A stretch of DNA of 49,346 nucleotides from the NCBI RefSeq assembly GCF_001879695.1, contig NZ_MNBL01000006.1, positions 1 to 49,346 of the forward strand, in the 5' to 3' direction. Source of the DNA: Nioella sediminis. GTDB lineage: Bacteria > Pseudomonadota > Alphaproteobacteria > Rhodobacterales > Rhodobacteraceae. Of the stretch, positions 1 to 49,346 are shown one piece after another. Under the pieces are notes generated by a model, which was given only the letters and a program-made list of their open reading frames with translations, had not been told where the DNA came from and did not search any database. Position 1 is the first letter of the stretch. Each line of letters opens with the position of its first letter. The translations under genes were made by a program, and so were the position numbers.

Positions 1-22
1 GTTTGAAACCAAGCTGAAAGGA

Positions 23-709
23 TCAGGGATCGAGCGCGCCGAGCACCATCACCCGCAGCTCGCGTTCCAGCTTGCGGCGCATGGCGGCTTCGAATTCCTG
101 GTGATTGAGCGCGTGTTCCACGAAGGCCCCCGGGCCCCGGATGATCTCCTCTGCGAAATATTGCTCGATCTGTCGACTGGCCCCGCCGATGGCCAGCCCG
201 TTCACGGTGACGCCATCCAGCGGAAAATGCTGGTAGGCCAGCGCCGGGGCGAAGCCATCGTTGTTCTGTCCGTCCCCCGCCACGTCCAGGGTCTGGAAAA
301 GGCAAGGCGGGGCGCGCTCGAACATCGTGGCGGCGAAACCGATCGCGTAGCCGATGGCCGTTGGGAACTCTCCGGTCGTGCGCGGGGTTGTCTGCAATTC
401 CTCCACGATCTCCAGCACCTGCGCGCGGGACGTCACCAGCCGCCAGTCAGAGATCACGTCCTGCTGGAAGCGCCCGGACCATTCATAGATCGCCAGCGCC
501 ACCGGGCCCGGCCCGTTCAGAAGCGGGTCGAGCACTTCGGGCGCCAGAAGCGCAGCTGCCAGCCCGTTGCGCTGGATCTGATGTTCGGCGTCATCGACCG
601 ACGCCGAGACATCCAGCGCCAGCAAAAGCGCCAGCCGACAGGTCTGCTGCGCGGCAGCCGGGCCCGAAAGCAGCGCCGTGACCAGCGCCAGGAGGGCGGC
701 GCGGATCAC
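23..709 (-). CDS. DUF1194 domain secreted protein (VWA-like)
   Basis: About 228 residues. An N-terminal signal peptide ends near AAA-QQ (residue 22). It is followed by a von Willebrand factor A-like MIDAS motif DVSASVD (about 34-40) and the pattern TTGEFPTAIGYAIGFA, which matches the DUF1194 family common in Rhodobacteraceae. The protein is probably periplasmic or exported. DUF1194 has no established reaction; metal-dependent ligand binding is inferred from the MIDAS motif only. The GTG at 709 overlaps the stop of the glyoxalase-like gene upstream in a GTGA junction, so the two are probably translationally coupled. A TTG three bases earlier (712) is an alternative start. The gene ends 22 bases from the window edge, so what lies downstream is not visible. 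Confidence 0.8.
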   Translation of the reverse strand: MIRAALLALVTALLSGPAAAQQTCRLALLLALDVSASVDDAEHQIQRNGLAAALLAPEVLDPLLNGPGPVALAIYEWSGRFQQDVISDWRLVTSRAQVLEIVEELQTTPRTTGEFPTAIGYAIGFAATMFERAPPCLFQTLDVAGDGQNNDGFAPALAYQHFPLDGVTVNGLAIGGASRQIEQYFAEEIIRGPGAFVEHALNHQEFEAAMRRKLERELRVMVLGALDP

Positions 710-1134
710 CAATGCCCGGTATTGCCCATGCTGGCCCAGGGTTCCGCCGGGGGCAGCGCCTCGCCGTTTTGCAACAGTTCCACCGACACATTGTCAGGCG
801 ACCGGACGAAGGCCATGCGCCCATCGCGGGGCGGGCGGTTGATCACCACGCCATTGTCCATCAGGTGCTGGCACATTTCGTAGATATTATCGACCCCATA
901 GGCGAGATGGCCGAAATGGCGGCTGTCCGAGGGCAGTCCATCATCGCCGTCCCAGTTATAGGTCAGCTCCAGCGGGCATTCCGGTTGTCCCGGCGCTGCC
1001 ATGAACACATTGGTGAACCGGCCTTCCTCGCTGTCCCAACGTCGTATCTCGGTCAGCCCGAAAAGCGCGTAGAAGGCCATGCTGGCCTCCAGGTCTTTCA
1101 CGCGGACCATGGTGTGTAGATATTTGAGAGCCAT
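706..1134 (-). CDS. Lactoylglutathione lyase-like VOC protein
   Basis: 142 residues, the usual size of a glyoxalase I subunit, with the two beta-alpha-beta-beta-beta modules of the vicinal oxygen chelate fold. Candidate metal ligands sit where glyoxalase I has them: His7 (in LHTMVRVKDLE), Glu56 (LELTYN), His76 (HFGHLAYGVD) and Glu119 (SVELLQ). The likely reaction is isomerisation of the methylglyoxal-glutathione hemithioacetal to lactoylglutathione in the cytoplasm. Another VOC activity cannot be excluded from sequence alone. It starts 20 bases after the DUF817 gene and overlaps the DUF1194 gene, so the three minus-strand genes form a likely operon. Confidence 0.85.
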   Translation of the reverse strand: MALKYLHTMVRVKDLEASMAFYALFGLTEIRRWDSEEGRFTNVFMAAPGQPECPLELTYNWDGDDGLPSDSRHFGHLAYGVDNIYEMCQHLMDNGVVINRPPRDGRMAFVRSPDNVSVELLQNGEALPPAEPWASMGNTGHW

Positions 1135-1154
1135 TCCAACTTCCCTGTTTCATC

Positions 1155-2060
1155 TCAGGGAATGGTAGCGCGGCCAGTGTCACTTGTCGCGTGGGGACCG
1201 CGATAAATTTCTCGTGGGGCGGGGCGCACCGGATGCGGCTTCAGCTCATCGCGCATGATGAGGGTCACGGTCACGAAGCTCACGTACAGCAGCAGGTACC
1301 ACGACCCCAGCTTGCCAAGCGATACCATGTCGAACTGCCCCTGCCCCGCATAGGCCCAGGTGCGCGTGACGGTGCCGATATTCTCGGCGATCCAGATGAA
1401 CACCGCCGCCAGCCCCGCCGCCACCGGCAGGGGCATCCAGCGCGGATCGGTGCCGGGGAAGAACCAGATGCGGGTGCGCCAGAACAGCAGCACGGTGGCG
1501 AGGAACAACCCCATGCGGATATCGGGCAGGAAATGGTGGGCGAAGAAGTTGCCATAGATGGCGCCCGCCAGCAGCAGCGTCGTCCAGAACGGCGGGTAAG
1601 GCGCGAATTCCATGTGGAAAATCCGGATCACGCGGGCGATGTAGCTGCCCACGCTGGCATACATGAAACCTGAGAAGAGCGGCACGCCCCCCAGTTCGAA
1701 AATCCCCTGTTCCGGGTAGTCCCACGACCCCTGCGCCAGCTTGAAGATCTCCATCACCGTGCCGGTCAGGTGGAAGAGCGCGATCACCTTCACCTCCTCC
1801 CATTCCTCCAGCCGCATCCAGACGAACGCCACCTGCGTTGCCACCGCGAAGAGGAACAGCGCATCGTATCGCGCCAGCGCCCAGTCCTCCTGCCACACGG
1901 CCTTGGTGCCGATAATGGCGACCAGGAACAGGATGCCGAACATCGCGGCCCATCCCTGTTTCAGCACGAACATGATGAATTCCGCCGCGTAAGGGTGCAG
2001 ACGCGCCCGCGCCCAATCCCCCATGCGGCGTTCCAGGAAAGCGGTTCCGCGATCTGCCAT
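1155..2060 (-). CDS. DUF817 family integral membrane protein
   Basis: About 301 residues with roughly eight hydrophobic segments and conserved DUF817 patterns such as [31 protein letters not shown] and [13 protein letters not shown]. It is an inner-membrane protein of unknown function; the family is widespread in bacteria and no activity is established. The ATG at 2060 is chosen. A TTG two codons upstream (2066) is also possible, with an AAAGGGG-like ribosome binding site between 2070 and 2080 serving either. It is transcribed divergently from thyX, with an 89-base gap that must hold both promoters. It is the first gene of the minus-strand set at the left edge. Confidence 0.85.
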
Positions 2061-2149
2061 GCTCAAAATGCCCCTTTATCTTGCGGTCCTGCGCCCCGGT
2101 GGGGCAAAATATGGGAAACGTGCGATTCCCCGAAGAAGAAAGAAAAACG

Positions 2150-3055
2150 ATGCCGCTCAGCGACGATCAATTGGCCGATATCACCGCAGCCCGCGAAAAT
2201 GCGCAACCCACTTTGCGCGCGGTGGCCCCGGGGATGGAGAAGCACCTTTATACCGCGCAGCCGGTTCTCGACCATGGCTTCGTGCGGGTGGTGGATTACA
2301 TGGGCGACGATGCGGCCATCGTGCAGGCGGCGCGCGTCAGCTACGGCGCCGGGACGAAAAAAGCCCGTGATGACAGTGGCTTGATCCGCTATCTCATGCG
2401 CCACTGGCACTCCACCCCGTTCGAGATGTGCGAGATCAAGCTGCATGTCAAACTGCCCGTCTTCGTCGCGCGCCAGTGGATCCGCCACCGCACCGCCAAC
2501 GTCAACGAATACTCCGCCCGCTACTCGATCCTGGATCGGGAGTTCTACATCCCCGCCCCCGACGCGCTCGCCGCGCAATCGACCGTCAACAACCAAGGCC
2601 GGGGCGACGTGCTGCAGGGGGAGGAGGCCGAGCGCGTGCTGCGCATCCTCAAGGACGATTCGACCCGCGCCTATGACAATTACCAGTCGATGTTGTCCCA
2701 GGACGGCCAGCAGGGTCTGGCGCGAGAACTCGCCCGCATGAACCTGCCCGCCAATGTCTACACGCAATGGTACTGGAAGACCGACCTGCACAACCTCTTC
2801 CACTTCCTGCGCCTGCGCGCCGATGCCCATGCGCAATATGAAATCCGCGTCTATGCCGTGGCGATTGCCGAGATGGTGAAAGACTGGGTCCCCGCCGCCT
2901 ATGGCGCGTTCGAGGATTACCGGATGGGCGGGGTGAACCTCAGCGGCAAGGGCGTCGAGGTGATCAAACGGCGGCTCGCCGGCGAAGCGGTGACGCAGGA
3001 GACGTCTGGGATGAGTGCCGGGGAATGGCGGGAGTTTGTGGAGGTGTTTGGGTGA
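2150..3055 (+). CDS. thyX: FAD-dependent thymidylate synthase ThyX
   Basis: 301 residues from the ATG at 2150. It makes dTMP from dUMP using methylenetetrahydrofolate as methyl donor and FAD/NADPH as reductant, an alternative to ThyA. The ThyX signature RHR-x7-S is intact at residues 112-122 ([11 protein letters not shown]) and the conserved SARYS and [11 protein letters not shown] regions follow. Length is normal for alphaproteobacterial ThyX. In-frame ATGs upstream (2081, 2111) exist, but 2150 is preceded by a purine-rich GAAGAAGAAAG stretch and begins the conserved part. The last codons carry GGAGG, which serves as ribosome binding site for the next gene, whose GTG start overlaps the thyX stop. 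Confidence 0.95.
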
Positions 3056-4116
3056 GGTGGGAAAAATCAAGAGTTCCAGAGCTATACTCGCGCTTTGAGG
3101 GCTTTATATACCAAATATTGCAATCGGAGGCCTCTGACAGATTCGAGATATTCAAAGAGTCACTAAATGATGATAGATTTCGAGCCGACTTCACTGTCAG
3201 AAATCTTAAAGTTTCTATACCTGTCGAAGTGAAAATTAGCGCTTCGGATTCCGGTGCAACGCGGCAAATCAGAAATGCCGCTAGGCATGTAGTTGGGCTA
3301 CTCAAAAATGAAACGGAGGTTGGAATTGTCATTATCAACTCCAGACTGCCACTGAGAGCCAAAGAACAGCTCAAGGCTGAATTTCCGCATATTGTAGTTA
3401 TTGATTTAAGCAATCTACTCTGGATCGTTGAGGGCACGGAGTTAGAAGATGAGCTTCTGGAAATCGCTCAAGAGATAGCCCCATTTTCAGAAGCCCAAGG
3501 CAGGGGCAACGAAATTCCTCCTGAGGAGCTCTTTTCGCTTGGCTTGCTTAACAGAAGAACTGAGCAGCCTGTTCTTGCTAATAGGAGAGATTCAGTTTCG
3601 TGTAGCGAGTTCAAGAATCTCAAAACTGGGCGTGAGGCTGCGAAGAGTTACGAGGATCTCTGTGAACGGGCGTTGAAAAATGTTTTCCGAGAACACCTAA
3701 GCGTTTGGTCGAAGCAGCAAAGATCAGACACTGGCATGTCCATTAACGATCTTGTGGTGCGAATAAACTCGAATCATGATTTTTGGGAAATACTTAGAGA
3801 TCATTTTTCTTCTATTTATGTTGTTTTCGAATTCAAAAACTATAGAGCTCAGCTTGGGCAAGATCAAATCTTTTCCACTGAAAGGTATCTCTTCAAGACC
3901 GCGATGAGAGGGGTTGCAATAATAATTTCCAGAAAGGGATTCTCTGAGAACGCTGCGAAAGCCGCACGAGGTTCACTGAGAGAGCATGGGAAATTGATTA
4001 TGGATGTCTGTGACGATGATCTCTGCGAAATGTTGCGTTTAGCTGAAGCGGGTGATGACCCGGTGATCGTCCTTTCGCGAAAGCTAGATGAAATGTTGGT
4101 TAGGATCGAACGCTAG
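3052..4116 (+). CDS. Tandem PD-(D/E)xK nuclease-like protein, foreign composition
   Basis: 354 residues from GTG 3052, which overlaps the thyX stop (GTGA) eight bases after GGAGG at 3040-3044. Longer starts inside thyX are less likely. Two restriction-endonuclease-type cores can be read. The first has Asp46 (RADFTVR), then Glu59-Val-Lys61 (PVEVKIS), followed by QIRNAARHV and VGIVIINS. The second has Glu201, Asp233 (INDLVVR), Glu260-Phe-Lys262 (FEFKNY), then [11 protein letters not shown] and an Mrr-like tail [16 protein letters not shown]. Sampled 60-base lines are only about 38-45 percent GC, far below the neighbours, and codon use is AT-rich, suggesting recent transfer. Nuclease activity and a defence role are inferences from motifs. 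No methylase or partner gene adjoins it. Confidence 0.75.
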
Positions 4117-4216
4117 TTGAAGCTAGCGTATGATGAGCAGTTCTGCCCACCCTCCTCCCCCCCTCAATCCCCTCCCCGCGCGGAATAAAGGCGAAGCCGC
4201 CGCGCCATCGCCGACG

Positions 4217-4339
4217 CGCCCCCACGCGGAGGCGATTTGGCTGCCACCTGCGCAGACGATTGAGGTCGCCCAGACTTGGCCGGGATAAAGCGCTCGGATC
4301 AGCGGTTGGATCGCCCCCGCGCGCGTCGTCTATGGCGCT
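4217..4339. repeat. Direct repeat copy A, about 123 bp
   Basis: It begins cgcccccacgcgga and runs through aggcgatttggctg, gacgattgagg, cagacttggccgggataaag, cgctcggatcagcggttgg and cccccgcgcgcgtc. The same string recurs 194 bases downstream with roughly a dozen mismatches. It looks like a mobile or expanding intergenic element; no coding function is visible. Confidence 0.85.
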
Positions 4340-4410
4340 TGGGGGTGCGTCGCGCGCCATCGCGTTCGGGGGGCTTACGCCGCGCCACTGGCGCGACGGT
4401 CCCCCCTCAC

Positions 4411-4533
4411 CGCCCCCATGCGGAGGCGATTTGGCTGACACCTGCGCGGACGATTGAGGCCGTCCAGACTTGGCCGGGATAAAGCGCTCGGATCAGCGGT
4501 TGGTTCGCCCCCGCGCGCGTCGGCGATGGCGCT
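4411..4533. repeat. Direct repeat copy B, about 123 bp
   Basis: Second copy of the element at 4217-4339, offset exactly 194 bases. Its end (gcgcgtcggcgatggcgc, 4515-4532) is also the perfect 18-bp reverse complement of 4202-4219, just before copy A. The whole block could therefore fold on itself or be flanked by inverted ends. Confidence 0.85.
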
Positions 4534-4609
4534 CCCCCTGTCACCCCTGCGCAGGCGAGCCTCCCCCCTTTCGCGGGCAGGACACCCCGCCCCAAACCCC
4601 CGATCTGTC

Positions 4610-4653
4610 TGTACGGGGGGTGCATGAGGGGTGTACGGGGGGTGTACGCATGG
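4610..4653. repeat. Four-unit 11-bp tandem repeat upstream of serS
   Basis: The units read TGTACGGGGGG, TGCATGAGGGG, TGTACGGGGGG and TGTACGCATGG, starting at 4610, 4621, 4632 and 4643. The 11-base period puts each TGTACG on the same face of the helix. It lies about 80 bases before the serS start. A regulatory role is only an inference. Confidence 0.75.
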
Positions 4654-4733
4654 CGCCCCCCTCATTTCAGGGTTCAAACCCGCCCCGGTTTCGGGCATAG
4701 AACCTGCGAAACGCCCGCCGAAAGAGGCCCAGA

Positions 4734-6026
4734 ATGCACGATATCCGCGCCATCCGAGACAACCCCGCCGCTTTTGATACCGCCATGGCCCGCCGTGGCC
4801 TGCCCGCGCAATCGCCCGCCATTCTAGCGCTGGATGAAGAGCGCCGTGCCTGCATTTCTGCGGCGGAATCCGCGCAGGCCGAGCGCAATGCGGCCTCCAA
4901 GGATGTGGGGAAGGCCAAGGCCTCTGGCGATGAGGCGGAGTTCGAACGGCTCCGCGCCTTAGTCGCTGAAAAGAAAGACGAAATCGCGCGGCTGGAGGAG
5001 GATGCCAAGGCCAAGGACGCGGCCCTGAAGGCGCTGTTGGAGGCGCTGCCGAACCTCCCCCATGAGGATGTGCCGGACGGAACGGACGAGGCCGACAACG
5101 TGGAGATCCATCGTTGGGGCACGCCCAAGGAATTCGCGTTTTCCCCCAAGGAGCACTACGAGCTTGCCGCCACCCAGGACGGCATGGATTTCGAGACGGC
5201 CGCCAAACTTTCCGGCTCCCGCTTCGTGATGCTGTCGGGCGGCGTCGCCCGCTTGCACCGGGCGCTCGCGCAATTTATGCTGGATATTCATACGGTTGAG
5301 AACGGTCTGACCGAAGTGAACCCGCCCGTTCTGGTGCTGTCGGACACCATGTATGGCACCGGTCAGCTGCCCAAATTCGGCGAAGACAGCTATCAAACCC
5401 GCGAAGGCTGGTGGCTGATCCCGACCTCTGAGGTGCCGCTCACCAATATCGTTGCCGGGCATATCGTCGAGGAAAGCTACCTGCCCCGCCGCTACACCGC
5501 GCATTCGCTCTGCTTTCGCTCGGAAGCCGGCAGCGCGGGCCGCGACACCTCGGGCATGCTGCGCCAGCACCAGTTCGAGAAGGTGGAGATGGTGTCGATC
5601 ACCCATCCCGATCATTCCCGCGCGGAACTGGACCGGATGACCGATTGCGCGCAGGGCGTTCTGGAACGGCTTGGCCTGCCCTACCGTACCGTGGTGCTCT
5701 GCACCGGCGATATGGGCGCGGGCGCGCGGCGGACCCATGATATCGAGGTCTGGCTGCCGGGCCAGAACACCTATCGCGAGATCAGCTCCTGTTCCGTCTG
5801 CGGCGATTTCCAGGCGCGTCGGATGAATGCGCGCTTCCGCCCCACGGGCGGCGGCAAGCCGGAGTTCGTCCATACGCTGAACGGGTCCGGCGTGGCCGTG
5901 GGGCGCTGCCTGATCGCGGTGTTGGAAAACGGTCAGCAGGAGGACGGATCGGTCGATCTGCCCGAGGCACTGCACCCCTATCTGGGCGGCAAGACCCGGC
6001 TGGCCAAGGATGGCACCCTTGTCTGA
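4734..6026 (+). CDS. serS: Seryl-tRNA synthetase
   Basis: 430 residues, normal for the class II enzyme that charges tRNA-Ser (and tRNA-Sec) with serine in the cytoplasm. The N-terminal 110 residues form the long tRNA-binding coiled-coil arm, rich in Glu, Lys, Ala and Arg. The serine-site TSEVPLTN is at about 231. Motif 2 ([25 protein letters not shown]) spans 261-285 and motif 3 ([19 protein letters not shown]) spans 383-401. The ATG at 4734 follows AAGAGG with suitable spacing. It overlaps the next gene by 17 bases and appears to head the serS-tspO-like-surE-pcm-LytM run. Confidence 0.97.
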
Positions 6027-6753
6027 TCCTGCGCCAAGCGACGGCGGCACGCCCCAGATGAAGGCCATTGCGGTCGTCTGCGGCGCACTGGCCTTCGCGG
6101 CGGGGTCGGCCATGTCTTCGGGCTTTGGCGGGTTCGATCCGGCGGCTTTCCCCTATCCGGTCGAAGACCTGCCGCTCACCCCTGCGGGCTATGCGTTCTC
6201 GATCTGGGGTGTGATCTTTATCACGTTGATCCTGAACGCCTTTTACGGGCTGATCAAACGCGACACGGATGCAGAATGGGACGCCACGCGCTGGCCGCTC
6301 TTCGTCACACAAGCCATTGGCGCGGCCTGGATCGGGATTGCGCAGGTCTCTCCCGTCATGGCCACGATCACCATCTGGATCATGCTTGGCGGCGCGCTGC
6401 TGGCGTTGCGTGCGGGCCTGAAAACGGCAGAGACATGGTGGATGCACCTCCCGCTTGCCCTACTGGCTGGCTGGCTGACGGCAGCGTCCTGGGTGGCGCT
6501 GACGACCAGTGTCGTGGGCTTCACCGCCCTGACCCCGGCGGTCGGCAGTTGGATCGGCCTTGCAGGCGCGCTGCTCACCGCCATGGCGGTGCTACGCGTG
6601 ATGCCGCAACCCGCCTATGCAATCGCAGCCATCTGGGCTTTGGTCGGCGTGATCGTTGCCAATCTGGGCGGCTCTACGGCCTTCGTGGCGGCCACCGGCG
6701 CAGGCGTGGCCCTGCTGGTGTGGGAGGCCCTGCGGGGCATCCGGACAGCCTGA
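6010..6753 (+). CDS. TspO/MBR-related multi-pass membrane protein
   Basis: 247 residues with about six or seven hydrophobic segments. The stretch [25 protein letters not shown] near residue 60 resembles the TspO/MBR (tryptophan-rich sensory) signature, and tryptophans recur in the membrane segments (TWWMHL, AASWVAL, GSWIGL, AAIWAL). TspO relatives bind tetrapyrroles and affect pigment gene expression in Rhodobacter, but this longer protein is a distant relative and its ligand is unknown. The annotated ATG lies inside serS. A second in-frame ATG at 6058 (MKAIAVVCG) would give a cleaner membrane start and is a real alternative. Confidence 0.65.
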
Positions 6754-6828
6754 ACCCCTTTGCGCCCCTTTACCGGACCTGCCCCCTCGGCTAACAGGGC
6801 GTATCGGCAGGTTTTCAAAGGCGGTTTC

Positions 6829-7614
6829 ATGCGCATTCTCATCACCAATGACGACGGCATCAACGCCCCCGGCCTCAAGGTGATGGAGGCCATCGCACGC
6901 GAGATCGCGGGCCCGGAGGGAGAGGTCTGGACCGTCGCGCCTGCCTTCGAGCAATCTGGCGTCGGCCACTGCATCAGCTATGTGCACCCCACGATGATTT
7001 CCCGCCTCGGGGCCAACCGCTACGCTGCGGAAGGCACGCCCGCCGATTGCGTTCTGGCGGGGCTGCATGACGTGATGAAGGACAGCCGCCCCGACCTGGT
7101 GTTGTCGGGGGTTAACCGGGGCAACAACGCCGCTGAAAACGTCTTGTATTCCGGCACCATAGGCGCAGCCATGGAGGCGGCCTTGCAAGGCGTGCCCTCG
7201 GTCGCGCTGTCGCAGTATTTTGGACCTGACAACCTGCAACTGGATGATCCGTTCGAGGCGGCGCTGCAGCACGGGGCCGCCACCATTCGCGCGCTTCTGG
7301 ATCATGGGCACTGGGACGAGGAAGATTATCGCACTTTCTACAACGTCAATTTCCCGCCCGTCCCGGCCAGCCAGGTCAAGGGCCGCCGCGTGGTGCGTCA
7401 GGGCTTTCGGCGGGGCACGCATTTTTCCGCACAGCCGCACAGCGCCCCGAATGGCCGCCGCTTCCTGTGGATCACCGGGGGCAGTCAGCATAACCCGACC
7501 GCGCCGGACAGCGACGCACAGGCCAATCTCGACGGCTATATCTCGGTCACGCCGCTGCGCGCCGACCTGACGGCCCATGACCTGCTGGCCGATCTGAAGG
7601 CGCGGCTCGAATGA
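6829..7614 (+). CDS. surE: 5'/3'-nucleotidase SurE
   Basis: 261 residues from ATG 6829, preceded by AAAGGCGG. SurE is a metal-dependent phosphatase that dephosphorylates 5'- and 3'-nucleoside monophosphates and is linked to stationary-phase survival. The family opening [10 protein letters not shown] carries metal ligands Asp8 and Asp9. The conserved Ser43 (EQSGVGH) and Asn96 (LSGVNRGNN) complete the site. Its TGA overlaps the ATG of pcm (ATGA), the usual surE-pcm pair in proteobacteria. Confidence 0.95.
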
Positions 7615-8252
7615 CCTGGGATGCCGAGCAGAAAATGCAGTTCCTGTTCCACCTTCGTCAGAAGGGGGTGACGGACTCGCGCACGCTCGGTGCCATGGAG
7701 AAGGTGGATCGCGGGCTGTTTGTGAAGGGCCATTTCGAAGATCGCGCCTATGACGACATGCCCCTGCCGATCAGTTCCGGCCAGACGATCAGCCAGCCCT
7801 CGGTTGTCGGGATGATGACGCAGGCGCTGAAGGTCGAACCGCGCGACAAGGTGTTAGAGGTCGGGACCGGGTCGGGCTATCAGGCTGCAATCCTCAGCCA
7901 CCTTGCGCGCCGGGTCTACACGGTGGATCGCCACCGCCGCCTGACGCGGGACTCGGAAAAGCTGTTTCATTCCATGGGCTTGAACAACATCACCGTGATC
8001 ACTGGCGATGGCAGTTTTGGCCTGCCAGAACAGGCGCCCTTTGACCGGATCATCGTGACCGCCGCCGCCGAAGACCCGCCGGGGCCGCTGCTGGCACAAC
8101 TGAAAGAGGGCGGAATCATGGTGCTGCCCGTGGGCCAGTCGGACGCGGTGCAGAGCCTGATCAAGGTCACCAAGACCGCGCAAGGTCTGCATTATGACGA
8201 GCTCTGCCCGGTGCGCTTCGTTCCGCTGATCGAGGGCATGGCGCAGGACTGA
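7611..8252 (+). CDS. pcm: Protein-L-isoaspartate O-methyltransferase
   Basis: 213 residues. It transfers a methyl group from S-adenosylmethionine to L-isoaspartyl residues so that damaged proteins can revert to aspartate. Visible motifs are the substrate loop [12 protein letters not shown] (about 55-66), the SAM motif [14 protein letters not shown] (81-93), the acidic ribose contact YTVDR (103-107) and [14 protein letters not shown]. The start overlaps the surE stop by four bases. The stop is followed by two GC-rich hairpins (8256-8326) and then the LytM lipoprotein gene. Confidence 0.95.
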
Positions 8253-8255
8253 ACG

Positions 8256-8326
8256 GCCTTGGGGCTGGAATCCCAAGGCGATTCGCGTGTAAAACCCTGC
8301 AAAAGCCGCGGGACCATTGCCGCGGC
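8256..8326. other. Two perfect hairpins in the pcm-LytM gap
   Basis: GCCTTGGG (8256-8263) pairs with CCCAAGGC (8272-8279), and GCCGCGG (8305-8311) pairs with CCGCGGC (8320-8326), each around an 8-base loop. Neither is followed by a T-run, so a full intrinsic terminator is unlikely. RNA processing or partial attenuation between pcm and the next gene is possible. Confidence 0.5.
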
Positions 8327-8381
8327 AAGACCCCGTGTCCAAGGGGCTTTTGAACCAGACAGAATTGAGGTTGCAGTGCCG

Positions 8382-9512
8382 ATGACCAGATTTCCCATGC
8401 TCGCCCTGGGCCTGACCCTGCCGCTTCTGGCGGCCTGCAACACGCCGGGTGGCTTCGACTTCGATTTCCGAAACAACGGCATCAACGCCGCCGCGCCCGT
8501 CCGCGAGGCGGCCACCGCCGCCCGCCCTGAACCCGATCAGTTCGGGCTGATCACCTACCCCACCTATCAGGTGGTCGTCGCCAACCGGGGCGACAGCCTG
8601 AGCACGGTGGCCAACCGGATCGGCATGGATGCCGGCGAACTGGCGCGCTTCAATGGCCGCAACGAGACCGACATCCTGCGCGATGGCGAGGTCTTGGCCC
8701 TGCCCCGCCGGATCACCCCGCCGGGGGCGTCCGCCAGCACCACCGATATCACCTCCATCGCCTCGGCGGCTATCGACCGGGCGGATGCGGATGCACCGGC
8801 GGCACCTTCTGCGCCCGTGCTGCAGGTTCAGGGCGGGGCCGAACCCGTCCGCCACCGCGTGGCGCGCGGGGAAACCGCCTATTCCGTCTCGCGGCTTTAT
8901 GGCGTGTCTGTGCGGTCGCTTGCGGATTGGAACGGGCTGGGGCCGGAACTGACAGTGCGCGAGGGCCAGTTCCTGATCATCCCGATCGTGCTGGAAGAGG
9001 CATCGGACTCCCCTGACGGCAATAGCCCCGGCAATTCCACCACGCCGGTGCCGCCATCGGCGTCAGAGCCGCTGCCGGAGGCGATCTCGACCGCGGAACT
9101 GCCCGAGGCCCCGGCATTGGATGCGCCCACCCCGACGCCCGAGGAAACGGCGGCGGCCAATTCGGAACCGCAGATGCAGCGCCCGGTGCCCGGCCAGATC
9201 CTGCGCCCCTACAGCGCCCGGAACGAAGGCATCGACCTGTCTGCCTCTGCCGGAACGCCGGTTCGTGCGGCTGCGGCGGGTGAAGTGGCGGCCATCACCC
9301 GCGACACCGATCAGGTGCCGATCCTGGTGCTGCGCCACCCCGGCAACCTGCTGACGGTCTATGCCAATATCGACAATATTCGCGTGGAACGGGGCGACAC
9401 GGTCTCGCGGGGCCAGACCATTGCGGATGTGGGCGAAGGCGACCCCGCCTTCCTGCATTTCGAGGTTCGGCAAGGGTTCGAGTCAGTCGATCCGACCCCC
9501 TATATCGAATAA
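8382..9512 (+). CDS. LysM/LytM lipoprotein, NlpD-like amidase activator
   Basis: 376 residues from ATG 8382. A GTG at 8376 has better spacing to GAGG and is an alternative. A lipobox LLAAC places the lipidated Cys at residue 19, so it is membrane-anchored in the envelope. Two LysM domains follow (near YQVVVANRGDSLSTVANRIG and HRVARGETAYSVSRLYGVS), then a Pro/Glu-rich linker and a C-terminal LytM/M23 domain. The M23 zinc site is degenerate: the first His is replaced (NEGIDLS), the second-loop His is Asn (VYANI), and only LHFEVR is kept. This fits NlpD/EnvC-type activators of cell-separation amidases rather than an active endopeptidase. The surE-pcm-nlpD order supports that reading. Confidence 0.88.
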   Translation: MTRFPMLALGLTLPLLAACNTPGGFDFDFRNNGINAAAPVREAATAARPEPDQFGLITYPTYQVVVANRGDSLSTVANRIGMDAGELARFNGRNETDILRDGEVLALPRRITPPGASASTTDITSIASAAIDRADADAPAAPSAPVLQVQGGAEPVRHRVARGETAYSVSRLYGVSVRSLADWNGLGPELTVREGQFLIIPIVLEEASDSPDGNSPGNSTTPVPPSASEPLPEAISTAELPEAPALDAPTPTPEETAAANSEPQMQRPVPGQILRPYSARNEGIDLSASAGTPVRAAAAGEVAAITRDTDQVPILVLRHPGNLLTVYANIDNIRVERGDTVSRGQTIADVGEGDPAFLHFEVRQGFESVDPTPYIE

Positions 9513-9513
9513 C

Positions 9514-9549
9514 GAAAACGGGCACCCACTGGGTGCCGTTTTCTTTTTC
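9514..9549. terminator. Strong bidirectional intrinsic terminator
   Basis: The stem GGCACCC (9521-9527), loop ACT, and GGGTGCC (9531-9537) is extended by AAAAC/GTTTT and followed by a T-rich tail (gttttctttttc). On the other strand the stem is also followed by CGTTTTCG. It separates the plus-strand serS-LytM run from the convergent DUF815-tat block. Confidence 0.92.
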
Positions 9550-9565
9550 GGTCAGTGGGTTGCGA

Positions 9566-10408
9566 TCAGATCCTGACGCCCCTGCGTCCGGCCAGATCGG
9601 TGAAATACTGCCACGCCACCCGGCCCGACCGCGCGCCGCGCGTGGCCTGCCATTCGATGGCCTCGGCGCGCAGGGTTTCATCGTCGATCTCGACCCCATA
9701 CGCGTCGCAATAGCCCCGGATCATCGCCAGATAGGCATCCTGATCGCAAGGATGGAAGCCAAGCCACAGACCGAAGCGGTCCGACAGCGACACCTTTTCC
9801 TCTACCGCCTCGGACGGATTGATGGCGCTGGAACGTTCATTCTCGATCATATCGCGCGGCATCAGGTGGCGGCGGTTCGACGTGGCGTAGAAGATCACGT
9901 TGTCGGGCCGCCCCTCGACCCCGCCATCCAGCACCGCCTTGAGCGACTTATAGTGCTGGTCGTCATGGCTGAAGCTGAGGTCATCGCAAAAGAGAATGAT
10001 CCGCACGGGTGCCTTGCGCAGAATGGCCAGCAAGCGCCCGATCGACGGCAGGTCTTCGCGCTGCACCTCGACCAGTTTCAGATCCGGGAAATTCGCTTCA
10101 ATCGCACCGTGCACCGCCTTGACGAGAGAGGATTTTCCCATCCCCCGAGACCCCCAGAGAAGGGCGTTATTGGCGGGCAGACCATCTGCGAACTGGCGGG
10201 TGTTTTCCATCAGGATATCGCGCGCCCGGTTGATCCCAAGAAGCAACGAGAGATCCACGCGGTTGACGGTCTCGACCGGGTCCAGCCGATCCGGGTCGGC
10301 GTGCCAGACAAAGGCGGTCGCGGCGGACCAGTCCGGCGCTGCGGCGGGCGCGGGGCGCAGACGTTCCAGCGCCTCGGCGATCCGTTTCAGGTCGCCGTTA
10401 TCGCTCAT
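9566..10408 (-). CDS. DUF815 family AAA-type ATPase
   Basis: 280 residues. The central P-loop is LLWGSRGMGKSSLVKA (Walker A, 86-93) and Walker B is RIILFCDDLSF (136-143). A sensor-like FYATSNRRHLMPRDM and the conserved EEKVSLSDRFGLWLGF follow, all typical of DUF815 proteins. They resemble DnaC/AAA-type ATPases but have no established substrate. It is the last gene of the tatA-tatB-tatC-DUF815 block. Its ATG overlaps the tatC stop by four bases, implying coupled translation and perhaps a role in the envelope or export, which is inference only. Confidence 0.85.
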   Translation of the reverse strand: MSDNGDLKRIAEALERLRPAPAAAPDWSAATAFVWHADPDRLDPVETVNRVDLSLLLGINRARDILMENTRQFADGLPANNALLWGSRGMGKSSLVKAVHGAIEANFPDLKLVEVQREDLPSIGRLLAILRKAPVRIILFCDDLSFSHDDQHYKSLKAVLDGGVEGRPDNVIFYATSNRRHLMPRDMIENERSSAINPSEAVEEKVSLSDRFGLWLGFHPCDQDAYLAMIRGYCDAYGVEIDDETLRAEAIEWQATRGARSGRVAWQYFTDLAGRRGVRI

Positions 10409-11310
10409 TTCGAGCTATCCTCGGCTTCAGTTTCGGCAGAGGTGTCGGCCTCCTCCTCCTCATCGTCCACCCAAAGCCCCTCGGCCCGCAGGTCCTTCTC
10501 GCGCTTACGCTCCACCAGCTTCACCAACTGGATCGAGATCTCATAAAGCCCGTAGACAACGACAAAGAGAATGAGCTGCGTGATGACATCGGGCGGCGTC
10601 ACGAGTGCGGCCAGAACCAGAATTCCCACCACAGCATATTTCCGAACGTTTCCAAGCCCTTCGGCCGAGACCAGCCCGGCCTTGCCCATCAGGGTCAGCA
10701 GCACTGGCAGCTGGAAACAGATGCCGAAGGCGAAGATGAACTTCAGCTCCAGATCGAGCGATTCCTTGACCGAGCCCAGGAAGATGGTCTGCAACTCTTC
10801 GTTCGAGCCGGGTTCGACGCCGGATTCCATCCCCGTGATCAGCGAGGTCAGCGCCGGGATCACGTCGGAAAACCCGATGAAGAACCGCATCGCCAGCGGC
10901 GTCACCACGAAATGGGCGAAGGCCGCACCTGCGAGGAACAACAGGGGCGAGGCAATCAGGAAGGGAAGAAATGCATTCTTTTCCGTCTTGTAGAGCCCCG
11001 GCGCCACGAAACGCCACATCTGGTAGGCAATGACCGGGAAGGCCAGGCCAAAGCCCACGACGACCGACACCCGGATCAGGGTAAAGAATTTTTCCTGCGG
11101 GGCCGTGAAGATCAGCCGCGGGTCTTCCCCCCGCTCCAACAGGATCGTGCGGATCGGTTGGAACAGAAATTCCAGGATCGGTTCTGCCACGGTGAAACAG
11201 GCCACCATGGCGATCACGAAGGCCAGCACCGACCAGATCAGGCGGGTCCGAAGCTCTGCCAGATGCTCGATCAGCGGAGCGGAGCTGTCTTCGATCTCGT
11301 CTTTTTTCAT
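10405..11310 (-). CDS. tatC: Sec-independent protein translocase subunit TatC
   Basis: 301 residues with six membrane segments. TatC is the inner-membrane receptor that, with TatB, recognises twin-arginine signal peptides of folded proteins. The N-terminal signature PLIEHLAELRTRLIWSVLAF is present, as is the later LLFLAGAAFAHFVVTPLAMRFF region. The C-terminal tail is unusually long and acidic (EEEEADTSAETEAED), typical of alphaproteobacterial versions. Start and stop both overlap neighbours by four bases (tatB upstream, DUF815 downstream). Confidence 0.96.
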   Translation of the reverse strand: MKKDEIEDSSAPLIEHLAELRTRLIWSVLAFVIAMVACFTVAEPILEFLFQPIRTILLERGEDPRLIFTAPQEKFFTLIRVSVVVGFGLAFPVIAYQMWRFVAPGLYKTEKNAFLPFLIASPLLFLAGAAFAHFVVTPLAMRFFIGFSDVIPALTSLITGMESGVEPGSNEELQTIFLGSVKESLDLELKFIFAFGICFQLPVLLTLMGKAGLVSAEGLGNVRKYAVVGILVLAALVTPPDVITQLILFVVVYGLYEISIQLVKLVERKREKDLRAEGLWVDDEEEEADTSAETEAEDSSK

Positions 11311-11813
11311 GTGTCGGCGGTTCCGGTGCGGGTCTCTGCCGGGGGCGGCAGGTCATCATCTGCGATGGCGGCTGCGTCCTCGGCGGCCTCGGCGGCGGCA
11401 CTGGCGCGTGCGGCGGCCCGTTCCTGAGCGGCAGCAACGCGCGCCTCGGCCTCCTGTCGGCGCTGTTGCGCCAGTTTCTCGGTCTCGGTCAGGGGCCGGT
11501 CGGCTTCTGCCTCGTCATTCAGCGCAGATCCGGCGGCTTTCTTCACCGCCTCCATGCCCATCTTGCGGGGGCTGGTCACCTTGCGCAGGTCGCGGGTGAT
11601 GTCGGTCGCCTTCTTGAGATCCTTGGCCATTTCGTCGAGCCCGGTCTCGCTGGCGGCGGCGTTCATGGTGGTCTGGAACTCGCGTGCCATGCCACGGATG
11701 CGCCCGGTCACCTGACCGAGCGTTCTGAACATCTTGGGAAGGTCCTTGGGCCCCACGACGATCAACGCCACGATGCCCACGACCATCAGTTCCCACATGC
11801 CGATGTCAAACAT
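11307..11813 (-). CDS. tatB: Twin-arginine translocase subunit TatB
   Basis: 168 residues. A single N-terminal membrane helix (MFDIGMWELMVVGIVALIVVGPKDLPKM) carries the TatB hallmark Glu near position 8 and the Gly-Pro-Lys hinge. It is followed by an amphipathic helix and a long charged, Ala/Glu-rich coiled-coil tail (residues about 110-150). It forms the substrate receptor complex with TatC. It lies 41 bases after tatA and overlaps tatC by four bases (ATGA). Confidence 0.95.
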   Translation of the reverse strand: MFDIGMWELMVVGIVALIVVGPKDLPKMFRTLGQVTGRIRGMAREFQTTMNAAASETGLDEMAKDLKKATDITRDLRKVTSPRKMGMEAVKKAAGSALNDEAEADRPLTETEKLAQQRRQEAEARVAAAQERAAARASAAAEAAEDAAAIADDDLPPPAETRTGTADT

Positions 11814-11854
11814 GGCAGTCCCTCAACCCGACTGTGCCGATCCCATGCAGGGGA

Positions 11855-12079
11855 TCAGGCGTTTTCACGATCGCGTTCGGGGGTCACGTCGCGGGCCGCT
11901 TCGCCATCTTCATTGGCCGCGTTCTCGATTTCCTCGGTGCCGTCGCGGACGCCGCGCTTGAATGCGGTGATGCCTTTGCCCACTTCGCCCATGAGGCCCG
12001 CGATCTTGCCACGGCCAAACAGCACGAGGACAACAACCGCGATCAGCAGAAGGCCCGGCAGGCCAATATTGTTGAGCAT
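11855..12079 (-). CDS. tatA: Twin-arginine translocase subunit TatA
   Basis: 74 residues. A short hydrophobic N-terminal helix ([21 protein letters not shown]) with the conserved Phe-Gly hinge is followed by the amphipathic helix [17 protein letters not shown] and an acidic tail. TatA oligomerises to form the transient passage for folded substrates. It is the first gene of the minus-strand tatABC-DUF815 operon. The 142 bases upstream separate it from the ABC ATPase gene and probably hold its promoter. Confidence 0.95.
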
Positions 12080-12221
12080 GTCAGTCTCCCTTGTCCGGGG
12101 CGGTCATGACCCGCCTCCGTGAGTGTCACCGCATATACCTATGGATTCTGCGGGCCGGATCAAAGCCCCAATCTGTCACATGCAGGCAGAAAACAGCCGA
12201 AAGATGCGGCAATCGCCCGGA

Positions 12222-13316
12222 TCACTTGGCAAAAACAAAACAACGGTCACGCCGGATCGTCAGCCAAAGCGCCATTCCGGGCTTGGGCAGGAAGACCGCG
12301 GGGACCGTTGCCTTGAGGATCTGGTTGTTGAAATCCATGCGGAATTCCACAAGGCTTTCATGCCCCATGAAGCGGGCCCGTTCGACCACGCCGCGCGCAG
12401 GCGCTCCGTCCAGGGGGGTTGGGTTCGGACCGCGTCCGCCCCGATCGAAGTCGATCTTGACGTGTTGCGGGCGGAAGATGATTTCGACCTCGGTGCCATC
12501 AGGGTGACCGGGGGCAAGGAACTGGCCGAAAGCGGTGTCGGTCAAGGCACCCTGAACGGTGCCGGTGATCACGTTGATATCGGAGAAAAACGCCGCGGCA
12601 TCGCGGTCGCAGGGGGCGTTGTAGATGTTATAGGGCGCGCCCTGCTGAACGATCCGCCCGCCACGCATCAGCGCGATCTGGTCGGCCATCCGCATCGCCT
12701 CTTCCGGTTCGTGGGTGACCAGAACGACGGCGGTGCCCTCTTCCTTCAGCAGCTCCAGCGTTTCATCGCGGATGCCGTCGCGCAGGCGGTTGTCGAGCCC
12801 CGAGAAGGGCTCATCCATCAGCATCACGCCGGGACGCGGGGCGAGGGCACGGGCGAGGGCCACGCGCTGCTGTTCGCCGCCCGACAACATGTGCGGGGCC
12901 TTGTCGCCGTAGCCTTTGAGATCGACGCGGGCGAGCAGTTCCTCGACACGTTTGGCCTTGTCGGTTTTCGTGCCGGTCAGACCGAACGCGATATTCTGCG
13001 CCACGCTGAGATGCGGGAACAGCGCGAAGTCCTGAAAGATCAGCCCGACCCCCCGTGCCTCTGGCGGCAGGTGCAATGCGCCATCCGCGAGAACACGTCC
13101 ATCGACGGAAACGCTGCCAGAGCTTTGCCGCTCGATCCCGGCAATGACCCGGAGCGTTGTTGTCTTGCCGCACCCTGATGGCCCGAGCAGGCACATGACT
13201 TCGCCCGGCGCCACCCGCAGCGAGACATCCCGCAAGACCGTCCGCCCCGCGAAATCACAGGACAGGTTCTGAACGGCCAGTCTGGGGGGCTGTTGCACGG
13301 GCGCAATTCCGATCAA
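12222..13316 (-). CDS. FbpC-type ABC transporter ATP-binding protein
   Basis: 364 residues from a TTG start. A GTG at 13298 is also possible and the start is uncertain. It has Walker A GPSGCGKTT (45-53), the Q-loop LIFQDFALFP (about 93-101), the signature LSGGEQQ (144-150), Walker B VMLMDEP (164-170), the H-loop LVTHEPEEA, and a C-terminal TOBE-type regulatory region (about 240-364). This arrangement is that of the CUT1/FbpC class energising uptake of iron(III), putrescine or similar solutes. No permease or binding protein adjoins it, so it is an orphan ATPase and the substrate cannot be stated. The 723-bp GANTC-rich region lies just upstream. Confidence 0.85.
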   Translation of the reverse strand: MIGIAPVQQPPRLAVQNLSCDFAGRTVLRDVSLRVAPGEVMCLLGPSGCGKTTTLRVIAGIERQSSGSVSVDGRVLADGALHLPPEARGVGLIFQDFALFPHLSVAQNIAFGLTGTKTDKAKRVEELLARVDLKGYGDKAPHMLSGGEQQRVALARALAPRPGVMLMDEPFSGLDNRLRDGIRDETLELLKEEGTAVVLVTHEPEEAMRMADQIALMRGGRIVQQGAPYNIYNAPCDRDAAAFFSDINVITGTVQGALTDTAFGQFLAPGHPDGTEVEIIFRPQHVKIDFDRGGRGPNPTPLDGAPARGVVERARFMGHESLVEFRMDFNNQILKATVPAVFLPKPGMALWLTIRRDRCFVFAK

Positions 13317-13453
13317 TTGTCTCGGATTTCGCAGCTATCAGCCCCGCACGCATGTTTCAAGCTCCCGTCAGGCGGGCATGTTGACGCCTTGTCCGGGAAT
13401 GCGTGCTCGATCGGGATTAAGGTATTGTTTCAGCTTCCCCGCATATCATTATG

Positions 13454-14023
13454 GAATCCGGTACTGAATCCAGACTATGCACAGGGTTATCCACAGAAAA
13501 TCAATGGATCGAAACAGCACTCGGCCCTCTCTTTCTGCACGGGACGGCCCTGCTGGCGCTTGCAGGCGGGCGAGAGCCGCTGAAAGGGTCCTATCCTTGG
13601 GATTCCGCCCAAAGAATCCCATTTATGATCAAAAATTTATTCGGATCTCAGGTCAAGAGCTGGCGAGAAGGCACAAAATCACCTCTTCCACGGCAGAATA
13701 TCGTGATTCTGGAATCTTTTTGCTGAGTCAGGCTTTGATTGCACAACTTGAGTCCGTGAATCTGGAATCCATTTTCTGACAGTTTGACCGCCAGAACAAG
13801 CCTACCTGCCCGTATCCTCGGCAAAGACTCGTTGTGGTGTGCTAATTTGAGTCAATTTCACACATACAGGTGATCCACCGAAGACAACCCCGCGCGCCTT
13901 CAGTGTGTCACCAGATTGATCTGTTTGGGAAAGACAAGCCCTCCCGTCTCGCTGAGACGAGAGAAACTTGTTCGGAATCAGGATGTTATAGGCGGAGTCT
14001 CACACGAGACCCTGTCCGGAATC
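13454..14023. promoter_or_regulatory. Cluster of 15 GANTC (CcrM methylation) sites
   Basis: Sites start at 13454, 13466, 13601, 13614, 13705, 13712, 13725, 13750, 13758, 13765, 13826, 13849, 13975, 13995 and 14019. Chance expectation at 60 percent GC is about two in this length. Several come in pairs 7 or 12-13 bases apart. GANTC is the target of the cell-cycle methyltransferase CcrM in alphaproteobacteria. Confidence 0.8.
13475..13495 (+). promoter_or_regulatory. Tandem DnaA boxes
   Basis: TTATCCACA at 13487-13495 is a perfect DnaA-box consensus. CTATGCACA at 13475-13483, twelve bases upstream in the same orientation, differs from TTATNCACA at one base. They lie at the left edge of the GANTC cluster and about 125 bases from the AT-rich patch at 13620-13642. 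Confidence 0.6.
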
Positions 14024-14039
14024 GACGAATTCGACGCCT

Positions 14040-14819
14040 CTACAGCGTCGCATTCGTCGAACCGCCGTCCAGAAGGATGTTCTGACCGACCATATAGCCC
14101 GCGTATTGAGAGCACAGGAACGCACAGGTCGCCCCGAACTCCTCTGCCGTGCCATAGCGCCCGGCCGGGATCGTCGCGGCGCGGCGGTCCATGGCCTCTT
14201 CCAGCGTGATGCCATCCTGTGCAGCGGCCGCCGTATCGAGCGATACGGCCCGGTCGGTCGCATGAATGCCCGGCAGAAGGTTGTTGATGATCACGCCTTT
14301 GCCGGCCACCTGCCGAGACGTCCCCGCAACATAGCCGGTCAGCCCGGCGCGAGCCGAGTTCGACAGGCCCAGAACCGCAATCGGAGCCTTCACGGATTGC
14401 GAGGTGATGTTCACCACCCTGCCCCATCCACGCGCCATCATCCCCGGCATCAGCGCTTTCATCAGGGCAATCGGGGTCAGCATGTTTGCGTCGAGCGCCC
14501 TGATGAAATCCTCACGCTCCCAGTCCTGCCAGCTGCCCGGCGGCGGACCGCCTGCGTTGTTGACGAGAATATCGACGTCACCGGCAGCTGCCAGCACCTT
14601 GGCCCGGCCCTCTTCGGTGGTGATGTCAGCGGCGATAGCGATCACCTCTACCCCATGGGCAGCGCGAATATCCTCTGCCGCCTTTTCCAGCGCCCCAGCC
14701 CCACGCGCGTTCATCACCAGGTTGACGCCATTGGCCGCCAGCATCTCGGCACAGCCACGTCCAAGCCCCTTGGACGAGGCGCAGACCAATGCGCGCTTGC
14801 CAGAAATTCCCAGATCCAT
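14040..14819 (-). CDS. SDR family protein lacking the Tyr-x3-Lys pair
   Basis: 259 residues from ATG 14819 after AAAAGG. An ATG at 14837 is the alternative. The Rossmann nucleotide site is ASSKGLGRG (14-22) and NNAG is at 87-90. The catalytic Ser region NITSQSVKAPIAVL is kept (Ser140). Where classical short-chain dehydrogenases have YxxxK, this protein reads LGLSNSARAGL, giving Ser153 and Arg157. A subgroup annotated as 3-oxoacyl-ACP reductase-like shares this pattern. Nucleotide binding is likely, but ordinary SDR catalysis is doubtful. It is transcribed away from the Hint-domain gene; downstream is the GANTC-rich gap. Confidence 0.85.
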   Translation of the reverse strand: MDLGISGKRALVCASSKGLGRGCAEMLAANGVNLVMNARGAGALEKAAEDIRAAHGVEVIAIAADITTEEGRAKVLAAAGDVDILVNNAGGPPPGSWQDWEREDFIRALDANMLTPIALMKALMPGMMARGWGRVVNITSQSVKAPIAVLGLSNSARAGLTGYVAGTSRQVAGKGVIINNLLPGIHATDRAVSLDTAAAAQDGITLEEAMDRRAATIPAGRYGTAEEFGATCAFLCSQYAGYMVGQNILLDGGSTNATL

Positions 14820-14946
14820 GATCCTTTTCCCCGTCATTCATGTTTCGTTAACCAGTGCCTTACCATGCTGATATCGGCCCTGCCACCTTCTGACCGCTTG
14901 ACGGTTCGCCCTGCTCGGGACTAGCCAAGGCGCAAAGGAATTCGTG

Positions 14947-15945
14947 ATGTCCCGTCGTACCGCCCAGTTCAGCTTTCCCACCTATACCGCCAGCGACCTG
15001 ATCGTGCATTGGGGGGCCAATGAGGGCGATCCGATTGGTGGCCTGCAGGACGTCGTGCCCGGCGACAGCTATCGCCTGTCCCGTGACGCGCAACCGCGGG
15101 CTCTGGCAATCTGGGATGGGCCGGAGGGCACCGAAGTGGCGGACGGCTCCGGCGTCGGGCAACCCGGCGACAAGGTTCTGCTGGAGGTCTGCCACAGCAT
15201 GATGGCCCCCGAAGGCACCTTCGTGGAACTGCTGATCCTGACCGTGACCGGCGACGAAGACACCGCCCGCCATTTCCTGCCACTGGCCCCGATGACCCCG
15301 CGCGGGGAATACGAGCTTGTCGCATCAGAACCCGCATTGGCCGCGCAGCGGCTGGCCGATATCGCCAGCGTCAGTTTCATCGCGGGGACGCGGTTGACGA
15401 TGGCCAATGGGCGGCAGGTGCCGGTGGAGGAGTTGCAGGCGGGCGACCGTTTGCTGACCCGAGATCACGGCCCGCAGGAAGTACGCTGGATCGGCCAACA
15501 GGTGCAGCGGGCCACCGGCGCCCTGGCCCCGATCCGAATCCGGGAAGGCACGCTCAACACCGCCAATGACCTGCGGCTTTTCCCGCATCATCGGCTGTTC
15601 ATCTGGCAGCGCAGCGACGAGCTTGGGACGGGCCGGGCAGAGGTGCTGGTCAAGGCCGCGCATCTGGTCAATGGCGACACGGTGCGGCGCGAGGAAGGGG
15701 GCTTCATCGAAAGCTACCAGATCCTCTTTGGCGCGCATGAGATCATATATGCCGAGGGTGTCGCGGTCGAAAGCCTGCTGGTCACACCCCAGACCCGCGC
15801 CGCCCTGCCCGACGATGTGGAGACCGAACAGACCGATGCCGACCGCCTGCTGGCGGCCGATATCGAGGTCGATGACAAGGCGCTCACAGAGGCCGGGGAC
15901 CCCGCCGAACGCCTGACCCGGGCCAGTCGCGGACAGTCGGATTAG
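14947..15945 (+). CDS. Hint-domain protein
   Basis: 332 residues from ATG 14947, with AAGGA seven bases upstream (a GTG at 14944 is possible). The C-terminal half (about 142-285) is a Hint/hedgehog-intein-like domain: FIAGTRLTMANGRQVPVEEL, AGDRLLTRDHGPQEVRWIG, DLRLFPHHRLFIW and LLFGAHEIIYAEGVAVESL. The N-terminal 120 residues are an uncharacterised beta-rich region. The nucleophilic Cys that starts active Hint domains is Ser here (VSFIAGT). Such proteins are abundant in Rhodobacteraceae and many are exported, but their role is not established. It stands alone between a divergent SDR gene and prfC. Confidence 0.82.
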   Translation: MSRRTAQFSFPTYTASDLIVHWGANEGDPIGGLQDVVPGDSYRLSRDAQPRALAIWDGPEGTEVADGSGVGQPGDKVLLEVCHSMMAPEGTFVELLILTVTGDEDTARHFLPLAPMTPRGEYELVASEPALAAQRLADIASVSFIAGTRLTMANGRQVPVEELQAGDRLLTRDHGPQEVRWIGQQVQRATGALAPIRIREGTLNTANDLRLFPHHRLFIWQRSDELGTGRAEVLVKAAHLVNGDTVRREEGGFIESYQILFGAHEIIYAEGVAVESLLVTPQTRAALPDDVETEQTDADRLLAADIEVDDKALTEAGDPAERLTRASRGQSD

Positions 15946-16120
15946 GCGGGTCCGGTCGTCCTGTGTCTTCGTCGTGCGGCGCAGCCTGTGGGTGGGCAGG
16001 GCCCTGGAAACTCGACCGCCTGTCAAGGACCGGTGATCACGACGGACAACGCCCGAGGGCATTCTGCCCGAGCCCCGGATTTCCTTGCCAATCCGCATGG
16101 CTGCGCCTATACGCGCGGCC

Positions 16121-17728
16121 ATGCTGGACACGCCCACGAACCGCCCCGACCTGCCGCCCGAAATCGCCCGCCGCCGGACCTTTGCGATCATCTCGCATCC
16201 CGATGCGGGCAAGACCACGCTGACGGAAAAATTCCTCCTCTACGGGGGCGCCATCCAGATGGCCGGACAGGTGCGCGCAAAGGGCGAGGCGCGGCGGACG
16301 CGCTCGGACTTCATGCAGATGGAAAAGGACCGGGGCATTTCGGTTTCGGCCTCGGCCATGTCCTTCGACTACGGCAAATACCGCTTCAACCTGGTGGACA
16401 CGCCCGGTCACTCGGACTTTTCCGAGGACACCTACCGGACGCTCACCGCCGTTGACGCCGCGATCATGGTGATCGACGGGGCAAAGGGCGTGGAAAGCCA
16501 GACGCAGAAGCTGTTCGAGGTGTGCCGGTTGCGCGACCTGCCGATCCTGACCTTCTGCAACAAGATGGACCGCGAAAGCCGCGACGTCTTTGATATCATC
16601 GACGAGATTCAGGAAAACCTGGCCATTGACGTGACCCCCGCCAGCTGGCCGATTGGCATGGGCCGCGATTTCCTCGGCTGCTATGACCTGCTGCGTGACC
16701 GGCTGGAACTGATGGACCGCGCCGACCGCAACAAGGTGGCGGAGTCGATCAAGATCGAGGGGCTGGACGATCCGCTGCTGGAAGAACACATCCCCGCCGA
16801 CCTGCTGGAGAAGCTGCGCGAAGAGGTGGAGATGGCGCGCGAGCTGCTGCCGCCGCTCGACAAGCAGAGCTTCCTCGAAGGACACCTGACGCCGATCTGG
16901 TTCGGGTCTGCCATCAACAGCTTCGGCGTAAAAGAGCTGATGGACGGCATCGCGGGCTACGGCCCCGAACCCCAGGTCCAGACTGCCACCCCGCGCGAGG
17001 TCGCGCCGGAGGAAAATAAGGTCACCGGCTTCGTCTTCAAGGTGCAGGCCAATATGGACCCCAAGCACCGCGACCGGGTGGCTTTCGTGCGGCTGGCCTC
17101 TGGCCATTTCCAACGCGGCATGAAGATGACCCATGTGCGGTCCAAGAAACCGATGGCCATTTCCAGCCCAGTGCTGTTCCTGGCAAGCGACCGGGAACTG
17201 GCGGAAGAGGCATGGGCGGGCGACATCATCGGCATCCCCAACCATGGACAACTGCGAATCGGGGACGCGCTGACCGAGGGTGAAGCGCTGCGCTTCACCG
17301 GCATCCCCTCCTTCGCACCGGAACTGTTGCAGACCTGTCGCGCGGGCGATCCCCTCAAGGCCAAGCATCTGGACAAGGCGCTGATGCAGTTTGCCGAGGA
17401 AGGCGCGGCCAAGATCTTCAAACCGACTTTCGGGTCGGGCTTCATCGTCGGCGTCGTCGGCGCGCTGCAATTCGAGGTGCTGGCCAGCCGGATCGAGCTG
17501 GAATACGGGCTGCCGGTGCGGTTCGAACCCTCTCAGTTCACCTCGGCCCGGTGGGTGCAGGGCGAGCGTCTGGCGGTGGAGAAATTCGCCGCCGCCAACA
17601 AGCAGCATATGGCCACAGACAATGACGGCGACCCGGTTTTCCTGACCCGCCTGCAATGGGATATCGACCGCGTGGGCCGGGATTACCCGGATGTGAAGCT
17701 GACGGCGACGAAGGAAATGATGGTCTGA
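16121..17728 (+). CDS. prfC: Peptide chain release factor 3
   Basis: 535 residues, the standard RF3 length. RF3 is the GTPase that removes RF1/RF2 from ribosomes after termination. The G domain shows the P-loop SHPDAGKTT (25-33), the switch I region RGISVSASAMSF, DTPGHSDF (93-100) and NKMD (147-150). The domain 2 and 3 features LLQTCRAGDPLKAKHLDKAL and the C-terminal LQFEVLASRIELEYG match RF3 rather than EF-G. The ATG at 16121 is chosen because the conserved part begins shortly after. In-frame ATGs at 16085 and 16097 exist, and none has a strong ribosome binding site. Confidence 0.94.
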   Translation: MLDTPTNRPDLPPEIARRRTFAIISHPDAGKTTLTEKFLLYGGAIQMAGQVRAKGEARRTRSDFMQMEKDRGISVSASAMSFDYGKYRFNLVDTPGHSDFSEDTYRTLTAVDAAIMVIDGAKGVESQTQKLFEVCRLRDLPILTFCNKMDRESRDVFDIIDEIQENLAIDVTPASWPIGMGRDFLGCYDLLRDRLELMDRADRNKVAESIKIEGLDDPLLEEHIPADLLEKLREEVEMARELLPPLDKQSFLEGHLTPIWFGSAINSFGVKELMDGIAGYGPEPQVQTATPREVAPEENKVTGFVFKVQANMDPKHRDRVAFVRLASGHFQRGMKMTHVRSKKPMAISSPVLFLASDRELAEEAWAGDIIGIPNHGQLRIGDALTEGEALRFTGIPSFAPELLQTCRAGDPLKAKHLDKALMQFAEEGAAKIFKPTFGSGFIVGVVGALQFEVLASRIELEYGLPVRFEPSQFTSARWVQGERLAVEKFAAANKQHMATDNDGDPVFLTRLQWDIDRVGRDYPDVKLTATKEMMV

Positions 17729-17797
17729 CCGGGGTGAAGAGTAACCGCTAAACCCCTGTTAATCTTCTGTTTACCTTTTGATGCGCATCTTGGCCGG

Positions 17798-18280
17798 ATG
17801 TACCGGTATCTAGTGATTTGCGTGGGCCTCGCCGCCTGCGTAACTGCGGGCGGCGAGTTCGCCTCACCAGTCACGGGGATTACCGGTACATACTCCCGAC
17901 AGGTCGTGATTTCGGACCATCCGCACCATGTACTCTATGGCCATGTGGTGGTGCTGACCGATGACAACGCTGCGCCGGTCCGGGCATTGGTGATCAGCCA
18001 CAGGCGCGACGGGGTGCACCGGTTGCGCATCTCCGGGGCGTATCACTCGGGCCGCGAACTGCCCTTTCGGCGGCTCGATCACCGGCTCGGCTGCACGCAT
18101 GGGCATTGCCGAAACGACGCGCTCGGCTTCATCGCGCTTGGCCCCGGTATGATCGAGCGCGCAACGCGCGAAGGGTTCAGCGCCCATCTGCTCGGCCCCT
18201 ATGGCCGCATCGGGATTCACGCCCCGGCCGCGTTGTTCCGCGATATGACGACCCGTTCGCCACAACCGGACACGCCATAA
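17798..18280 (+). CDS. Small putative lipoprotein, unknown function
   Basis: 160 residues. A short signal sequence ends in the lipobox LAAC with Cys14. The mature part is rich in His and Arg (HPHHVLYGHVVVL, SHRRDGVHRLRISGAYHSG, CTHGHC) and ends in GPYGRIGIHAPAALFRDM. No family is recognised. The His/Cys clusters could bind a metal, which is speculation. It follows prfC by 69 bases on the same strand but has no obvious shared role. Confidence 0.6.
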   Translation: MYRYLVICVGLAACVTAGGEFASPVTGITGTYSRQVVISDHPHHVLYGHVVVLTDDNAAPVRALVISHRRDGVHRLRISGAYHSGRELPFRRLDHRLGCTHGHCRNDALGFIALGPGMIERATREGFSAHLLGPYGRIGIHAPAALFRDMTTRSPQPDTP

Positions 18281-18436
18281 CCCCGCAAATCGGCTTGGAT
18301 TTGACCATTTCGGCGTTTTGTTTTATGTGCATTCGCAGCATCGCGACACGCGCGATGTCCGAACCGCGGAGCGCGATGTGGCAGATGCGCTCCATTCACA
18401 TGACGCGGGCAAATGACCCCGCCAGACTGGACGCAT

Positions 18437-19951
18437 ATGACGAAATTCTCTGATCTCAACCTTAATCCCAAGGTTCTCAAGGCCGTTGAAGAGGCAGGCT
18501 ATACCGAGCCCACCCCGATTCAGGCCGGCGCCATCCCCCCCGCCCTCGAAGGGCGCGACGTGTTGGGGATCGCGCAAACAGGCACCGGCAAGACCGCCAG
18601 TTTTACCCTGCCGATGATCACCGCACTGGCCCGTGGCCGCGCCCGCGCCCGGATGCCGCGCAGCCTGGTGCTGTGCCCGACGCGCGAACTGGCCGCGCAG
18701 GTGGCCGAAAACTTCGACACCTATGCCAAGTATGTGAAGCTGACCAAAGCGCTGCTGATCGGCGGTGTCAGCTTCAAGGAACAGGATGCGCTGATCGACA
18801 AGGGCGTTGACGTGCTGATCGCCACGCCGGGCCGCCTGCTGGACCATTTCGAGCGCGGCAAGCTGATCCTGTCGGATGTGAAAGTGATGGTGGTCGATGA
18901 GGCCGACCGGATGCTCGATATGGGCTTCATCCCCGATATCGAGCGCATCTTCGGCCTGACGCCCTTTACCCGGCAGACGCTCTTCTTCTCGGCCACCATG
19001 GCGCCGGAGATCGAGCGGATCACCAATACGTTCCTGTCGAACCCGGAACGGATCGAGGTGGCGCGTCAGTCCACCACATCGGACACGATCACCCAGAAGC
19101 TGGTGGAGTTCAAACCCACCCGCCGCGATCAGACCGCCAAGCAGAAACGCGAGATGCTGCGGGCGATCATCAATGCCGAGGGCGAGGGCTGCACCAACGC
19201 GATCATCTTCTGTAACCGCAAGGTGGATGTGGATATCGTCGCCAAATCCCTGAAAAAGCACGGCTATAACGCCGAGCCCATTCATGGCGACCTGGACCAG
19301 TCGCACCGGATGCGCACGCTGGACGGGTTCCGCGACGGCTCGATCAAGTTCCTCGTGGCCTCCGACGTGGCGGCCCGTGGCCTCGACATTCCGAATGTGA
19401 GCCATGTGTTCAACTATGACGTGCCCGGCCATGCCGAGGACTATGTTCACCGGATCGGCCGCACCGGGCGCGCGGGCCGCAAGGGTACCACGGTCATGAT
19501 GGCCATTCCCGCCGATGACAAGCTGCTGGCGGCAATTGAAACGCTGATCGGTCAGCCGGTCCCGCGGGCCGAGGCCCCCTGGCAGCCCAAGGACACGCGT
19601 CGCACGTCCTCTGAGGAGGACACGACCGAGGACAAGCCCAAGCGCGGGCGTGGCCGGTCCCGCAGCCGCAAGGCGGATGATGCCCCCAAGGAGCAGCCGG
19701 TCGAGGAAGCACAGGCAGAGGCCCCGGCATCGTCCGAACGCAGCGAGCCGCGCCGCAAATCCGAACCCCGGCAGCGGTCCGGCGGTGGCGGGCGTCGCGG
19801 TGGCAATCAGGTCGTCGGCATGGGCGATCACATGCCCGACTTCATCGCGCTCAGCTTTGCAGAGCGTCGTGGAGAGGCTGCAAAGCCCGCTGAAGCCACG
19901 GAAACACCTGCCGAGGATGGCAACGGCGACGAAAGCGAGTCCGCCGCCTGA
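18437..19951 (+). CDS. DEAD-box ATP-dependent RNA helicase (RhlE-like)
   Basis: 504 residues from ATG 18437; an ATG at 18413 is possible. All core motifs are present: Q motif FSDLNLNPKVLKAVEEAGYTEPTPIQ, motif I AQTGTGKT (46-53), PTREL, TPGR, DEAD (154-157), SAT (185-187), and in domain 2 IIFCNRK, ASDVAARGLDIP and HRIGRTGRAGR. It would unwind structured RNA in ribosome assembly or mRNA decay. The last 120 residues form a low-complexity Arg/Glu/Pro-rich tail (RGRGRSRSRK, RSGGGGRRGG) that probably adds RNA affinity. It converges with the oxygenase gene with only eight bases between. Confidence 0.93.
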   Translation: MTKFSDLNLNPKVLKAVEEAGYTEPTPIQAGAIPPALEGRDVLGIAQTGTGKTASFTLPMITALARGRARARMPRSLVLCPTRELAAQVAENFDTYAKYVKLTKALLIGGVSFKEQDALIDKGVDVLIATPGRLLDHFERGKLILSDVKVMVVDEADRMLDMGFIPDIERIFGLTPFTRQTLFFSATMAPEIERITNTFLSNPERIEVARQSTTSDTITQKLVEFKPTRRDQTAKQKREMLRAIINAEGEGCTNAIIFCNRKVDVDIVAKSLKKHGYNAEPIHGDLDQSHRMRTLDGFRDGSIKFLVASDVAARGLDIPNVSHVFNYDVPGHAEDYVHRIGRTGRAGRKGTTVMMAIPADDKLLAAIETLIGQPVPRAEAPWQPKDTRRTSSEEDTTEDKPKRGRGRSRSRKADDAPKEQPVEEAQAEAPASSERSEPRRKSEPRQRSGGGGRRGGNQVVGMGDHMPDFIALSFAERRGEAAKPAEATETPAEDGNGDESESAA

Positions 19952-19959
19952 GGCGCCTC

Positions 19960-20799
19960 TCAGTCGATCAGCGCATCCCCCCGCTGCCCGGCCCGTTCGT
20001 GATGGATGGGCAGCGTGCGCCCATAAAGCTGGCGGGTGCGTTCCGGCGCGCCCACCATGTCGGGCTGATCCACATAGGAAAAGATCGCCACATAGCGCGG
20101 GCGGCTGCCCCTTAGCGGCGCGACCCGGTGCAGGGAATAGCGCCCCTTGAACAATTGCAGGTCACCGGGTTCGAGGGTCAGCACCGTCACCCGGTCTGAC
20201 GTGCCGTTCAGAACGCGGGACACCTCGTCGAAATTCTCGTCCGTTTCGCGGATCATCGGGGCGTATTCAAAGGCCCCGCCCCCTTCCGCATTCTGAATGG
20301 CCAGCGTCACGGTGAAATTGTTGGTGTCGAAATGCCAGGGGAAGCCATTGCCCTCGCCCGCCGCGTTCACGATCACATCTGCCAGCGGGTCGGCATAGCG
20401 GTAGAACCTGGTTTCCTGAAGGCAGTCGCGGATGAAATCGTCAAACCCCGAGCTGTCGTGGATGGTGCGCAGCGGACCGGACTTGGCAAAGTTATCCGCC
20501 GGGATGAAGGCGTTGGAACGGTCAAAGAACTGCCGGCGCGGGTCATCCTCGGGCAGGCTTGGGTCATCGGCGGTGAAATAGGCATTGGTGCGGTTGTAGC
20601 TGCGGTGGCCCTTGTCGGCGACGCTGTCGGCCTCTTCCGCCAGGGCCGCCACGCCCGCAGGCGTCAGGAACCCCTTGATGACCGCGCAGCCGTCCTGCGC
20701 CAGATCGGCGCGCACCTTGGCCAGCACCGCGTCGCGGGCGGGGCCATGCTCGTGGATCGGATAGCGTTCCCGGTCGATCAGATCATCTGCAGTCCACAT
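19960..20799 (-). CDS. Fe(II)/2-oxoglutarate oxygenase, ArpA/BesD-like family
   Basis: 279 residues. The Fe(II) triad is readable as His156-x-Asp158 (PWHFDTNNF) and His224 (SLHRVAPLRG), with Arg233 or Arg235 (GSRPRY) to hold 2-oxoglutarate. The layout resembles small-molecule hydroxylases of the ArpA/BesD group. The facial Asp is kept, so hydroxylation is expected rather than halogenation, where it would be Gly or Ala. The substrate is unknown. It lies downstream of the unknown gene at 20892-21278 on the same strand with a 92-base gap, and its stop is eight bases from the convergent helicase gene. Confidence 0.8.
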   Translation of the reverse strand: MWTADDLIDRERYPIHEHGPARDAVLAKVRADLAQDGCAVIKGFLTPAGVAALAEEADSVADKGHRSYNRTNAYFTADDPSLPEDDPRRQFFDRSNAFIPADNFAKSGPLRTIHDSSGFDDFIRDCLQETRFYRYADPLADVIVNAAGEGNGFPWHFDTNNFTVTLAIQNAEGGGAFEYAPMIRETDENFDEVSRVLNGTSDRVTVLTLEPGDLQLFKGRYSLHRVAPLRGSRPRYVAIFSYVDQPDMVGAPERTRQLYGRTLPIHHERAGQRGDALID

Positions 20800-20891
20800 G
20801 GCGTCCTCCCATAGCCGTTTCGGTCAGGAAACGTCGGGGACAGCCCGCAGTCTAACCCTTTTCCGACCGGCGGTAGGTCGCGTTCCCGCCG

Positions 20892-21278
20892 TCAGGGCGC
20901 GTGGAAGCCGTGGTCGGAAGCCTGTGCGATGGCATTGTCGAAATCCGGCACTTCCGCGCGCAGCTCCGTGCAAAGACGGCCAAGATCCTCGGCCCCAAGA
21001 ATGCGGGGCAGGATGGCCCCCGCGATCTCTGGCGCGAGGCTCTGTCCCACGCGGGGGCCAAGCGATTGCAGCCGTGCGTGTAGCGCGCCAAAGATGATCC
21101 AGGCGCGCGCCGGGTCGGCACGCAGGGCCGCAACGTCGTATTCGGTCAGGGGAAGGCGAATGGAAAACTCCGCATGGCCGCTGGCCACCGGCAGGCTCAG
21201 CCAGCTGTTTCCGTTTTCATGCAGCATGGCGGGGGGCCACCCGGACAATCCGGGAAGGCGTTCCACCCGAAGGGCCAT
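20892..21278 (-). CDS. Unknown protein coupled to RNase J
   Basis: 128 residues, no family recognised. The N-terminal half looks beta-rich (GNSWLSLPVASGHAEFSIRLPLTEYDVAALRADPARAW) and the C-terminal half helical (LCTELRAEVPDFDNAIAQAS). No signal peptide or membrane helix is seen, so it is probably cytoplasmic. Its ATG shares one base with the RNase J stop (TGATG), indicating coupled translation at the end of the nuo-birA-coaX-rnj line. A function linked to RNase J is possible but unproven. Confidence 0.65.
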   Translation of the reverse strand: MALRVERLPGLSGWPPAMLHENGNSWLSLPVASGHAEFSIRLPLTEYDVAALRADPARAWIIFGALHARLQSLGPRVGQSLAPEIAGAILPRILGAEDLGRLCTELRAEVPDFDNAIAQASDHGFHAP

Positions 21279-22954
21279 CAGCCCGCCATCAGGCGCGAGA
21301 TGATGGTCGTGACCTCTGGCTTGCGGCCGATTTCCGACACGCAGACCTGCCGGACGACGCGTTTCACCTCGTCCTGCAGCTTGTCGTCATGCATGACCAT
21401 CTTGTGGGTCAGGCGCGGGAACATCTCGGCCAGTTGGTCCTCGATCATCTCCGACAGGCTCTGATTGCCCACCATCTCGGGCAGGCCCCGCAATTCGACC
21501 CAGCAATCCTCCAACGGCTCGTCTTCCTCGTCGATGATCAGCGCCACGATCACGAGGCCATTGAGCGCCAGTTTCATCCGGTCGCGCACCACCCCATCAA
21601 GCGCCCCGATCACGCGGGAGCCATCGAGATAGGCCCGCGTCACGTCCACATGTTCGACGATGCCGGGTTTGTTGCCCGACAGGTCCACCATGGAGCCATT
21701 GGGCGCCAGAACCGGGGTCATGCCGCCTGCCGCCCCCACCTTGCAGTGTTCCCGCAGATGGCGGTGTTCGCCGTGATTGGGGACCAGGATCTGCGGCTTC
21801 AGCAGCCCGTGCATCCGTTCAAGATCGGGGCGATTGGCGTGGCCCGAGACGTGGTAGAACCCGGATTGTTCATCGACAATATCGACACCGATTTCCGACA
21901 ACGCATTCTGGATGCGTCCCACGGACACCTCGTTGCCCGGAATGGTCTTGGAGGAGAAGAGGAACGTATCGCCCTCTTTCAGCTCATGCCCCAGATACTT
22001 GCCGCGCGAAAGCGCCGCCGACGCCGCCCGCCGTTCGCCCTGGCTGCCGGTCACGATCAGCATCAGGTTTTCACGCGGCACCTGCGTGGCCTCCTCGGGG
22101 CTGATGGTCGAGGGGAAGTCGGTCAGCACGCCGGTTTCCACAGCGACGGTCACCATCCGCTTCATCGCCCGGCCCATCAGGCAGACAGACCGGCCAGCCG
22201 CACGACCTGCCTCGGCCAGCGTCTTCACCCGCGCGATGTTGGAGGCGAAGGTAGTCGCCACGACCATGCCGCGCGCCTCTGCCACCAGCTTGGTGATCGG
22301 CTCTGGCAGGTCGCTTTCACTGCGGCCCGCGTGACGGGAAAACACATTGGTGGAATCGCAGATCAGCGCCCGGACGCCGGTCTTGCCGATCTCTTCCCAC
22401 ATCGCGGGGTCAAAGGGTTCTCCCACGCGCGGATCGGGGTCGATCTTGAAGTCGCCCGAATGCACGACACGGCCCTCGGGGCTGTCGATGACAAGCGCGG
22501 ACGCCTCGGGGATGGAATGGGAGGTCGGCGCAAAACCCACGGTAAAGGGACCTGCCTGCACGGTCTCGGGCCAGACCGGCGCAACCTGCACCATGGCCGG
22601 ATCCTGCCCGGCCTCTTCCATCTTGCGGGTGGCGATGGCGGCGGTGAAGGGCCGCGCAAAGACCGGCACCTTGCGAAAATGGCGGTAGAGATGGCCAAGC
22701 GCGCCGACATGGTCTTCATGCGCGTGGGTGATGAAGATGCCATCCAGCCTGTCCGCGCGTTCCGCGATCCAGGCGATATCGGGCAGGATCAGATCGACAC
22801 CGGGGGTGCCATCCATATCGGGGAAACTCACCCCCACATCGACGAGGATGAACCGCTCATCCCCCTGCGGCCCGTAGCCATAGAGGTAGCAATTCATCCC
22901 GATCTCCCCCGCGCCGCCGAGGGGAAGGTAGATCAGTCGAGGGGAGGAGGTCAT
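21278..22954 (-). CDS. rnj: Ribonuclease J
   Basis: 558 residues. A metallo-beta-lactamase plus beta-CASP nuclease that degrades and processes mRNA and rRNA in both 5'-exo and endo mode. The zinc site HAHEDH is at 77-82 with later HSGDFKIDPDP, CDSTN and SGHANRPDL motifs, and the C-terminal domain is complete. Alphaproteobacteria often carry one RNase J. Its ATG overlaps the coaX stop (ATGA), continuing the conserved nuoN-birA-coaX-rnj order. Confidence 0.94.
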   Translation of the reverse strand: MTSSPRLIYLPLGGAGEIGMNCYLYGYGPQGDERFILVDVGVSFPDMDGTPGVDLILPDIAWIAERADRLDGIFITHAHEDHVGALGHLYRHFRKVPVFARPFTAAIATRKMEEAGQDPAMVQVAPVWPETVQAGPFTVGFAPTSHSIPEASALVIDSPEGRVVHSGDFKIDPDPRVGEPFDPAMWEEIGKTGVRALICDSTNVFSRHAGRSESDLPEPITKLVAEARGMVVATTFASNIARVKTLAEAGRAAGRSVCLMGRAMKRMVTVAVETGVLTDFPSTISPEEATQVPRENLMLIVTGSQGERRAASAALSRGKYLGHELKEGDTFLFSSKTIPGNEVSVGRIQNALSEIGVDIVDEQSGFYHVSGHANRPDLERMHGLLKPQILVPNHGEHRHLREHCKVGAAGGMTPVLAPNGSMVDLSGNKPGIVEHVDVTRAYLDGSRVIGALDGVVRDRMKLALNGLVIVALIIDEEDEPLEDCWVELRGLPEMVGNQSLSEMIEDQLAEMFPRLTHKMVMHDDKLQDEVKRVVRQVCVSEIGRKPEVTTIISRLMAG

Positions 22955-23730
22955 ATCTGCCCGTTATCCTTGTTGTATTTGTGGATCACGGTCAGCCCGT
23001 GGATCGTCAGGTCGTCTTCGATCAGGTCAAATAGCACATCCCCCTGCGAGAACAATGGCGCAAGCCCGCCGGTGCCGATGATCCGCATGGGTTTTTCATA
23101 CTCCGCGCAGATCCGGTCACAGATCCCGCGCACAAGGCCGACATAGCCCCAGAAGATGCCGGATTGCATACAGGCCACGGTATTGGTGCCAATGACGTTT
23201 TGCGGCTTGGTCACGTCCACATGGGGCAGCGCGGCGGCGGCGTGGTGCAGGGCCTCCAGGCTCAGGTTCACACCCGGTGCAATGACGCCCCCCACATATG
23301 CCCCGTCGCTGGCCACCACGTCAAAAGTGGTGGCGGTGCCGAAATCGACGACGATCAAATCACCACCATGTCGGTCGAAGGCGGCAGCGGCATTGACCAG
23401 CCTGTCGGGCCCCACCTGCGTGCCCGCATCTACGCGCGGCGGGTTTGGCAGCAGGCAATCTGGTTTGCCGACCACCAGCGGGCGGCAGTCGAAATAGCGA
23501 TCACAGAGAACGCGCAGGTTGAACACCACGCGCGGCACGGTGGAGGAAATAATGCAATCGGTGATTGTCACATCGAGCTTCTTGTGGGCCATCAGCGTGG
23601 ACAACCAGACGAAATACTGGTCCGCCGTGCGCTGATGTTCCGTCGTGGTGCGGAAGGTGGCCAGCATCTGCCGCCCGTCCCAGATGGAAAAAACGGTGTT
23701 GGTGTTGCCGGTGTCGATGGCCAGAAGCAT
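22951..23730 (-). CDS. coaX: Type III pantothenate kinase CoaX
   Basis: 259 residues. It phosphorylates pantothenate, the first step of coenzyme A synthesis. Type III features are the phosphate loop DTGNTNT (6-12), GPDR with catalytic Asp109, VDFGTATTFD (128-136) and GGVIAPGV. It follows birA by 19 bases and overlaps rnj by four. BirA and CoaX genes are commonly adjacent. Confidence 0.95.
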   Translation of the reverse strand: MLLAIDTGNTNTVFSIWDGRQMLATFRTTTEHQRTADQYFVWLSTLMAHKKLDVTITDCIISSTVPRVVFNLRVLCDRYFDCRPLVVGKPDCLLPNPPRVDAGTQVGPDRLVNAAAAFDRHGGDLIVVDFGTATTFDVVASDGAYVGGVIAPGVNLSLEALHHAAAALPHVDVTKPQNVIGTNTVACMQSGIFWGYVGLVRGICDRICAEYEKPMRIIGTGGLAPLFSQGDVLFDLIEDDLTIHGLTVIHKYNKDNGQI

Positions 23731-23749
23731 GGGCGTTGCCCCCTTTTGG

Positions 23750-24499
23750 TCAGAAAAAGATGTCGGCAGCCGGAATCGCCCGCTGCCCCTTGGGCGTCGT
23801 CAGGATCAGGTTACCGGTGTCGTCGATGGTCTCAAAGCGCCCGGTCATCGTCTCGGCGGTGGTGCGGGCGGTGATGGTCTCGCCCAAGCGCGCAGCCTCC
23901 TGCAACCAGGCGGTACGGATGGGGGCAAAGCCGTAGGTGGTGAATTGCTGCTCATACCGGGCATAGGCGACGGCCAGCAGGTCGAGGAACTCTTCGGGGC
24001 TGACACGAATACCGGTTTCCGACAGCAGGCTGACGGGCGGAACCGCGCCCTCTTCCACCTGATCGGCTCCGGGGGCAGCCACAAGGTTCACGCCGATCCC
24101 GATGATCAGATGCGTGACCCCCTGCCCCGATCCAACGCTTTCCAGCAGAATGCCCGCAACCTTGCCGCCATTCAGCAGCACGTCATTGGGCCATTTGAGC
24201 TTGAACGCCTCCGCCCGCCCCGTCGCCGCGACAAAGGCATCGCGCAGGGCCAGAGCTGCCACGAAGCTGCGCAGCGCCACCTGATCGGGGGCTTCCTTCG
24301 GTTGCAACACCAGCGAGGCGAAGAAATTCCCCTTGGGAGAGGACCAGGCCCGGCCCCTGCGGCCATGACCTGCGGTCTGCTCCAGCGCCAGCACCCATTC
24401 AGGCCCGGCCAGTGAGGGCGCAATCCGCGCGCCCTCGGCCATGGTGCTATCGACCGTTTGCAGAACCCTGCGGCCGACGCCCTCGGGCCAGCCAGTCAT
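23750..24499 (-). CDS. birA: Biotin--[acetyl-CoA-carboxylase] ligase
   Basis: 249 residues. It activates biotin to biotinyl-AMP and attaches it to the carrier protein of acetyl-CoA carboxylase. The ligase signature GHGRRGRAW (44-52) and KWPNDV (102-107) are clear. It lacks the N-terminal DNA-binding domain of E. coli BirA, so it cannot act as a biotin repressor. It starts three bases after the nuoN stop and is most likely expressed from the nuo operon. Confidence 0.94.
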   Translation of the reverse strand: MTGWPEGVGRRVLQTVDSTMAEGARIAPSLAGPEWVLALEQTAGHGRRGRAWSSPKGNFFASLVLQPKEAPDQVALRSFVAALALRDAFVAATGRAEAFKLKWPNDVLLNGGKVAGILLESVGSGQGVTHLIIGIGVNLVAAPGADQVEEGAVPPVSLLSETGIRVSPEEFLDLLAVAYARYEQQFTTYGFAPIRTAWLQEAARLGETITARTTAETMTGRFETIDDTGNLILTTPKGQRAIPAADIFF

Positions 24500-24502
24500 G
24501 GC

Positions 24503-25939
24503 TTAGCGGACCAGCGTCGCGGCGGCGGCTTCGGCCAGGCTGTCCACACCGAAGAGGTTGAACACCCCAAGCAGCATGATCGCGGCAGCGGCCATCAGAC
24601 CGGCATAGGCCAGCGGGCTCATCTTGCCGTCGATGCCTTCACGCTCCTCGCCGAAATACATGAAGTAGACGATACGCAGGTAGTAGAAGGCACCGATGAC
24701 CGACGCGACCACACCCAGGATCGCTACCAGGTTCAGGCCCGCGTCCACGGCGGCCAGAAGCACCGCGTATTTGCCGAAGAAGCCCACCATCGGCGGCACA
24801 CCGGCAAGGCTGAACATCAGGATGAGGATTGCAGCGGCCTTGATCGGCTCTTTCGTCGAGAAGGCGTTGAGGGACGAGATATTGGTGACGTGGCGGCCAT
24901 CCTTCTGCATCGACAGGATGAAGGCGAAGGTGCCCACGTTCATCGTAACGTAGATCGCCATGTAGATCAGCATGGCGCTGACACCCTGCTCGGTCCCGGC
25001 GGCCAGACCCATCAGGGCAAAGCCCATATGAGAGATCGAGGAATAAGCCATCAGGCGCTTGATATCGGTCTGGCCAATCGCGGCAATGGCGCCGAGGAAC
25101 ATGGACAGAACCGCCAGCAGGGCGATGATCTGTTGCCAGTCGCTGACAACGCTGCCAAAGGCATCATGGGCCAGGCGGGCAAGCAGGCCCATGGCGGCCA
25201 TCTTGGGCGCGGTGGCAAAGAAGGCGGTGACCGGGGTGGGCGAGCCTTCGTAGACATCCGGCGTCCACATGTGGAAGGGCGCGGCAGAGACCTTGAAGGC
25301 CAGACCCGCCACCATGAAGGCCAGACCGAAGATCAGGCCAAGCGATGCGCCACCCTCGACCGCCGCGACGATACCGGCGAAATCGGCGGTGCCGGCAAAA
25401 CCATAGGTCAGCGACGCGCCATAAAGCAGGATGCCCGAGGAAAGAGCGCCGAGGACGAAGTATTTCAGGCCCGCTTCCGTCGAGCGCACGCTGTCGCGGC
25501 GCATGGCGGCAACGACGTAGAGCGACAGGGATTGCAGCTCCAGCCCCATGTAAAGCGTCATCAGGTTGCCCGAGGACACCATGACCATCATGCCGACCGT
25601 CGCCAGCACGATCAGCATCGGATATTCGAACCGCAGCAGGTCGTCGCGCTGCATGAAATCCTTGCCAATGAGCAGGATCGCGGCAGCCGACAGCAGGATC
25701 ACCACCTTGGCGAAGCGCGCAAAGCCGTCATTGATGAACATGCCGTCAAACGCGACCTGGCTGCCCTCACCCGTCAGGCCGATATAGATGCCCATCAGCG
25801 CCAGCAGCGCGGCAGTCAGCCAGACCAGAACCGGGGCCATGCCGTCCTTGGAGGTGTAGACCGCAGCGATCAGCCCCAGCATCGCGAAGACGGACAGGAT
25901 GATCTCGGGCAGGAGAATGGCGATATCGGACGCAAACAT
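24503..25939 (-). CDS. nuoN: NADH-quinone oxidoreductase subunit N
   Basis: 478 residues, about 14 membrane helices. One of the three Mrp-antiporter-like proton-pumping subunits of complex I. The conserved Lys-containing segments ([37 protein letters not shown]) and [16 protein letters not shown] are present. It is the last structural nuo gene, nine bases after nuoM. Confidence 0.96.
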
Positions 25940-25948
25940 CTCGGGACC

Positions 25949-27493
25949 TCAGTGGCTGGCGGCGATGGCGGTGTCGGACAGGGTCTGCCCGACGGCCAGG
26001 TCGTAATGGTGGACAAGGTTCTCGACCGAGGGGCCGATCACGTCGAGGGCGAGGCTCGGGTAGACGCCCAGAAGCAGGGTCATCACGATGAGCGGCGCAA
26101 AGATCATGCGTTCACGCGGGGTCATGTCGGTGATGGACTTGAGGCTTTCCTTGATCAGGTCGCCAAAGACCACCCGGCGGTAAAGCCACAGCGCATAGGC
26201 TGCCGACAGGATCACACCGGTCGCGGCGAAGACCGCGATCCAGGTGTTGACCTGAAAGACACCCATCAGCGTCAGGAATTCACCCACGAAGCCCGACGTG
26301 CCGGGCAGCCCGACATTGGCCATGGTGAACAGCATGAAGACCAGTGCATAGGCGGGCATCCGGTTCACGAGGCCGCCATAGGCGTCGATCTCGCGCGTGT
26401 GCATCCGGTCATAGATGACGCCAACGCAAAGGAAGAGCGCGCCGGACACGAAACCGTGGCTGATCATCTGAAAGATCGCGCCATCAACACCCTGCTGGTT
26501 GGCCGCGAAGATGCCCATGGTGACGTAGCCCATATGGGCGACCGACGAATAGGCGATGAGCTTCTTCATGTCCTCCTGCACCATCGCAACGAGCGAGGTG
26601 TAGATGATGGCGATCACTGACAGCCACATGACGAACTCTGCCATCAGGTCAGAGGCGACAGGGAACATCGGCAGGCTGAACCGCAAGAAGCCATAGCCGC
26701 CCATCTTCAGCAGGATCGCGGCCAGAACGACCGAGCCCGCCGTGGGCGCCTGAACGTGTGCATCGGGCAACCAGGTGTGAACCGGCCACATCGGCATTTT
26801 CACGGCGAAGCTGGCGAAGAAGGCGATCCACAGGATCGTCTGCAAGCCGCCGACGATATGCCAGCCCATGATCGAGATCGTGTCAGAGCTGAACTGGTGG
26901 GTCAGCAGCGTCGGGATATCCGTCGTGCCCGCATCCACATACATCGCGATCATCGCGACCAGCATCAGCACCGAGCCGAGGAAGGTGTAAAGGAAGAACT
27001 TGAACGCGGCATAGATCCGGTTCTGACCGCCCCAGATGCCGATGATCAGGAACATCGGGATAAGGCCCGCCTCGAAGAACAGGTAGAAAAGGACCAGATC
27101 AAGCGCCACGAAAACGCCGATCATCAGGCTTTCCAGAACCAAGAGCGCGATCATGTATTCCTTGACGCGATGCTCCACCTCCCAGCACGACCAGATGACA
27201 AGCGGCATCAGGAAGGTGGTCAGCATCACGAACAGAACCGAGATGCCATCGACTCCGACCTTGTAGGTCAGGCCAAGCATCCATTCGCCTTCTTCCACCA
27301 GCTGGAAGCCGGGGTTGGAGGCGTCAAATTCCAGCAGGATGAACAGCGAGATCACGAAGGTCGCAAGCGTTGCGGCCAGCGCCAGGTATTTCGCGTTCTT
27401 CTTGCCGCCTTCGGACTTGCCATCCGGGATCAGCGCGAAAAGCGCAGCCACCAGGGGAAGAAAGGTAACGATGGAGAGAAGATTGTCTTGCAT
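25949..27493 (-). CDS. nuoM: NADH-quinone oxidoreductase subunit M
   Basis: 514 residues, about 14 membrane helices. A proton-pumping antiporter-like subunit of complex I. Typical motifs include [48 protein letters not shown] and [16 protein letters not shown], which carry the Glu and Lys residues of the channel. It is ten bases after nuoL and nine before nuoN. Confidence 0.97.
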
Positions 27494-27503
27494 GTCTCTG
27501 CTC

Positions 27504-29693
27504 TCAGCCCCCGAAGCTCAAGGTTGCGATGGTGATCAGCACCGCGATGCCCAGAACCATCGCGAAGGCATAGTGGAAGAGGTACCCGGACTGCGCCCGG
27601 CCCGCGAGCCGCGTGAAGAAGGGGATGATCCCCATGGCCAGCCCGTTGATGCCGCCGTCGATGATATTGCCATCGCCGCGCTTCCACAGGGTCCGGCCGA
27701 TCCAGGCGGCGGGGATGACGAAGATCCAGTTGTAGATCTCGTCGAAATACCACTTGTTCAGCAGGAACTGATAGGCAGGCTGGAACAGCTCGGCGGTGCG
27801 CGCAGGCAGGGTCGGGCGGACGATGTAGAACAGGGTCGCGGTGACAAAGCCGATGATCATGGCGACGAAGGGCGCCAGCTTGACCCATTTCGGCACGCTA
27901 TGCGCGTCATTCAGCACGTGGTTATCCGGTGCCATGTGAATGGCGCCCTCGCCCGCGTGTCCGGTAAAGACGTAATGCGCTTCGCCATGGCCGTCATCCG
28001 CGGCTGCGTGGCTGTCCTCGGTTGCGTGGCTATCTGCGGCCTCGGCTGCATGGGCGTCATTTTCGCCATGCCCGTCGGTTGCCGCTTCGCCATGACCATC
28101 CGTCGCCATAGCTTCCTCGCCATGACCGGCCTCATCCGCATGACCTTCAACCGCGTAAGGAACGCCGAAGAAGCGGCCCACGGAATCGGTATGGCCGAAG
28201 AACTGGTTGTACCAGATCGCGCCCGAGAAGACCGCGCCCAAGGCCAGAGCCGCTAGCGGGATCAGCATCACCTTGGGGCTTTCATGGGCATGCTCATGCG
28301 CATGCTTGTCGCCGCGCGGCTTGCCATAGAAGGTCAGATAGATCAGGCGCCAGGAATAGAAGCTGGTGAAGCAGGCCGCGACGACCAGCATCCAGAAGGC
28401 GTAGGTCCCCAGACCACCGCCGAAGGCAAAGGCGCTCTCGATCACCGCATCCTTGGAGGCGAAGCCCGCAAAGCCGATCCAGCCCGTCAGCGGGATGCCG
28501 ACGCCGGTGATGGCCAGCGTGCCGATCATCATGGCGGCAAAGGTGAAGGGGATCTTCTTCCTCAGCCCGCCATAGTTGCGCATGTCCTGCTCGTGATGCA
28601 TCGCGTGGATGACCGAGCCCGCGCCAAGGAACAGCATTGCCTTGAAGAAGGCGTGGGTGAAGAGGTGGAACATCGCAACCGAGTAGACGCCGACGCCCGC
28701 CGCCACGAACATGTAGCCAAGCTGGGAACAGGTCGAATAGGCGATGACGCGCTTGATGTCGTTCTGCACGAGGCCCACGGTCGCTGCGAAGAAGGCGGTC
28801 GCGGCCCCGATGATCACGATGAAGTTGGTCGCATAGGGCGCGTATTCCATGATCGGCGACATGCGGCAGACCAGGAAGACACCCGCCGTCACCATGGTCG
28901 CGGCGTGGATCAGCGCCGACACCGGCGTCGGACCTTCCATCGCGTCCGGCAGCCAGGTGTGCAGGAACAGCTGCGCCGATTTCCCCATAGCGCCGATGAA
29001 GAGCAGCATGCCGATGGTGTTCGCGGCGTTCAGCTCACGCCCCATGAAGCTGATGGTCTGCTCCGCCAGATGCGGGCCTTCCGCAAGGATCACCGAGAAG
29101 TTGATGCTGTCGGTCAGCTTGTAGATCGCGAAGATGCCAAGCAGGAAGGCAAAGTCACCCACGCGGTTGACGATAAACGCCTTCATGGCAGCAGCGCCCG
29201 CGCTCGGCTTGCGGAAATAGAAGCCGATCAGCAGGTAGGACGCCACGCCCACGCCTTCCCAACCGAAGAACAGTTGCAGCAGGTTGTCGGCGGTCACCAG
29301 CGACAGCATCGCAAAGGTGAAGAAGGACAGGTAGGCGAAGAACCGGGGGCGATAGCTCTCGCCCTCGCGGAAATGCTCGTCATGGGCCATGTAGCCGAAG
29401 GAGTATAGATGCACGAGCGCCGAGACGGTGGTGATCACGATCAGCATGATCGCGGTCAGGCGGTCGATGCGCACCGACCAGCTGGTGTCCAGCGTGCCAG
29501 ACGCGATCCAGGTGAAGAGATCGCGGGTATAGGTCTCGCCGTCGAAGCCCAGGAACACGAACCAGCTGAGGATACAAGACAGGAACAGCGCGCCGGTTGC
29601 CACCCAACAGGCCGCCGTTTCCCCGATCAGACGCCAGGAAAAGCCGCAGATGATTGCGCCGACGAGCGGGAGGAAGAGAAGGAAGGTTTCCAT
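27504..29693 (-). CDS. nuoL: NADH-quinone oxidoreductase subunit L with His-rich loop
   Basis: 729 residues, longer than the roughly 610-residue E. coli subunit. It is the distal proton pump of complex I with the lateral helix at the C-terminus. Core motifs are normal ([65 protein letters not shown]). Residues about 517-580 are a polar insertion with ten His among Asp, Glu, Gly and Ala (GHGE repeated), and a shorter HAHEHAHES lies at 464-472. Both fall in loops between late helices. The His-rich loop may bind metal or protons; that is inference. Confidence 0.95.
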
Positions 29694-29699
29694 GTCGGC

Positions 29700-30008
29700 T
29701 CAGCCCTTCATAACGTTGACGTCTTCCACGGCGATGGTGCCGCGGTTGCGGAAGAAGCAGACGAGGATAGCCAGACCAATCGCGGCCTCGGCGGCGGCGA
29801 CGGTCAGCACGAAGAGCGTAAAGATCTGCCCCGTCAGATCGCCCAGATAGGCGGAGAAGGCGACGAGGTTGATGTTGACCGCAAGCAGCATAAGTTCGAT
29901 CGACATCAGGATGACGATCACGTTCTTGCGGTTCAGGAAAATCCCGAAAATCCCGATGACGAACAGCGCTGCCGCCACCGTCAGGTAATGTTCCAGTGCG
30001 ATACTCAT
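29700..30008 (-). CDS. nuoK: NADH-quinone oxidoreductase subunit K
   Basis: 102 residues, three membrane helices. A complex I membrane-arm subunit with the conserved channel Glu residues in [20 protein letters not shown] and [14 protein letters not shown] strong GGAGGG precedes the ATG by five bases. It lies six bases before nuoL. The 85 bases upstream, after the 30-codon frame, contain a perfect 7-bp hairpin (30052-30058 with 30065-30071). Confidence 0.97.
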
Positions 30009-30093
30009 CTCGTCCCTCCGGGGCCTGCGCCCCTTGGTTATTCAATCGCGCCCGCACCTTTGCCGGTGCGGCCAGAGTTCTTTTTGACCGGTC

Positions 30094-30186
30094 TCAGCTC
30101 CGGTCGGTTTCGCCCCGTTTGCGGGACGTTGTGTAAACTGCGGCGGCCAGGGCAACGGCAATGGCCACCCAACCCCACCAAGCCAT
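30094..30186 (-). CDS. 30-residue membrane micropeptide between nuoJ and nuoK
   Basis: The frame starts with ATG at 30186, sharing one base with the nuoJ stop (TGATG), five bases after AGGGG. It reads [17 protein letters not shown] followed by YTTSRKRGETDRS and a TGA at 30094-30096. It has one strong hydrophobic helix with Trp at the N-terminal border and a basic C-terminal tail, giving an N-out/C-in prediction by the positive-inside rule. It is shorter than normal gene-calling cut-offs. Its position suggests a small complex I accessory subunit or assembly peptide, which is inference. Confidence 0.6.
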   Translation of the reverse strand: MAWWGWVAIAVALAAAVYTTSRKRGETDRS

Positions 30187-30800
30187 CAGAGCCCCTGCCC
30201 CGGCTTCACGTCCTTCAGTTCCATCGCCTTGGCCGGATCGCGGTACATCTGCGCCAGCACGTTCTGGCGCTTGACGTCGGTGCGGTGGCGCAGGGTCAGC
30301 ACGATCGCGCCGATCATGGCGACCAGCAGGATCAGGCCCGCCAGCTGGAACAGAAGGAAGTAGTGGTCATAGATCACGGCGCCCAAAGCGGCGGTGTTAT
30401 GCGCGGCGCCTTCGGGCGTGGCGTTGGGGGTCGCCAACAGGTCAACGCCCTCGGCAGTGGCCCAGGGACCAAACGCCATGGACAGCTGGATCAGGATGAT
30501 CACGCCGATCAGCCCCGCCATGGGGATGTATTTGGCCATCTCCGCCTTCAGCTCGGCGAAATCCACATCTAGCATCATGACGACGAAGAGGAACAGCACC
30601 GCCACCGCGCCCACATAGACGATCACCAGCAGCATCGCCACGAACTCCGCCCCGATGAGGACGAAGAGCCCGGCAGAGCTGAGGAAGGCCAGGATCAGCC
30701 ACAGCACCGAATGGACGGGGTTGCGGCTGACCACCACGAAGAGGCCGGCCACCACCGTGGTGATGGCGAAGAGGTAAAAGGTGAAATCGGCGATACCCAT
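30186..30800 (-). CDS. nuoJ: NADH-quinone oxidoreductase subunit J
   Basis: 204 residues from ATG 30800, seven bases after GAGGAG. A longer frame to 30839 would run into the preceding gene. Five membrane helices; the NuoJ signature [19 protein letters not shown] is present. It is a complex I membrane-arm subunit. It starts four bases after the stop of the CMD-fold gene and is followed by the overlapping 30-codon frame. Confidence 0.96.
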
Positions 30801-30804
30801 GGGG

Positions 30805-31218
30805 TTACTCCTCGGTTCCGTCGATGGCCTGACGGGCAAGCTCCATCGCCTTGGTCATGGCGGGGACACCCCCGAACATGGCGGCCTGCGCGATGGTTTC
30901 GGCAATTTCCTGTTTCGATGCCCCGGCCTCCAGCGCGTGGCGCACGGTCAGGCGGATCTGCGGTTCGGCCACGGCGCCCTGGATGGTCAGGCCCTGAAGC
31001 GTCAGCAGCAGGCGGGTCTTGGCATCCAGCCCATCGGGGTTGAACTGCTTGCCCATGAACGCTTCCATCATCTCGGCAGGCATGGTCGGCCAGAGCTTTT
31101 CAAAGCCCTGCGGCGTGAATTGCGCCATGGCAGGATTGACCTGCTTGACCCAATCCTTGGCCATGTCCTGCGTCTGCGCCATCAGCGCCGCGAAGGGGTT
31201 TTGCGGGGCTTTGGTCAT
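30805..31218 (-). CDS. Carboxymuconolactone decarboxylase-fold protein in nuo operon
   Basis: 137 residues. The C-terminal 90 residues match the CMD/AhpD fold ([52 protein letters not shown]). The CxxC pair of peroxidase-active AhpD is absent, so neither AhpD activity nor true decarboxylase activity can be assumed. The N-terminal part ([21 protein letters not shown]) looks amphipathic and phasin-like. The start overlaps the nuoI stop (ATGA), so it is co-translated with complex I; an assembly or accessory role is inferred. Confidence 0.8.
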
Positions 31219-31709
31219 CGGTAGGGGGCATCCAGTTCAAGGTTGCGGGCGATCTCGGCTTCCCAACGGGCGCCGTTTTCCAGCAGCTTTTCCTTGTTGT
31301 AGAACAGCTCTTCGCGGGTCTCGGTGGCGAATTCGAAATTAGGGCCTTCGACAATCGCATCCACCGGGCAGGCTTCCTGGCAGAAGCCGCAATAGATGCA
31401 CTTGGTCATGTCGATGTCGTAGCGGGTGGTCCGGCGGCTGCCGTCCTCGCGCGGTTCGGCGTCGATGGTGATGGCCTGCGCCGGGCAGATCGCTTCGCAG
31501 AGCTTACAGGCGATGCAGCGTTCTTCCCCGTTGGGGTAGCGGCGCAGCGCGTGTTCCCCCCGGAAGCGGACCGAGAGCGGGCCTTTCTCGTGCGGATAGT
31601 TCACCGTCGCCTTGGGCGCGAAGAAATACTTCAGCCCCAGTTGGAAGCCTTTGACGAAATCCGCCAGCAGGAAGTATTTCGCGGCGCGGGTGTAGTCGAT
31701 CTGCGTCAT
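31215..31709 (-). CDS. nuoI: NADH-quinone oxidoreductase subunit I
   Basis: 164 residues from ATG 31709; a TTG at 31712 is also in frame. It carries the two [4Fe-4S] clusters (N6a/N6b) of complex I, bound by C65[10 protein letters not shown]75P and C104[10 protein letters not shown]114P. The N-terminal amphipathic region ([21 protein letters not shown]) contacts the membrane arm. It is directly downstream of nuoH and overlaps the CMD-fold gene. Confidence 0.97.
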
Positions 31710-31712
31710 CAA

Positions 31713-32750
31713 TCAGCCCCCGATCATCCAGCGGGCATAGGCGCCGCCAAAGAGTTCGAATTTTGCCAGGAAGGCCACGATCACGACCCAACCCAGAGAC
31801 AGCGGCAGGAACACTTTCCAACCGATCCGCATCAGCTGGTCATAGCGGTAGCGCGGCGTGATTGCCTTCACCATGGCGAAGATGAAGAAGAAGAAGGCCA
31901 TCTTGCCAACCATCCACAGCACGCCGTCGGGCAGGCCCGGAATGGGGCTGAGCCAACCGCCGAAGAACAGCAGCGTGACAAGCGCACACATCAGGAAGAT
32001 GGCGATGTATTCCCCGGCCATGAACAGCAGGAAGGGCGTCGCCGAGTATTCCACCTGATAGCCCGCGACCAGCTCCGATTCCGCTTCCGGCAGGTCGAAG
32101 GGCGGGCGGTTGGTTTCGGCCAGGGCCGAGATGAAGAACAGGAACACCATCGGGAAATGCGGCAGCCAGTACCAGCTGAAGAAGCCGTAAGACCCGTCCT
32201 GCGCGCGCACGATGTCAGAGAAGTTCAGCGAGCCTGTGGTGATCACCACACCGATGATGATCAGGCCGATCGAGACTTCGTAGGAAATCATCTGCGCGGC
32301 AGAGCGCAGCGAACCGAGGAAAGGATATTTGGAGTTCGACGCCCATCCGCCCATGATCACGCCGTACACTTCCAAAGAGGAAACAGCGAAGACATAGAGA
32401 ATGGCAACGTTCAGATCCGCCAGAACCCAACCATCGTTGAAGGGGATCACCGCCCAGGCAATCATCGCCAGAACGAAGCTGGTCAGCGGTGCCAGGATGA
32501 ACACGGGCTTGTCAGCGCCCGCCGGGATCACCACTTCCTTGATGACGTATTTCAGCGCGTCGGCCACCGATTGCAGCAGGCCGAAGACCCCCACCACGTT
32601 GGGGCCCTTGCGCATCTGGACCGCCGCCCAGATCTTCCGGTCGCCATAGACCAGGAAGAGAAGCGAGATCATCACGAATGCGATCACCGCAAGACACTGC
32701 GCGATAATAATCAGCGCGATGCCGGGAGTGGTTGTAAAGAATTCAGCCAT
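31713..32750 (-). CDS. nuoH: NADH-quinone oxidoreductase subunit H
   Basis: 345 residues, about eight helices. NuoH forms much of the quinone-binding chamber at the junction of the two arms of complex I. Signatures include [49 protein letters not shown] and FLSLG-like loop residues. It lies six bases after a lipoprotein gene and next to nuoI. Confidence 0.97.
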
Positions 32751-32756
32751 CTGTCC

Positions 32757-33173
32757 TCACACCGTCGGTATGCCTTGCTCGGCGCAGTCGGCGACCACCA
32801 CTTCGGCGTCTATCGTCTGCACCCCCCGGGGGAGCGCCGGTGACACGGTGTAAACCGCATCTGCGTGCCAAAGGCCAGCCTCTTCCTGCACATTTGTGCG
32901 GACATGTCGCGCAAATCCGTAGCCCCGGATCAGCGTGTACTGAGCTGCTGCACATTCGGCATAGGCCGCCACGTCCTCTCGCCCCCTTGCACCGCGCATC
33001 TCCACGCGGAAATTCACCAGATCTTCATCCAGGAGACGGGTTTCGACCCCCAGATACTCAAACAGCGCCGGATGCCGGTCCTGCGTGGCCGCCGGATCGG
33101 GCGTACAGCCCGCCAGCGCCAGAACCATGGCACCGCCACCCACGAAGGGCCGGAGCGTTCCGCCGCCCGGCAC
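32757..33173 (-). CDS. Putative lipoprotein between nuoG and nuoH
   Basis: 138 residues from GTG 33173. A signal peptide ends in the lipobox LAGC with Cys23. The mature part contains ARGREDVAAYAECAAAQYTLIRGYGFARHVRT and ends with two conserved-looking Cys positions. The domain is not recognised with certainty; small lipoproteins at this place in nuo operons are seen in related bacteria, to my recollection. It sits five bases after nuoG and six before nuoH, so it is co-expressed with complex I. It may be anchored on the periplasmic face of the inner membrane or on the outer membrane. Confidence 0.7.
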   Translation of the reverse strand: MPGGGTLRPFVGGGAMVLALAGCTPDPAATQDRHPALFEYLGVETRLLDEDLVNFRVEMRGARGREDVAAYAECAAAQYTLIRGYGFARHVRTNVQEEAGLWHADAVYTVSPALPRGVQTIDAEVVVADCAEQGIPTV

Positions 33174-33178
33174 CCCGA

Positions 33179-35188
33179 TTATTCCGCCGCAATCGCGGCC
33201 TCGGACCGCGCCTTTGCCGCAGCACTCAGCTCGGCCATCACGGCCGACGCGCGGGCAATCGGGTTGGTCAGATAGAAGTCCTTCACCGCAGGCACGAAAT
33301 CGGCCTCGGCCGGTGCACGCAATTCCAGCGGTGCGATCTCGTTCATCGGCACTTCGTCGATCATCGCCAGATGCGGAACCTCGGCCACCATCGCGTTGCG
33401 CAACTGCACAAGCGAGTCGTAGGGCAGCGCCGCGCCTAGTTCTGCCGACAGTGCGCGCAGGATCGCCCAGTTTTCCTTGGCCTCACCGGGCGCAAAGCCC
33501 GCGCGAAGCGCCAGTTGCGGACGGCCTTCGGTGTTGACGAAGAGCCCCTGTTCCTCGGTATAGGCCGCGCCCGGCAGGATCACGTCGGCGCGATGCGCGC
33601 CCCGGTCGCCATGGCTGCCCTGATAGATCACGAAGGGACCATCGGCGATGTCCACCTCATCGGCTCCGAGGTTGTAGATCACCTCTGCCCCGTCGATGGC
33701 CGCAGGCAGACCGCCCTCGGTCACCGCGCCCACATCCATTGCGCCGACGCGAGAGGCTGCCGTGTGCAGCACCATCAGCTTCGCACCGCAGCCTTCGACA
33801 TAGGCCAAGGCCTGGCTCAGCACCGCTTCGCCATCGGCCTCGCGCAGCGCGCCCTGACCGACAATCACGATCGTGTCGGGCTTGGCTTCGACCTTGGCGA
33901 CCAGATCGGTCAGCGCTTTCCGGTCGGACCCGAAGTGGTAGTAGTCATAGGTCAGGTCGGCCTTGGGGCCGATCAGCCCGATCCGCGCACCGTTGATCCA
34001 CGCCTTGCGGATGCGGGCGTTCAGAACCGGCGCTTCGTCGCGCGGGTTGGTGCCGATCAGCAGGATGGTCTTGGCGCTGTCGATATCCTCGACCATCGCG
34101 GTGCCCGCATAGGCGCCCCGGTTTCCGGCGGGAAGTTTCGCCCCATCGGTGCGGCATTCGACATTGCCGCCCTGCCCTTCGATCAGCCCTTTCAGCGCGA
34201 ACGCGGCCTCGACCGGGGCCAGATCGCCCACCAGACCGGCCACTTTCTTGCCTTTCATGGCAGCGGCGGCAGCAGACAGCGCCTCGGGCCAGCTGGCTTT
34301 GCGCAGCTTGCCATTCTCGCGGATGTAAGGCGTGTCCAGACGCTGGCGGCGCAGCCCGTCCCAGATGAAGCGGGTCTTGTCGGAAATCCATTCCTCGTTC
34401 ACGCCGTCATGGTTGCGCGGCAGGATGCGCATGACTTCACGGCCCTTGGTATCCACACGGATGTTCGAGCCAAGCGCGTCCATCACGTCGATGGTTTCGG
34501 TCTTGGTCAGTTCCCACGGACGGGCGGTGAAGGCGTAGGGCTTCGACGTCAGCGCGCCGACCGGGCAGAGGTCGATGATATTGCCCTGAAGGTTCGAATC
34601 GAGCGTCTCATTGAGGTAGCTGGTGATCTCGCTATCCTCGCCACGCCCGGTCTGGCCCATCTGCCAGATGCCCGCGACCTCGGTCGTGAAGCGCACGCAG
34701 CGGGTGCAGGAAATGCAGCGGGTCATGGCGGTGGACACGAGCGGACCAAGGTTCAGCTCTTCGGAGGCGCGCTTGGGCTCGCGGTAACGCGAGAAGTCCA
34801 CGCCGTAAGCCATCGCCTGATCCTGCAGGTCGCATTCGCCGCCCTGATCGCAGATCGGGCAGTCCAGCGGATGGTTGATCAGCAGGAATTCCATCACCCC
34901 TTCGCGGGCCTTCTTGACCATGGGGGAGTTCGTCTTGACCACCGGCGGCTGGCCTTCGGGGCCGGGGCGCAGGTCGCGCACCTGCATGGCGCAGGAAGCG
35001 GCGGGTTTCGGCGGGCCGCCCACGACCTCCACCAGACACATGCGGCAGTTGCCGGCAATCGACAGACGTTCGTGATAACAGAACCGCGGAACCTCGACTC
35101 CGGCCTCTTCACAGGCCTGAATCAATGTCATCGCAGGATCCACCTCGATCTCTTTGTCGTCGATGATGATTTTGCGTAGATCGGTCAT
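33179..35188 (-). CDS. nuoG: NADH-quinone oxidoreductase subunit G
   Basis: 669 residues, close to the mitochondrial 75-kDa subunit and shorter than E. coli NuoG. The N-terminal [2Fe-2S] site is C37, C48, C51, C66. The His-ligated [4Fe-4S] site is H106, C110, C113, C119. The third cluster uses C158, C161, C164 and C208. The extra N7 cluster of some bacteria is not visible. The rest is a molybdopterin-oxidoreductase-like scaffold without the cofactor. The ATG follows AAGGGTG. The 242-base gap upstream (35189-35430) is the largest inside the operon and could hold an internal promoter. Confidence 0.96.
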
Positions 35189-35373
35189 GCTTCACCCTTG
35201 CGCGTCGCTTGGCTCCGGTTGGCGGCGTGTCTACCGCAAGCCCCGCCCGGATTCACGCGGAAAATTGCCGTGCCACCCTAGTGCCGCGATTGACGCGCTT
35301 TTGCAACGTGATGGCGGCATTTTTCAAGCCGATAACCCGGTATACAACGGTATATGACCGCGCCCAATGCGCG

Positions 35374-35400
35374 CATGCCCGCCATTTGGGGGCGGGCATG
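35374..35400. terminator. Perfect 10-bp hairpin in the nuoG upstream gap
   Basis: CATGCCCGCC (35374-35383) pairs exactly with GGCGGGCATG (35391-35400) around a seven-base loop, 30 bases after the DUF5333 stop on the minus strand. No T-run follows in either direction. It may attenuate transcription or protect mRNA ends between the accessory genes and nuoG. The remainder of 35189-35430 shows no gene. Confidence 0.5.
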
Positions 35401-35430
35401 GGCTTGAAGCATGAAATTGGAAAGAAAAGG

Positions 35431-35832
35431 TTACCGCAAAAGGCGGCCAATCTGACTGTTTGCGGCGATTTCTTCTTCGCCGACGGTGCAATATCCTTCG
35501 CGTTGATCGGGCGATGCGTTGCGTTCTGCCAATCGCGCATCGGCAATCGCGCGCACGCGCTGCTGCTCGTCTTCGTTGAAGACAAAATCCTCGATCTCCG
35601 AACGGGTGAAGCCAAGTTCGGTCGCCCGCCCGACAAGGCTGTTGATGAACCCGAGCGCACGCAACCGCCGGGCGGAAATCGAGTCGCAGCGATTATGGAT
35701 GTGGCGTGCGATGGCAAAGGCCACCAACCCCTCGCTCAGCACCGGGTCATTGCGCAGCACATCCCAATCATCGGCGCGCGCCGGCTGCGCCAAAAACAGG
35801 CACATAACGAGAAGGGGAAAACATCGAGACAT
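35431..35832 (-). CDS. DUF5333-like periplasmic protein
   Basis: 133 residues. A clear signal peptide (LLVMCLFLAQPARA) is cleaved near residue 20. The mature part is a helical domain: LSEGLVAFAIARHIHNRCDSISARRLRALGFINSL, TRSEIEDFVFNEDEQQRVRAIADARL, and a single late Cys (EGYCTVGEEEIA). It matches my recollection of the Rhodobacteraceae family DUF5333, found beside nuo genes; function unknown. Two Cys in the mature part could form a disulfide. It is the last gene of the set inserted between nuoF and nuoG. Confidence 0.75.
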   Translation of the reverse strand: MSRCFPLLVMCLFLAQPARADDWDVLRNDPVLSEGLVAFAIARHIHNRCDSISARRLRALGFINSLVGRATELGFTRSEIEDFVFNEDEQQRVRAIADARLAERNASPDQREGYCTVGEEEIAANSQIGRLLR

Positions 35833-35955
35833 ATTGCAAAATCCTTGGTTGGCGTCGTCGGACCCTGCGCCAAAATGGGGTCATTGCGGTCTGACATTCA
35901 ATATCAGGCGATTGCTATCCGCCTGAATCGGCCCGTTCCCGCCGGTTCACCCCGC

Positions 35956-36273
35956 TCAGATCCGCACGCCCCAATAGGCGATGATCAGGTAGATGATCAG
36001 CGCCACGAACGCGATCCCGAGCGTCGTGTAAATTGCCGCTTCCAATTTTTCCGGCGTGTTCAGCACCATCATGACCATGCCGGCCAGCATCACCCCGATC
36101 ACCGTGCCGAGTATGGAGCCGCCAATACCCCAGGTATATCCCAGCCAGATGCCAAGCGCCGCGAAGGACACGAATACGGCGACCACCCATACCCGGTAGA
36201 CACCGACCAAGACCGGCCTGCCGCCGTCATATGCACGTTGATCTGTCACTGCCGCCTCCACAGAGGAACCCAC
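35956..36273 (-). CDS. Three-helix inner-membrane protein, unknown
   Basis: 105 residues from a GTG start preceded by GGGGCGA. Three hydrophobic segments: VWVVAVFVSFAALGIWLGYTW, GSILGTVIGVMLAGMVMMVL and TLGIAFVALIIYLIIAYWGV. No family is recognised. It lies 106 bases after the gene at 36380 and 123 before the DUF5333 gene, within the nuoF-nuoG insertion. Confidence 0.6.
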   Translation of the reverse strand: MGSSVEAAVTDQRAYDGGRPVLVGVYRVWVVAVFVSFAALGIWLGYTWGIGGSILGTVIGVMLAGMVMMVLNTPEKLEAAIYTTLGIAFVALIIYLIIAYWGVRI

Positions 36274-36379
36274 TCGCCCCGTTTTCGGGTGCCATTTGGA
36301 TACAGTCTACCCTTTCGGATAGGATTCATCAACGCTTTCAAGGGGCCGCAGAACGCTTCATGGGCAGATGGGACACAGG

Positions 36380-36865
36380 TCAGTAGCAGAACCCGAGGGG
36401 GTCCTCGTCGATGATCCGGTCCACCGTGTCCCGGAACCGCGTGGAGTACAGCGACGGATCATAGTCGTCGCCAAGGTAGAACCCGCAGTGAAAGGCGATC
36501 TGGATTTCCGCGATGGCCACCCACGCGTCGACCTCGGGGACATGGGCGAATACCTCTTCGAAGGTCTGGCTCATCAGATTGACATACCAGAAATAGCGCT
36601 CGTTCTCGATCGGGGTCGCGTCCTGTTCCAGAAGGTCGGGCCGCGACAGCTCGGGGTTGTTCATCGAGATGATCAGGAACTCGCGATAGGCCGCCCGCGC
36701 GCCGCGTTCATTCTCGATCCGCCATTGCTGGTTGAACTGCCAGAACGCCACCAGACCGGCGATCACCGCCAGAAGGATGCGCGACAGGTCCGCGAAAGAC
36801 GCAATGCCGTTGCGTTCCCGGGTCAGCCACCCTTTGCGCGAAGGGGTGGGTTCCGTGTCTGCCAT
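36380..36865 (-). CDS. Single-pass membrane protein, unknown
   Basis: 161 residues from ATG 36865, which has an excellent ribosome binding site (GGGAGG, five-base spacing). The longer frame from 36916 is less likely. A cytoplasmic-looking basic N-terminus is followed by one helix (LSRILLAVIAGLVAFWQFNQQW) and then a soluble domain rich in aromatic and acidic residues (ENERYFWYVNLMSQTFEEVF, AIAEIQIAFHCGFYLGDDYD, IIDEDPLGFCY). No family recognised. It follows the secreted-protein gene at 36917 closely. Confidence 0.65.
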   Translation of the reverse strand: MADTEPTPSRKGWLTRERNGIASFADLSRILLAVIAGLVAFWQFNQQWRIENERGARAAYREFLIISMNNPELSRPDLLEQDATPIENERYFWYVNLMSQTFEEVFAHVPEVDAWVAIAEIQIAFHCGFYLGDDYDPSLYSTRFRDTVDRIIDEDPLGFCY

Positions 36866-36916
36866 CTCGTCCTCCCGTTTGCGCGCGTCCTCGGCCCGAT
36901 GCCGTGGCGCTGTCAT

Positions 36917-37489
36917 TTACTCCGAGGCAGGCGGCCAGACCGGATAGGCAAAGAACGCCAGGTCGATCCCGTCGGAAATGGCATCCTCCGAGATGCTTTC
37001 CCAGGTGTCGCTCGGCTCCACCAGAACGAACAGCGCCAGCGTCCCGCGATGGTCCTCGCTGCGCATGAAGGTGCCCTGCATCTCGATATCGACGGATTCC
37101 AGCGGCGTCATGCCAAAGTCGAACCCGTCCCCGGTGGCGTTGTCATTGGCCGTTGCAACGATCAGCGCCTGCACCGGTTCGTCAAAGGTGATGGAAAAGT
37201 TGCTGCCAACGTGAATCGCGTCATGCGGCATCGGCAGATCGTTGAATTCCTGATCTTCCCCATCATTGGAAAAACCGGTGAAGACGGACGATCCCCGCTC
37301 GCCGGTCAGCGTGTAGGCGATGCCGTTCGAATGCCCGGAGGCCGAGGCGCGGAAATTGGTGCGTACAAGGTCGCCATATTCCTCAAGCGAGAAAGTCATT
37401 TCGCCTCCGATCAGATCTTCAAGGGTTTGAGCCTGCGCCAGACCGGTCAGGGCGAGCGAAATGCCGATGGCGAGAGAAATGGGTTTCAT
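36917..37489 (-). CDS. Secreted beta-rich protein, unknown
   Basis: 190 residues. A typical signal peptide (MKPISLAIGISLALTGLAQA) is cleaved before QTLED. The mature protein is acidic and predicted beta-rich (GEMTFSLEEYGDLVRTNFRASASG, YTLTGERGSSVFTGFSNDGED, GSNFSITFDEPVQALIVATANDN). It resembles extracellular carbohydrate-binding or PEP-CTERM-like folds without a sorting tail, but no family can be named. It is exported to the periplasm or outside. It lies 86 bases after the DUF3291 gene and is the first of the three unknown envelope genes. Confidence 0.65.
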   Translation of the reverse strand: MKPISLAIGISLALTGLAQAQTLEDLIGGEMTFSLEEYGDLVRTNFRASASGHSNGIAYTLTGERGSSVFTGFSNDGEDQEFNDLPMPHDAIHVGSNFSITFDEPVQALIVATANDNATGDGFDFGMTPLESVDIEMQGTFMRSEDHRGTLALFVLVEPSDTWESISEDAISDGIDLAFFAYPVWPPASE

Positions 37490-37575
37490 GAAATGGCCTC
37501 CGTCAGAATAATAGTCGGGACAAACCCTAGCGGCCTATTGCACATATAATCAAGGACTTGATTGGCAGCGCCCGG

Positions 37576-38010
37576 TCACGCCTTCGAAACGGCGTTCCAC
37601 CCGAACGCGTCTGCGGTCTCTCCGTACTGGCGCAGCTGGTCCAGCTTGGCCAATGCCTCCGCCAGATCCGGGCGGTGCCCTTCCGGCACCCACCACATCA
37701 CCAAATGGGCCTCGTCCATCGGTGTGAACCAGTCCGCCCGGCGGGTCACGAAATGCTTGTGCAGCGTGTTCCAGACATAGAAGCGCAAGCTGTCAACGCT
37801 GTCCCACACGGTCAGGTTCACCAGGATGCGCGGGTCGCCGTCCACCTCTTCGGGGACGACGCCCCCAAAGGCGGTTTCGTATTTCCAGACAAACCCGTCG
37901 GACCGTTCCGCGATGCGGTTCAGCATGTCGATCCCGCGGTTGAAATCGGCCATGCGGGGATCGTCCAGTTCATAGGCCATGCGGCCGATATTGAACTGGG
38001 CCAGATGCAT
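37576..38010 (-). CDS. DUF3291 domain protein
   Basis: 144 residues. The family pattern is clear: MHLAQFNIGRMAYELDDPRMADFN, SDGFVWKYET, LVNLTVWDSVDSLRFYVWNTLHKHF and HLVMWWVPEGHRPDLAEAL. The fold is a ferredoxin-like antibiotic-biosynthesis-monooxygenase type, but the function of DUF3291 is not established. It starts two bases after the nuoF stop, so it is co-translated with nuoF. Confidence 0.85.
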   Translation of the reverse strand: MHLAQFNIGRMAYELDDPRMADFNRGIDMLNRIAERSDGFVWKYETAFGGVVPEEVDGDPRILVNLTVWDSVDSLRFYVWNTLHKHFVTRRADWFTPMDEAHLVMWWVPEGHRPDLAEALAKLDQLRQYGETADAFGWNAVSKA

Positions 38011-38012
38011 CC

Positions 38013-39311
38013 CTATTCGGCGGCAACCGCGCTGACGCGTCCGGCTTTCTGCGCCTTGATCCGGTCCTCGATCTCATCACGGAAGTTGCGGATCAGGCCC
38101 TGGATCGGCCAGGCCGCCGCATCGCCAAGGGCGCAGATCGTGTGGCCTTCCACCTGCTTGGTGACCTGGAACAGCATGTCGATCTCTTCCAGCTCCGCCT
38201 CGCCACGCACAAGGCGATCCATCACGCGCATCATCCAGCCGGTGCCCTCACGGCAGGGCGTGCACTGACCGCAGCTTTCGTGCTTGTAGAACTTCGACAG
38301 GCGCCAGATCGCCTTCACAATGTCGGTGGACTTGTCCATCACGATGACCGCCGCCGTGCCCAGACCCGATTGCAGGTCGTTGCGCAGGTAGTCGAAATCC
38401 ATGATCGCGTCGCGCATATTCTCGCCGCGCACGCACGGCACGGAGGAGCCGCCGGGGATCACCGCCAGCAGGTTGTCCCAGCCACCGCGAATGCCGCCGC
38501 AATGTTTTTCAATCAGCTCCTCGAAGCTGATCGACATTGCTTCTTCCACCACGCAAGGATTGTTCACATGGCCCGAGATCGCAAAGAGCTTGGTGCCCGC
38601 ATTGTTCGGGCGGCCAAAGCCCGCGAACCAGTCCGCGCCCCGGCGCAGGATGGTCGGCACCACGGCGATGGATTCCACGTTGTTCACGGTCGAGGGGCAG
38701 CCGTAAAGGCCCGCTCCCGCCGGGAAGGGCGGCTTCATCCGGGGCATACCCTTCTTGCCTTCGAGGCTTTCGATCAGCGCGGTTTCCTCACCACAGATAT
38801 AGGCCCCTGCCCCGTGGTGCAGGTACAAATCGAAATCGAAGCCCGATCCGGCGGCGTTCTTGCCCAAAAGACCCGCGTCATAGGCCTCGTCAATCGCGGC
38901 CTGCAGCGCCTCGCGCTCGCGGATATATTCGCCGCGGATATAGATGTAGCTGACATGCGCGCCCATGGCGAAGCTGGCGATCAGCGCGCCCTCGATCAAC
39001 GTATGGGGATCATTGCGCATGATCTCCCGGTCCTTGCAGGTGCCGGGCTCGGACTCATCGGCGTTGATCACCAGGTAGGACGGGCGGCCATCGCTTTCCT
39101 TGGGCATGAAGGACCATTTCAGACCGGTCGGGAAGCCTGCGCCGCCGCGCCCGCGCAGGCCGGAGGCCTTCATGATCTCGACGATCTTGTCGCGGCCAAG
39201 ACCGATCAGGTCCTTGGTGCCGTCCCAGTGGCCGCGCGCCTTGGCGCCCGCGAGGGTGCGGTCATGCATGCCATAGATATTCGTAAAGATCCGGTCTTTG
39301 TCCTGAAGCAT
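38013..39311 (-). CDS. nuoF: NADH-quinone oxidoreductase subunit F
   Basis: 432 residues from ATG 39311; an upstream frame extension to 39461 overlaps the DUF5337 gene and is not used. It binds NADH and FMN and passes electrons to the first [4Fe-4S] cluster. Motifs: [10 protein letters not shown] (54-63), the FMN/NADH region [15 protein letters not shown] (83-97), [19 protein letters not shown] (167-185), and cluster ligands C347, C350, C353 and C393. It follows DUF5337 by two bases. Confidence 0.97.
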
Positions 39312-39313
39312 CC

Positions 39314-39544
39314 TCAGTCCCTTTCTGCGCGGCGGGCTTGCCAGACCTGATACGTCACGATCAGGGCCCAGACCAGAGCCGCAATTGCCGCAAGGTCGAA
39401 CAGAAACACATAGCGCACGGGCAGGCCCAACTGTCCACCCACAAGCTGCGCCCCCATCCACAAGATCATCGTCACGGCCATAACGACAGCGGCGATGCGG
39501 GCCTTGCGGGCCTGGGGGGAAACAGTCCGGGGGGCATCGGGCAT
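39314..39544 (-). CDS. DUF5337 two-helix membrane protein
   Basis: 76 residues from ATG 39544. A short basic N-terminus ([16 protein letters not shown]) precedes two membrane helices ([19 protein letters not shown] and [21 protein letters not shown]) and a basic tail (QARRAERD). It fits the DUF5337 family that I recall from Rhodobacteraceae nuo operons upstream of nuoF. Function is unknown; a complex I accessory or assembly role is inferred from position. Confidence 0.8.
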
Positions 39545-39698
39545 TTGGCCTGGCCTCGGGTCGCTAGCGGTTTGGCCCGGTTTACGGCAGAGCGGCGGGG
39601 ATTGTCCACTGTTCGGCGGCGCAAATCGCAAGCGGACAACGGAAAAACGCGCCGGACGGGCCGACGCGTTTGGTTTTTGCCGCGATATGGCGGCGGGA

Positions 39699-40295
39699 TC
39701 AGACGAATTCGCCTGCGCCCGTGACCAGATCGAACCGCGCACAGCTGCGCTTGAAGCCCGGCAGATGCTCGTCCAGCCAGTCGATTCCGGCCGCGTCCAG
39801 AGCGGCCACCTGATCGAAATGGTAAATCCCGATCTCGTTCAGGCCCGCCTCCAGTTTGGCGCCGATGCCCTTGACCAGTTTCAGGTCGTCGGCCACGCCA
39901 CCGCGCGGCTCGTCCAGCAGATGCGGATTGGGGGTGGCAGCTTCCGGGGCCGCGGCGGGGGTGTCTTCCTCGACCATGACCGGATCCGGTTCCGGCTCTG
40001 CCACGGCAGGCTCCGGCTCGGCCTCGACCACGGTCAGAACCGGCGCCTCAGCAACGGGTGCCTCGGCAACCGGGGCCTCGGCTACGGCCTCGGCGACCGG
40101 TGCCTCATCGGTATTTCCGGGCGTGTCGTCAAAGGCACGGACCATGGCGGACCAGAACACCTGCGGCGCGGTCAGGCCCAAAGACCAGCTCTGCACCGCA
40201 GCATTTCCGTAGAAGGCGGCCGAGTAGTTCGCGGCCGCAATCAGGTTGTTACGGGCCGCGACAGATCCCAGCCAGATGTCTTCTGCAAGTTTCAT
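39699..40295 (-). CDS. Phasin-like N-terminus plus helix-hairpin-helix protein
   Basis: 198 residues. Residues 1-58 are a helical region (MKLAEDIWLGSVAARNN, QSWSLGLTAPQVFWSAMVRAF). The middle (66-125) is low complexity with VAEAP units and Glu-Pro runs. The C-terminal 136-194 is a helix-hairpin-helix-like domain (DDLKLVKGIGAKLEAGLNEIGIYHFDQVAAL, DWLDEHLPGFKR) shared with the next upstream gene and with the NuoE extension. Such domains usually bind DNA or protein non-specifically; here a complex I related protein interaction is inferred. It has a GAGGA-type ribosome binding site. Confidence 0.75.
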   Translation of the reverse strand: MKLAEDIWLGSVAARNNLIAAANYSAAFYGNAAVQSWSLGLTAPQVFWSAMVRAFDDTPGNTDEAPVAEAVAEAPVAEAPVAEAPVLTVVEAEPEPAVAEPEPDPVMVEEDTPAAAPEAATPNPHLLDEPRGGVADDLKLVKGIGAKLEAGLNEIGIYHFDQVAALDAAGIDWLDEHLPGFKRSCARFDLVTGAGEFV

Positions 40296-40337
40296 GTCGG
40301 TTGTCCTCTTGGATGATCAAACGCATCCTCCCAGAGG

Positions 40338-41108
40338 TCAATATACATCCCCGTCGTCAACTTTTCTTGAGAAATCCGTCTCTCCACCTGCGGCCAATAG
40401 CCCTGCCTGCGCAACCCAGTCATCGCGGGTCACACGGCCCCGGAAGCCTTGCAGATTGTCGTCCATCCAGGCCACCTCGGCAGGCCCCCAGGCGGCGATC
40501 TGGTCGAAGTGATAGATACCGAGCGAGTGCAGCAATTGCTCCAGTTTCGGCCCCACGCCCTTGATCTTCTTCAGGTCATCCGGTCCGCCTTCGCGCGCGG
40601 CCTCCATGGCGGCGGGCTGTGCGGCGGGGGCCTCTTCCTCGATCGGTTCCGGCGCGGAGGCGACTGGCGTCGGGGTTTCCTCGGGGTCTGGCGTCGCCTC
40701 CGGTTCCGGCTCTGCCGCCGGTTCCGGTTCAGATGCCGGTTCCGGTTCAGATGCCGCTTCGGGTTCGGGTGCGGCTTCGGGTTCAGGCTCTGGAACGCTT
40801 TCCGCGACGGGTTCCGGGGCGGCTTCCGGCTCCGGGGCGGCAGCCGGTGCCGGTGCGGGCGGCGCTGTCGGGGTTGGCGCGGGCGAAGATGCCGGCGTCG
40901 AGGCAGACGCCCCTGCCCCGCTCTCGACACACAAAACCATGCGCAGCACGATGGTCAAAAGCACCGCCACCACGAGACCGAGGATCAGCGCCATCAAGAG
41001 GCCCCACCCGGCGGCGAATTTCAGGATCAGGAACAGCAAGACCCCAAGGACGACCCCGGCAATCAGGCAGTTCGTATGGCAGCTGGTGCTGTCATTCTGT
41101 GCAGACAT
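40338..41108 (-). CDS. Membrane-anchored helix-hairpin-helix protein
   Basis: 256 residues from ATG 41108, preceded by GGGGA. Two adjacent membrane helices (CLIAGVVLGVLLFLILKFA at 14-32 and LLMALILGLVVAVLLTIVL at 37-55) are followed by a 110-residue Pro/Glu/Ala-rich linker (EPEPASEPEPAAEPEPE). A helix-hairpin-helix-like domain is at 177-236 ([53 protein letters not shown]). The domain is nearly identical in pattern to the NuoE tail. The linker would let the domain reach out from the membrane. Function unknown. Confidence 0.78.
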   Translation of the reverse strand: MSAQNDSTSCHTNCLIAGVVLGVLLFLILKFAAGWGLLMALILGLVVAVLLTIVLRMVLCVESGAGASASTPASSPAPTPTAPPAPAPAAAPEPEAAPEPVAESVPEPEPEAAPEPEAASEPEPASEPEPAAEPEPEATPDPEETPTPVASAPEPIEEEAPAAQPAAMEAAREGGPDDLKKIKGVGPKLEQLLHSLGIYHFDQIAAWGPAEVAWMDDNLQGFRGRVTRDDWVAQAGLLAAGGETDFSRKVDDGDVY

Positions 41109-41187
41109 AACAATTCCCCTGTTTCCCAATTGCGGCAAGTAGACACCAGCCGCCCCCGATCTGTGAAGGATTTTCTTGGAAAAGGGG

Positions 41188-41886
41188 TTACGACTTGCGT
41201 TTTGCGGCCCGCAAGCGGCGCTGAAACGTCTTGACCCGCTTGTTATAGTGCCAATCGCACACGTAAGAGGCCGCACGGGGATGGATGCGATGCTCGGCCA
41301 GGGCCGGGCTGATCTCCACCCCGTCTTTCACGTAGAGCAGCACATTCTGCATCAGCCAGGGCAGCACGGACTCGAACGCCCCCATGCGGCGGCGGATCGG
41401 ATCGTAGCACCCATAGCCGCGATCCTGGAACATCGCCGCCCATTCGCCCTGGAACCGCAGATTGATATGCCCGGCCCCGCCCTGCCCCGGAACGCCGGCG
41501 GAAAACAGCACTACATCCGACAAGGCACAGAGATCATCAACGAACCCCTCCGACCGCTCCGGCGAGAGATGCTCCGCCACTTCGATCGTGGCCGCGAGGT
41601 CATAGCGCTTGCGCGCCGTGTAGGTCTGATTGAGATCGGCTGTCTGCCGGTAGGATTTCGCGATGACACTATCGTCCGGTGCCAGCCAATCGCCATCCAC
41701 CCCCTTGATCGTCGCGCCCCGCGCCTTGCAGGATTTCAGAAAGAACCCAAGCCCGCAGCCAAGGTCGATGACCGATTTCGGCTGCACATAGGTCCAGAGG
41801 ATTTCAGCCATGAGATCGGCATTGGCCTGACGCCGTTCGGACTGCTCCACATGGCCCTTGAACATGGTTTCATAGTCATGAATCAC
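41188..41886 (-). CDS. Class I SAM-dependent methyltransferase
   Basis: 232 residues from GTG 41886, five bases after GGAGG. Motif I is VIDLGCGLGFFL (39-50), the acidic ribose-binding position is KGVDGDW, and the motif II/III region is YDLAATIEVAEHLSPE. The C-terminal part (GAGHINLRFQGEWAAMFQDRGYG, HPRAASYVCDWHYNKRVKTFQRRL) resembles methyltransferases of glycosyl/surface loci, but the substrate is unknown. It lies between nuoE and the helix-hairpin-helix gene. A modification of complex I or a surface molecule cannot be told apart. Confidence 0.78.
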   Translation of the reverse strand: MIHDYETMFKGHVEQSERRQANADLMAEILWTYVQPKSVIDLGCGLGFFLKSCKARGATIKGVDGDWLAPDDSVIAKSYRQTADLNQTYTARKRYDLAATIEVAEHLSPERSEGFVDDLCALSDVVLFSAGVPGQGGAGHINLRFQGEWAAMFQDRGYGCYDPIRRRMGAFESVLPWLMQNVLLYVKDGVEISPALAEHRIHPRAASYVCDWHYNKRVKTFQRRLRAAKRKS

Positions 41887-41997
41887 GTCGGCCTCCTGTG
41901 ACTGCCATCCATCCCGACGCCTGCGACAGGGCCCCTTGCCCTTACAGCGCGCGCCGCAAGGGTGCCGGGTTCCGGCCGCTCGTCAAAGGGCAGAGGA

Positions 41998-43068
41998 TCA
42001 GGACCCGGCCAGTTCGCTGGCCTGTGCGACCCAATTGTCACGCTCGATCCGGCCCTTGAACTTGAGGCGCGCATCGACCCAGGCGATCTCGGACGGACCC
42101 CAGGCGGCGATCTGGTCGAAATGCCAGAAGCCCATGGAATTGAGCAGCTCTTCAAGCTTCGGCCCGACGCCGGAAATCTTCTTCAGGTCATCCGCCTCGC
42201 GGCCGTCACGCGGGGCGCTCAGCAGTTCGGGCTCAGACTCCTCGACCTCTGCCGGGGTCTCGGCCTGGGTTTGCGGGGTTGCGGCGGGTTGCGGTGCGGG
42301 TGCGGGTTCCGCTGCCGGGGCGGGCGTAGCCGGGGCTGCGCTGGCGGCCTCGGCACCGGATTGCTTGCCCCAGGGGGCCAACAGCGGCACTTCGGTGCCG
42401 TCGATCCGCTTGACGGTGTCGCCGATATCTGTGGCCAGACGGGCCGAGGCATTCAGGCTGTCTCGCCCGGCTTCATGATCCTTGAGCGAGGTCAGACCGG
42501 ACAGCGGCTCCGACGCATAACGCCCGTTCTGCGGGCCGGGGGTGGGCACGCGGCCCGCAGCCAGTTCGTCCAGAATCCAGCCGAATTTCTCGGCGGTCAG
42601 ATCCTCGTAGTAATCCTTGCCGATCTGCACCATCGGCGCGTTCGCGCAGGCGCCCAGGCATTCCACCTCTTCCCAGCTGAAATTGCCATCCGCCGACAGC
42701 TCATGCGCATTGGCGGCGATCTTGTCCTTGCAGACGGCAATCAGGTCTTCGGCGCCGCAGATCATGCACGACGTGGTGCCGCAGACCTGCACATGGGCAA
42801 TCGCGCCCACGGGCTGCAACTGGAACATGAAATAGAAGGTCGCCACTTCCAGCGTGCGGATATAGGTCATGCCAAGCATGTCGGACACCGCTTCGATCGC
42901 GGGCCGCGTCAGCCAGCCTTCCTGTTCCTGCGCCCGCCACAGCAGGGGGATCACCGCCGATTGCGCGCGGCCTTCGGGGTATTTGGTGATCTGCGCCTCG
43001 GCCCATGCCTGGTTGGCGGGGGTGAAGGCAAAGCTTTCGGGCTGGTCGTGGTAGAGGCGGCGAAGCAT
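41998..43068 (-). CDS. nuoE: NADH-quinone oxidoreductase subunit E with extra C-terminal domain
   Basis: 356 residues, about twice the usual 165-240. The N-terminal 190 residues are normal NuoE with the thioredoxin-like [2Fe-2S] ligands C96, C101, C137 and C141. An Ala/Pro-rich linker (240-285) leads to a helix-hairpin-helix-like domain at 292-352 ([32 protein letters not shown]). The same domain occurs in two neighbouring genes. Its ATG shares a base with the stop of the 4-TM gene upstream (TAATG). Extended NuoE proteins are known in alphaproteobacteria; the role of the tail is unclear. Confidence 0.94.
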
Positions 43069-43436
43069 TAGCTGGCTCCTTCGGTCACACGGGCGGCGGT
43101 GGCGATGGCCAAAGCCACCGACGACAGCACACCCGAGATCGTGTGTTTCATATGCGGATGCCCGGCGCGGGCGTAGATCAGGCCATCGGCAAAGCCCATG
43201 AAGGCACAGACGGCGAAAAGGGCGATAAGGACGTTGAGATCCCCGTAAATCGTGAAGACAAGCGCCAGCACCGCGAAGGCGGTGTAGCGGTCGGCCATCA
43301 CGGTTGGCAGCTTCTCAAGACGATGCGTGGTCTGTTCCAACCCCTTGTCGGGATCGGTCCAGAACGCCCAGGCCAGCAGGGCCAGGATCAGGACGGTGAC
43401 ACCGCCGCAGATCGTCGTGAGAAGCGACAGGGTCAA
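43068..43436 (-). CDS. Four-helix membrane protein between nuoD and nuoE
   Basis: 122 residues from a TTG that overlaps the nuoD stop (TTGA). Hydrophobic segments are [57 protein letters not shown] and [16 protein letters not shown], connected by a charged loop ([18 protein letters not shown]). No family name can be given with confidence. Overlap with both nuoD and nuoE indicates tight coupling with complex I synthesis. Confidence 0.72.
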
Positions 43437-44656
43437 CGGTCGATCTCTCCGAACACCACGTCCATCGTGCCGATGATCGCGGCCACGTCGGCCAGCTGGT
43501 GGCCGCCCGCGACATGATCCATCGCTTGCAGGTGCAGGTATCCCGGCGCGCGGATCTTGGCCTTGTAGGGCTTGTTGCTGCCATCGGCCACGAGGTAGAC
43601 GCCGAACTCCCCTTTGGGGGCCTCGACCGCCGCATAGACCTCGCCTGCCGGAACGTGGAAGCCCTCGGTATAGAGCTTGAAGTGGTGAATGAGCGCCTCC
43701 ATCGAGGTCTTCATATCCCCACGCTTCGGCGGCGTGATCTTGCCGCGTGCCAGCACGTCGCCTTGGCCCTCCGGCGCGCGCAGCTTGGCAATCGCCTGGT
43801 GGATGATGTGCACCGACTGGCGCATCTCTTCCATGCGCACGAGGTAGCGGTCATAGCAGTCGCCGTTCTTGCCCACGGGGATCTGGAACTCGAACTCGTC
43901 ATAGCATTCATAGGGCTGCGCGCGGCGCAGGTCCCAGGCGAGGCCCGATCCGCGCACCATCACACCCGAGAACCCCCAATCGAGAATCTCCTGCTCGCTC
44001 ACCACACCGATATCGGCATTGCGCTGCTTGAAGATGCGGTTCTCGGTCAGCAGCCCGTCGATATCGTCGAGCTTGGCGGGGAATTCATTGGCCCAGGTCT
44101 CGATATCGTCCAGCAGTTCCGGCGGCAGATCCTGATGGACGCCACCGGGGCGGAAATAGGCCGCGTGCAGGCGGGCGCCACAGGCGCGTTCATAGAAGAC
44201 CATGAGCTTCTCACGCTCTTCGAAGCCCCAGAGCGGCGGCGTCAGCGCGCCCACATCCATGGCCTGCGTAGTGACGTTCAGCAGGTGGTTCAGAACCCGG
44301 CCAATCTCGGAATAAAGGACGCGGATCAGCGACGCGCGACGCGGCACTTCCACGCCGGTCAGCTTCTCGATGGCCAGACACCAGGCATGTTCCTGGTTCA
44401 TCGGCGCGACGTAATCGAGCCGGTCGAAATAGGGCAGGTTCTGCAGGTAAGTGCGCGATTCCATCAGCTTTTCGGTCCCGCGATGCAGCAGGCCGATATG
44501 CGGGTCGCACCGCTCGACGATCTCGCCATCCAGCTCCAGCACCAGCCGCAGCACGCCGTGGGCCGCCGGGTGCTGAGGCCCGAAGTTGATGTTGAAATTC
44601 CGGATCTTCTGTTCGCCTGTCAGGGCGTCTTCGAAGCCTTTGCCGCCATCCATCAT
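43433..44656 (-). CDS. nuoD: NADH-quinone oxidoreductase subunit D
   Basis: 407 residues. The 49-kDa-type subunit lining the quinone site, related to hydrogenase large subunits. Conserved stretches: [22 protein letters not shown] near the start, [49 protein letters not shown] and the C-terminal HIVGG-like [28 protein letters not shown]. The ATG overlaps the stop of the sulfotransferase gene (ATGA), with a second ATG directly after the first. Confidence 0.97.
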
Positions 44657-45522
44657 GCCAGCGCCTCCATGTTATCCGTCCAGCGGGCGGGCAGCGACCC
44701 CATCCGGGTCTCTACCGCCGCGTATTGAGGGGCAAGCCACGCCATCGCGCGGGCGCGCTGCGCCTCGGTCATCGTCAGGTCTTCCCCGGCCAGAACCCGC
44801 GCCTCGGTATTGGCGGGCCGCTCGGCAATGCCGAGAAAGCCGCACATCCGGGCCAGCGTGTCGGGCTGGAACAGGGTTTCGTAAAAGGCCGTGAACACCT
44901 TTGCCGGGTCCACCGCCGCATTCAGTCGCGCCAGCGTGCCCGCGTAATCGCAGCGCGCTGCCATGGTCCGGTCTTCGCCGCCAAGCACCTTGTCCAGAAG
45001 CGCCCCTGCGGTCGCGGCCAGATCTCCGCCCTTGCGGGTCGCGGCCATGCGGATGTTGGACCACAACCGGTCCAGCGGATCGCGCATCAGGAAGACAAAG
45101 CGCGTGACCGGGGCCAGTGCGGCCATACACGACAGGCTGGCCTCGGACAGCGTTGCATAGGCCGGGGTGATGTCGCCCACCACGCGCGCCGCGCCCGCAT
45201 TGTGATTGAGGAACGCCAGATAGCCCGCATCGTTCCGCCCTTCGCGGATCACATTGAGCCAGCCGGTATAGGCCCAGACCTCGCGTTGCAGCCGCTTGTC
45301 CAGCCGTGCGTCGCCCGTCGGCAGGCGGTCCTTGCGGCGCTTGCGTTCGCGGGTCATGCGGTTCACCTGCCGGTCGAATTTGCCCGTCTCGCAGGTATCA
45401 AAATAATGCAGTTCTTTAACGGCCGGCAGGCGCACCTCGGGATGTGCGGCAAGATAGCGGTAAAGCCAGGTCGTCCCCGCCTTTGCCGCGCCGATCCCGA
45501 AGAGGAGTGTCGCCTGTGCCAT
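44653..45522 (-). CDS. Sulfotransferase-family protein between nuoC and nuoD
   Basis: 289 residues from ATG 45522. The PAPS-binding 5'-phosphosulfate loop is [14 protein letters not shown] (11-24, Lys14) and the 3'-phosphate motif is [19 protein letters not shown] (141-159). It would transfer sulfate from PAPS to a hydroxyl or amine; the acceptor is unknown and similar proteins act on lipids, polysaccharides or peptides. It lies eight bases after nuoC and overlaps nuoD by four. Interruption of nuoC-nuoD by a sulfotransferase is not part of the usual nuo gene order, so this looks like a lineage-specific insertion that has kept coupling. Confidence 0.82.
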
Positions 45523-45530
45523 GACCGTGA

Positions 45531-46145
45531 TCAGCCTTTCGCGGCCTCGGGTTTCTCGTCGCCGGGCAGGATATACTCGGCACCTTCCCATGGGCTCATG
45601 AAATCGAATTGGCGATAGTCCTGCACCAGCTTCACCGGCTCATAGACCACGCGCTTCAGCGCCTCGTCATAGCGCAGTTCGGTATAGCCCGTGGTCGGGA
45701 AGTCCTTGCGCAGCGGATAGCCGCGGAAGCCATAGTCGGTGAGGATGCGGCGCAGGTCCGGGTGGCCGGAAAAGAGCACGCCGTACATGTCGAACACTTC
45801 CCGCTCGAACCAATTGGCCGCCGGGAAAACGCCGGTGATCGAGGGCACCATGTCATCCTCGCGGATCTGGGTTTTCACCCGGATGCGGTGGTTCTGGTAC
45901 ATCGAGAGGAAATGCCAGACCATGTCGAAACGCTTGTCGCGGCTCGGGTAATCCACGGCGGTAATATCCACCAGCGTGGAAAAGCGGCAGGCGGTGTCGG
46001 TCTTCAGGAACTCCATGAAGGCCGGGATCGAGGCCAGCGTGATCTCCACCGTCAGCTCGCCATGGGCAATCTCGGTGCCGATGACCGCGTCGCCCTGCTT
46101 GAGGGTGATCAGGTCGGCCAGTTCGCGAAGGGCGTCTTCACTCAT
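45531..46145 (-). CDS. nuoC: NADH-quinone oxidoreductase subunit C
   Basis: 204 residues, the separate 30-kDa-type subunit (not fused to NuoD as in E. coli). The family signature is [41 protein letters not shown]. It is a structural part of the peripheral arm of complex I. It starts 30 bases after nuoB. Confidence 0.97.
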
Positions 46146-46175
46146 GCGTCGTCTCCTCGGTCAGCGCGGGCGCGC

Positions 46176-46709
46176 TTAGCGGGTAATGGTGCCGGTGCGG
46201 CGGATTTTGCGCTGCAGCTGAAGCAGGCCGTAAAGCAGCGCCTCTGCCGTCGGCGGGCAGCCGGGCACGTAAAGGTCCACGGGCACGATCCGGTCACAGC
46301 CGCGCACAACGGAATAGCTGTAGTGGTAATAGCCACCGCCATTGGCGCAGGAGCCCATGGAGATCACGTAGCGCGGCTCCGGCATCTGGTCGTAGACCTT
46401 GCGCAGCGCGGGCGCCATCTTGTTGGTCAGCGTGCCCGCCACGATCATCACGTCCGACTGACGCGGAGAGGCGCGCGGCGCGATCCCGAAACGCTCGGCG
46501 TCATAACGCGGCATCGAGGTGTGCATCATTTCCACGGCGCAGCAGGCCAGACCGAAGGTCATCCAGTGCAAGCTGCCCGTCCGCGCCCAATTGATCAGGT
46601 CATCGGCAGTGGTCAGCAGAAAGCCCTTGTCCTGAAGCTCCGCGTTCAGGGCGCGGGTGGCAACGTCCTTGTCCACACCGGCGGTGTTGGCGCTGGTCAT
46701 CACTCCCAT
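46176..46709 (-). CDS. nuoB: NADH-quinone oxidoreductase subunit B
   Basis: 177 residues from ATG 46709, seven bases after GGGGG. An ATG at 46700 (sharing a base with the nuoA stop) would give 174 residues. It holds the terminal [4Fe-4S] cluster N2 through the adjacent C56-C57 pair (LACCAVEMM), C121 (GSCANGGG) and C151 (GCPPT), and passes electrons to quinone. Confidence 0.97.
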
Positions 46710-47065
46710 TCGAGGGCCCCCTTCTTCCATTCATAGGCAAAGCCGATGGTCAGCACGGCCAGGAAAATCATCATCGACCAGAAGCCCAGCATCGACATTT
46801 CCGGGAAGGCCACGCCCCATGGGAAGAGGAAGGCAATCTCCAGGTCGAAGATGATGAACAGGATCGACACGAGGTAGAATCGCACGTCGAATTTCATCCG
46901 CGCATCGTCGAAGGCGTTGAACCCGCATTCATAGGCCGAGACCTTTTCGGGGTCCGGGTTGCGCACGGCCAGAATGACGGCGGCAAGGATAAGGACAATC
47001 CCAAGCCCGATGGCAAGGGCGAGAAAGATCAGAACGGGCGCATAATCCCTGAGCAGGTCTTCCAA
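46700..47065 (-). CDS. nuoA: NADH-quinone oxidoreductase subunit A
   Basis: 121 residues from a TTG start that sits six bases after a perfect AAGGAG. No ATG gives the full first helix. Three membrane helices; the conserved [34 protein letters not shown] region contains the flexible loop cysteine near the quinone site. It is the first gene of the nuo operon, with its promoter at about 47155-47183. Confidence 0.96.
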
Positions 47066-47090
47066 GGCTGGCTCCTTCGGCTCGCGGGCG

Positions 47091-47135
47091 CCACGGCGTC
47101 TGTGGCGCGAGGGTCATCCCCCGCGAGACGCTATT
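47091..47135 (-). promoter_or_regulatory. Imperfect stem-loop in the nuoA leader
   Basis: GCGTCT (47096-47101) and AGACGC (47126-47131) flank an inner pairing of GCGCGAGGG with CCCCCGCG around TCAT. It would form in the 5' untranslated RNA between the predicted transcription start and nuoA. A regulatory role is not shown. Confidence 0.4.
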
Positions 47136-47154
47136 GCGCGCGGGGACTGTCCGC

Positions 47155-47183
47155 TGTTTATGCCCGTGCCGCGCGGGGGTCAA
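47155..47183 (-). promoter_or_regulatory. Predicted sigma70-type promoter of the nuo operon
   Basis: On the minus strand TTGACC (47178-47183) and TAAACA (47155-47160) are separated by 17 bases, a fair match to -35/-10 boxes. It lies about 90 bases upstream of nuoA, in the only sizeable gap before the operon, and gives an untranslated leader of roughly 80 bases. Confidence 0.5.
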
Positions 47184-47268
47184 CCGAAGCAAAGCGCCAC
47201 AGGGGCGCTTGAGGCAGGAAAAATCACCGCAGGCGGGAACATGGACTGGATGGGCGGCCGGCCCGACG

Positions 47269-47292
47269 CGGTGCAATGCCCAGGCTGCACCG
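47269..47292 (-). terminator. Weak hairpin after the sigma factor gene
   Basis: CGGTGCA (47269-47275) pairs with TGCACCG (47286-47292), four bases beyond the sigma-factor stop on the minus strand. There is no T-run, so termination would be partial or Rho-assisted. Confidence 0.35.
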
Positions 47293-47296
47293 GCAT

Positions 47297-48169
47297 TCAA
47301 TTGACCAGGTCAAGTTTGTCAGGGTTCACGAGAATGTATATCCAGGCGATCTTGCCGCCGCGATCGGGCACCAGCGTAGTCACCGAGTCCAGCAGCCCAT
47401 GCCGCAATCGCAACAGGGCGGGCCGCGCATTGACCATTGCAAAGCGCATCGTCCAGCCATCTTCCCGCCGCGCCCTGTCGAGCAGCGCCGCGAAGACCTG
47501 CAAGATTTCCGCCCCGCCCACCAGTGGCCGCCGCGCGGCGCGGCGCTTGGCCCCGCCATCGGAAATGGCCACCGTCTGCGGCGTCATCAAGGCCAGTGCC
47601 GCTGCATGATCCTCGGCCATGACGGCGCGAAAGAACCGCTCGCTCAGTGCGGCCACCTCTTCGGGCGTGGCGTCGAAGCGCGGCCCGCTGTCCTGCAGCT
47701 TCTTCTGTGACCGGCTGACCAGCTGGCGGCAGGCGGCCTCGGTCGTATCCAGGGCGGCGGCAATCTCGCCATAGGTCGCGTCGAAGGCTTCGCGCAGGAT
47801 GAAGGCCGCCCGCTCCCGCGCGTTCAGCCGCTCCATCGCCCAAAGAAGCGCCAGCTCGCATTCCTGCGCCAGTTCGAACCGGGGCACCGGCGCGCCCTCC
47901 GGCGAGGGCATGACCGGTTCCGGCAACCAGGGCCCCACATAGGTCTCCCGCCGCGCCTGCGCCTTGCGCAGCGCATCGATGGCGATATTCGTGGCCACCC
48001 GGCGCAGCCAGGCCGCAGGGTTGTCGATCCGCTCACGGTCGGCAGCCGCCCATCTCAACCAGGTCTCCTGAACGACATCCTCCGCCCCCGACCGTTCCCC
48101 CAGCATCCGGTAGCAAAGCGAGGTCAGCACGGGCCGTTCACCCTCGAAAATATCGGTCATGATCGTCAT
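47297..48169 (-). CDS. ECF41-type RNA polymerase sigma factor
   Basis: 290 residues from ATG 48169, which overlaps the stop of the preceding gene (ATGA). Region 2 (YRMLGERSGAEDVVQETWLRW) and region 4 (LNARERAAFILREAFDATYGEIAAAL) are followed by a C-terminal SnoaL-like extension. The three ECF41 hallmarks are present: WLPEP at 81-85 in the linker, DGGAK at 204-208 (family DGGGK) and NPDKL at 282-286. In ECF41 factors the C-terminal extension, not a separate anti-sigma factor, controls activity. A matching promoter lies in front of this operon (49124-49150), so it likely activates its own operon. Confidence 0.93.
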   Translation of the reverse strand: MTIMTDIFEGERPVLTSLCYRMLGERSGAEDVVQETWLRWAAADRERIDNPAAWLRRVATNIAIDALRKAQARRETYVGPWLPEPVMPSPEGAPVPRFELAQECELALLWAMERLNARERAAFILREAFDATYGEIAAALDTTEAACRQLVSRSQKKLQDSGPRFDATPEEVAALSERFFRAVMAEDHAAALALMTPQTVAISDGGAKRRAARRPLVGGAEILQVFAALLDRARREDGWTMRFAMVNARPALLRLRHGLLDSVTTLVPDRGGKIAWIYILVNPDKLDLVN

Positions 48170-48708
48170 TGCCGATGCACCACCCCGATCATCTCCTCGC
48201 CGATCCGGACCCGGGCACAGGTTCCGCCATATCCCAGCCCTCGTTTCAGCACAGGGTATACCCTGCCGCCAGAGGCCGCAAAGGCGCAGGCGATGACGGC
48301 TTCCGCCCCGAAACGTCCCTCTATCTCTCCACGCAGCGCATCGAGCTCCGGCGCATCGGCAATGGCGGCGCGGGCAAAGCGAAAGCCGAGCCCGGCGGCC
48401 CCGGCATCGCCATCCTGCCCCTGCAGGCAAAACGCCAGATCCCGTCCAGCCACACCGGCCTCCAGTGCCATATCCACGACCAGTTGAACGCAAGGCCCGC
48501 AATCGCCCTCCAGCGTCGACCCAAGAAGGGCACCTCCCCAGACATCCCGCGCCGCAGCCGGCCCGCGAAACTGCGTGTAGAGCGGCAATAGCGCCAGCCT
48601 GACTCCGGCAACGGTCGAGTGCCGCGTCACGTAGTCCATATATTCCGCATCGTACTGGTAACGGGCGCCAAAGCGGCGGATGGCATACCTGAGAATCGCC
48701 TTGATCAT
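48166..48708 (-). CDS. AhpD/CMD-like protein with CGPC motif
   Basis: 180 residues from ATG 48708, overlapping the stop of the membrane-protein gene (ATGA). The stretch TLEGDCGPCVQLVVDMALEAG with C70-G-P-C73 resembles the redox-active site of AhpD-type carboxymuconolactone decarboxylase relatives. A longer upstream frame is a shadow. A thiol peroxidase/disulfide reductase role is inferred. ECF41 sigma genes are typically next to genes for carboxymuconolactone decarboxylases, oxidoreductases or epimerases, and this fits that pattern. Confidence 0.75.
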   Translation of the reverse strand: MIKAILRYAIRRFGARYQYDAEYMDYVTRHSTVAGVRLALLPLYTQFRGPAAARDVWGGALLGSTLEGDCGPCVQLVVDMALEAGVAGRDLAFCLQGQDGDAGAAGLGFRFARAAIADAPELDALRGEIEGRFGAEAVIACAFAASGGRVYPVLKRGLGYGGTCARVRIGEEMIGVVHRQ

Positions 48709-49091
48709 ACCGGTCCCTCCGCGCGGGTCAGTGTTGCAGCGGCCCAAAGCGCCAGAACCGCGGGCAGCTGAATACCCAGAAGATTGGTCAGCGCAATATT
48801 GTCGCCCGGCAGCCCCCGCGCGGCCCAGATCCAGAGGTGATAAAGCGCATGGCACACCAGCCAGCCCGCCCCGCAGAACGCGGCCGAACGGTCTGCGCGC
48901 CAGCCGGACCAGAGGAGTGCACCCCCAGAGGTCAGGAAAACGAGCCCCACATCCCGCGCAAAATGCAGGTTGAGCGGCCCGGTCCCCATCACGCCGGGAA
49001 CGGTCTCGTACCAGAGTGCGGTATCCCCCCATATGAACGCGGCATTGCCGAGGCAATAGGCCCCGATGGCCAGTAACACGGATGTCTGCAT
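48705..49091 (-). CDS. Four-helix membrane protein in the ECF41 operon
   Basis: 128 residues from ATG 49091, five bases after AGGAGG; an ATG directly upstream (49094) is too close to it. Four hydrophobic segments: VLLAIGAYCLGNAAFIW, VGLVFLTSGGALLWSGW, AAFCGAGWLVCHALYHLWIW and LGIQLPAVLALWAAATL. It has a DoxX/DUF4345-like size and layout, but no firm family assignment. It is the first gene of the operon behind the ECF41 promoter and overlaps the CGPC protein gene. Confidence 0.75.
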   Translation of the reverse strand: MQTSVLLAIGAYCLGNAAFIWGDTALWYETVPGVMGTGPLNLHFARDVGLVFLTSGGALLWSGWRADRSAAFCGAGWLVCHALYHLWIWAARGLPGDNIALTNLLGIQLPAVLALWAAATLTRAEGPV

Positions 49092-49123
49092 CATGCCCTC
49101 CTGATCGCAGTGACTGATGCCAT

Positions 49124-49150
49124 GACGTCCGGCACCCGCGATTTGTGACA
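49124..49150 (-). promoter_or_regulatory. ECF41-dependent promoter
   Basis: On the minus strand TGTCACA (49144-49150) and CGTC (49124-49127) are separated by exactly 16 bases, the published ECF41 consensus as I recall it. It lies 33 bases before the first gene of the operon that encodes an ECF41 sigma factor. Confidence 0.85.
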
Positions 49151-49207
49151 ACCGCGCCCCTCAAGACCGCCGATTGTCTTTCAGCTTGGTCCAAATACCT
49201 CGGGGGA

Positions 49208-49338
49208 GTCGCCAAAGGCGACGGGGGCAGAGCCCCCTGCACCGGTGGAATGCTCTTGAGAAGAGCATTGGGCCCGGATCGGGCCAGAGGCCCCGATCCG
49301 CACCTTCAACCTCAGGATCGCGGCCCGTCAGGGCCGCG
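49208..49338. repeat. Run of perfect hairpins at the right edge
   Basis: Stems in order: GTCGCC/GGCGAC (49208-49222), GGGGGC/GCCCCC (49223-49237), AATGCTCTT/AAGAGCATT (49249-49269), CGGATCGGG/CCCGATCCG (49275-49300, or alternatively GGCCCG/CGGGCC at 49271-49285), and CGCGGCCC/GGGCCGCG (49319-49338). The start resembles gene-end sequences common in Rhodobacteraceae. No gene is visible from 49092 to the edge. Confidence 0.6.
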
Positions 49339-49346
49339 CGGGTCGA

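Follow-up and report, generated by a model that had tools for sequence, protein, structure and literature searches.

The gene-free gap between a short-chain dehydrogenase (SDR) gene and an ABC ATPase gene of Nioella sediminis is interpreted, with a probability of roughly 50%, as a genus-restricted, methylation-marked cis-regulatory DnaA region upstream of the ABC gene, and not as a replication origin. The gap was found in the window, i.e. the whole stretch of 49,346 nucleotides that was analysed. The draft genome has 3,956,209 bases and 197 contigs, of which the window is C154. It contains a double DnaA box that adjoins a dense field of GANTC, the CcrM site. The two signals are real, they are linked to each other and they are under selection.

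The gap and its sequence signals

The field comprises 15 GANTC in 586 bp, with the first at 13454 and the last ending at 14023, and six of them are found within 65 bp (13705-13769). The examined part of the own genome (365,899 bases, 9% of it, window included) had 507 sites, corresponding to a density of 1.39 per kb. At this density 0.81 sites are expected in 586 bp, and the Poisson probability of 15 sites at one given place is ~1.6e-14. The second-densest 586-bp segment of these 366 kb contained five. Dinucleotide shuffles of the cluster stretch (n = 2000) gave a mean of 4.07 and a maximum of 11 sites, and none of them reached 15. The window as a whole was depleted in GANTC, its 71 sites comparing with 228 on average after shuffling; in the available text of PMC3973325, such depletion is reported for alphaproteobacteria with CcrM. 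Two stretches of the field, 13702-13726 and 13755-13779, form a 25-bp direct repeat and are 84% alike; in both copies there are two GANTC at a spacing of 7 bp.

A box scan located CTATGCACA, with two mismatches, and the consensus TTATCCACA in the arrangement CTATGCACA-ggg-TTATCCACA. They have the same direction and are separated by 3 bp (12 bp from start to start), within the 2-3 bp that define a double box. The + strand of the window has a single copy of each. A count over the own draft genome gave 13 exact TTATCCACA, compared with 21 for the reversed pattern, showing no enrichment of exact boxes. Two of the 13 have a partner (at most two mismatches, 2 or 3 bp away, same strand), namely the gap locus and a site beside uvrC that is the oriC candidate described below. 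This rarity of partners argues for the regulatory reading; the lack of enrichment argues against it, as does a looser scan (at most three mismatches over both boxes), which added one double box in the 366 kb examined.

These results can be compared with a preliminary description of the same DNA. The recount agreed with its 15 GANTC, six of them within 65 bases, and its two DnaA boxes twelve bases apart were recovered where it had placed them. Its sevenfold GANTC excess stood as an excess, the size of which was ~18-fold against the own-genome density and 3.7-fold against the dinucleotide shuffles. The gap was also borne out as gene-free, since it holds short open reading frames only, overlapping in several frames, and no Rfam match up to E = 1.

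No convincing gene could be recognised in 13317-14039, the listed frames being short and mutually overlapping. The Rfam search covered 13200-14200, and a structured RNA was rejected on its outcome together with the + strand fold of 13440-13939, which was no better than shuffles (z 0.51). The fold of the - strand was weakly better than shuffles (z -1.60, with 8 of 100 shuffles as good). Import from a plasmid or phage was discarded because 13300-14045 had no match at E 0.01 in plasmid and phage collections, and a repeat element because the gap sequence is single-copy in its own genome.

Judged by comparison, the conserved start of the ABC gene is probably the GTG at 13298. A search of NCBIfam with the ABC protein gave 188 matches; the best 25 all stayed below their cut-offs, with PhnT2 ranking first. 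The SDR protein is 98% identical to that of Nioella sp. MMSF_3534, the closest named relative in the scan, which places the window in Rhodobacteraceae. The SDR transcript probably ends at the terminator-like hairpin of the gap. The coordinates of all features are collected in Table 1.

Table 1. Positions of the features of the locus and of the oriC candidate (window coordinates, except for the last row)
Feature	Position	Strand	Basis or remark
ABC transporter ATP-binding protein (ABC_tran + TOBE_2)	12222..13316	-	domain matches
Gene-free gap between SDR and ABC ATPase genes, 723 bp	13317..14039	.	holds the element
ABC promoter-like element: TTGAAA (13360-13355), 17 bp, TAGCTG (13337-13332)	13332..13360	-	conservation
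GANTC (CcrM site) cluster	13440..14025	.	density, positions, retention under selection; sites at 13454, 13466, 13601, 13614, 13705, 13712, 13725, 13750, 13758, 13765, 13826, 13849, 13975, 13995, 14019
GANTC pair 12 bp apart, adjoining the double box	13454..13470	.	offsets -26 and -14 from motif CACAG
Double DnaA box, first half CTATGCACA	13475..13483	+	box scan; 2 mismatches
Double DnaA box, second half TTATCCACA, consensus	13487..13495	+	orthologous place in the five genus genomes holding the locus
AT-rich patch with TTTATGATCAAAAA	13620..13642	.	base composition, alignment
Terminator-like hairpin	13939..13965	-	terminator scan (2 sites found, 0.8 expected in shuffles)
Short-chain dehydrogenase (SDR) gene	14040..14837	-	borders the gap
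oriC candidate at uvrC, TTATCCACAGAAACCGTGGACAAGG	G000:C36:6944-6968 (L179; L175-L180)		

Conservation within and outside the genus

The locus was compared in five genomes of the genus, that of the window (G000) and G001 to G004. In G005, of the same genus and 81% complete, no orthologous locus was found. The gap measures 671-724 bp in the five genomes and the 19-bp double-box motif stands at the orthologous place in all of them. The gaps contain 15 GANTC in G000, 15 in G002, 14 in G003, 5 in G004 and 1 in G001, the field fading in the last two, which are the most distant species. Conservation of the cluster in close relatives, a check proposed in the preliminary description, was thus seen in G003 (14) and G002 (15) and was not seen in G004 (5) or G001 (1). 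In G004 two other 586-bp segments of the 156 kb examined, with 7 GANTC each, were denser than the locus, and in G001 the box was retained and the field was lost or never present. Both observations speak against the regulatory reading. On alignment by eye, hairpins were observed in G004 and G001 on the same side as that of the window.

The retention of the sites was evaluated between the window and G002, which are ~25% diverged (169 substitutions in 686 columns). Each has 15 GANTC and 12 of them are kept. When the same substitutions were placed randomly (5000 trials), on average 4.8 sites were kept and 6.5 were present in total, so that the observed retention has P = 0.0002. In three of the kept sites (offsets 495, 515 and 539) the N base alone differs between the species, which is predicted by selection on the CcrM motif. 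Both the retention and the N-only changes favour the regulatory reading. The same test with the closer pair, window and G003 (43 substitutions), was not significant (P = 0.10) and counts against it. Density and retention lie far beyond chance, making a chance cluster very improbable.

Selection of this kind could also act on the field for itself, as a load on CcrM or as a mark from which GcrA or another protein reads the timing, with the box being a separate promoter element. That selection follows GANTC and tolerates changes of the N base agrees with this alternative, as do the reach of the field well beyond the DnaA box and the case of G001, which keeps the box without the field. However, the two GANTC nearest to the box hold their offsets of -26 and -14 in four of the five species, G001 having its single GANTC at -27. 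In G004 both are present with altered N bases, and the rest of the gap is hardly alignable. The gap of the window also lacks the YGAKTCG context, and selection for the field alone is considered unlikely.

The ABC side of the gap has a conserved geometry. TTGAAA followed by 17 bp was found ahead of the ABC gene in all five species, and then TAGCTG in four of them and TACGCG in G004. A generic sigma-70 scan of the region gave no promoter, so the promoter-like element rests on its conservation. The double box lies 136-137 bp upstream of TTGAAA in the five species, the intervening DNA being hardly alignable in G001 and G004, and its distance to the SDR side varies from 490 to 544 bp. This fixed distance ties the box to the ABC gene and, together with the conserved GANTC pair, it supports the regulatory reading.

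Conservation of a box is in itself not special, because single boxes are also kept in all five genomes. Six of the 13 exact boxes stand at the orthologous place in all five: the gap locus, uvrC and four single boxes, and this equal conservation of other boxes weakens the regulatory reading. The four single boxes are at G000:C68:18430 (L327), C15:43680, C148:827 and C173:22743, and the one on C68 has 5 GANTC within 809 bp. A box scan of the gap across the five species revealed one conserved double box, and the further weak boxes vary between species.

For a comparison beyond the genus, tandem SDR-ABC loci were selected by an ABC identity of at least 55%, the same direction and a gap of 0-3200 bp. 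Of 111 loci, 62 were kept and 49 dropped; eight of the kept rows belong to the genus and stand for its five genomes, and the other 54 may include repeats. The gap is below 200 bp in 26 of these 54 loci, 200-999 bp in seven and at least 1000 bp in 21. None of the 54 gaps has an exact DnaA box and three have a box with one mismatch. More than three GANTC were found in a single gap (5 in 2638 bp). The region with double box and GANTC thus appears, on these comparisons, to be restricted to the genus.

A gene of ~380 codons, missing from the window, lies between SDR and ABC at L034:10774-11916 and L045:10799-11935. It has no Pfam match, and the L034 copy is also without an NCBIfam match. L034 comes from an uncultured Nioella, and its gap holds this gene and no exact box. 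The gap of the window might be a decayed remnant of this gene of other genera, given that 21 of the 54 outside gaps are at least 1000 bp long and that the two that were read (L034 and L045) hold it. No convincing trace of the protein was found in the gap (best E 0.89), and this origin of the gap is as improbable as a chance cluster.

The origin question and the uvrC site

In the preliminary description the gap had been proposed as a chromosomal or secondary replication origin. The oriC-type double box and the combination of AT-rich patch and GANTC cluster are in its favour, and a weak secondary origin need not leave a skew switch. Against it stand the absence of a skew inversion, a single conserved double box where an ordered array would be expected, the distance of the AT-rich patch and a better candidate beside uvrC, and this proposal was abandoned as very unlikely.

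GC skew, which had been suggested as a check, did not change sign at the locus, either in the window or in the relatives G001, G002 and G004. The values on either side were weak in the window (-0.011 and -0.021), and in the relatives they were +0.034 and +0.051 (G001:C80), -0.029 and -0.048 (G002:C79, minus 3.8 kb) and +0.040 and +0.060 (last 156 kb of G004:C45). In G000 to G004 dnaA and chromosomal-type parB are on contigs other than that of the locus, in draft genomes that lack inter-contig distances. Megabases separate the SDR-ABC pair of G018 from its dnaA and parB.

The AT-rich patch reported earlier is present, with 17% GC. Among the 23-mers of the gap it is one of the richest in AT, and seven of the ~49,300 23-mers of the window are as low; its core TATGATCAAAAA is kept in four of the five species. 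It begins 124 bp from the end of the DnaA box at 13495. In the majority of known origins, according to the accessible text of PMC5043019, unwinding elements lie 8-18 bp from a DnaA box, which makes the patch too distant for a usual one.

In the five genus genomes tested, a second conserved site, TTATCCACAGAAACCGTGGACAAGG, was detected, flanked by uvrC on one side and an SDR gene of pteridine-reductase-like type on the other. The site is identical in G000 to G004 and has two mismatches in G018. The exact pattern was absent in three of nine genomes searched (G008, G014 and G023), and G023 has a related box pair at uvrC (L154). Beyond its double box the genus site has an extra inverted GTGGACAA box, and a TGCCTAAAAATTAGGCA-like AT-rich stretch is nearby. 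Skew was sampled along the 4.33-Mb main contig of G018 (20 evenly spaced 20-kb samples) and switched between the samples at 1.32 and 1.76 Mb. The uvrC site is at 1.607 Mb and the SDR-ABC pair at 4.02 Mb. As the switch spans the conserved site, the neighbourhood of uvrC is the likely place of the chromosomal oriC, in the genus as well as in several related genera. In G008 the first 0.36 Mb had a skew close to zero, and the samples from 0.53 to 1.42 Mb were positive, with the exception of a negative one at 0.89 Mb; its SDR-ABC pair, at ~1.06 Mb, is within the positive stretch.

Few GANTC accompany the uvrC site: 2-3 within 400 bp on either side (800 bp) at all six loci. Nine uvrC loci of other genera have 1-3 in seven cases and 6 in two, so that GANTC enrichment may occur at other origins of the family. 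The analysis of the locus points to a likely family oriC beside uvrC, and it indicates that a GANTC cluster with DnaA boxes is by itself insufficient for calling origins in Rhodobacteraceae. The available text of PMC6699656 describes oriC predictions for 101 strains by Ori-Finder, with parAB as the only neighbour genes used.

The double box of the gap was also searched in the family. TRCACAGNGTTATCCACAG with at most one mismatch was found in 28 of 295 genomes, G000 and G003 included. Matches to the 19-bp motif (one mismatch or none) were also examined at 28 loci outside the genus, of which 9 are at uvrC and 19 elsewhere, suggesting that the motif resembles the oriC double box of some related genera. 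Two loci from two genera, L244 and L261, have similar sequence around the DnaA double box and no adjoining uvrC match; they are perhaps inside a shared gene. A DnaA-domain match was also obtained for open frames of 269-286 codons that are repeated at 14 places of G018:C1 and that we take to be, probably, copies of a transposase helper (IstB-type).

A possible regulatory role and comparison with known systems

Under the regulatory reading a DnaA dimer would bind the oriC-type double box ~137 bp upstream of the -35 element of the ABC gene, a box that is edged by two GANTC and followed by the dense field of further sites. CcrM would keep the GANTC of the field fully methylated until the replication fork passes, and after the fork they would be hemimethylated until CcrM acts again. 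Such hemimethylation would place a strong 'just replicated' mark next to the DnaA site. The likely consequence would be that DnaA, perhaps with GcrA, alters ABC transcription once in every cycle. We know of no link between the ABC ATPase of the window and replication, which counts against this reading.

Family matches to the RAMA domain (CcrM type) were obtained in all five genus genomes and in one of 14 control genomes (Caulobacter), and to GcrA in all five and in two of the 14 controls, one of them an archaeon. Based on these matches, the GANTC of these genomes are very likely methylated. They favour the regulatory reading, as does the constant skew. The locus has GANTC in a promoter region together with the CcrM-type and GcrA families, as do the CcrM/GcrA promoters of Caulobacter and Brevundimonas. 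Those promoters usually contain one or a few GANTC, whereas the locus has 15 over 570 bp. No GANTC of the window's gap fits YGAKTCG, the target context of Caulobacter GcrA; the broader YGAKTCK fits those at 13705 and 13826, and the G004 gap has one YGAKTCG. This lack weighs against the regulatory reading, as do the position of the box far upstream of the promoter (~-160) and the fact that most of the cluster lies well upstream too, exceeding what a promoter needs. For Brevundimonas GcrA, the accessible part of PMC7987155 gives no extended motif.

A close parallel to the double box was found in E. coli, where double boxes are preferred by DnaA in ChIP-seq (PMC11317965, available text). Those listed there (polA, purH, nrdD; datA, DARS2, oriC) are, like the locus, in the same direction, 2-3 bp apart and with one consensus half in most cases. 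The DnaA-bound double boxes upstream of polA and purH (same source, in part) support the regulatory reading. Unlike the E. coli cases, the locus is ringed by a dense GANTC field, its target gene has no known tie to nucleotide or DNA metabolism and its DnaA site is a predicted one.

The main alternative, which in the form of a CcrM/DnaA titration site was also among the options of the preliminary description, is that the gap is a site of DnaA titration, inactivation or reactivation of the datA/DARS kind, its state set by methylation. DnaA would be bound away from oriC, helping to time initiation, and the ABC gene would be an incidental neighbour. The locus seems to resemble datA and DARS in being non-coding, away from oriC and provided with a strong DnaA site. 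datA and DARS combine IHF or Fis sites with an ordered set of at least three DnaA boxes, whereas the locus has no conserved second set of boxes and keeps a fixed distance to a promoter-like element. A double box of the kind listed for E. coli datA and DARS2 in the available text of PMC11317965 agrees with titration, as do its rarity (of the 13 exact boxes, two are the consensus half of a double box), the extent of the non-coding region, which far exceeds the need of a promoter, and the absence of a skew inversion. On the other hand, a single double box is conserved and the weak extra boxes vary by species, the fixed distance to the ABC element is unexpected for a free-standing site, and nothing similar was seen here in the 54 tandem SDR-ABC loci outside the genus. 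A titration site is regarded as a tentative possibility.

A further parallel is crtS of Vibrio, where a putative DnaA box on the main chromosome is likewise accompanied by several sites of adenine methylation (PMC6090056, available text). The methylase site is GATC there and GANTC here, and no iteron replicon or RctB is known here. The Rhodobacteraceae oriC candidate beside uvrC has a double box in common with the locus; it differs in that in this genus it possesses the extra inverted GTGGACAA box and has 2-3 GANTC, and in G018 it lies at the skew switch. A broader idea is that of a chromosomal control site outside the origin, where a DnaA dimer site is gated by a field of CcrM sites and the passing fork resets, once in each cycle, either the activity of DnaA or a gene driven by it. 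It would represent an alphaproteobacterial, methylation-read replication clock, unlike datA, DARS or crtS, and is rather doubtful.

A search of the open-access literature by titles and abstract openings, most subscription papers being outside its range, gave nothing on the locus or on any double DnaA box set in a GANTC field. The locus pairs a double DnaA box with the densest GANTC field of the examined part of its own genome. Whether DnaA action at promoters is affected by GANTC methylation is a question left open in the Caulobacter CcrM study (PMC3973325, available text). The natural variants of the locus, with 15, 15, 14, 5 and 1 GANTC around the same box, make this question directly testable.
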